DNA of 47,601 nucleotides, taken from Martelella mediterranea (GTDB lineage: Bacteria; Pseudomonadota; Alphaproteobacteria; Rhizobiales; Rhizobiaceae). Both the position numbers and the translations under genes were made by a program. Positions 1-47,601 of this stretch are shown piece after piece. The stretch is from positions 1 to 47,601 of the forward strand of contig NZ_JAINWJ010000056.1 of the NCBI RefSeq assembly GCF_021021415.1, read 5' to 3'. The first letter of the stretch is position 1; every line of letters begins with the position of its first letter. A model generated the notes under the pieces. That model was not told the origin of the DNA. It saw nothing but the letters and a program-made list of their open reading frames with translations, and did not search any database.

Positions 1-161
1 AGGATCAGAGACCAAACCATCAAACAGAGTTGATGACGCAGGTGGGTGGCTGAGCGACCATCAAGGAACCAAAATCCCAAGGAAACGTGGATGCTAGTGG
101 TTAAACCGGAAAGCAGCATGACGGAGGACCCTTCGGCAGTCCGATTACTGTCTTCCGGCGT
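1..161. other. Short non-coding stretch downstream of the helicase gene
   Basis: I see no convincing gene, RNA or terminator here. An open frame runs across it on the plus strand into the 3' end of the helicase gene, but it has no ribosome site and its sequence is antisense to the conserved helicase tail. The window edge may cut a feature that starts before base 1. Confidence 0.4.
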
Positions 162-2597
162 TCAGACGGGTTTTACGAATCCGTCGAGCACGCGCTTGCG
201 GCCGGCCTTGTCGAAATCGATGGTCAGCTTGTTGCCTTCGATCGAGGTGATGTTGCCATTGCCGAATTTCATGTGGAAGACGCGGTCGCCGATGGCGTAG
301 GCCGAGTCCTCCTCGCCGGTCGAGCGCGCCACCAGTTCGCCCTCGATCGTGCGCCCGCGCGGCCCGCTTTCGCCGTAGCCGATCCGCTCCACCGCGTGGC
401 CTGAGCGGGTGCCCCAATTGTCGCGGGTGGCGTCAGAGCGGTTGCCCTGCGCGCGCTTCCAGCCGGGCGTGGCATAGGTGTTGGAAAACGGCTCGGCGCG
501 GTCGAAACGCGACTGGCCGTAGCCGCCATAGGACACCTCGGTCTCGCCGACCTCGACATGGTCTTCCGGCAGCTCATCGAGAAAGCGCGACGGCATGGTG
601 GATTGCCATAGCCCGTGGATCCGGCGGTTGGAGACGAACCAGATATGGCAGTGGCGCTTGGCGCGGGTGATGCCGACATAGGCAAGCCGGCGCTCTTCCT
701 CGAGCCCCGCCCGGCCGCTTTCGTCGAGCGCGCGCTGGTGCGGAAACAGGCCTTCCTCCCAGCCGGGCAGGAACACGGTCTTGAACTCCAGCCCCTTGGC
801 CGAATGCAGCGTCATGATCGAGACGGCATCGAGATCTTCGTTGTTTTCGGTGTCCATCACTAGCGAGACATGCTCGAGAAAGCCGCGCATGCTCTCGAAA
901 CCTTCCATGGAGCGGATCAGCTCCTTCAGGTTTTCGAGCCGGCCCGGCGCTTCCGCCGACCGGTCGTTCTGCCACATCTCGGTATAGCCGCTCTCGTCGA
1001 GGATCTGCTCGGCAAGCTCGGTATGCGGCGTTGTTTCCAGAAGATCCTGCCAGCGGTCGAACTGGGTGACGACGTCGAACAGCGCCTTGCGCGGCTTCGG
1101 CTTCAGCTCGTCGGTGTCGATCAGTTCGCGGGCGGCCGCCAGCATCGGAATGTTGCGCTCGCGGGCATAGTCGTGGACCTTGCGCACGCTGGCATCGCCA
1201 AGGCCGCGCTTCGGCGTGTTGATGATCCGCTCCAGCGCCAGATCGTCGGCCGGCTGGCAGGTGAGGCGGAAAAACGCCATGGCATCGCGGATTTCGAGGC
1301 GCTCGTAAAAGCGCGGGCCGCCGATGACGCGGTAGTTGAGGCCGAGCGTGACGAAGCGGTCCTCGAATTCGCGCATCTGGAACGAGGCGCGCACCAGGAT
1401 CGCCATATCGTTCAGCGCCTCGCCCCTTTTCTGGTACTGCTCGATCTCCTCGCCGACCGCGCGGGCTTCCTCCTCGGAATCCCAGGCGGCATGGACCTGC
1501 ACCTTGCTGTCGTCGGGATCGGTGCGTTCGGTGAACAGCGTCTTGCCGAGGCGGCCTTCGTTGTGCGCGATCAGATTGCCGGCGGCGCCCAGAATATGCG
1601 CGGTCGAGCGATAGTTGCGCTCCAGCCGGATCACCTTCGCGCCCCGGAAATCCTTCTCGAAGCGCAGGATATTGTCGACCTCCGCGCCGCGCCAGCCATA
1701 GATCGACTGGTCGTCATCGCCCACGCAGCAGATATTGATCGGTCCTTCGTCGCCGGCGGGGCGTTGGGCCAGGAGCCTGAGCCACATATATTGCGCGGTG
1801 TTGGTGTCCTGATACTCGTCCACCAGAATGTAGCGGAAGCGCTTGTGGTATTCCTTCAGGATATCCGGATGCTGACGGAACAGTTCGATCGGGTGCAGCA
1901 GCAGGTCGCCGAAATCGCAGGCGTTGAGCGTCTTCAGCCGGTCCTGATAGGCCTGATAGAGTTCGCGGCCGCGGCCATTGGCAAAGGCGCGGGCATCGCC
2001 CTCGGCAATCGTCTTCGGCGTCAGGCCCTTGTTCTTCCAGTTGTCGATCATGCCGGCGAATTGGCGCGCCGGCCAGCGCTTGTCATCGAGACCCTCGGCC
2101 TGGATCAACTGCTTGAGCAGCCTGAGCACGTCATCGGTATCGAGAATGGTGAAGTCGGAGCGCAGCCCGGCAAGCTCGGCATGGCGGCGCAGGAGCTTGA
2201 CGCCGATCGAGTGAAACGTGCCGAGCCAGGGCATGCCCTCGACCGCGCCGCCCACCAGCGCGCCGATCCGTTCCTTCATCTCGCGCGCGGCCTTGTTGGT
2301 AAAGGTCACGGCGAGGATCTGGCTGGGATAGGCCCTTCCGGAAGCAAGAATATGGGCAATGCGGGTGGTCAGAACCCGGGTCTTGCCGGTGCCCGCGCCG
2401 GCGAGCACCAGAAGCGGCCCCTCCGTGGTTTCCACGGCATCGCGCTGCTCGGGGTTGAGGCCAGAAAGATAATCGGGCGCATCCGGCGCGCGGCGCGCGG
2501 CCATCGCTCGCGCGGCAAGGCCGGAGCGGGCGGGTGCCGCGGGCTGCGGCGCGTCGTCTTCGTCGAAAAACGGAATATTGTCGTCACCTTGATTCAT
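162..2597 (-). CDS. uvrD: UvrD/PcrA-type ATP-dependent DNA helicase (SF1A)
   Basis: A 3'-5' superfamily 1 helicase of 811 residues, close to the family's usual length, expected to unwind DNA in nucleotide excision and mismatch repair and to clear proteins from DNA. Visible motifs in order are Walker A AGAGTGKT at residues 66-73, VDEYQD near 260 (motif II), DDDQSIYGWRGA (III), LERNYRS (IV), LHSAKGLEF (V) and the arginine-finger segment VGITRAKR (VI). The last 45 residues (GDRVFHMKFGNG...) form the Tudor-like tail typical of PcrA/UvrD, so the gene is complete. The N-terminal 40 residues are acidic and low in complexity, which is common in alphaproteobacterial members. It is transcribed divergently from the efflux operon, with 219 bp between the starts. 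Rep is an alternative family name, but the C-terminal tail favours UvrD/PcrA. Confidence 0.95.
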   Translation of the reverse strand: MNQGDDNIPFFDEDDAPQPAAPARSGLAARAMAARRAPDAPDYLSGLNPEQRDAVETTEGPLLVLAGAGTGKTRVLTTRIAHILASGRAYPSQILAVTFTNKAAREMKERIGALVGGAVEGMPWLGTFHSIGVKLLRRHAELAGLRSDFTILDTDDVLRLLKQLIQAEGLDDKRWPARQFAGMIDNWKNKGLTPKTIAEGDARAFANGRGRELYQAYQDRLKTLNACDFGDLLLHPIELFRQHPDILKEYHKRFRYILVDEYQDTNTAQYMWLRLLAQRPAGDEGPINICCVGDDDQSIYGWRGAEVDNILRFEKDFRGAKVIRLERNYRSTAHILGAAGNLIAHNEGRLGKTLFTERTDPDDSKVQVHAAWDSEEEARAVGEEIEQYQKRGEALNDMAILVRASFQMREFEDRFVTLGLNYRVIGGPRFYERLEIRDAMAFFRLTCQPADDLALERIINTPKRGLGDASVRKVHDYARERNIPMLAAARELIDTDELKPKPRKALFDVVTQFDRWQDLLETTPHTELAEQILDESGYTEMWQNDRSAEAPGRLENLKELIRSMEGFESMRGFLEHVSLVMDTENNEDLDAVSIMTLHSAKGLEFKTVFLPGWEEGLFPHQRALDESGRAGLEEERRLAYVGITRAKRHCHIWFVSNRRIHGLWQSTMPSRFLDELPEDHVEVGETEVSYGGYGQSRFDRAEPFSNTYATPGWKRAQGNRSDATRDNWGTRSGHAVERIGYGESGPRGRTIEGELVARSTGEEDSAYAIGDRVFHMKFGNGNITSIEGNKLTIDFDKAGRKRVLDGFVKPV

Positions 2598-2816
2598 GAG
2601 GCCAATCTAGTGGCTTGCATGCCAAAGGTGAAGGCGGCGCGGGAAATGAGAACAAAAAAAGCACATCCCCGGCAATGCCGGCCACCGATTATGTGCCGCC
2701 AGACGGAGGTAACATTACAATTTGGTGAGGTTTGATCTGGCGACTTGCGGAGGCGGAACCGATAACGATACTTCGGTGACAGGAATCCCGCCCCAGTTGC
2801 CAGTCCGAGGTCATGA

Positions 2817-3929
2817 ATGCGTCTTTATCAACAGCTTGCCGTCAGTCTCGGCGTTCTGGCAGTCGGGGCCGCGGCCTGGCTCTATTTCGCGCCGGATGGC
2901 CGCGCACTTCTGGCCTCGATGGGCATTGCCGGCAATAACGAGACGGCCAGCGCCCCGTCCGGCGGCCGCGGCGGCGGTTTCGGCGGCGCCGTTCAGGTCG
3001 TTACCGCGCCGGTCACGATCGGCACGGTCAATGATCAGCTCACGGCGATCGGCAGCAGTGCTGCGATCCAGTCGGTGACGCTGCTGCCCGAGCAGGCCGG
3101 CACGATCACGGAGATCAGCATATCCTCCGGCGACAGGGTGGAGAAGGGCGACGTCATCGTCCAGCTCGATGACCGCGAGCAGGTACTGGCGCGCAACCTG
3201 GCCGAGGTCGCGCTCGAAAGCGCCGCCCGGCAGGCCGAGATCAATCGCAAGATCAGTTCCTCGATCTCCAATCTCGAAGTCTACAACGCCGAGATCGCCG
3301 AGAAATCCGCTCAACTCGATCTCGAGACGGCGGAATTGAACCTTGCCCGCCGGCAGATCGTCGCGCCGATCTCGGGCGTCGCCGGCATCGTCGGCGTCAA
3401 TGTCGGCGACTATGTCACCACCTCTTCAGAGATCGTCACCATTGACGACCGCTCGGCGATCCTCGTCGATTTCGACGTTCCGGAGCGCTTTGCAACGGCG
3501 GTGGCGCCCGGCACGCCGGTGGAGGCAAGCCTGGTCGCAGCCCCCCAGAAGCGCTTTGACGGCGTGGTCGAGGCGGTCGACAACCGGATCGATTCCGCAA
3601 GCCGTACCTTCACCGTGCGCGCACGCCTCGATAATGAAAATGATGCGCTGAGAGCGGGCATGTCCTTCGACGTGACCATGCGGTTTCCCGGCGATGAATA
3701 TCCGGGCGTCGATCCGCTGGCGATCCAGTGGGATTCGGAAGGCGCCTTCGTGTGGCGTATCGTCGACGGCGCGTCCGAGAAGGTCCGGGTCCGCGTGATC
3801 CAGCGCGACCCGGATGTGGTGCTGGTTGATGCAGCGCTGGAGGAAGGCGACCCCGTGATCATCGAAGGCATCCAGCGCCTGCGCGAGGGTGGCGCGGTGC
3901 GTGAGGCGAACGCGGAGGCGTCGTCATGA
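2817..3929 (+). CDS. RND efflux periplasmic adaptor (membrane fusion protein)
   Basis: A 370-residue HlyD/AcrA-type adaptor that would link the inner-membrane RND pump to an outer-membrane channel. Residues 7-24 form an uncleaved membrane anchor or signal sequence. A Gly-rich linker follows (about 48-57), then a half-lipoyl motif (GTITEISISSGDRVEKGD, about 94-111), a short alpha hairpin (about 120-180), the second lipoyl half (APISGVAGIVGVNVGDYV) and a beta-barrel. The start at 2817 follows a GAGG-like site; an ATG four bases earlier is out of frame. The stop overlaps the start of the pump gene as ATGA, so the two are translationally coupled. No outer-membrane factor gene is adjacent, so a TolC encoded elsewhere is inferred. 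Confidence 0.93.
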   Translation: MRLYQQLAVSLGVLAVGAAAWLYFAPDGRALLASMGIAGNNETASAPSGGRGGGFGGAVQVVTAPVTIGTVNDQLTAIGSSAAIQSVTLLPEQAGTITEISISSGDRVEKGDVIVQLDDREQVLARNLAEVALESAARQAEINRKISSSISNLEVYNAEIAEKSAQLDLETAELNLARRQIVAPISGVAGIVGVNVGDYVTTSSEIVTIDDRSAILVDFDVPERFATAVAPGTPVEASLVAAPQKRFDGVVEAVDNRIDSASRTFTVRARLDNENDALRAGMSFDVTMRFPGDEYPGVDPLAIQWDSEGAFVWRIVDGASEKVRVRVIQRDPDVVLVDAALEEGDPVIIEGIQRLREGGAVREANAEASS

Positions 3930-6900
3930 GCGAGGAGACCCCGCCCGGCGAAAAGCGCGACGAGATCGCTGTAGATCATTCGACCGAGCACGGCTTCACC
4001 GCGCTCTTCGTGCGCCGGCCGATCATGGCGCTGGTGTTCAACGCGCTGATCGTGGTCGCCGGCCTTGCCGCCTATTTCGGCGTCGAGGTGCGTGAATTGC
4101 CGGATGTCGACCAGCCGGTGATCACCGTGCGCACCACCTTCACCGGCGCCTCGCCGGAAACCGTTGACCGCGAGGTGACCGATGTCATCGAAGGCGCGGT
4201 CGCACGGGTTTCCGGCCTTCAATCGATGTCGTCGCAGTCGCAGACCGGCTCCAGCCGGGTGACGCTGGAGTTCAGCAAGGACACCGATATCAACGTCGCC
4301 TCGATGGATGTGCGCGACGCGGTCGGCCGGGTCGAGGGGCAATTGCCGGACGACGCCGACGAACCGCGCATCGTCAAGGCGGATTCGGACGCGCAGCCGA
4401 TCCTGCGGTTGGCGGTCACCTCGTCCACGCTCGATATCGATGACCTGACCAAATATGTATCGGACAATATCGAGGACAGGCTTGCCGCCGTTTCCGGCGT
4501 CGCCGATGTCGCGGTCTATGGCGACCGGGACAAGATCTTCCGCATCGACCTCAATCAGGCAGCGCTTGCCAGCCGCGGCCTGACGGTCGCCGATCTCGCC
4601 AATGCGCTTTCCGACATGTCGTGGGACGTGCCGGCCGGCTCACTCACCAGCACTACCCAGGCGCTCGGCGTGCGCGCCACCGCCGACCTCACCACGCCGG
4701 AACAATTCGCCGATCTGAAGGTCGCCGACAATGTCCGCCTCGGCGATGTGGCGACCGTCGTCTTCGGTCCGGATACGGCTGCGACGGCGCTGCGCTACAA
4801 TGGCCAGCCGGGCATCGGTCTCGGCATCGTGCGCCAGGCCAAATCCAATACGCTGGAAATATCAGAGGGTGTGCACAGGGTCATCGACGAGATCAGGCCC
4901 AACCTGCCGGAAGGCACAACGATCAAGGTTTCGAGCGACGATGCGGTGTTCATCTCGGGCTCGATCGAGGAGGTGGTCCGCTCGCTGACGCTTGCCGCGC
5001 TGATCGTGGTGGCGATCATCTTCCTGTTCCTGCGCGATTGGCGGGCGACCATCATTCCGGCGATCACGCTACCGGTGGCCCTCGTCGGCACGCTCGCCGC
5101 GATCTATCTCGCCGGCTTCTCGGTCAATATCCTGACGCTGCTCGCAATCGTGCTCGCCACCGGCATGGTGGTCGATGACGCGATCGTGGTGCTCGAAAAC
5201 ATCGTGCGCTTGCGCGCGCTCGGCATGGGTCCGCGTGCGGCGGCCGTGCTCGGCACGCGACAGGTCTTCTTCGCGGTGATCACCACCACGGCCACCCTTG
5301 CCGCCGTGTTCGTGCCGCTGTCCTTCCTGCCGGGACAGGCGGGCGGCCTGTTCCGCGAATTCGGCTTCGTGCTCGCCTTCGCGGTGATGCTGTCGTCCTT
5401 CGTGGCGCTGACGCTGTGCCCGATGCTGGCTTCGCGCATCCTGGTCCAGCACAAGGAGGGTAAGCCCGGGCTTGCGACGCGTCTCGGCAACGGCTTCAAT
5501 CGCTTCTATGCGCATACGCTGCGCTTCGCGCTCGCCGCCCCGCTGGTCGTGCTCTCCTTCGGCGCGTTGCTGATGTTCGGCGCCTATCTCGCCTATGCCA
5601 ACATCACCAACGAACTCCTGCCGAGCGAGGACCGCTCGATGCTGATGATGCGGGTATCGGCGCCGGAGGGCGTCAGCCTGGACTATACCCGCGACCGCAT
5701 CCAGCAGGTGGAAGAGCGCCTGCAGCCGCTGCTCGACAGCGGCGAGATTGAAAGCGTGTTCTCGATCTCCGGCTTCGGCAGCAACACAAACAGCGGCTTC
5801 ATGGTGATGACGCTCGCCCCATGGGGCGAGCGCGAGCGGGTGCAGAGCGCGATTGCCGGCGATGTCAACATGGCCGCCGGCCAGATACCGGCCGTGCGCG
5901 CCTTCGCCTTCCAGCCCAATTCGCTCAATATCAGGGGCGGTGGCAACGGGCTCAGCGTCGCGCTGGTCGGCTCGACCCATGAGAAGCTCGCGGTTGCAGC
6001 GTCCGAAATCGTGGCGGCGATGGAGGCGGATCCGATGTTTTCCGCGCCGCGTCTCAGCAATGACGCCTCGCAGGCGCAGCTAGCCCTCACGCTCGACCGC
6101 CGCAGGGCCGATGATCTCGGCATCGATATCGCCGGATTGTCGCAGGCGCTGAGGGCGCTGCTCGACGGACGCTCGGTCGGTGAGGTGTTTATCGACGGCG
6201 AATCCTATGACGTGCAGCTTCGCTCCGACACCCGCAAGGTCGATGACCCGACCGATCTCAGGAATATATTCCTGAAGGCAGGCGACGGCCGCATCGTGCC
6301 GCTGTCCACCATCGCCACGCTGGAGGAAAAATCGATCGCGCCGACGCTGGAGCGCGAAAACCAGCAGCCTTCGGTTTCGCTGTCATCCAGCCTCGGGGAA
6401 GGCGTCGCGCTGGGCGAGGCCTATCAGCGGCTGGTCGAGATCGCGGAACCGCTTCTGCCCCCCGGCGCCCATGTCGAGGCACAGGCGGAAGCCGCCGCGC
6501 TCGATGAGAACGCCTCGGGCATGACCATGGTGTTCGGCTTCGCGATCATCATCGTGTTCCTGGTGCTGTCGGCCCAGTTCGAAAGCGTCTGGAGCGCGCT
6601 GATCATTCTGGCGACCGTGCCGTTCGGCATCGGCTGCGCTGTGATCGCGATGCTTCTGACCGGCACCAGTCTCAACATTTACTCCCAGATCGGCCTTGTA
6701 CTGCTGATCGGGGTAATGGCCAAGAACGGCATTCTGATCGTCGAATTCGCCAACCAGCTTCGCGACCGGGGCGAGGGGGTGCGCGATGCGATCGAGCATG
6801 CCACGCTTCTGCGGCTGAGGCCAGTGATGATGACGATGATCTCCACCGTGCTCGGCGGCATCCCGCTGGTGCTGGCCTCAGGTGCGGGGGCGGAAGCGCG

Positions 6901-7072
6901 CATCGCGCTCGGCTGGGTGATCGTCGGCGGGCTCGGTTTCGCGACCATCGTGACGCTCTACATCACCCCGGTCGCCTATCTGATCCTCGCCCGCTTCTCC
7001 AAGCCGAAGGTCGATGAGGAGCGCCGCCTGAACGCCGAGATGCACGACGCGACATTGCTGGGGCATCATTAG
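3926..7072 (+). CDS. RND family efflux pump, HAE1-type inner-membrane permease
   Basis: A proton-driven multidrug exporter of 1048 residues with the usual 12-helix plan: TM1 near 32-53, a large periplasmic loop, the TM2-TM6 cluster (about 340-500), a second periplasmic loop, and the TM8-TM12 cluster (about 870-1030). The proton-relay aspartates are present as D417-D418 in MVVDDAIVVLEN, and the TM10 lysine is K933 in VMAKNGILIVEF. These correspond to AcrB D407/D408/K940, so the pump looks active. It follows the adaptor with a 4-base overlap. The N-terminal 25 residues are charged and extended compared with AcrB. Substrate cannot be read from the sequence. Overall the layout resembles MexF/AcrB-like and OqxB-like pumps of rhizobia. 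Confidence 0.95.
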   Translation: MSEETPPGEKRDEIAVDHSTEHGFTALFVRRPIMALVFNALIVVAGLAAYFGVEVRELPDVDQPVITVRTTFTGASPETVDREVTDVIEGAVARVSGLQSMSSQSQTGSSRVTLEFSKDTDINVASMDVRDAVGRVEGQLPDDADEPRIVKADSDAQPILRLAVTSSTLDIDDLTKYVSDNIEDRLAAVSGVADVAVYGDRDKIFRIDLNQAALASRGLTVADLANALSDMSWDVPAGSLTSTTQALGVRATADLTTPEQFADLKVADNVRLGDVATVVFGPDTAATALRYNGQPGIGLGIVRQAKSNTLEISEGVHRVIDEIRPNLPEGTTIKVSSDDAVFISGSIEEVVRSLTLAALIVVAIIFLFLRDWRATIIPAITLPVALVGTLAAIYLAGFSVNILTLLAIVLATGMVVDDAIVVLENIVRLRALGMGPRAAAVLGTRQVFFAVITTTATLAAVFVPLSFLPGQAGGLFREFGFVLAFAVMLSSFVALTLCPMLASRILVQHKEGKPGLATRLGNGFNRFYAHTLRFALAAPLVVLSFGALLMFGAYLAYANITNELLPSEDRSMLMMRVSAPEGVSLDYTRDRIQQVEERLQPLLDSGEIESVFSISGFGSNTNSGFMVMTLAPWGERERVQSAIAGDVNMAAGQIPAVRAFAFQPNSLNIRGGGNGLSVALVGSTHEKLAVAASEIVAAMEADPMFSAPRLSNDASQAQLALTLDRRRADDLGIDIAGLSQALRALLDGRSVGEVFIDGESYDVQLRSDTRKVDDPTDLRNIFLKAGDGRIVPLSTIATLEEKSIAPTLERENQQPSVSLSSSLGEGVALGEAYQRLVEIAEPLLPPGAHVEAQAEAAALDENASGMTMVFGFAIIIVFLVLSAQFESVWSALIILATVPFGIGCAVIAMLLTGTSLNIYSQIGLVLLIGVMAKNGILIVEFANQLRDRGEGVRDAIEHATLLRLRPVMMTMISTVLGGIPLVLASGAGAEARIALGWVIVGGLGFATIVTLYITPVAYLILARFSKPKVDEERRLNAEMHDATLLGHH

Positions 7073-7177
7073 CGCTACCGGGAAATCCGTCGGGCGCAGC
7101 TTGCGGAATCATCCGCCATGCTGTTGTTATGGAGACCAGCCGGAAGCTCCGGCATTTTGCGAACAGAGGGGAACACC

Positions 7178-7780
7178 ATGATCAGGACCATCGCTATTGC
7201 TCTTTCAGGCTTGCTGCTGCTTGCCGGATGCTCTTCGACCGGCGGCGAAGACGTCGCGCCGCAGGAAGTGTCGGTGACGAATATTTCCGTTTCCGATCCG
7301 GGCGCCTATATGGACAGCCAGGAGCAGGCGTTCCGTGATCAGCTCAAGGACACCGGCGTGACGATCATCCGGACGCCGAAATATATCGCGCTGGTGTTCC
7401 CGTCCTCGATCACCTTCGAGACCGACAAATACGACATCGTTCCCGAATTCACGCCGGCGCTCGATACCATTGCCGCGCTGCTGCGCAAGTACAGCGCCAC
7501 CGATATCGACGTGAACGGCTATACCGATTCCACCGGCTCGGATGCCTATAACCTGAAGCTGTCGCAGCAGCGCGCCAATGCGGTCGCCGGCGCCATTATC
7601 CAGCGCGGCGTCAGCCCGCAGCGCATCCTGCCGGTTGGTTATGGCAAGGCCGATCCGGTGGCGAGCAACGATACCGCAGATGGCCGCGCCCAGAACCGCC
7701 GTGTCGAAATCCGGATCGCGCCGCCGGCCGCCGCCACCACGGCTGCCGCGCCCGTGACCGCGGCGCCCATGGCCAATTGA
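7178..7780 (+). CDS. OmpA-family lipoprotein (first of a pair)
   Basis: A 200-residue lipoprotein with a cleaved signal (residues 1-17) and lipobox LLAGC. A C-terminal OmpA-like peptidoglycan-binding domain occupies about 75-185; its hallmarks are NGYTDSTGSDAYN, LSQQRANAV and AQNRRVEI, in which the Asp and Arg that hold diaminopimelate are kept. The tail is Ala/Thr-rich. The start at 7178 is chosen because AGAGGGG sits 5-12 bases upstream and the signal peptide begins here; an ATG 60 bases earlier would add a non-signal leader. It is a paralogue of the next gene (shared AYMD.QE..FR segment and OmpA domain) but lacks the glycine-zipper block. It probably anchors the outer membrane to peptidoglycan. 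Confidence 0.88.
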   Translation: MIRTIAIALSGLLLLAGCSSTGGEDVAPQEVSVTNISVSDPGAYMDSQEQAFRDQLKDTGVTIIRTPKYIALVFPSSITFETDKYDIVPEFTPALDTIAALLRKYSATDIDVNGYTDSTGSDAYNLKLSQQRANAVAGAIIQRGVSPQRILPVGYGKADPVASNDTADGRAQNRRVEIRIAPPAAATTAAAPVTAAPMAN

Positions 7781-7794
7781 GGCGGCTGCGCTAT

Positions 7795-7826
7795 CTTGAC
7801 AACAGGTGCGGCTGATTGTGGGATTA
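7795..7826 (+). promoter_or_regulatory. Possible promoter before the second OmpA lipoprotein
   Basis: CTTGACA at 7795-7801 is a perfect rhizobial-type -35 element. The matching -10 is poor (GGGATT or GATTAC 18-20 bases on), so this is a weak candidate. It would let the second lipoprotein be expressed apart from the first. Confidence 0.28.
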
Positions 7827-7913
7827 CCCCCGAGAAGCCGCACATTCGCGCCATATGATTGCCGCAAAGAAACGGCTTCAACATTGGCGAAGCTTTCAAC
7901 TCTGAGGGACACC

Positions 7914-8564
7914 ATGCTGAAGAAAATCACGATTGCAGCCGTAGGCCTTGCCTTTCTTGCCGGCTGCACGACGACCGACCCGTATTCGGGCCAGACCGTC
8001 AACAACAACACCGGCACCGGCGCGCTCGCCGGCGGCGCGCTCGGCGCGCTGGCGGGGCTTGCCGTGGGTGGCGATGCCAAGGGGGCCGCGATCGGCGGCG
8101 CGCTCGGCGCAATCGCCGGCGGCGGCATCGGCGCCTATATGGACAACCAGGAACGCGAATTCCGCCAGGCGCTCGCCGGCACCGGCGTTTCCGTTGTTCG
8201 CAACGGCGACATGCTGACGCTGATCATGCCCGGGAACGTCACCTTCCCGACCGACGAGTATTCGATCCTGCCGAATTTCTACTCGACGCTGAATGCGGTT
8301 TCGACGGTGCTGCGCAAATATGACCGCACCGCTGTCAACGTCAACGGCTACACCGATTCGACCGGCTCGCTCGAATATAACCAGCGGCTTTCGCAAGAGC
8401 GCGCCAACAGCGTGGCGAATTACCTGATCCGGTCCGGTGTTGGCGGCAACCGCATTTCCGCCGTCGGCTTCGGCCCGTCCAACCCCGTCGCCTCGAATGC
8501 GACGCCGGAAGGCCGCGCCCAGAACCGCCGCGTCGAGGTTCAGATCTCCGCCGTCAAGATGTAA
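7914..8564 (+). CDS. OmpA-family lipoprotein with glycine-zipper segment (YiaD-like)
   Basis: A 216-residue lipoprotein with signal peptide and lipobox FLAGC. Residues about 35-75 form a glycine-zipper block (GALAGGALGALAGLAVGG then GAAIGGALGAIAGGGIG), expected to insert in or pack against a membrane. The OmpA-like domain (about 95-212) has NGYTDSTGSLEYN, LSQERANSV and AQNRRVEV. The start at 7914 follows CTGAGGGA; the upstream in-frame extension lacks signal-peptide character. Architecture and length match the YiaD/glycine-zipper OmpA family. It is followed by two hairpins, the second a strong terminator. Together with the gene before it, it looks like an old tandem duplication in which one copy kept the zipper. 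Confidence 0.9.
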   Translation: MLKKITIAAVGLAFLAGCTTTDPYSGQTVNNNTGTGALAGGALGALAGLAVGGDAKGAAIGGALGAIAGGGIGAYMDNQEREFRQALAGTGVSVVRNGDMLTLIMPGNVTFPTDEYSILPNFYSTLNAVSTVLRKYDRTAVNVNGYTDSTGSLEYNQRLSQERANSVANYLIRSGVGGNRISAVGFGPSNPVASNATPEGRAQNRRVEVQISAVKM

Positions 8565-8570
8565 CGGCAA

Positions 8571-8592
8571 AAGGCGGCCGTCGGGCCGCCTT
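8571..8592 (+). terminator. Stem-loop after the OmpA lipoprotein
   Basis: A perfect 9-bp stem, AAGGCGGCC paired with GGCCGCCTT around a GTCG loop, six bases after the stop codon. It has no U-run, so it is probably a 3' stabiliser or first half of a double terminator with the next hairpin. Confidence 0.55.
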
Positions 8593-8613
8593 CCTGGCTT
8601 TGCATGTCATGAG

Positions 8614-8643
8614 AAAAGGTCGCGCCCGGCGCGGCCTTTTTTT
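8614..8643 (+). terminator. Strong intrinsic terminator
   Basis: Left arm AAAAGGTCGCGC and right arm GCGCGGCCTTTT pair over 12 bp (one G-U) around a CCG loop, followed by a run of T to 8643. It ends transcription of the OmpA lipoprotein gene. The small minus-strand ORF ends only six bases beyond it. Confidence 0.85.
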
Positions 8644-8648
8644 GTATT

Positions 8649-8894
8649 TTACCGCAGCCTGAGATTGACGGGCATTCTGCCTTCGGGCTCGCCGGCGATA
8701 TAGATATGGATCTTCACGGCGGGCGCGATCGAGCGGGCGGCGCGTTCGCTCTGGCTGGAGAGCAGTCCGACCAGTTCGCGGGCCTTGTAGCGCCCCTGGA
8801 AGCGGGCGTAGTCGGCGAGCTTCTGGGCGGCTTCCTGCAGCGGGTTGAGGCTGCTGCGGCGATCGATGGAGAGAGATGATTGGCCTGACATCAT
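8649..8894 (-). CDS. Small protein of unknown function
   Basis: An 81-residue protein beginning MMSGQSSLSIDRR, rich in Ala, Arg and Ser, with a predicted helical middle (QEAAQKLADYARFQGRYKA) and a short strand-like end (VKIHIYIAGEP). There is no signal or membrane segment. AGGAAA lies 13 bases before 8894. In-frame ATG (8930) and TTG (8945) starts also exist, so the N-terminus is uncertain. It is flanked by terminators on both sides, and its codons carry the high third-position GC of its neighbours, which supports a real gene. I do not recognise the family. Confidence 0.5.
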   Translation of the reverse strand: MMSGQSSLSIDRRSSLNPLQEAAQKLADYARFQGRYKARELVGLLSSQSERAARSIAPAVKIHIYIAGEPEGRMPVNLRLR

Positions 8895-9065
8895 ACCTAA
8901 ACGCTGTTTCCTGGTCACGTCTATCCTCATACGCAAGACACTCAAGGATTTACCGGCGGTTTGGAGCGCGTTGGGGCGAGGTGCGGCTATTCGAACTTTC
9001 GCTGTTCTTGCTTTCCAAAACCTTACTCTGGAGCGTAAGGCGGAAACCTTTCAAAAGCCTTTACG

Positions 9066-9099
9066 AAAAACGCCGGCCCGTTATCGGGGCCGGCGTTTT
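9066..9099. terminator. Bidirectional intrinsic terminator
   Basis: AAAACGCCGGCCC pairs with GGGCCGGCGTTTT over 13 bp around a 7-base loop (9080-9086). A-runs on the left and T-runs on the right mean it can work on both strands. On the minus strand it closes the carboxypeptidase gene that ends at 9141. Confidence 0.8.
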
Positions 9100-9140
9100 A
9101 TTGTCGTAAACAGCCGAAATATGCCGTCAATTCATGGCGT

Positions 9141-10604
9141 CTACTGGAGGCTGGCCCAGCAGCTCACGCCGTTCTGCTTCAACGTCCGGCAGGCGCGCAC
9201 GGCCTCTTCCTGATCGGAGAAGCCGCCGAAACGGGCGCGGTAGACCGACTGGCCGCCGGTATTGTAGGCGAGCGCGAAGGGCTCGGTGCTGTCGAGCGCG
9301 CCGCCGGCCTTGCCCTTGGTGTTGGCGAGAAGCGCCCTGGCGGCTTCCGGCGTGGCGGCGGTGCCGACCTGAACCACCCAGCCGCGCGACGCACGCACCG
9401 AACCGGTCTTGATCGAGGTGTCGGGCTGCGAAGCCTCGGCGGCCGGAACGATCGCTTCGCCCACCGCATCGGCAACGCCGTCGGCGGTTTCGAGAATGTC
9501 CTCGACGCTCAGACCATCGTCATTGTCGGCCGCCCTACGCGCGCTCGGCACCGGAACATTGGCGATCAGCTCGGCCTGGGGGCCGGAGAGGACTGCCGGG
9601 GCGGCGGCCGCTGTGTTGTCGTTGGCATAGGCAAGCGCGACGCCGCCGGTCTGGCTCGTGGGCCGTGCATAGGGGATCGGTCCGGTCTTGGGGAACACCA
9701 TGGCGGCTGCGACGATCGGGCCGCCGCTGCTCTTGGTGCGGGCGATCACGAACTGCTTGCGGCCATTGGAGGCCTTCGGCAGGTAGGTGGTGATCAGCCG
9801 GGTCGCCCACTTGTCGCGGCTGGCGCCGGTCGCGCCGCCCATGACGACGGCAACGATCGAACGATTGCCGGAAATGGCCGAGGTCGCGATGTTGAAGCCG
9901 GAAGCATTGGTGTAGCCGGTCTTGATGCCGTCGACGCCCTGAACATTGCCGAGAAGGCGATTGTGATTGCCGATCGTGGTCTTGCCGAACTTGAAGCTGC
10001 GGGTGCCGAAATATTTGTAGTACTGCGGAAAATGCTGGCGCAGCGCGATGCCGAGACGGGCCTGGTCGCGCGCCGTGGTCTTCTGCGCGCTGTTCGGCAG
10101 GCCGTGGGCATTGCGGTAGGTCGTCTTCGTCATGCCCAGCGCATGCGCCTTGTTGGTCATCATCTTGGTGAAATTGGATTCCGAACCGCCGAGGAGTTCG
10201 CCAAGCGCGGTCGCCGCGTCATTGGCGGAGCGGGTCACCAGCGAATAGATGGCCGTCTCGACACTGATCGAATTGCCGGCGCCGATGCCGAGCTTGGTCG
10301 GCGGCTCCGCGGCTGCGTTCTTGGAGAACGGCACTCTGGTGTCGAGCGTGATGCGGCCGTCGTCCAGCGCCTCGAAGGTCAGGTAGAGCGTCATCATCTT
10401 CGTCAGCGAGGCCGGATAGCGCGGCGCGTCGGGGTTTTCGCCGTAAAGCACCTTGCCGGTGTTGACGTCGATGACGATGGCGGCGTCATTGCTGTCGGCG
10501 CGCGCTGGGGCAAAACCGGTCAGCAGAATCGTGAAGGCCGCGAGAAGGATCGCGGCCGCTGAAAACCGGCTCTTGGGGAATCGGCTTGTTGCCTGTCTCT
10601 GCAT
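9141..10604 (-). CDS. D-alanyl-D-alanine carboxypeptidase (S11) with SPOR domain
   Basis: A 487-residue penicillin-binding protein that trims the terminal D-Ala of peptidoglycan stem peptides in the periplasm. After a signal peptide (about 1-36, ending ARA) the catalytic set is complete: S66-L-T-K69 nucleophile box, S126-A-N128, and K228-T-G230 in GIKTGYTNASG. Residues about 270-395 are a low-complexity linker. The last 80 residues (WVVQVGTAATPEAARALL ... CRTLKQNGVSCWASLQ) are a SPOR domain, which binds denuded glycan strands at the septum, so a division-site role is inferred. The ATG at 10604 is chosen for the AAGAG 8 bases upstream; a GTG 78 bases earlier would give an implausible leader. 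DacF/DacC-like; the SPOR fusion is typical of rhizobia. Confidence 0.93.
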   Translation of the reverse strand: MQRQATSRFPKSRFSAAAILLAAFTILLTGFAPARADSNDAAIVIDVNTGKVLYGENPDAPRYPASLTKMMTLYLTFEALDDGRITLDTRVPFSKNAAAEPPTKLGIGAGNSISVETAIYSLVTRSANDAATALGELLGGSESNFTKMMTNKAHALGMTKTTYRNAHGLPNSAQKTTARDQARLGIALRQHFPQYYKYFGTRSFKFGKTTIGNHNRLLGNVQGVDGIKTGYTNASGFNIATSAISGNRSIVAVVMGGATGASRDKWATRLITTYLPKASNGRKQFVIARTKSSGGPIVAAAMVFPKTGPIPYARPTSQTGGVALAYANDNTAAAAPAVLSGPQAELIANVPVPSARRAADNDDGLSVEDILETADGVADAVGEAIVPAAEASQPDTSIKTGSVRASRGWVVQVGTAATPEAARALLANTKGKAGGALDSTEPFALAYNTGGQSVYRARFGGFSDQEEAVRACRTLKQNGVSCWASLQ

Positions 10605-10839
10605 ACGAAAAACTCTTGCGAATTCTGGCGGTTGATGTTTGCTGGCGGTTCCGTGGCCGGATGATACCGGCCCGGAAAGCACATTGCTAGACTGTCGGTG
10701 AGTGTGCGCAAATCGGGGTTAATATCCCATTAAATCCGCGGGCGATTGGCGTGGTTTATTTAAGAAGGCACGCATATGCAAAGCCTTCTTTCCAAGTCCC
10801 GGCCGATCGGATATCACACCCGCAAACAGGAGTGCGATC
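10605..10839. other. Divergent intergenic region between carboxypeptidase and rhomboid genes
   Basis: These 235 bp must carry promoters for both directions. The part around 10710-10775 is clearly AT-richer than its surroundings (TTAATATCCCATTAAAT, TTTATTTAAG). I cannot assign -35/-10 pairs with confidence. Confidence 0.3.
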
Positions 10840-11571
10840 ATGCAGACACCGCGAACGGGCGGCGGCCGGATGGATCATGAACGGCATCGCGAGCCAGCCA
10901 TCAACCTGCCGCCGGTGGTGGTCGGCGCGCTGGCCGTTCTGTTTGCGATCTTCCTGGTGCAGGAATTCCTGCTTTCCTATCGCACCAATGTGATGATCTG
11001 GCAGGAATTCGGGTTCCTGCCGGTGCGCTATGCCCACAGTCTTTCGCAACAGGGCTGGGCGTGGCTGTGGTCGCCGCTTACCTATTCGCTGCTGCATGGC
11101 GGCTGGACGCATATCGTTTTCAACGCCATCTGGCTGGCGATCTTCGGTGCGCCCGTCGCCCGGCGCATCGGGGCCGTGCGGTTCCTGATCCTGTGGGTAG
11201 CGAGCGCGGCGGCTTCTGCGTTTTTCTTCGCCGCCACGGATTGGGGCGCGGTCACCGTGCTGATCGGCGCGTCCGGCGTGGTCTCGGCCTATATGGGGGC
11301 GGCCTGCCGCTTCGTGTTCGCCGGCGGCCGGTTCTTGCCGCAGGCGCATCTGGGGCCGCGGCTTGCCATTACCGATGTGTTCCGCGATCGCACCGCGCGC
11401 GCCTTCGTGCTGGTCTGGCTGGCTGGCAATCTGCTGATCGCGATCGGCGTCAGCTTTGCAGGCGTCAGTGCCGGCGAAATCGCCTGGCAGGCCCATATCG
11501 GCGGCTTTCTGTTCGGTTTCCTCACCTTCCCGCTGTTCGACGTCAAGCGGCCGCGCACCCTGGTTTTCTGA
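10840..11571 (+). CDS. Rhomboid family intramembrane serine protease-like protein
   Basis: A 243-residue inner-membrane protein with about six hydrophobic segments. The rhomboid signature is present: H-x-x-x-N in WTHIVFNAIW, the GxSG nucleophile motif IGASGVVSAYMG (S145) and a late-helix histidine in AWQAHIGGFLFGF (H219). Family knowledge says Ser and His form the catalytic dyad cutting transmembrane substrates. AGGAG lies 7 bases before the ATG. The first 25 residues are hydrophilic. The substrate is unknown. The next gene, 106 bp downstream, has its own ribosome site and may or may not be cotranscribed. Confidence 0.88.
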   Translation: MQTPRTGGGRMDHERHREPAINLPPVVVGALAVLFAIFLVQEFLLSYRTNVMIWQEFGFLPVRYAHSLSQQGWAWLWSPLTYSLLHGGWTHIVFNAIWLAIFGAPVARRIGAVRFLILWVASAAASAFFFAATDWGAVTVLIGASGVVSAYMGAACRFVFAGGRFLPQAHLGPRLAITDVFRDRTARAFVLVWLAGNLLIAIGVSFAGVSAGEIAWQAHIGGFLFGFLTFPLFDVKRPRTLVF

Positions 11572-11677
11572 CCCGGTCACGGTTTCCTTGCAATCGCCCT
11601 AAACCTCATGCACCATTCGACTTTGCGTGGCCGGCCGGAGGCGGACACGCGTCGGCGCCGTAAACGAGGAGGTTTCG

Positions 11678-12112
11678 ATGTCCATTACCGTGAGAATGAT
11701 ACTTGCCGAGAAGGGCCGCGCGGTCGTGACCGCGAAGGGCGATACGTCGATTTCGGAAGTCGCGACGATCCTGCATCAAAACCGCATCGGCGCGGTCGTG
11801 ATCGTCGGCAAAAATGACAGCATTGTCGGCATTTTCACCGAGCGCGATCTGGTCGGCGCGATCAGCAAGCACGGCGCGGGATGTCTTTCCCAACCGGTTT
11901 CGACGGAAATGACCGAGAATGTCTATCGCTGCGACGAGGGCGTGAGCGTCAACGAATTGATGGAGGTGATGACCAAGCGCCACTTCCGTCACGTTCCCGT
12001 CGAAGTCGACGGCCGTCTCGCCGGAATCATCTCGATCGGCGACGTCGTCAAATCCCGCATCCGCGAGGTCGAGCAGGAAGCCGAGCACATCAAGTCGTAT
12101 ATTGCCGGATGA
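11678..12112 (+). CDS. CBS-domain pair protein
   Basis: A 144-residue cytosolic protein made of two CBS motifs, roughly residues 8-62 and 75-132 (IGAVVIVGKNDSIVGIFTERD and FRHVPVEVDGRLAGIISIGD), forming one Bateman module that commonly binds AMP, ATP or SAM. The start at 11678 has GAGGAGG 6 bases upstream, which decides it over an in-frame upstream ATG. Such stand-alone CBS pairs are common in alphaproteobacteria and their partner is usually unknown. The end is followed by a long palindromic repeat. Confidence 0.9.
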   Translation: MSITVRMILAEKGRAVVTAKGDTSISEVATILHQNRIGAVVIVGKNDSIVGIFTERDLVGAISKHGAGCLSQPVSTEMTENVYRCDEGVSVNELMEVMTKRHFRHVPVEVDGRLAGIISIGDVVKSRIREVEQEAEHIKSYIAG

Positions 12113-12147
12113 GGGGAACGCCTTCTTTCTCGGGCCTTTCAGCCAAT

Positions 12148-12275
12148 AATCTCTCCCCTTGAGGGAGAGATGCCCCGAGAGGGGTGAACCCTTTCTGCGA
12201 ACTCGGCTTTTAGGGCTTGCGCCCTTTACCCCTCTCTGTCGCTTTCGCGACATCTCCCCCTCAAGGGGGGAGATT
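12148..12275. repeat. Intergenic inverted-repeat element (rhizobial-type palindrome)
   Basis: Two 25-base arms, 12148-12172 and 12251-12275, are reverse complements at 23 of 25 positions (core CTCTCCCCTTGAGGGAGAGA). An inner pair (CCCCGAGAGGGG and ACCCCTCTCTG) continues the fold. It lies between convergent genes. It resembles the mosaic palindromes spread through intergenic regions of Rhizobiales; the specific family name cannot be confirmed here. It could also act as a terminator for either neighbour. Confidence 0.8.
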
Positions 12276-12363
12276 GTGGGCTGCGAGGCTGCGGTAAAAC
12301 CGGACGCTTCAATGTACTGAGATTCGCGGAAATGGGAGGTGAACATCTCCCTCCCGAAAATCC

Positions 12364-12813
12364 CTATTCCCCGCCATACACGTCCTTCGGATCGAACGCC
12401 CTGTCATCGTCGATGCTGGTCAGCACGGCCTTGCCGCCCTCGATCGAGGCGGAGCGGTAGAAGCAGGAGCGGCGGCCGGTGTGGCAGGCGGCGGCGTGGC
12501 CGGCCATGGTCACCTTGATCAGAACCGCGTCCTGGTCGCAATCGGTAAGCACCGTCTCGACGCGTTGAAGATTGCCCGAGGTCTCGCCCTTCTTCCAGAT
12601 CGCCTTGCGTGAGCGGCTGTAATAGTGGGCAAAGCCGGTCTCGAGCGTCAGCGCCAACGCCTCGGCATTCATATGGGCGAGCATCAGCACGGCGTTGTCG
12701 CGCGCGTCGGTGACCACGGCGGTGACGAGACCGTTTTCATCAAAACGCGGGGTGAAGTCGCGCGATTCATCGAGCAGGGCCTTGTCCTGCGGCGGCTTTT
12801 CGAAATTCAGCAT
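12364..12813 (-). CDS. hisI: Phosphoribosyl-AMP cyclohydrolase
   Basis: This enzyme opens the purine ring of phosphoribosyl-AMP, the third step of histidine synthesis. At 149 residues it is the stand-alone cyclohydrolase without the HisE pyrophosphohydrolase half, as is normal in alphaproteobacteria. Motifs are [11 protein letters not shown] (43-53), [18 protein letters not shown] (64-81), DCDQD (91-95) and [10 protein letters not shown] (109-118); C92, C110 and C117 are the expected zinc ligands. The start at 12813 has GGGAAAA just upstream; the open frame continues further but without homology. It is divergent from the Fe-S scaffold gene, with 135 bp between starts. Confidence 0.95.
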
Positions 12814-12948
12814 GGCTTTTCCCGTTTCCGGCGGTTTAAATAGACCCGGATCGGAACCTTGGCAATCGTGTGCTGCGGGCTTGTTGCGACAGCGCCGAAA
12901 ACCCATCTTCCGGATGAAGCATTGAAAAGACGCGCCGCAGGGTGACCG

Positions 12949-13407
12949 ATGGACGATATCTATTCCGCGAAAATATTGCAGCATGCCGGCAATGTGACCC
13001 GGCTTGGCATTATCGAGGGTGCCGACGCATCGGCCTCGGCGCATTCGCGACTGTGCGGTTCGAAACTGACGGTCTATCTCGACCTCGCGGATGGCCGCGT
13101 CAGCGGCTTTTCCCACGAGTTGAAGGCCTGCGCGCTCGGTCAGGCGTCGTCCGCGATCATGGCCGAGACCATCATCGGCGCGACGCCGGCGGAAATCCGC
13201 GATGCCCGGGACAAGATGCGCGCCATGCTGAAGGAAGGCGGGGAGGGGCCGGACGGCCGCTTTGCCGAGATGCGCTGTCTCTTACCGGTGAAGGATTATC
13301 CCGCCCGTCACGGCTCGGTGATGCTCACCTTCGAGGCCACCGTCAAGGCGCTCGATGCGCTGGAACGCGGCCCCGCTCTGGCCGAGGCCGTCGGGCGCGA
13401 TGGGTAG
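12949..13407 (+). CDS. NifU/IscU-like iron-sulfur cluster scaffold
   Basis: A 152-residue protein of the NifU N-terminal (IscU/SufU-like) fold. The three cluster-binding cysteines are in family positions: C36 (SRLCGSKL), C61 ([11 protein letters not shown]) and C110 ([16 protein letters not shown]). The Asp usually near the first Cys is not obvious, so full scaffold activity is inferred rather than shown. AGGGTG precedes the ATG at 12949. Its last 8 bases overlap the start of yidD, so the two are translationally coupled. It stands alone, with no cysteine desulfurase or chaperone nearby, so it may serve a specialised client. Confidence 0.85.
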
Positions 13408-13732
13408 CGGGCATTCGCGCAATTACAGCGGACCCTTTCCGAAGACGCCGGGCCGGCTTCTGGGTCTCGGCCTGATCCGGTTCTACCAGCTCACCTTTTC
13501 AAGCCTGATCGGCCAGTCCTGCCGGCATCTGCCGACATGTTCGGAATATGGCTATGAGGCGATCGCCCGCCACGGGCTGTGGACGGGCGGGTTTCTCACC
13601 CTGTTTCGCGTCGGGCGCTGCGGGCCGGGCGGCACTTGCGGCTTCGACCCGGTGCCGGAAAAGCTGGACCCGCGCTGGCACTGGTATACGCCCTGGCGGT
13701 TTTATCAGGCGGGACGCCGTCACGCCTCCTGA
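13400..13732 (+). CDS. yidD: Membrane protein insertion efficiency factor YidD
   Basis: A 110-residue member of the YidD family, which assists YidC-dependent insertion of inner-membrane proteins. The diagnostic core is clear: LIRFYQLTFSSLIGQSCRHL, PTCSEYGYEAIARHG, FRVGRC and GFDPVPE, with three conserved cysteines. It is longer than the 85-residue E. coli protein because of a 15-residue N-terminal and a C-terminal extension. The ATG at 13400 lies inside the end of the scaffold gene. The 3' end overlaps the convergent methyltransferase gene by 13 bases. In most bacteria yidD sits with rpmH-rnpA-yidC; its pairing here with an Fe-S scaffold is a rhizobial arrangement. Confidence 0.95.
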   Translation: MGSGHSRNYSGPFPKTPGRLLGLGLIRFYQLTFSSLIGQSCRHLPTCSEYGYEAIARHGLWTGGFLTLFRVGRCGPGGTCGFDPVPEKLDPRWHWYTPWRFYQAGRRHAS

Positions 13733-14541
13733 AGCCGGGCGATGACCAGATAGCCGGGCGTCGGCTGACCGTTTTCCATCCGGACATTGATGTCGGTGAC
13801 TTCGACCGTTTCAAAACCGGCGTTCTTCAGGCCGGTCTCGATATAGGCAAGGCTGTGGCCGAAGCGGTGATGCGGGCCGACGGCATAGCCGGCACCCTTC
13901 AGCCGTTCCTCCGGCAGGGTCTCGGCGGAAAAGGCGAAGATGCCGCCGGTCTCCATATTGGCGGCAGCGCCCTGAAACAGCGCATCGAGCGTGCCGAGAT
14001 AGGGCAGCACGTCGGCTGCGATCACCAGATCGAACGGCGTCTCGTCGCTTTCCTCGAGGAATTCCTCGACCTCGGCAACGAACAGGGTGTCGTAGAGCCC
14101 CTTTTCGTAGGCGATCTCGACCATGTTCTCGGAAATATCGAGGCCAGTGATATCGTCAGCCATATCGTTGAGCGCGTCCGCGCCAAGGCCCGTGCCGCAA
14201 CCGAGGTCCAGCATCCGCCGGAACGGGCCGAGCGCAAGCGCCTGGAACCGCTGGCGGATGGTCATCGGCACGCAATAGCCAAGCTGTTCCACCAGAATAT
14301 CCTCGAAATCATCGGCATGCTGGTCGAACAGCGTCTCGACATAGGCGCCGGGCGCTTTCAGCGGCGTATCGCCGAAGCCGGTTGCGGCAAGGCGCACCGC
14401 AGCGCCGCCATGGTCTTCCGGGTCGATCGCCAGCACCTCGCGATAGGCCTCGGCGGCCTCGGCAAGCCTGCCTTCCTTTTCCAGCGCCAGCGCCCGGTTA
14501 TAGGCCTTTGCCAGCTTCTTCTCGTCGATCTTGCGCGCCAT
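13720..14541 (-). CDS. TPR-containing SAM-dependent methyltransferase
   Basis: A 273-residue protein. Residues 8-50 resemble a tetratricopeptide helix pair (AKAYNRALALEKEGRLAEAA). A class I methyltransferase domain follows, with the SAM-binding motif MLDLGCGTGLG at 110-120 and downstream motifs GLDISENMVEIA and FDLVIAADVLPYLG. The substrate is unknown. It starts 65 bp after mobA ends, on the same strand, with GAGG upstream, and is probably the last gene of the moaA-transporter-mobA-methyltransferase run. It resembles proteins annotated only as methyltransferase-domain proteins in rhizobia. Confidence 0.85.
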   Translation of the reverse strand: MARKIDEKKLAKAYNRALALEKEGRLAEAAEAYREVLAIDPEDHGGAAVRLAATGFGDTPLKAPGAYVETLFDQHADDFEDILVEQLGYCVPMTIRQRFQALALGPFRRMLDLGCGTGLGADALNDMADDITGLDISENMVEIAYEKGLYDTLFVAEVEEFLEESDETPFDLVIAADVLPYLGTLDALFQGAAANMETGGIFAFSAETLPEERLKGAGYAVGPHHRFGHSLAYIETGLKNAGFETVEVTDINVRMENGQPTPGYLVIARLQEA

Positions 14542-14606
14542 CGCCTCAGCCTCGTGTCTTTCGGCCTACGCTCTATGCCGGGTCGCGGGATGGCGCAACA
14601 GCCGAT

Positions 14607-15212
14607 TTACAGCGAACCGAACTGTATTCGGGCCTGTTCGAGCTCTTCCGGGGTGTTGATGTTGAAGAACGGATCGCTATCGCCGGTCATTTCGAAATCC
14701 ACGAACCGGTGCGGGTGGCGCTCCAGAAAGCCCATCAGCCTCCTGTTGCCGCCCGCAAGCCAGGCGGCAAGATCATCGGCAAGCAGGCGCGGCCAGAGGG
14801 CGAAAACGGGATGGACGCGGCCGTTCGAGCGCGCGGCAATGATTTCGCTGGGGGTGGGGGCTGCTGCGGCTAGCCGCTCGACGAAATCCGCCGGGAAAAA
14901 CGGCGTGTCGACGGCGATCGAGGCGATATGGGATGCCGACCCGCCCTCGAAATGGCGAAGCGCCGAAAGGATGCCGGAGAGCGGACCTTTGTGCTCGCCG
15001 ACGCCATCGGTGACGACGGGAGCGCCGGCGAATTCCGCCATCGCCCCATCATGGCGGCTGATGACCACCGGTCCGCTTTGTGCGGAAATACGGGCAAGGG
15101 CATGGGAAAGCAGCGTGCCACCGCCGAAGGCGAGCATCGCCTTGTCTTCGCCCATGCGCCGCGAGGCGCCACCGGCGAGAATGACGGCCGGAATGCGGTC
15201 AGGTTTCGTCAA
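14607..15212 (-). CDS. mobA: Molybdenum cofactor guanylyltransferase MobA
   Basis: MobA links GMP to Mo-molybdopterin to give the bis-MGD cofactor. The 201-residue product begins with the nucleotidyltransferase signature LAGGASRRMGEDK (12-24), followed by HKGPLSGILSAL and VDTPFFPADFVE. I place the start at a TTG (15210-15212) that overlaps the TGA stop of the upstream transporter gene (ATTGA) and has GGAGG 10 bases before it. No ATG exists between that point and the conserved motif, and an upstream frame would run through the transporter gene. This overlap implies translational coupling. mobB is not adjacent. Confidence 0.92.
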   Translation of the reverse strand: MTKPDRIPAVILAGGASRRMGEDKAMLAFGGGTLLSHALARISAQSGPVVISRHDGAMAEFAGAPVVTDGVGEHKGPLSGILSALRHFEGGSASHIASIAVDTPFFPADFVERLAAAAPTPSEIIAARSNGRVHPVFALWPRLLADDLAAWLAGGNRRLMGFLERHPHRFVDFEMTGDSDPFFNINTPEELEQARIQFGSL

Positions 15213-16165
15213 TCGCGCAAGACCTCCTCTTCGGCGCGCGCCAGCAATCCGCCGCCCTGCGGGCCGCCGGGCTGGGTGGTTTCGCTGAGCGGCTCGATAC
15301 CCTTTTGGCGTTCGCGGTAGAACGAGTAAAGGCCCGCGCCGACGACGATCGCGCCGCCGATCAGCACGTTCACGCCCGGATAGGTCGCAAACATGATCAT
15401 GCCGAGGATGGTCGACCACAACAGCCCGGTGTAGCGGAACGGCGCGACATAGGAGATATCGGCCTTGCGCACGGCAAACACGATGAACTGGTAGCCGATC
15501 AGCAGAAAGCCTGCCGCAAGGACCAGCAGGCCGACGAGCGGCCAGCGCATCAGGTCCCAGTCCTGTTCGATGGTGCCAAGCCCGGCGCCGCCGATGGTGA
15601 GCAAAGCGGAGGTCGACAGGGTGATCACGATCGCCGGCACATCGGTGCGGATCGCCTTGGTGAGCAGGTCGCGGGCGGTGGCGAAAAGCATGGCGATCAC
15701 GACGTAGAGCGCGCCGCTCTCAAAGCCCGCGGGTCCTGGCTTGATGATGATCATCACCCCGATGAAGCCGGCGATGATCGCGCTCCACCGTCGCCAGCCG
15801 ACGGGCTCGCCCATGAACAGCGCCGCGCCGAGCGTTACGGCGAGCGGCAGGCATTGCAGGATCGCCGCCGCATTGGCAAGCGGCATCGCCTTCAGCGCCT
15901 CGAGATAGGCGATGGCGGCGACAAGCTCGCATGCGCTGCGGATCAGAACCCGCGGCTCGAACACCGCCCGCATGTGCGAAAACACGCCCGCCCGCCAGGC
16001 GATGATCAGTGCGATGAACATGACGATCAGGCCGCGGAAGAACATGATCTGCCCGACGCCGATCTCCTCGGTCAGCTTTTTCACGATCGCGTCGTTGATC
16101 GAAAAGCTGGCCATGCCCGCGATCATGAACAGCGCGCCGGAAAGATTTGAGGAAATACGCATCAT
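15209..16165 (-). CDS. EamA/DMT-family transporter
   Basis: A 318-residue inner-membrane protein with ten predicted helices in two EamA repeats (about 8-140 and 155-285). Repeat landmarks are FSINDAIVKKL, RGLIVMFIALI, ANAAAILQCLPLAVTLGAAL and YVAPFRYTGLLWSTILG. The family exports amino acids or other metabolites. Two ATG codons abut at 16165 and 16162; the ribosome site is weak, so either may be used. It lies between moaA and mobA and overlaps mobA by four bases. A link to molybdenum cofactor work is suggested only by position. Confidence 0.88.
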   Translation of the reverse strand: MMRISSNLSGALFMIAGMASFSINDAIVKKLTEEIGVGQIMFFRGLIVMFIALIIAWRAGVFSHMRAVFEPRVLIRSACELVAAIAYLEALKAMPLANAAAILQCLPLAVTLGAALFMGEPVGWRRWSAIIAGFIGVMIIIKPGPAGFESGALYVVIAMLFATARDLLTKAIRTDVPAIVITLSTSALLTIGGAGLGTIEQDWDLMRWPLVGLLVLAAGFLLIGYQFIVFAVRKADISYVAPFRYTGLLWSTILGMIMFATYPGVNVLIGGAIVVGAGLYSFYRERQKGIEPLSETTQPGGPQGGGLLARAEEEVLRD

Positions 16166-16239
16166 TCGCCCATATTTTGATCATTCGGTTCATATCGCCG
16201 AACCGAGTGTGGGGGAAGACGCGTTGATGCTTTATATTT

Positions 16240-17277
16240 TCAGCCGCCGGTCATGCTCATGTGGCGGGCGACGGCGACGCGGGAGGTTTTCTCGTCGAGC
16301 TCGAAATTGTGTTCTTTCGGCTTGCGGGCGATGGCATTGTCGATGGCGCGGTGGAGCGCTGCGTCATCATCCGGATTATCGCGCAGCACGGCGCGGAAAT
16401 CGGCATTGTCGTCCTGGCCGAGGCACATATAGAGCATGCCGGTGCAGGTGAGGCGCACCCGGTTGCAGCTTGCGCAGAAATTGTGGCTGAGCGGGGTGAT
16501 GAAGCCAAGCTTGCCGCCGGTCTCGGCCACATTGACGAACCGTGCCGGCCCGCCGGTGTCGAGCGGGATGTCGGTGAGCGTGAAGCGCTCCTCAAGGTCG
16601 CGGCGGACCTTCGACAGCGGCAGATATTGCGCGGAGCGATCGGTATCGACCTCGCCGAGCGGCATCGCTTCGATCAGGGTCAGGTCCATGCCCTCGCCAT
16701 GGGCAAAGCGCAGCAGGTCGGGGATTTCGGCCTCGTTGAAGCCGGCGAGCGCCACGGCGTTGAGCTTGACCTTCAGCCCGGCGGCGCGCGCGGCCTCAAG
16801 CCCCGCCATCACCTTGTGAAAATCACCCCAGCGGGTGATCTCGCGGAATTTCTGCGGGTCGAGCGTGTCGAGCGAGACGTTGATGCGGCGCACGCCGGCG
16901 GCATAGAGATCGTCGGCAAAGCGCGAAAGCTGCGAACCGTTGGTGGTCAGCGTCAACGCGTCAAGCGCGCCGTCCTCAATGCGGCGGCCGAGCGCCTCGA
17001 TCAGATGCATCACATTCTTGCGCATCAGCGGTTCGCCGCCAGTGAGCCGCAGCTTGCGCACGCCCTTGTCGATGAAGGCGTTGCAGAGGCGTTCGAGTTC
17101 CTCCAGCGTCAGCAGGTCGCGTTTCGGCAGGAAGGTCATGTTTTCCGCCATGCAATAGGTGCAGCGGAAATCGCAGCGGTCGGTCACCGAGACGCGCAGA
17201 TAGGTGATCGCGCGCCCGAAAGGGTCGATCATCGGCGCGGGTTTTTCGTCCGCTATCTCGCTGAAATGCCGGTTCAC
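16240..17277 (-). CDS. moaA: GTP 3',8-cyclase MoaA
   Basis: A radical-SAM enzyme that makes the first intermediate of molybdenum cofactor synthesis from GTP. The N-terminal 4Fe-4S motif is C35-DFR-C39-TY-C42. GGEP (TGGEPLMRK) and the C-terminal cluster motif [11 protein letters not shown]...C are present, and the protein ends in the Gly-Gly (SMTGG) required by the family. The start is a GTG at 17277 with AAGGAG 7 bases upstream, giving 345 residues; an ATG 15 codons later ([12 protein letters not shown]) is the only close alternative. First gene of a minus-strand run with the transporter, mobA and the methyltransferase. Confidence 0.95.
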
Positions 17278-17375
17278 GCAAAATCTCCTTGCCGGGAAGA
17301 TGTTCTTCGGGTTGGCAAGCGTCAAGTCCGGTGTCAAACAAAGCTCTGTGAATTGGACGGAAAAGGGAGCCGGTT

Positions 17376-17747
17376 TTGACAGCGACACCGACGGAGATCA
17401 GGGTCTCGAAGGACCGCAAAAGCCTGACCGTGACGTTTGACGACGGCGCCCGCTACGCGCTGCCGGCCGAGATGCTGCGGGTCCTGTCGCCTTCCGCCGA
17501 GGTCAAGGGTCATGGTCCCGGCCAGGCGGTGACGGTGCCGGGCAAGCGCAATGTCGAGATCATGACGGTCGCGGCCGCCGGCAATTACGCGATCCGCATC
17601 GGCTTCGACGATATGCACGACAGCGGCATCTATACCTGGACCTATCTGCGTGAGTTGGGCGAGGACGGCGCGCGCATGTTCGCCGACTACGAGGCGGAGC
17701 TTGCCGCAAAGGGCATGACCCGCGACCGGGCCGAGCGGCCGCGCTGA
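17376..17747 (+). CDS. DUF971 (GBBH-like N-terminal domain) protein
   Basis: A 123-residue protein covering the DUF971 / gamma-butyrobetaine-hydroxylase-like N-terminal domain. Recognisable segments are [40 protein letters not shown] and [12 protein letters not shown]. Small stand-alone members have been tied to Fe-S or metal handling in some bacteria, but a role here is unknown. The start is a TTG at 17376 with GGGAG six bases upstream and no suitable ATG. It is divergent from moaA (98 bp between starts) and ends five bases from the convergent AI-2E family gene. Confidence 0.88.
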
Positions 17748-17751
17748 AGCC

Positions 17752-18828
17752 TTATTCCTGGCGCGGCGCGGCCAGCAGCGCCCTGGCTTTTTTCGGTCTC
17801 GATTTGCCGCCGAGAATGTCGGCGATCCAGTGCAGTGAAGGAATGTTCTCGCACACGGTCAGGAGCGCGATCGTGATCGGCACGCCAAGGAAGGTGCCGA
17901 ACAGGCCCCACATGAAGGTCCAGAAGAAGATCGAGAACACCACCACGAAGGGTGAGATCGAAAGCGTCGATCCCGAGACCATCGGCTCGACATAATTGCC
18001 GATGATGAACTGGATGAGGTTGAGCGAGACAAACAGAACCAGCGCCGTTTCCCAATACTCGAACTGAATGACGCCATAGAGCGAGGGAAACACGGTGGCG
18101 ATCACCGAGCCGATGAACGGGATGTAGTTTAGCGCGAAGGCGATCACGCCCCATTCGATGGGGAAGTCGAGCCCGGTAACGGTTGCCGCGCCCCAGAACA
18201 GGAAGCCGGTGATCGCGCTCATTTCGGTTCTGACGAGCATATAGCGGCCGAATTTACGAGCCGTTTCATGGGCAATTCTGACGGCTGAAGTCGCGAAACC
18301 GGGCTGGTTGATCGCATCGAGCTTGGTGCGCAGCTTGTCCACCTCGGTCAGGCCGAGCACGACATAGGCGAGAACAATCAGCCAGAAGCTGAGCGTGGTG
18401 CTGGCCTGCCCGGTAATTTGCCTGACAGTGCGAACCACGAGCCCGACATTGAAGACGTCCGACAGGGAACTAGCAACCGCAATTCCTTGACCGTCGAACC
18501 AGGCGACGGCGTCCTGATAGGCGGCCTGCAATTGCCACGCGGCTTCGATGAACGACGTCGCGACGCGGGAGAAGCCCCAGATCACCAGCGTGGCGAAGAT
18601 CACGAACACGACGATCGTGGAAATGACGGTAAGCGCCAGCGCCGCCAGCGCCGGCATGAATCTCTGCAGCGCGTTCTTGATCGGCCAGGTGACGGCGATG
18701 ATGAACAGCGCCAGCGCCACCGGCTTGAGGAATCCCGCCGCCCCGCGGATCGCCAGCAACAACAGGATCACGAAGATCAACGATGTGACGACGGTGACGC
18801 CGCGCCGCGATCCGGCTGGTTCAGGCAT
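17752..18828 (-). CDS. AI-2E family transporter-like membrane protein
   Basis: A 358-residue inner-membrane protein with about eight helices. The family-typical late segments are ALNYIPFIGSVIATVFPSLY and FFWTFMWGLFGTFLGVPITI. Members include TqsA-like exporters and Na+/H+ antiporters, so the name does not prove quorum-signal transport. It ends with a basic tail (GKSRPKKARALL). It starts with GAG in a weak context near 18828, 100 bp from the divergent DUF924 gene. Confidence 0.87.
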   Translation of the reverse strand: MPEPAGSRRGVTVVTSLIFVILLLLAIRGAAGFLKPVALALFIIAVTWPIKNALQRFMPALAALALTVISTIVVFVIFATLVIWGFSRVATSFIEAAWQLQAAYQDAVAWFDGQGIAVASSLSDVFNVGLVVRTVRQITGQASTTLSFWLIVLAYVVLGLTEVDKLRTKLDAINQPGFATSAVRIAHETARKFGRYMLVRTEMSAITGFLFWGAATVTGLDFPIEWGVIAFALNYIPFIGSVIATVFPSLYGVIQFEYWETALVLFVSLNLIQFIIGNYVEPMVSGSTLSISPFVVVFSIFFWTFMWGLFGTFLGVPITIALLTVCENIPSLHWIADILGGKSRPKKARALLAAPRQE

Positions 18829-18928
18829 ATATGTCTCGCAAATGTCTTGCTTGAGCGGAGCTATATGAAAATGTATCGTCCCCGTCTGTCATGCGCAAGC
18901 AGAACTGCATAAGCCGAGGAGAGGCGAC

Positions 18929-19510
18929 ATGAGCGAATTCATCGACGAGGCGGCGAGCCCTGAACAGGTGCTTGCATTCTGGTTCGAGGAGGTGACCCCC
19001 AAGGACTGGTTCCAGCCCGACGATGTGGCGGCGCTCGACCGCACAATCCTCTACCGCTTCTTTTCCACCCACCGGGCTCTGGCGCAGAAGATTGAAGGTC
19101 CGTGGCGGGCAACGCCCGAGGCGCAGCTTGCCGCCGTGATCGTGCTCGATCAGTTTCCCCGCAATATCTACCGCGCGACGCCGATGGCCTTTGCCACAGA
19201 CCGGCTTGCGCTCAGGGAAGCCAAGTTCGCGGTGGCCAGCGGCGCGGACCAGGCGGTGCCGGCGGACCGGCGTGCCTTCTTCTACATGCCGTTCGAACAT
19301 TCCGAAAAGCTGAAGGACCAGAAACGCTCGGTCGAACTGTTCAAGGCGCTCGGCAATGAGGAATACTCCCGCTTTGCCGAAAGCCATCGCGATGTGATCG
19401 CCGAATTCGGCCGTTTTCCCCACCGCAACGCGATCCTGAAGCGCCGCTCCACCCCTGCCGAGCGGACCTATCTTTCGAGCGATGAAAACACCGGCTGGGG
19501 CCAGAAGTGA
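18929..19510 (+). CDS. DUF924 family protein
   Basis: A 193-residue soluble helical protein of the DUF924 family. The conserved marks are VLAFWFEE, VLDQFPRNIYR, FFYMPFEHSE and FGRFPHRNAIL, all in order, so the gene is complete. The family has a TPR-like fold and no settled function. GAGGAGAGG lies just before the ATG. It is 92 bp upstream of the mechanosensitive channel gene on the same strand. Confidence 0.92.
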   Translation: MSEFIDEAASPEQVLAFWFEEVTPKDWFQPDDVAALDRTILYRFFSTHRALAQKIEGPWRATPEAQLAAVIVLDQFPRNIYRATPMAFATDRLALREAKFAVASGADQAVPADRRAFFYMPFEHSEKLKDQKRSVELFKALGNEEYSRFAESHRDVIAEFGRFPHRNAILKRRSTPAERTYLSSDENTGWGQK

Positions 19511-19602
19511 CAAAACCGGGGCGGCGGCAAGGGTCGCTGCCTTGAAATTGACGCGCTGCTCGTCAAGAGCACCGGTGCAGGACACGTGAAAGGGCCAGCA
19601 GT

Positions 19603-22239
19603 TTGATTTGGCGAGGCGGCGCAAGGACGGTGACTTTCGGCATTCTGTATCTGGCGCTGGCGCTCGTCTTCGCATTGCCGGCGGTGGGCGCTTATGCCCA
19701 GGAAACCGGCCAGGCTGCCGCCCCTGCGACGGGGCAGCAGACCGCAACGCCGACGGCAAGCGACGCTTCCGCTGCGCCGGCTGCGGGAGCGCCGCAAGCA
19801 AGCAGCCCAGCGGCGGCGGACGCGACGCCGACCGATCCGTTCGTTCAGGACATGCAGGACCGGCTGAGCGGGTTTTCGCAGACGCTCTCGACAGTCACCA
19901 ACTCGCTTAGCGGTCGACCACCGGGCACCGATGCGCTTGTGAAACTGCAGACCGAGGTGGACCAGCTCCAGATCGAACTTGCCAAAACGCTGAGCGCGAC
20001 CTCGGACCGGCTGACGGAAGTGCGCGCGCAGCTTGCCGAACTCGGCTCCGCGCCAGGGCCGGGCGAGACCCCGGAACCGGCGGTCACCACGGACGAGCGC
20101 AACAAGCTTTTGGCCCAGCGTTCGGAAATCAATGCGCTGTCCGATCAGGCCCAGAAGCTGAGCACCGCCGCCAATCAGGCTTCTGCCGATATCAGTCGCA
20201 TAAGGCGCGAGCAATTCGCCGAAACACTGTTTGCCCACACCGAACTGACGCAGTTGTTCTCCTCCGATTTCAGCCGTCTGCTGGCCGCCGAGATCACGGC
20301 TTTCAGGGTCTCATACGGCGGATGGCTGAACTATATCTGGAACGCGAAGCGGCTGCCTTTCCTGGCCGCCATGTTCCTTTCGCTGCTGGCGGCGGTGTTC
20401 TCCTATCGCATCTCCAGCCGCTACCTGGAGCGCACCAAGCTTGATTTGGAGGAGCAGGAACCCGATTACGTGGCCCGGCTTCTGGCGAGTTTCTGGACCA
20501 CGGCGATCCCGAGCCTGGCGCTGCTTGCCTTTCTTATCGTTTCCTATGTCCTGTTCATCAGTCTGAACATCTTCCTGCCAGATGTGGAGCGCTTCGTGCG
20601 CGCGGCCTATGTTTCGGCCGCCATCATCATTTTCGTGTTCCTGCTGTCGCGCAACGTGCTGACGCCGCTTCGCCCGCAATGGCGGCTGGTGCCGGTCAGC
20701 AACCCGGCCGCGCGCAACCTGACGCTGGCCTTCACCGCGCTTGCCGCGATCAACTGGATCGATATCCTGCTCGACGTCCTGAACGACACGCTCGATGCCG
20801 ACCTGCGCCTCGATGTCGCGCGCAGCCTGGTCTCCTCGGTGCTGATCGGCGGCATACTCATTGCGGTGTCGTTTATCCGGCCCCGCGCGCCGATGGGCGG
20901 CAAGACGGCGCAGAAGCGTTCGTTCAAGATTCTGTTTCCTTCCATCATCGCCGCTTTGACCCGGCTCGTCGGCATTTTCATCGTGCTGGCGGCGCTGATC
21001 GGCTATGTGGCGCTCGCTCGTTTCGCCGCCAATCAGGTGGTGCTGACGGGCGGGGTACTGATAACGATGTATCTCGGCATGCTGCTCGGGCAGGCCGTGT
21101 CGCAGCCGGGCAGTTTCGCGAGAACCGGCTATGGCAGGCATTTCGTCAACCGCTTTGGCATATCGAGTGTGCGCAGCGACCAGATCTCGCTCGTTCTCGG
21201 ACTTGTGACCTACGCGGCGACGCTTTTTCTCGGCATTCCGATGATCCTGTTGTCATGGGGCGTGCGCTGGGAGGAGATCAAGCTCTGGGCGGGCAACAAT
21301 CTGACCTCCGTCACCGTCGGATCGATCACCATCTCGCTTGGCGGCATCCTGATCGGCGTGTTGCTGTTTGTCGGCGGCTATCTCGGCACCCGCTGGTTCC
21401 AGGGCTGGTTCGACAACAATGTGCTGCTGCGCTCCAAGGCCGACGCAGGCGTCAGAAATTCAGTCAAGACCGGCATCAGCTATCTCGGCATCGTGCTTGC
21501 CGGCCTGCTGGCGATTTCGGCCGCCGGTGTCAATCTGTCGAGCCTTGCGCTTGTCGCCTCGGCGCTCTCCATCGGCATCGGCTTCGGGCTGCAGACGATC
21601 GTCTCCAACTTCGTCTCGGGCCTTATCCTGCTGGCGGAGCGGCCGTTCAAGGTGGGCGACTGGATCGTGTCCGGCACCACGGAGGGCTTCGTCAAGCGCA
21701 TCTCGGTGCGCGCCACCGAGATCGAGACCTTCCAGCGCCAGTCGATCATCGTGCCGAATTCGGAGCTGATCAACGCCTCGGTCGGCAACTGGATGCACCA
21801 CAACCAGATGGGACGTTCCGAGGTGGCTGTCGGCGTCTCCTATGACAGCGATCCCCGCACCGTGATGAACATCCTGATGGAGATCGGAACCTCGCACCCG
21901 CTGGTGCTGCAAAACCCGGAACCGATGGTGATCTTCATGGGATTCGGCGAATCGACACTCGATTTCGAGCTGCGCGTCTATCTCGCCGACGTCTTCAACG
22001 GCATTTCCGTGCGCAACGATATAAGAGTGGCGATCTTCGAGCGCTTCCGCGATGAGGGCATCACCATCCCCTATCCCCAGCGCGACCTGCACATCATTCC
22101 GCAGAAAGAGCGCCACGACGAACTGGCCAACTCGATCCGCAAGCAGATGCGCAAGGCAACGCCCGCGCCGGTCGAAAGCGAAACCGCCCCATCCTTCGAC
22201 CATCCCGATGCCGGAAACGACGACGGCGGCGAGCGCTGA
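19603..22239 (+). CDS. Large MscS-family mechanosensitive channel with DUF3772-type periplasmic region
   Basis: An 878-residue MscS-like channel. A signal peptide (about 1-31, ending AYA) is followed by an Ala/Pro-rich stretch (35-85), a periplasmic coiled-coil region (about 85-205, DUF3772-like), roughly ten membrane helices, and the MscS core from about residue 620. The pore helix and the start of the beta domain are ASALSIGIGFGLQTIVSNFV and RPFKVGDWI; the cytosolic vestibule follows and a charged tail ends the protein. The start is a TTG at 19603 with AAAGGG 8 bases upstream, since no ATG precedes the signal peptide. It would release solutes on osmotic downshock. The length fits the MscK/YbiO-like giant subclass. 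Confidence 0.92.
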   Translation: MIWRGGARTVTFGILYLALALVFALPAVGAYAQETGQAAAPATGQQTATPTASDASAAPAAGAPQASSPAAADATPTDPFVQDMQDRLSGFSQTLSTVTNSLSGRPPGTDALVKLQTEVDQLQIELAKTLSATSDRLTEVRAQLAELGSAPGPGETPEPAVTTDERNKLLAQRSEINALSDQAQKLSTAANQASADISRIRREQFAETLFAHTELTQLFSSDFSRLLAAEITAFRVSYGGWLNYIWNAKRLPFLAAMFLSLLAAVFSYRISSRYLERTKLDLEEQEPDYVARLLASFWTTAIPSLALLAFLIVSYVLFISLNIFLPDVERFVRAAYVSAAIIIFVFLLSRNVLTPLRPQWRLVPVSNPAARNLTLAFTALAAINWIDILLDVLNDTLDADLRLDVARSLVSSVLIGGILIAVSFIRPRAPMGGKTAQKRSFKILFPSIIAALTRLVGIFIVLAALIGYVALARFAANQVVLTGGVLITMYLGMLLGQAVSQPGSFARTGYGRHFVNRFGISSVRSDQISLVLGLVTYAATLFLGIPMILLSWGVRWEEIKLWAGNNLTSVTVGSITISLGGILIGVLLFVGGYLGTRWFQGWFDNNVLLRSKADAGVRNSVKTGISYLGIVLAGLLAISAAGVNLSSLALVASALSIGIGFGLQTIVSNFVSGLILLAERPFKVGDWIVSGTTEGFVKRISVRATEIETFQRQSIIVPNSELINASVGNWMHHNQMGRSEVAVGVSYDSDPRTVMNILMEIGTSHPLVLQNPEPMVIFMGFGESTLDFELRVYLADVFNGISVRNDIRVAIFERFRDEGITIPYPQRDLHIIPQKERHDELANSIRKQMRKATPAPVESETAPSFDHPDAGNDDGGER

Positions 22240-22549
22240 CCGGCGCGCGAGCGCATGATTTTCAGCGCGTCGCGGCCACAAGACTGCATGTCGCAAACGG
22301 GCTGTTGGCGGGGCTGCGCGCGTTGCATAGTCAGGTGAAGAACGGCCCGTAGACAAGCGAGCCAGTTTGCGGACAGACTCCACCTTCTTGGGGTCACCCT
22401 CGGGCTTGATCCGAGGGTCCAGGCAGCCTTCTCCGTGGGGCCTGGATGCTCGGGTCAAGCCCGAGCATGACGCATAAAGGGATTGGAACCTTGTCATCAG
22501 ACTGATGCGCCGAAGGCGGGCACACACGCTATCCTTAGAGGCGGAACGG
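22240..22549. other. Intergenic region carrying a palindromic repeat
   Basis: About 310 bp between the channel and dehydrogenase genes. It holds the inverted repeat at 22391-22473; I see no other gene, terminator or clear promoter in it. Confidence 0.5.
22391..22473. repeat. Intergenic inverted repeat of the CTCGGGCTTGA type
   Basis: Arms 22391-22424 and 22440-22473 are imperfect reverse complements, matching at about 28 of 34 positions; each arm itself contains the small palindrome CTCGGGCTTGAtCCGAG. The loop is 15 bases. Elements with this core are common between genes in Rhizobiales and are often mis-called as short ORFs. It is unrelated in sequence to the palindrome at 12148-12275. Confidence 0.82.
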
Positions 22550-25063
22550 ATGACAACGAAAACTCGGGCACTGGTGATCGGCGGCGGCGTTGTTGGCGTA
22601 TCGACGCTTTATCATCTGGCGAAAAAGGGCTGGTCGGACGCGGTTCTGATCGAGCGCAAGGAACTGACCTCCGGCTCCACCTGGCATGCCGCCGGCCTGC
22701 TGCCGCTGTTCAACATGAGCTATTCCGTCGGACAGCTGCACAAATATTCGGTCGATCTCTATTCCGCGCTGGAGGAAGAGACCGGGCTGAATGTCGGCTT
22801 CTCGAAGGTGTCGAACATCCGCCTCGCGATGACCAAGGACCGGATGGATGAATATCTCTATTATTCCGGCATCGCCGAGACCATCGGGGTCGATTTCAGG
22901 TTCCTGACGCCCGAAGAAGTCAAGGAGGTCTGGCCGCTGTGCGAAACCGACGGCCTGCTCGGCGCGATCCAGCACCTCGGCGACGGCTACATCCAGCCGG
23001 CCGATCTGACGCAGGCGCTGGCCAAGGGCGCGCGCGACAACGGCGCGCGGATCATGCGCAACACCACGGTTACCGAAATCCGCCAGAACACGGATGGCAC
23101 CTGGCATGTGGAGACCGACAAGGAGGCGTTCACCGCCGACCACGTGATCTCCTGCACCGGCAATTTTGCCCGCAGGACCGGCGCGATGGTCGGGCTCAAC
23201 ATTCCCGTGATCCCGGTCGAGCATCAGTATATCGTCACCGAGCCGCATCCGGCCATTCTGGAGCGCAAGAAGCAGGGCCTGCCGGAAATGGGCGTGCTTC
23301 GCGAATCCGACAGCGCGTGGTACATGCGCGAGGAGGCCGGCGGGCTGATCCTCGGGCCGTATGAGACCGGCGCGCCGGTCTGTTATGTCGACGGGCCTTC
23401 CGACGACAGCGAATACGAGCTGTTCCAGGAAGAGCTCGACCGGCTGATGCCGCATATCGAGACTGCGATGGCGCGCGTTCCGGCCTTCGCGGAAGTCGGC
23501 ATCAAGAAGGTCTATAATGGCGCGATCGCCTATACGCCCGATGGCAACCCGATCGTCGGGCCCGCGCCGGGGCTGAAGAATTTCTGGCTGAACGAAGGTC
23601 ATTCCTTCGGCATCACGGCGGCCGGCGGGGCCGGATGGCAGTTGGCCGAATGGATCGTCAATGGCGAGCCGACCGTCGATCTCGCCGGCGTCGATCCGCG
23701 CCGCTTTGGCCCCTACGCCACCGAAGGCTACCTGATCGCCAAGAACGAAGAGGCCTATGCCAATGTCTTCACCATGCATTATCCCGACGAGGAGCGTGGT
23801 GCGGCGCGGCCGCTGAAGACATCCCCGGTCTATGAACGGCTGAAGGCGCTTGGCGGCGTATTCGGGTCGGTCTATGGCTGGGAGCGGGCCAACTGGTATG
23901 CGCCGGACGGCTATGCGCTGGACGAGAGCGAACTTGGCGTCGGCGCGGATGTGCTGACCAGCCATAACCACGCTCCGCCGCTGGAAGACGGCCGGATCGT
24001 GGAAAAATGGTCGTTCCGGCGCTCGAACTATTTCGAGCATGTCGGCAACGAGGTGAAGCACGTCCACGAAAAGGTTGGCGTGCTTGACATGACGCCGTTT
24101 GCAAAGATGGAAGTCTCCGGCCCTGGCGCGCGCGCCTTCCTCGACTCGATTTTCGCCAATGCAATCCCGAAGAAGCGCGGCCGGATCGCGCTCTGCCACC
24201 TGCTGGGCCAGGAAGGCGGGGTGAGGGCGGAGTTCACGCTTTACGAATGGGCGCCCGACCGCTTCTATCTGGTCTCGGGCGCGGGGCTGGAAAGCCACGA
24301 CCATGACCTGCTGATGAAACTTGCGCCGACCGACGGCTCGGTCACGCTCCGGCCGTTGACCATGGAAATGGGCGTACTCGTGGTTGCCGGGCCTAGGTCG
24401 CGCGAACTTCTGAAGAAGCTGACGCGCGCCTCGCTTGCAAACGAGGATTTCGGCTGGCTCACCGGTCAGCCGATCTCGATCGGGGCGGCAAGTTGCCATG
24501 CGCTGCGCGTTAATTTCGTCGGCGAACTCGGTTGGGAACTGCATCACCCGATCGCGATGCAGACCTACATCTTCGACAAGCTGATGGAAGCCGGTGCCGA
24601 ATTCGACATAAAACCGTTCGGCATTCGCGCGATGGGCGCCATGGCGCTCGAAAAATCCTACCGCGCCATGCAGCGGGAAATGTCGATCGAATATACCGCC
24701 TACGAATCGGGCCTCGACCGCTTCATCAAGCCGAAGAAGGATTTTATCGGCAAGGAGGCATTGCTTTCGAAGAAGGAGGCGGGGCTTGGCTCGGTGTTCG
24801 CAACGCTGATCGTCGAGGGCGTCACCGATTGTGACGCGCGCGGCTCGGAGGCGATCTATGACGGCGACGGCAACCTCGCCGGCCGCGCCACCCAGGGCGG
24901 TTTCGGCTGGCGAATCGGCAAGTCGATCGCGCTTGCGATGCTGAAGCCGGACTACGCGACGCCGGGCACAAAGCTGAAGATCAGGATCCTCGGCGACCTT
25001 TATGACGCGACCGTCGTGGAGGAGAGCCCGTTCGATCCGGAAAACGAGGCGCTGCGGGCGTAG
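22550..25063 (+). CDS. FAD-dependent dimethylglycine/sarcosine dehydrogenase-like protein (DAO + GcvT)
   Basis: An 837-residue two-part flavoenzyme. Residues 5-390 are a D-amino-acid-oxidase-type FAD domain with dinucleotide motif VIGGGVVGVSTLYHLAKKG and the SGSTWHAAGL segment, whose H46 matches the histidine that carries covalent FAD in dimethylglycine dehydrogenase. After a linker domain (FAO_M-like, about 392-450), residues about 455-835 are GcvT-like folate-binding and C-terminal barrel domains. The likely chemistry is oxidative N-demethylation with the one-carbon unit passed to tetrahydrofolate; the exact substrate is unknown. The start at 22550 follows AGAGGCGGA; an ATG 45 bases earlier lacks a site. 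It appears to be monocistronic. Confidence 0.9.
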   Translation: MTTKTRALVIGGGVVGVSTLYHLAKKGWSDAVLIERKELTSGSTWHAAGLLPLFNMSYSVGQLHKYSVDLYSALEEETGLNVGFSKVSNIRLAMTKDRMDEYLYYSGIAETIGVDFRFLTPEEVKEVWPLCETDGLLGAIQHLGDGYIQPADLTQALAKGARDNGARIMRNTTVTEIRQNTDGTWHVETDKEAFTADHVISCTGNFARRTGAMVGLNIPVIPVEHQYIVTEPHPAILERKKQGLPEMGVLRESDSAWYMREEAGGLILGPYETGAPVCYVDGPSDDSEYELFQEELDRLMPHIETAMARVPAFAEVGIKKVYNGAIAYTPDGNPIVGPAPGLKNFWLNEGHSFGITAAGGAGWQLAEWIVNGEPTVDLAGVDPRRFGPYATEGYLIAKNEEAYANVFTMHYPDEERGAARPLKTSPVYERLKALGGVFGSVYGWERANWYAPDGYALDESELGVGADVLTSHNHAPPLEDGRIVEKWSFRRSNYFEHVGNEVKHVHEKVGVLDMTPFAKMEVSGPGARAFLDSIFANAIPKKRGRIALCHLLGQEGGVRAEFTLYEWAPDRFYLVSGAGLESHDHDLLMKLAPTDGSVTLRPLTMEMGVLVVAGPRSRELLKKLTRASLANEDFGWLTGQPISIGAASCHALRVNFVGELGWELHHPIAMQTYIFDKLMEAGAEFDIKPFGIRAMGAMALEKSYRAMQREMSIEYTAYESGLDRFIKPKKDFIGKEALLSKKEAGLGSVFATLIVEGVTDCDARGSEAIYDGDGNLAGRATQGGFGWRIGKSIALAMLKPDYATPGTKLKIRILGDLYDATVVEESPFDPENEALRA

Positions 25064-25089
25064 ACCCGCCGCACCTCTCTTTCTACGTT

Positions 25090-25110
25090 ATGCCGGACTT
25101 GAACCGGCAT
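25090..25110. repeat. Small palindrome after the dehydrogenase gene
   Basis: ATGCCGG and CCGGCAT pair perfectly over 7 bp around a 7-base loop, 26 bases past the stop codon. No U-run follows, so it is at best a weak terminator. Confidence 0.4.
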
Positions 25111-25330
25111 GCAGGGCAGCGCGGAAAACGTGGCAGGTTTTCGCGCGCCATGACTTTGCGGCGACAGGGGGTAGAGCGAGTCACGCCGCCACCAACCGGG
25201 CAACGGGCCAGATTGCGCAATGTTCACAGGCATTCATGAAAAACACTCTTGCAAAGCGCGCCTCATCCCCGTAAATGAGCGCCATGTCTGATGCTGGCGC
25301 GCGGAAACGCCTGTCGCCTGTTGAGGATGA

Positions 25331-25406
<76 letters not shown>

Positions 25407-25476
25407 GCACGGCGATCCTGCCACGCAAATCAGTGGTCGGCTCGCGTGAATGTGAAAACAAAAATACGTTTTTCTC

Positions 25477-25504
25477 TTGTGTCAACGAAAAACGATGATA
25501 TGTA
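25477..25504 (+). promoter_or_regulatory. Candidate promoter before secE
   Basis: TTGTGT at 25477-25482 and TATGTA at 25499-25504 are 16 bases apart in the AT-rich gap between tRNA-Trp and secE. The match to consensus is modest; cotranscription with the tRNA is also possible. Confidence 0.3.
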
Positions 25505-25573
25505 GTGAAAAACAGACTCGCGGCGCGTGGAGCTGGATCTTCCGCTTTACGTGCCGTAAAGGCGTGGGCATTT

Positions 25574-25774
25574 ATGGCATCTAAAACCAATCCATTCACG
25601 TTTCTGCAGCAAGTGCGCGCTGAGACGGCCAAAGTCGTTTGGCCTTCCCGGCGCGAAACTGTGATTTCGACCCTCATGGTGATCGTGATGGTCGTGATCG
25701 CGGCGTTTTTCTTTTTTGCTGCGGACCAGTTGATGAGCTTGTTGATGAATTTCATCCTCAATCTCGGCGCCTGA
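25574..25774 (+). CDS. secE: Preprotein translocase subunit SecE
   Basis: A 66-residue, single-helix SecE of the short type found in alphaproteobacteria, the essential clamp of the SecYEG channel. The amphipathic segment QQVRAETAKVVWPSRRET with the conserved Trp-Pro is followed by one membrane helix (about 33-56). The ATG at 25574 is chosen because the family begins here; its ribosome site is weak, and an in-frame upstream extension is unlike SecE. First gene of the secE-nusG unit; nusG starts 18 bases later. Confidence 0.95.
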   Translation: MASKTNPFTFLQQVRAETAKVVWPSRRETVISTLMVIVMVVIAAFFFFAADQLMSLLMNFILNLGA

Positions 25775-25792
25775 TCGGGGAAGGGGAAGCAG

Positions 25793-26323
25793 ATGGCTAT
25801 GCGTTGGTATATCGTTCACGCCTATTCCAACTTCGAAAAGAAGGTGGCAGAGGCGATCGAGGAGAAGGCCCGCCAGAAGGGTCTCGACCAGTATTTCGAC
25901 CGCATTCTCGTGCCGACCGAAAAGGTCGTCGAGGTGCGTCGCGGCCGCAAGGTCGATTCGGAGCGGAAGTTCTTTCCCGGCTACGTGCTGGTGAGGGCCG
26001 AGCTCAATGACGAGGTGTTTCACCTTATCAAGAACACGCCCCGCGTGACGGGCTTCCTCGGCAGCGACCAGAAGCCGGTTCCGATTCCGGATTCCGAGGC
26101 CGAGCACATTCTCGGTCAGGTGCAGGAAGGCGTCGAGCGTCCGAAGGCGACCGTGCTTTTCGAAATCGGCGAGCAGGTTCGGGTTTCCGATGGTCCGTTC
26201 GCATCGTTCAACGGTGTGGTGCAGGACGTCGATGAGGAGCGCTCCCGCCTGAAGGTCGAGGTCTCGATCTTCGGTCGCGCCACCCCGGTCGAGCTGGAAT
26301 ACGCCCAGGTCGAGAAAGTTTGA
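25793..26323 (+). CDS. nusG: Transcription elongation/antitermination factor NusG
   Basis: A 176-residue NusG. The N-terminal NGN domain (about 1-110, MRWYIVHAYSNFEKKVAEAI) binds RNA polymerase, and the C-terminal KOW domain (about 122-176, VRVSDGPFASFNGVVQDVDE) contacts Rho or ribosomal protein S10. GGGGAAG precedes the ATG. The spacing to secE (18 bp) indicates one transcript. Confidence 0.97.
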   Translation: MAMRWYIVHAYSNFEKKVAEAIEEKARQKGLDQYFDRILVPTEKVVEVRRGRKVDSERKFFPGYVLVRAELNDEVFHLIKNTPRVTGFLGSDQKPVPIPDSEAEHILGQVQEGVERPKATVLFEIGEQVRVSDGPFASFNGVVQDVDEERSRLKVEVSIFGRATPVELEYAQVEKV

Positions 26324-26466
26324 TGATTTGCCCCTTCGGGGGCATTGCGCGTGGAAGAACAGGACGCTTAGCCGGCGCCCGGATGTTCGCACCACGCAAC
26401 CGCAGCCGCCGGTGATGCACCGGCAGTCGGGCCGGGGTTCCGGTCCACAACGTGAAAGGCAGAGTA
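26324..26466 (+). promoter_or_regulatory. rplK leader with UUCG hairpin
   Basis: Between nusG and rplK, TGCCCC and GGGGCA pair around a TTCG tetraloop at 26329-26344, with no U-run. This is the usual place for control of the L11-L1 unit, where L1 represses translation by binding the leader. The actual L1 site cannot be pinned from sequence alone. Confidence 0.5.
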
Positions 26467-26895
26467 ATGGCTAAGAAAGTTGCAGGCCAGCTCAAGCTGC
26501 AGGTCCCGGCAGGTTCGGCAAATCCGTCCCCGCCGATCGGTCCCGCGCTTGGTCAGCGTGGCATCAATATCATGGAATTCTGCAAGGCGTTCAACGCCGC
26601 CTCGCAGGAAATGGAAAAGGGTATGCCGATCCCGGTCATCATTACCTATTTCCAGGACAAGTCCTTCACCTTTGTGATGAAGCAGCCGCCGGTTTCCTAC
26701 TTCCTGAAGCGGGAAGCGAAGCTGAAGTCCGGTTCGAAGACTCCGGGTCGCGCATCGGCAGGCAAGATCACCTCTGAGCAGGTCCGCAAGATCGCGGAAG
26801 CCAAGATGAGCGATCTGAACGCCGCCGATATCGAAGGCGCAATGCGCATGGTCGAGGGCTCCGCCCGCGCCATGGGCCTGGAAGTGACGGGTTGA
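26467..26895 (+). CDS. rplK: 50S ribosomal protein L11
   Basis: A 142-residue L11 of normal length, the stalk-base protein that contacts 23S rRNA in the GTPase centre. The conserved [21 protein letters not shown] lies at about 22-42. The start is set at 26467 ([10 protein letters not shown]); a nearby upstream ATG would add five residues not found in the family. Followed five bases later by rplA. Confidence 0.98.
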
Positions 26896-26900
26896 TTGCC

Positions 26901-27596
26901 ATGACCAAGATTGCAAAGCGTATTCAGAAGAACCGCGAAGGCGTAGACGTCAACAAGCTCTACGCCCTGTCGGAAGCCGTGAAGATGGTCAAGGAACGCG
27001 CCACCGCGAAGTTCGATGAAACCATCGAGATCGCGATGAACCTCGGCGTTGATCCGCGTCACGCCGACCAGATGGTCCGCGGCGTCGTCAACCTGCCGAA
27101 CGGCACGGGCCGCACCGTGCGCGTTGCCGTGTTCGCCCGTGGCGCCAAGGCCGATGAAGCCAAGGAAGCCGGCGCGGACGTCGTTGGCGCCGAAGAGCTG
27201 GTCGAAGCCGTCCAGGGCGGCAACATCGATTTCGATCGTTGCATCGCCACGCCGGACATGATGCCGCTCGTCGGTCGTCTCGGCAAGGTGCTTGGGCCCC
27301 GCGGCATGATGCCGAACCCGAAGGTTGGCACCGTCACGATGGACGTCAAGGCGGCTGTTGAAGCCTCCAAGGGCGGCGCCGTCGAGTTCCGCGTCGAGAA
27401 GGCCGGTATCGTTCACGCCGGCGTTGGCAAGGCCTCGTTCGACGCGAGCGCGCTGGAAGAAAACATCCGCGCTTTCGCCGATGCCGTCATCAAGGCAAAG
27501 CCGGCCGGCGCCAAGGGCAATTACGTCAAGCGCCTGGCGCTGTCGTCGACCATGGGTCCGGGCGTCAAGATCGACTTCTCGTCGGTCAACGCCTGA
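26901..27596 (+). CDS. rplA: 50S ribosomal protein L1
   Basis: A 231-residue L1, which builds the mobile L1 stalk at the ribosomal E site and usually represses its own operon. The family core is visible as [14 protein letters not shown] and [16 protein letters not shown]. The ATG at 26901 gives the standard N-terminus ([14 protein letters not shown]). It lies five bases after rplK and is followed by a 348-base leader before rplJ. Confidence 0.98.
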
Positions 27597-27944
27597 GCGC
27601 GTAGTAAAGAATTTCCGGAAGTGCGCTTCCGGTGACAAGTTTCCGGGCTCCAGGGCCCGGAAAAACCCGGGATAAAACCCGGTTTCCTGTCCGAGATTGC
27701 AGGTGGGCAACCTTAATTATGCCTGCATGAGACGGGTGAGACCAATTTTTCCGTTGGCGACGCAAGTCACCTTTGGCGGTTTAACTGGTTCGAACCTGGT
27801 TGTGCCTAGGCGCTTGAGAAATCGCGCGCCGATGGGGGCAGGATCCTCGAGCGTCGCTTGGGATCTTGGATAAAAACAAGAAGCCCCTTGCGGCAAAGGC
27901 AAACCGACAGGTCCGAGAATGGATCTGTCAACTGGAGATAGGCA
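27597..27944 (+). promoter_or_regulatory. rplJ leader region with three hairpins (L10 autoregulatory site expected)
   Basis: This 348-base gap has no gene. Hairpin 1 is CCGGAAG/CTTCCGG with loop TGCG (27615-27632). Hairpin 2 is TTTCCGGGC/GCCCGGAAA (27640-27663, 9 bp). Hairpin 3, with a bulge, runs from about 27663 to 27685. None has a good U-run. From family knowledge, the long leader before rplJ is where L10-L7/L12 binds to repress translation; the stretch 27830-27940 is the likeliest place. Confidence 0.55.
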
Positions 27945-28463
27945 GTGGAAAGAGCGGAAAAACGCGAATTCGTCACGGAACTGAACGAAGTCTTCAAGGC
28001 TTCCGGTTCGGTTGTCGTGGCCCACTATGCCGGTGTCACCGTTGCGCAGATGAACGAATTTCGTTCGAAGATGCGTGAAGCGGGCGGCACTGTCAGAGTC
28101 GCGAAGAACCGCCTGGCCAAAATTGCCCTTCAGGGTACGGAGTCCGAGGGAATGTCCGACCTTTTCAAAGGTCAGACGCTCATCGCATTTTGCGATGACC
28201 CGGTGACGGCTCCGAAGGTCTGCATGGACTTCGCCAAGACCAACGACAAGCTCGTTGTCATCGGCGGCGCCATGGGGGCAACCGTGCTCGACGCGGAAGG
28301 TGTGAAGTCGCTTGCGACGATGCCTTCGCTGGACGAGCTGCGTGCGAAGCTGGTTGGTATGATCCAGACCCCGGCTACCCGTATCGCGACGATTGCTTCG
28401 GCACCCGCAAGCCAGCTTGCGCGCGTGCTCAACGCCTACGCCACGAAGGACGAAGCCGCCTGA
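27945..28463 (+). CDS. rplJ: 50S ribosomal protein L10
   Basis: A 172-residue L10, the base of the L7/L12 stalk. The N-terminal rRNA-binding domain ([27 protein letters not shown]) and the C-terminal helix that carries L12 dimers ([18 protein letters not shown]) are both present. The start is GTG at 27945 with GGAG about 9 bases upstream; GTG starts are common for this gene in rhizobia. Confidence 0.97.
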
Positions 28464-28526
28464 TGCGGTTTTTCGCTGTTTACAAAATTTCGAACCAGTT
28501 CGAACCAACACTGAAGGAATATGAAC

Positions 28527-28904
<378 letters not shown>

Positions 28905-28920
28905 GCTTTGCTTTTTGTTG

Positions 28921-28943
28921 CGCGGGCGGTTGGACCGCCCGCG
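28921..28943 (+). terminator. GC-rich stem-loop after rplL
   Basis: CGCGGGCGGT and ACCGCCCGCG form a 10-bp stem with a TGG loop, 17 bases after the rplL stop. It lacks a U-run and probably acts as an attenuator or a 3'-end stabiliser rather than a full stop. Confidence 0.5.
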
Positions 28944-28963
28944 CAACGACAACTGACCCGAAA

Positions 28964-29002
28964 CCATTACCCAAAGGCCCTTTTCGGGCCTTTGGGTAAT
29001 GG
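28964..29002 (+). promoter_or_regulatory. Long stem-loop between rplL and rpoB (attenuator or RNase III site)
   Basis: A perfect 17-bp stem (CCATTACCCAAAGGCCC with GGGCCTTTGGGTAATGG) closes on a five-base loop, TTTTC. No U-run follows. In E. coli this same junction holds a partial attenuator and an RNase III cut site that set the ribosomal-protein to polymerase ratio; a like role is inferred. Confidence 0.65.
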
Positions 29003-29095
29003 GTTCTCAAGAAGACCCTTAAATGATGACGGAGCCAATTGGCCATCGGTGACCGTCTGTTGCAGGCCCGGATGCAGATTGAAGGAGCTACCTGA

Positions 29096-33235
<4,140 letters not shown>

Positions 33236-33246
33236 AGTTGAGAGCC

Positions 33247-33275
33247 GACGCGCCCCCTTCAAGGGCGGGCGCGTC
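33247..33275 (+). promoter_or_regulatory. Stem-loop in the rpoB-rpoC spacer
   Basis: GACGCGCCC pairs with GGGCGCGTC, with further pairing of CCTT and AAGG inside, 11 bases after the rpoB stop codon. No U-run follows. It is probably an RNA processing or stability element inside a continuous rpoBC transcript. Confidence 0.45.
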
Positions 33276-33426
33276 GCCGGCGCTCGATGCTTAGAAAGTA
33301 AGCCTCAAGTGTCAGTTTCGCCGCATTTCGCGGCCACAACCGTTTTAAAGGCAGGTCGTCCGGTATCGGGGTTTTGACCGGATCGACTGCCAGCAAGGGC
33401 GATGCCGCCCAGTCAAGGAGACAGGC

Positions 33427-37641
<4,215 letters not shown>

Positions 37642-37666
37642 GCCTACTATAGCTCGATAGATATTC

Positions 37667-37698
37667 GACCGCCGGCAGTGATGCCGGCGGTCTTTTTT
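37667..37698 (+). terminator. Intrinsic terminator after rpoC
   Basis: GACCGCCGGCA pairs perfectly with TGCCGGCGGTC (11 bp) around a GTGA loop and is followed by six T. A diverged copy of this hairpin occurs at 38262-38296. Confidence 0.92.
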
Positions 37699-37910
37699 GT
37701 TTTCGAAAGGTTTGCCGCGTTCAGTCGGGTTCCCTCGGCGTACCGTCCATTTCCGAGGCGATTGTTTCGGCAGCCCTTTACCAATGTCAGTATAGGCGAC
37801 AATAACGAGATTATTGCAACCTATGGTAGAAGTGTTTAGTGTTTTATCAGGCAGGAAGGGGTGCTCTCTGTCTGTGAAATAACATTGAACCGCGCCCATG
37901 GAGAAATCTA

Positions 37911-38198
37911 ATGTCGTCAAACATTCTTAGCATCGCAGCGCCTGTAATAACCGGCTACTCAGATGGTGTCTTCACTGGGACCGAGGCTACGGCCGATACC
38001 ATCGTCATGGTCTACACTACAAGCACGGGGCAGACGGTGTCGCAAAAGTGGGCCATTGTTGTTGATGGACAATGGAGCCTGACTGCCGACCTTCCGCCCG
38101 TAGTTGGGAGCAACTGCTACGCGATTGCTACCCTGTTAACGGCTGGCTCGCTAAGCCCGACATCTCAACCCTCGAATCCTTACCCGGTAGGATCGTAA
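37911..38198 (+). CDS. Small Ig-like domain protein of unknown function
   Basis: A 95-residue protein with no signal peptide or membrane helix. Its pattern (APVITGYSDGVFTGTEATAD, IVMVYTTSTGQTV, VDGQWSLTADLPP, YAIATLLTAGSLSP) resembles one repeat of bacterial Ig-like adhesin domains, in which strands end in DG.WSL and A.AT. Here it stands alone. GGAG lies 9 bases before the ATG and is kept in the downstream copy. GC is visibly lower than in rpoC, suggesting foreign origin. A broken paralogue lies at 38510-38799. I infer the fold from pattern only; the function is unknown. It starts 213 bp after the rpoC terminator. Confidence 0.6.
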   Translation: MSSNILSIAAPVITGYSDGVFTGTEATADTIVMVYTTSTGQTVSQKWAIVVDGQWSLTADLPPVVGSNCYAIATLLTAGSLSPTSQPSNPYPVGS

Positions 38199-38261
38199 AT
38201 CCGCAGTTGATTGAGATGATCTGCTGCATCTGGGTGAACGGGATTTCTGCGTCGTGAACGC

Positions 38262-38296
38262 AAGGCCGTCGGTGGCAATGCCGGCGGCCTTGTTGT
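38262..38296 (+). terminator. Diverged copy of the rpoC terminator
   Basis: AAGGCCGTCGG (38262-38272) pairs with CCGGCGGCCTT (38281-38291) over 11 bp with one T-G wobble, loop TGGCAATG, then TGTTGTTT. Compared with the rpoC terminator, several changes fall on both sides of the stem so that pairing is kept, and T-richness follows. It may still terminate. Confidence 0.6.
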
Positions 38297-38509
38297 TTCT
38301 TGAAGGTGTGCGACGTTCCGTCTGGGTTCTATCGGTGTGTCATCCCTTTCCAAGGCGAGTGTTTCGACAGCCTTTCACGAAGGGCAGTACGGTCAACTAT
38401 AAGGAAAGGTTTTGCAATTATGGGTTGTGTTTAGTGGTTTTCAAAGAGGCAGGACAGGGCGTTCGCTGCCTGCAAAACTACGTGGAAACCACGCTCATGG
38501 AGAGATCCA

Positions 38510-38799
38510 ATGTCGTCAAAGACTCCTCACGTGGCACCTCCTGTTATAACCGGCTATTCGGATGATGTCTTTTTGGGACCGAGGCTACGGCCGATACCAC
38601 TGTCATGGTCTACAATAGAAACAAAGGTTCTGAAGTATCAATGAAGTCGGCAATTGTTGTTGATGGGCAGTGGAGCCTGGTCGCCGACGATCCGCCAGCT
38701 GTGGGAAACACTTGCTCCGCGATTGCTACCAAGATATTGGATGGCCCGCAGCCAGGCCCGGTGTCTTAACCCTCACAGCCTTACCTGGTAGGATCGTAA
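38510..38799 (+). pseudogene. Broken copy of the small Ig-like protein gene
   Basis: It aligns end to end with the gene at 37911-38198. It begins MSSKTPHVAPPVITGYSDDV in one frame. A one-base loss in the TTTTT run (about 38570-38574) shifts the frame. In the shifted frame the homology resumes as EATADTTVMVY and IVVDGQWSLVADDPPAVG. A CAA-to-TAA change at 38767-38769 then stops it, after which PSQPYLVGS and the original TAA (38797-38799) are still recognisable. One extra codon near the 3' end explains the two-base difference in length. Its ribosome site (GGAG) is still present. Confidence 0.85.
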
Positions 38800-39081
38800 C
38801 TCGCGGCCGATTGCGTCGAACTCGCCGAAGCTGGATGAGTAGGCACTTGCGGAGTTGACAGAAAGGAGGCCCTGTGTGGGAGCAGCGGGCCTTTCTGCGT
38901 TCCGTACCTTCGCTTCGGCTTTCCGCGCTGGACCATTTTTGGGTCCAACTGAAATATCATTAGCCAAATCAAAGGCAGACGCACACACTGAGGTGGTTGC
39001 GGGGTGAGCGGCGATCAGGGGTTTCCTGCCTTTGCTTCGCACGGAAGAATGGAACGCTTCGTGCGTTCTGATAACAAAGTC
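38800..39081. other. Gap between the broken Ig-like gene and the rpoC remnant
   Basis: No gene is seen. It contains one terminator-like hairpin (38860-38896) and otherwise lower-GC sequence without recognisable content. A minus-strand open frame here has no ribosome site and no family look. Confidence 0.4.
38860..38896 (+). terminator. Possible terminator after the broken Ig-like gene
   Basis: AGGCCC (38867-38872) pairs with GGGCCT (38887-38892), or AGAAAGG (38860-38866) with CCTTTCT (38890-38896), with CTTTCT on the 3' side. The two pairings compete. It is a weak to moderate candidate. Confidence 0.4.
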
Positions 39082-39237
39082 GGGACGGGGCGCCAGGTTC
39101 ATGAGGTGGATGGTCGTCGCGGCGCGGCCCGCGACGACCTCATCATCGACGCCCGCCGCGAGGCTTTCCGCGCCGGCGAGGCGGCCCCGATGGTCTCCGC
39201 GATGAACCCGGAAAGTGAGCCGCAGCCGGGCGAGCAG
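39082..39237 (+). pseudogene. Decayed second copy of the 3' end of rpoC
   Basis: Bases 39127-39237 align without gaps to 37531-37641, the last 37 codons of rpoC including the stop; by hand count 97 of 111 bases match, and 29 of 36 residues ([20 protein letters not shown] against [20 protein letters not shown], then [13 protein letters not shown] identical). Weaker similarity reaches back to about 39082. The rpoC stop TAA has become CAG, so the open frame runs on to 39306 into unrelated residues. Only about three of the changes before the stop are silent, so the copy is not under protein-level selection. An ATG-started frame from 39004 covers it, but I do not consider that a working gene. Confidence 0.88.
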
Positions 39238-39318
39238 GCTTCGGACTTCCGCCCGACCGTCTTCAAGCTTTTGTGTAAGAGGCTACCGACTTTTGGCGGT
39301 CTTTAACATTTACTGCTA

Positions 39319-39338
39319 AAATGCTAGCGATAGCATTT
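39319..39338 (+). promoter_or_regulatory. Perfect palindrome upstream of the EAL gene
   Basis: AAATGCTA and TAGCATTT form an 8-bp perfect dyad around GCGA, about 120 bp before the EAL gene. It is AT-rich with no U-run, so an operator for a dimeric regulator is at least as likely as an RNA hairpin. Confidence 0.4.
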
Positions 39339-39458
39339 GCTGGTTACGCGGTCTTGTCGTCGACGGTCGATCTGGGAGGGATCGTCGGGGCGATTTGCGC
39401 TTCAAAGGGGCAGACCTGACGGGTCCCCTCATTAGCGCGGCGGCGGAAAGGAAGCGCT

Positions 39459-41051
39459 ATGGAGGCGGGTAGACGGAGTATCTGGATCATCTGTCTTGTC
39501 TGGGTCTTTCTGGGCGGGATATGTTCGCTGGTGATCGCCGAGTTCATCCGCAACCATAACGCCGACGAGTATGTCGACTATTACGGTTCCGATGTCTTTC
39601 AAAACGCGGTCTCCGTCGCCGAAACAAGCCTGACGGTATTGCGCACCCTCGATCGATCTGACAACGCGCCCTGTTCACCGGAGGACCTGGAGGCGATGCG
39701 CGGCGTCGTGTTCGCCGCTCCGTATCTTACCGATGTCGGTCGCTTGCGGGACGGGTACCTGATCTGCACCGGCATATGGGGCGAACTGGCAATGCCGGTG
39801 AAGATGCCGTCGCGTTCCCAGGTCGTGGGCGTTAACGGGGCCACGCTCTGGAAGGGCACAAGAGGCATCGCGCCGGCTGGGCTTGCGGCCGACATGGCGT
39901 CGTTTGGCAACAGCGTGGTGATGACGGCGCCGTCCGCCTTCGCGCGCTACGAAGACCCCGCCGAGCGCCTGGCCGCCCTGGTGCTGACCAGCGACGCCAG
40001 CTACAGCTATCAATCCTTCGGCGATACCGAAGGGCTCGCGCCTTTGCTCGGAAGCAACAGTGATTGGTATCGCATTGCGAAGCGCAGGGTCTATTCGCGC
40101 TGCAATGACAAGACCGATGTCTGCGTCGTCGCCACCTATGACGCGCCCGCCCTTTTGAAGACGGCGCCGCTTGATTTCCTGCTTGTCCTGGCCGGCGGTG
40201 TTTCTGCCGGCGCGTGCCTCGGGCTCTGGCATGCCCATCTCTATCGTGAAGGCCGGTCCTGGCGGCAGAAGCTGGAGCGGGCGCTGAACGACGATCGACT
40301 GACGGCGCATTATCAGCCGATCGTCAGTCTTTCCGACAATAGAATATGCGGGGCGGAGGCCCTTGCGCGGCTGGTCGATTTCGACGGGACGTTGATTCCG
40401 CCCGATCATTTCATTCCCGCGGCGGAGACCTGCGGTTTCATCGGGCGGATCACCCGCAGCGTCGTCAGGCGGGCATTCACGGACATGGCGGCGCATTTTG
40501 CGGCCGATCCGAATTTCTATGTCAGCATCAATGTTGCCTCCGAGGACATACTGAGCCTGGAGTTTCTGGATTTTCTCGAGACCGAAACCCGGACCCACGG
40601 GCTTTCCGCCGGTCAGGTCGCGCTGGAGCTGACGGAGCGTTCGACGGCGAGCGAGGACAGCCTGACCCAGGCGATGGCGGCTTTCAGCAGACGCGGCTAT
40701 CGCATCCTCATCGACGATTTCGGCACCGGCTATTCGAACCTCGCCTATATCGCCCGCATGCCGATCGCGGGCATCAAGATCGACCGGATGTTCACCCAGG
40801 CGCTCGATCAGCAGGCGATCGGCGCGGTGATCGTCAGCAAGGTCTGTGAACTTGCCGCCGCGCTCGAGGTGACCCTGATCTGCGAGGGGGTGGAAACCAA
40901 AGGCCAGGCCGACCATCTCGTCGCCATCTATCCCGACATCTGCATTCAAGGGTTCCTGATCAGCCGGCCAATGCCCGCCCGACAGTTCTCGCGCGCCTTT
41001 CCTGCCAACCATCATGCATGGACGCCATCGCCGAGCGAGAGCGCCGGCTGA
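39459..41051 (+). CDS. c-di-GMP phosphodiesterase with CSS-like sensor and EAL domain
   Basis: A 530-residue inner-membrane enzyme. TM1 (about 8-27) and TM2 (about 235-258) enclose a periplasmic sensor with cysteines at C72 and C103 and two more near the end (SRCNDKTDVCVV), resembling the CSS-motif domain that senses redox state; here the motif reads CSP rather than CSS. The EAL domain (about 272-520) keeps E300-A-L, VSINVA, LELTER, IDDFGTGYSNL, GIKIDR and CEGVET, the residues needed for metal binding and catalysis, so it should hydrolyse c-di-GMP to pGpG. A weak GGAAAGGAAG site precedes the ATG. No GGDEF domain is present. Confidence 0.9.
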   Translation: MEAGRRSIWIICLVWVFLGGICSLVIAEFIRNHNADEYVDYYGSDVFQNAVSVAETSLTVLRTLDRSDNAPCSPEDLEAMRGVVFAAPYLTDVGRLRDGYLICTGIWGELAMPVKMPSRSQVVGVNGATLWKGTRGIAPAGLAADMASFGNSVVMTAPSAFARYEDPAERLAALVLTSDASYSYQSFGDTEGLAPLLGSNSDWYRIAKRRVYSRCNDKTDVCVVATYDAPALLKTAPLDFLLVLAGGVSAGACLGLWHAHLYREGRSWRQKLERALNDDRLTAHYQPIVSLSDNRICGAEALARLVDFDGTLIPPDHFIPAAETCGFIGRITRSVVRRAFTDMAAHFAADPNFYVSINVASEDILSLEFLDFLETETRTHGLSAGQVALELTERSTASEDSLTQAMAAFSRRGYRILIDDFGTGYSNLAYIARMPIAGIKIDRMFTQALDQQAIGAVIVSKVCELAAALEVTLICEGVETKGQADHLVAIYPDICIQGFLISRPMPARQFSRAFPANHHAWTPSPSESAG

Positions 41052-41110
41052 GCGGCGTATCTGCGTTGTCTTGCCCGCGAATACCCATTGAAAGCGTCCG
41101 AGCGCCAGCT

Positions 41111-41419
41111 TCAGAAGCCGGCGTCGTCGCTGCCGCCGAGCTTCACGATCGCCACTTCGCCTTCGAGCGCCGTCTGATAGGCTGACGCATGGGGTTCCTC
41201 GTCGGGGATTTCGGAGATCATGCCGATCTGGTCGAGATCGGCCTCCGAATAGCCCTCGTTTGCCAGCGCGTTCAGCGTGTTGCGCACGGCGGTGTCCTCG
41301 TCCGGCGCGGCGATCAGGACGTGGACCTCGGTATCGCCGTTCCACTCATGGTAGACCTTGCCGGTGATGATGAAGACCATGCGCTCGCCGTCGCTGGTGT
41401 AGCCGGGTATGGCAATCAT
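41111..41419 (-). CDS. Small acidic conserved-looking protein of unknown function
   Basis: A 102-residue acidic protein with alternating strands and helices (ERMVFIITGKVYHEW, TEVHVLIAAPDEDTAVRNTL, GYSEADLDQIGMISEI). AAAGG lies six bases before the ATG at 41419, which decides this start over an in-frame ATG 36 bases earlier. There is no signal peptide, membrane helix or known motif. High third-position GC and a clear ribosome site support a real gene. It lies between the EAL gene (convergent) and the DUF1906 gene (divergent). Confidence 0.7.
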   Translation of the reverse strand: MIAIPGYTSDGERMVFIITGKVYHEWNGDTEVHVLIAAPDEDTAVRNTLNALANEGYSEADLDQIGMISEIPDEEPHASAYQTALEGEVAIVKLGGSDDAGF

Positions 41420-41624
41420 GTCGGGCCTTTCTGTGATGTCGCTCCCGATCCGCATCAGCAGATGCCGGGGATAAGGGGCGCTTTCCGGTATGGCGCGGAG
41501 CCTGCTTCGTCACATGATATCGCGATCCGGGCCTTGAATGCGACCATAGATTTTCCATCTGGTTGCTGTTCGATATTTACTATACCATAGGTTGTGTAAT
41601 CGAGTTTGGCGAGGATGGAGCGCT

Positions 41625-42272
41625 ATGTACAGGATCATTGATACGCCGTGGAACACGACGGCCTATATTCCCCAACTGAAAAGCGGCGGCGTCGAGACCG
41701 TCATCCGCTATTACAATCTCGAGGATTCCTCGTCCCTGCCGCAGAAGCAGTTTCAGCCGGAAGAGGCCAGCGCGCTCGCCGCGGCCGGTCTTACGATGGC
41801 GGTCGTGTTCGAGCAGACCGGCGGCGCGGACGGAAAGATCGGCGATCTCGACCTGGCAAACGGAAGCCGTGATGCGGCGCAGGCGCTGAAGCTTGCGGCC
41901 GCGATCGGGCAGCCGCATGGGTCCGCGATCTATTTCTCCGTGGACTATGACTATTATGAGAGCGCCGATCTCCAGACCGTGGAATCCTATTTCGCCGCCG
42001 TTTCCAAGGCGCTGAAGGGCGCATACCGGCTCGGGGTTTATGGCTCCGGAACCGTGGCCTCCGCCGTGGTGGGCGCGGGCCATGCCGAACTGATCTGGCT
42101 CGCGGGTTCGACCGGCTGGTCCGGCACAGAGCAGATGCTTGCCACCGACAAATGGGCGCTGTTCCAGAGCGAGATGGATATCAACAAGCCTCTCCCTCAC
42201 GACGGAAATACCGCCTCCTCGGCATTTCCGAATTTCGGCCAGTTTACGCTTGGCAGCGGGCCGGTTTCCTGA
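41625..42272 (+). CDS. DUF1906 (Rv2525c-like, glycoside-hydrolase-like) protein
   Basis: A 215-residue protein with the TIM-barrel-like DUF1906 pattern: opening IIDTPWNTTAYIPQLKSGGV, then VIRYYNLEDS, MAVVFEQTGG, AIYFSVDYDYYESADLQTV, YRLGVYGSGTVAS and WALFQSEMDI. The acidic residues of the fold (FSVDYD) are kept. Members are linked to cell-wall or capsule hydrolysis; many are secreted, but no signal peptide is seen here. GGAG lies four bases upstream of the ATG at 41625; the frame extends back to an earlier ATG that has no site. A short AT-rich leader precedes it. Confidence 0.82.
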   Translation: MYRIIDTPWNTTAYIPQLKSGGVETVIRYYNLEDSSSLPQKQFQPEEASALAAAGLTMAVVFEQTGGADGKIGDLDLANGSRDAAQALKLAAAIGQPHGSAIYFSVDYDYYESADLQTVESYFAAVSKALKGAYRLGVYGSGTVASAVVGAGHAELIWLAGSTGWSGTEQMLATDKWALFQSEMDINKPLPHDGNTASSAFPNFGQFTLGSGPVS

Positions 42273-42428
42273 TCCGGCAAATCCTCCGTTCCGTTCCACC
42301 GGTCACGGCCTTGAAACGGGCGGGAGAAGCGCGTATCTAGGGCTCACATCAATCGAAAGGGACACGCAGGACGATGATTTCTCACCTCAAGACGGCACAG
42401 ATTCTGGCTTCGAGGGAGAATACCATCC

Positions 42429-44021
42429 ATGCATGCGACCATCACGCTTTCCGGCCTGTCCTACAGCACTGCTGACGGCCACTCGCTTTTCAAAGACATT
42501 TCCGCGGTTTTCAACGCCGGGCTGACGGGCTTCGTCGGTCGCAACGGCGTTGGCAAGACGACCCTGCTCAAGCTGATTGCCGGCACACTGACGCCGTCCT
42601 CCGGCAGCGTCGAGGTTGCCGGGCGCATCGCCGTACTCGACCAGGCGGTTTCGGCCGGCGAAGGCGAGACGCTCGCCACGCTTTTCGGCATTCATGCCAT
42701 GCTGGCGGCGATCGACAGGGCGGAGCGCGGCGAGGCCGATGCCGAAACGCTCGCCGCGATCGACTGGACGGCGGAGGAGAGGGCGGTTGCCGCGCTTGCC
42801 CGGCTGGACCTCGCCGTGCCGCTCTCTACGCCTCTGGCAAGGCTTTCCGGCGGCGAGATCACCCGCGCCCGGCTGGCGGCGTTGGCTTTCGAAGCGCCGG
42901 ACTTCATCCTGCTCGACGAACCCACCAACAATCTCGATGTCGCCGGGCGGGCTGCCCTTGTCCGCTTCCTCTTGGACTTCGGCGGCGGCGCGCTGGTGGT
43001 GAGCCATGACCGTGCGCTTCTGGAACACATGGACGCGATCGTCGAGCTGACATCGCTCGGCATGACGCGTTATGGCGGCAATTTCAGTTTCTATGAAGCC
43101 GAGAAGGAGGCCGAGCGGCTGGCGCTGGAGCATGAGCTGCGTGATGCGCGCAAGGATGTCCGCAAGGTCGCACGCACCGTGCGCGAGCGTTCCGAGCGCA
43201 AGGCGCGCCGCGATGCCATGGGACGCCGGCTACGCGCACGCCGCGACCAGCCGAAAATGGTGCTCGACGGCATGAAGGCGCAAGCGGAGGGGACCGGCGC
43301 GCGTGACAGGGCCTTGTCCGAACGCCAGCAGCAGGAGGCGGCTTCGGAACTGGCGAGCGCCCGCGCCAGGATCGACGTGGTCGCGCCGTTCACGGTAACG
43401 CTTGCGCATTCGGGGCTGGCATCGGGCAGGCGGGTCGCTGCGGCGGACCGTCTTGCCGGCGGCTATCATCCGGAGCAGCCTCTGTTTCGCGATCTGTCCT
43501 TCGAGATGACCGGCCCCGAACGGGTGGCGATCACGGGTCGCAACGGGGCGGGCAAATCGACGCTGATCGCCATCCTAACGAAAGAACTCGCGCCGCTTGG
43601 CGGCAGCGCCGAAATCCATGTGACCCATGCGCTGTTCGACCAGACGGTGTCGCTGCTTGATCCGGACCAGACCGTCCGCGACAATTTCCGCCGCCTCAAT
43701 CCCGATGATGATGAAAATGCCTGCCGGGCCGCGCTCGCGCGATTCCGGTTCCGCGCTGATGCCGCCTTGCAGTCCGTCTCGACGCTCAGCGGCGGCGAGC
43801 GGTTGCGGGCAGGGCTCGCCGCCGCGATCGGCGGTACGCGGCCGACCGAGCTGCTGATTCTCGACGAGCCGACCAACCATCTCGACCTTGAGAGCCTGGC
43901 CACGCTGGAGGCGGGACTCAATGCCTATGACGGTGCGATCCTGGTGGTCAGCCACGATGCGACGTTCCTTGAGAGAATCGGCGTCGCGCGCACGATCGAC
44001 CTTGGCAGGCGGGCGTCATGA
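42429..44021 (+). CDS. ABC-F family ATP-binding protein
   Basis: A 530-residue soluble protein with two ABC ATPase domains and no membrane segment. Domain 1 has Walker A GRNGVGKTT (K43), signature LSGGEITRARLA and Walker B FILLDEPTNNLD. A charged linker (about 215-300) holds the arm region. Domain 2 has GRNGAGKST (K376), LSGGERLRAGL and LLILDEPTNHLD. Both ATP sites look complete. ABC-F proteins bind the ribosomal E site and rescue stalled or drug-bound ribosomes; the subtype is not certain (Uup/YheS/Ettl-like). GAGGGAG lies 11 bases before the ATG. Its position just before rpsL is notable, but no operon link is shown. Confidence 0.9.
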   Translation: MHATITLSGLSYSTADGHSLFKDISAVFNAGLTGFVGRNGVGKTTLLKLIAGTLTPSSGSVEVAGRIAVLDQAVSAGEGETLATLFGIHAMLAAIDRAERGEADAETLAAIDWTAEERAVAALARLDLAVPLSTPLARLSGGEITRARLAALAFEAPDFILLDEPTNNLDVAGRAALVRFLLDFGGGALVVSHDRALLEHMDAIVELTSLGMTRYGGNFSFYEAEKEAERLALEHELRDARKDVRKVARTVRERSERKARRDAMGRRLRARRDQPKMVLDGMKAQAEGTGARDRALSERQQQEAASELASARARIDVVAPFTVTLAHSGLASGRRVAAADRLAGGYHPEQPLFRDLSFEMTGPERVAITGRNGAGKSTLIAILTKELAPLGGSAEIHVTHALFDQTVSLLDPDQTVRDNFRRLNPDDDENACRAALARFRFRADAALQSVSTLSGGERLRAGLAAAIGGTRPTELLILDEPTNHLDLESLATLEAGLNAYDGAILVVSHDATFLERIGVARTIDLGRRAS

Positions 44022-44448
44022 GCGGTGAGTCATTTTATTGCGCCGGGCGGTCCGGTTGTTGCCAAAACTTGCCGCTTCGGCGATATCGGCCCGCAAACCG
44101 CCGCCCCTCAAGGGTTTTGGTAAAGAAATTCCGGGCTTCAGGCTTGACGGTAGCCGGGGAACCGAGTATGTCCGCGCCAACGGAACCCATGTGAGGTCTG
44201 GCCGTTCGGGAAGCCAAATGTCCCGGAGTTCACCTCAGACTAGGTTCTCATACAGCACGTTGAAGATCAAAATGCTGCACGCATGACGCGGCAAAGCGCC
44301 TGTGTCCTCTGCTTTTAGGTCCATCCGCCGGAAAGGCGGCTTGGGCCGTGCTTGTGCGCATATAGCGCTGGATGTGCTTCTTTTCGCCGGCGACGGCATA
44401 AAATATGCCCCAGAAGGGCGATGAGACACGAAATCAAGGGATGGTTGA
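44022..44448. other. Long intergenic leader before rpsL
   Basis: These 427 bp carry no gene I can support. They contain a promoter candidate (44143-44172), a small hairpin CCGCC/GGCGG (44325-44339) and a triloop hairpin GGCATA/TATGCC (44395-44409) 40 bp before rpsL. A long 5' leader would fit S7-type control of the str operon, but the S7 site is normally between rpsL and rpsG. Confidence 0.5.
44143..44172 (+). promoter_or_regulatory. Candidate promoter of the rpsL-rpsG-fusA-tuf operon
   Basis: CTTGACG (44143-44149), the rhizobial -35 consensus CTTGAC, is followed after exactly 17 bases by TATGTC (44167-44172). This implies a 5' leader of roughly 270 bases before rpsL. Confidence 0.42.
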
Positions 44449-44820
44449 ATGCCTACCGTAAACCAATTGATCCGCAAGCCGCGTCAGCCCCAGGTGAAGC
44501 GGAATAAGGTTCCGGCTCTGGAGCAGAACCCGCAGAAGCGCGGCGTTTGCACCCGCGTCTACACCACGACGCCGAAGAAGCCGAACTCGGCGCTTCGTAA
44601 GGTTGCCAAGATCCGCCTGACCAACGGCTTTGAAGTCATTGGCTATATTCCGGGCGAAGGCCACAACCTGCAGGAACACTCCGTCGTGATGATCCGCGGC
44701 GGCCGCGTGAAGGACTTGCCGGGTGTTCGCTACCACATCATCCGTGGCGTGCTCGATACCCAGGGCGTCAAGAATCGTAAGCAGCGTCGTTCGAAGTACG
44801 GTGCGAAGCGTCCGAAGTAA
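44449..44820 (+). CDS. rpsL: 30S ribosomal protein S12
   Basis: A 123-residue S12, part of the decoding centre. The streptomycin-relevant lysines are wild type: [10 protein letters not shown] at 42-51 (K43, K44) and [19 protein letters not shown] lies before the ATG. First gene of the str operon; rpsG starts 75 bp later. Confidence 0.98.
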
Positions 44821-44895
44821 TTCGGTTTTCATTTCTCTGGCGCTGCGCGAGGTTCTCCGCGTTATAAGCGCCACAACTGTTGAGAGACAAAGAAC

Positions 44896-45366
44896 ATGTC
44901 ACGACGCCACAGTGCAGAAAAGCGTGAGATCAACCCGGATCCCAAGTTCGGCGATCTGGTGATCACCAAGTTCATGAATGCCGTCATGCTGCACGGCAAG
45001 AAGTCGGTCGCCGAATCGATCGTCTACGGCGCGCTCGACGCTGTTGAGGGCAAGCTGAAGCAGAACCCGGTCGAGGTTTTCCATCAGGCGCTCGACAACG
45101 TTGCTCCGCACGTTGAGGTTCGCTCCCGTCGCGTCGGCGGCGCCACCTACCAGGTGCCGGTCGACGTCCGTCCCGAGCGCCGCCAGGCGCTCGCCATTCG
45201 CTGGTTGATTGCTGCCGCGCGCAAGCGCAACGAAACCACCATGATCGAGCGCCTGTCCGGCGAGCTCATGGATGCTTCGAGCAATCGCGGCTCTGCTGTC
45301 AAGAAGCGTGAAGACACGCACAAGATGGCCGACGCCAACCGCGCATTCTCGCATTACCGCTGGTAA
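44896..45366 (+). CDS. rpsG: 30S ribosomal protein S7
   Basis: A 156-residue S7, the primary binder of the 16S rRNA 3' domain and the usual translational repressor of this operon. Conserved segments are [20 protein letters not shown] and [26 protein letters not shown] precedes the ATG. fusA follows after 27 bp. Confidence 0.98.
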
Positions 45367-45393
45367 TTAGAACACCGAGGAAGGCCTGATATC

Positions 45394-47493
<2,100 letters not shown>

Positions 47494-47560
47494 CCGGAGC
47501 ACGGCCGTAAAGATAACGAGATCAACCCCGTCGCGGGTTCGACAGGAATAGGAGCCTAAA

Positions 47561-47601
47561 ATGGCAAAAGCAAAGTTTGAGCGGAGCAAGCCGCACGTAA
47601 A
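47561..47601 (+). CDS. tuf: Elongation factor Tu, 5' end (cut by window edge)
   Basis: AGGAG at 47550-47554 and an ATG at 47561 begin MAKAKFERSKPHV, the standard EF-Tu N-terminus. Only 13 full codons are inside the window. Gene order rpsL-rpsG-fusA-tuf confirms the call. Confidence 0.95.
   Translation, partial: MAKAKFERSKPHV

Follow-up and report, generated by a model that had tools for sequence, protein, structure and literature searches.

Directly behind rpoC of Martelella mediterranea, a small unit consisting of a leader, an ORF for one Ig-like domain and a tail occurs twice in tandem, and each occurrence is preceded by a terminator. We analysed a window of 47,601 nucleotides, meaning the whole stretch of DNA that was available, and the features discussed here are collected in Table 1. 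The arrangement is probably the outcome of ordinary tandem duplication and subsequent decay in a genus-restricted family of lone-Ig genes, which perhaps encode attachment proteins.

Table 1. Positions of features in and around the duplicated unit behind rpoC (numbering of the window)
Feature	Position	Strand	Basis
Working rpoC 3′ end	37515-37641	+	rpoC ORF 33427-37641; 87% identical to the relic
Terminator hairpin 1 (belonging to rpoC); position 37669 in its stem is the first of the duplicated unit	37667-37692	+	Fold and terminator scan
Leader of copy 1	37669-37910	+	Alignment with leader 2
Leader core ACGAGATTATTGCAAC, with TTGCAA at 37814-37819	37805-37820	+	Common to lone-Ig genes of the other locus
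Copy 1, open ORF of 95 aa, single Ig-like domain	37911-38198	+	GGAG ahead of ATG, by eye
Terminator hairpin 2 (follows copy 1; duplicate of hairpin 1)	38260-38293	+	Repeat family D6; fold z -4.7; terminator scan
Leader of copy 2, with TTGCAA at 38412-38417	38266-38509	+	Alignment
Copy 2, broken Ig-like ORF	38510-38799	+	Deletion near 38573; TAA at 38767-38769
Hairpin 3 behind copy 2, no obvious copy of hairpins 1 and 2	38866-38898	+	Fold
Non-coding stretch common with G007 (128 of 144 compared bases identical)	38927-39080		Comparison with G007
rpoC 3′-end relic, best-conserved part 39114-39233	39079-39234	+	Protein match; also in G007
Decayed rpoC-type terminator behind the relic	39280-39304	+	Aligned with rpoC terminators of G005, G010, G009 and G004
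CSS-motif/EAL protein gene, cargo of the block	39459-41051	+	Pfam EAL 2.3e-57, CSS-motif 5e-25

When 37000-39600 was compared with itself by blastn with the low-complexity filter off, 37669-38237 matched 38266-38838 with 73.1% of 580 aligned bases identical (E 1e-98). The match was single and continuous, taking in the greater part of the terminator stem, about 240 bp of leader, the full ORF and the tail, and the repeat families D2-D6 found by a repeat search of the window had spacings of 597-601. This bore out a tandem duplication of terminator, leader and small Ig-like ORF, as claimed in an earlier note made from the letters of the DNA, and the similarity was not confined to short low-complexity stretches. 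Base-level alignment determined 73 differences in 241 compared bases between the two leaders (30%) and 69 in 286 between the two ORFs (24%), with likeness extending about 40 bp beyond the stop codon; the units are adjacent direct copies that have leader, ORF and tail in common, as tandem duplication produces. The same alignment agreed with the note that copy 1 is open, with its 95 codons intact, and that copy 2 carries one frameshift and a CAA-to-TAA change: one base is deleted opposite 37974 (about 38573), and the TAA stands against CAA at 38166-38168 of copy 1. By eye, the spacing from TTGCAA to TAGTG was also shorter in the leader of copy 2 than in that of copy 1.

Each unit starts inside a terminator hairpin, and these two hairpins themselves are the only inverted pair that bounds a unit (I2, 26 nt, 77%). 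The segment around hairpin 1 (37655-37705) folds at -26.4 kcal/mol (z -6.2) and was listed by the terminator scan; the segment around hairpin 3 (38850-38905) folds at -25.4 kcal/mol (z -2.8) and was absent from the scan list. A search of 36500-40500 against Rfam was negative up to E 1. A terminator ahead of each copy and behind copy 1 would be expected because the unit was duplicated together with the terminator upstream of it. We therefore favor a history in which the small unit lay between rpoC and an older block, described below, and was doubled once in tandem along with the preceding terminator. Copy 2 would then have decayed through the frameshift, the stop and the shortened TTGCAA-TAGTG spacing, with copy 1 staying open, and the location behind rpoC would contribute nothing more than insulation by a strong terminator. 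Ordinary bacterial tandem duplication with decay likewise leaves adjacent direct copies, one of them decaying; what differs here is that the unit brings along the terminator of the upstream gene, which may insulate both copies.

Copy 1 is Ig-like by kinship. It resembled five domains of the C49 Ig-repeat proteins encoded in the same genome at 34-42% identity and E 5e-5 to 2e-11 (best 42%, 1.8e-11), and a sixth C49 domain at 30% (E 0.002). Pfam Big_6 (PF17936) scored above the cut-off in five of the six scanned C49 proteins, whereas copy 1 itself had no Pfam match with an E value of 1 or lower and so stayed below the cut-off of the Big_6 model; the E values against the C49 domains and profile A1 nevertheless place it with the Big_6 type, in keeping with the note, which had called the ORF Ig-like. 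PHROGs gave no match for copy 1, NCBIfam gave one chance match (E 0.21), and profile A1 found nothing in the PDB at E 0.1. A single-sequence model of copy 1 had six strands, with a poor pLDDT of 44.6. The C49 genes, whose cluster adjoins an autotransporter gene, resemble the window units in lying side by side, but their products have 607-821 aa, except one of 244 aa, and copy 1 is a single domain. Six proteins of the Ig-repeat type are encoded in L009 (2308-15259) and L131 (9116-15505) with an autotransporter gene adjoining, and three proteins from this region have a C-terminal motif like PFNRQxEGY.

Relatives of copy 1 were confined to a narrow range. Searched as a single sequence at E 0.001, it had a match in 3 of 13 genomes of the genus and in 1 of 247 genomes of the family, the latter being its own. 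Profile A1, which consists of 11 rows after the twelfth, L014, was dropped, matched in 4 of the 13 genus genomes (E 0.01) and in 7 of 297 family genomes (E 0.001), and the matches outside the genus lay within large open frames of at least 728 codons. Among the named sequence collections, which may lack records closely similar to the window's genome, neither 50,697 phage records nor 72,556 plasmid records contained a match to the ORF, and none of the 39 pattern stretches in viral contigs and 212 in genome_contigs was confirmed. At the DNA level, comparing the units with the C49 cluster and with the further loci included gave E 0.013 at best. A match in C34 of the same genome (E 0.11) was dismissed as chance on reading of the stretch; the one in C85 (E 0.02) was a lone-Ig gene at a second locus.

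Profile A2 detected lone-Ig ORFs of 106-111 aa at this second locus in 3 of the 13 genomes, one in the window's genome and two each in G006 and G012; G004 had a weak match only, inside a large frame (E 0.006). All five ORFs are open and lie 5′ of a gene for an ABC ATPase. The top NCBIfam model for this neighbor was an ECF-type ATPase, below its cut-off, in the two of three species that were scanned. The second-locus genes resemble copy 1 in having one Ig-like domain, in forming tandem pairs in two species and in carrying the TTGCAA leader core in three of five cases; they differ from it in protein sequence (31% identity in the row compared) and in their separate tree branch, and blastn gave no match better than E 0.35 between the window units and the second locus. 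A small tree of the proteins joined the five ORFs of the second locus in one group (0.974), left the G006 pair unresolved (0.359) and placed copy 1 apart from them with a C49 domain (0.758). Because of this last grouping, the lone-Ig genes may have two separate origins.

The G012 pair (L082, 4767-6035) is 87% identical over 567 bp, and a 146-bp piece between its copies is 80% identical to the interior of the neighboring ABC gene; the G006 pair is 65% identical over 354 bp. The G012 duplication postdates the split from the window's genome, since dS is 0.07 within the pair and 0.35 for the ABC gene between the species. Doubling in tandem thus struck lone-Ig units at two loci, independently for rpoC and G012 at least, and the second-locus pairs in two species point to a birth-and-death turnover of small lone-Ig genes by ordinary tandem duplication. 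The earlier note knew of no described element that behaves like this at the rpoC 3′ end. Tandem copying with a fragment of a neighboring gene occurs at the second locus as well; therefore, rpoC itself is not special. Literature searches found no work on tandem duplication of Ig-like domains in Rhizobiaceae and, among the matches listed, nothing fitting on insertions downstream of rpoC.

Synonymous and non-synonymous differences were then compared by the Nei-Gojobori method. Between copies 1 and 2 of the window, pS was 0.333 and pN 0.207 (p 0.05); the two wrong frames gave pS/pN of 0.154/0.256 and 0.290/0.210, so that one of them likewise had pS above pN and the signal of constraint is weak for copy 1. 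In the absence of constraint, copy 1 would have remained open with a chance of 0.02-0.13, according to a rough simulation under assumed rates. Given these three results, copy 1 itself may be decaying too. At the second locus, dS exceeded dN with p < 0.02 in 6 of 10 pairs, all six of which involve G006 and some of which are saturated; the G006 pair had dS 0.88 and dN 0.39 (p 0.001), and G006a/G012b gave p 0.14. Between the gene of the window's genome and the two G012 copies, dS (0.46 and 0.44) and dN (0.43) did not differ, compared with dS 0.35 and dN 0.06 for the adjoining ABC gene. In the G012 pair, dS was 0.074 and dN 0.155, which was not significant (p 0.17) and gives positive selection in the lone-Ig pairs no significant support; nor did its ORFs diverge significantly faster than the 3′ flank (39 of 318 versus 13 of 150 bases, p 0.27). 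Overall, the lone-Ig family is coding and constrained, yet fast-evolving. The codon changes of the G012 pair are clustered, which raised the idea of a diversity-generating retroelement; it was set aside as a matter of judgement, since the changes do not centre on a single base.

These data also bear on the alternative that both copies are dead, being remnants of a foreign low-GC insertion in place of the LysE-type gene that G007 has behind rpoC, with copy 1 open by chance. The GC content of the units (0.49-0.55, versus 0.61-0.62 in rpoC and the EAL gene), the absence, at E 0.001, of any ORF relative from the 247 family genomes other than its own and from the named collections, and the weak codon signal together with the neutral survival estimate all fit such remnants. 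Intact in copy 1, however, are the leader core and, by eye, the ribosome-binding site, and the five second-locus relatives are all open, for which reasons we regard the death of both copies as rather unlikely.

The part of the window beyond the pair has another history. Self-blastn aligned the rpoC end (37515-37637) with the relic (39114-39233) at 87%. G007, the nearest of the 12 other genomes of the genus by rpoC (96.3% over 2100 bases), has the same relic and EAL gene, but there rpoC and relic are separated by a LysE-type gene, and the Ig unit is lacking. Downstream of the relic stop, 89 of 108 bases agreed with G005 and 90 of 108 with G010 (82-83%), compared with 33 of 85 (39%) for the window's own rpoC terminator region. 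As G007 shares relic and EAL gene, and the 3′ flank of the relic follows G005 and G010, the relic, the old terminator and the EAL gene form one block, whose joining was an event separate from duplication of the Ig unit. A simple import from a G005-like donor is countered by the coding part of the relic, which is slightly closer to the rpoC of its own genome (122 of 159 bases alike) and of G007 (119 of 156) than to the G005 (111 of 156) or G010 (114 of 156) gene. Either order of events, insertion of the EAL block behind LysE or insertion of an rpoC end with LysE before an ancestral EAL gene, leaves a doubled rpoC end.

The place after rpoC varies by species. Behind rpoC and its terminator, the EAL gene comes first in G004, G005, G009 and G010, and a LysE-type gene (Pfam) in G012 and G006, which had neither relic nor EAL gene in the roughly 8 kb compared; a choloylglycine-hydrolase family gene holds this place in G003 and a MarR family gene in G011. 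The sequence TGGACCATTTTTGGGTCC (38929-38946 of the window) lies ahead of the relic and, in G007, behind LysE, and a similar stretch is found 3′ of the rpoC terminator in G003.

The earlier note had proposed that three linked rounds of local duplication (rpoC end-terminator-ORF; terminator-ORF; rpoC end-terminator), with later losses, built the whole stretch. The relic and the repeats do lie within 1.6 kb of each other, and the affinity of the relic coding part to the rpoC of its own genome and of G007 would suit such a scheme; but the occurrence of relic and EAL gene in G007 without the Ig unit, and a relic 3′ flank that follows G005 and G010 and not its own terminator region, make it very unlikely that the relic belongs to the same series, and this part of the proposal was not supported. 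That a site-specific element uses the rpoC 3′ end as its attachment site, with the relic as the displaced end, is suggested by the rpoC end being repeated on either side of variable cargo (the Ig pair here, the LysE type in G007), but is extremely improbable, since no ORF wholly inside 37642-39458 exceeds 109 aa and there is hence no recombinase gene, the LysE-type gene follows rpoC in G012 and G006 without a relic in the stretch compared, and a second strong match beside rpoC occurred, among the matches listed for 247 family genomes, only in the window's genome. The rpoC end was matched in 142 of these 247 sampled genomes, with up to three candidates scored per genome; G007 was not among the matches listed. 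Pfam showed no recombinase in two of the short ORFs within 37642-39458, and no sign of a mobile element was detected.

Returning to tandem duplication and decay, we compared the age of the pair with that of the species. Between the window's genome and G007, dS was 0.09, 0.14, 0.18 and 0.31 for four genes, and 16 of 144 bases differed in the shared non-coding stretch. The window copies (leader 30%, pS 0.33) have diverged more than the two genomes have at most neutral sites, and by this clock the Ig duplication would be older than the split from G007. The pair was then either lost in G007, or it was doubled before its arrival and took the place of LysE. The low GC of the units fits the latter; no convincing remnant of LysE was detected in the window's genome (best protein E 3.6; at the shared edge, a single DNA match of 18 bases).

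The leaders of the lone-Ig genes have a short motif in common. TTGCAA occurred in 6 of 13 leaders, namely those of both window units, of three of the five second-locus genes and of one of the six C49 genes, compared with 0.04 expected per leader; allowing for the kinship of the copies, these would represent about three independent cases. A longer core, ACRAG-N2..6-TATTGCAAC, which was derived from these same lone-Ig leaders, had two sites in the window's genome, exactly at the two lone-Ig loci, and ten sites in the 13 genomes, four of them lone-Ig leaders, compared with one for the pattern read backwards. The other six sites were in G001, G004, G005, G010 (two) and G012 (one), and none of them had a lone-Ig ORF listed within the following 300 bases. 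A consensus built from the second locus only had one window site within 2 edits, in leader 1; such a site appeared somewhere in 8 of the 100 locally shuffled versions of the window. The bipartite pattern TTGCAA-N6..8-TTGCA occurred at two distinct places in the window's genome, compared with one control match: one is a second-locus leader and the other, by eye, lies beside a gene for a LacI-type regulator. On the + strand, the leaders had no sigma-70-like site in a promoter scan, which gave five such sites in 37600-39500 (0.8 expected), four of them on the - strand of the units. In L129 (G010 C1:2094905), a dyad, TTGCAACTTATGTTGCA, has the same core and no lone-Ig ORF; its neighbors, both named by eye, are a putative secreted-protein gene on one side and a tgt-like gene on the other.

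TTGCAA has been published as the PraR consensus for attachment genes of rhizobia (PMC4149787). The Rap genes of Rhizobium leguminosarum have TTGCAA-bearing, PraR-bound promoters (PMC4149787), and RapA2 is described as an extracellular beta-sheet protein (PMC5061743). With TTGCAA in their leaders, the window units resemble the genes of the Rap proteins (RapA2, RapB, RapC). Rap proteins, however, have Ra/cadherin-like domains and exit by PrsDE, whereas copy 1 has no such domain and no Pfam match of any kind. The window's genome encodes a type I secretion pair of the LssB and HlyD types (L137, G000 C46, 982-4346; TIGR03375 and TIGR01843 above cut-off), and the PrtD model had no match above cut-off in it. 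Because the motif equals the PraR consensus of attachment genes, a role in attachment under a PraR-like repressor is suggested: the product of copy 1 would be a small protein of the cell surface or matrix, expressed from a leader of its own and perhaps controlled by a candidate PraR-like repressor that reads TTGCAA.

A wider idea is that single-Ig proteins were spun off from the large Ig-repeat proteins, settled behind or before housekeeping genes with PraR-type operator leaders, and, repeatedly doubled and fast-diversifying, make up a quorum-sensing-controlled set for attachment or recognition; we hold this to be unlikely. With ordinary duplication and decay as the preferred reading, a seemingly complicated local history reduces to two plain events: an EAL block and a spare rpoC end were joined, and a small gene was duplicated. 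The mechanism is ordinary, and the family is mildly interesting, in that its lone Ig-like genes have been doubled repeatedly in one genus and have a leader motif in common with known rhizobial attachment genes.
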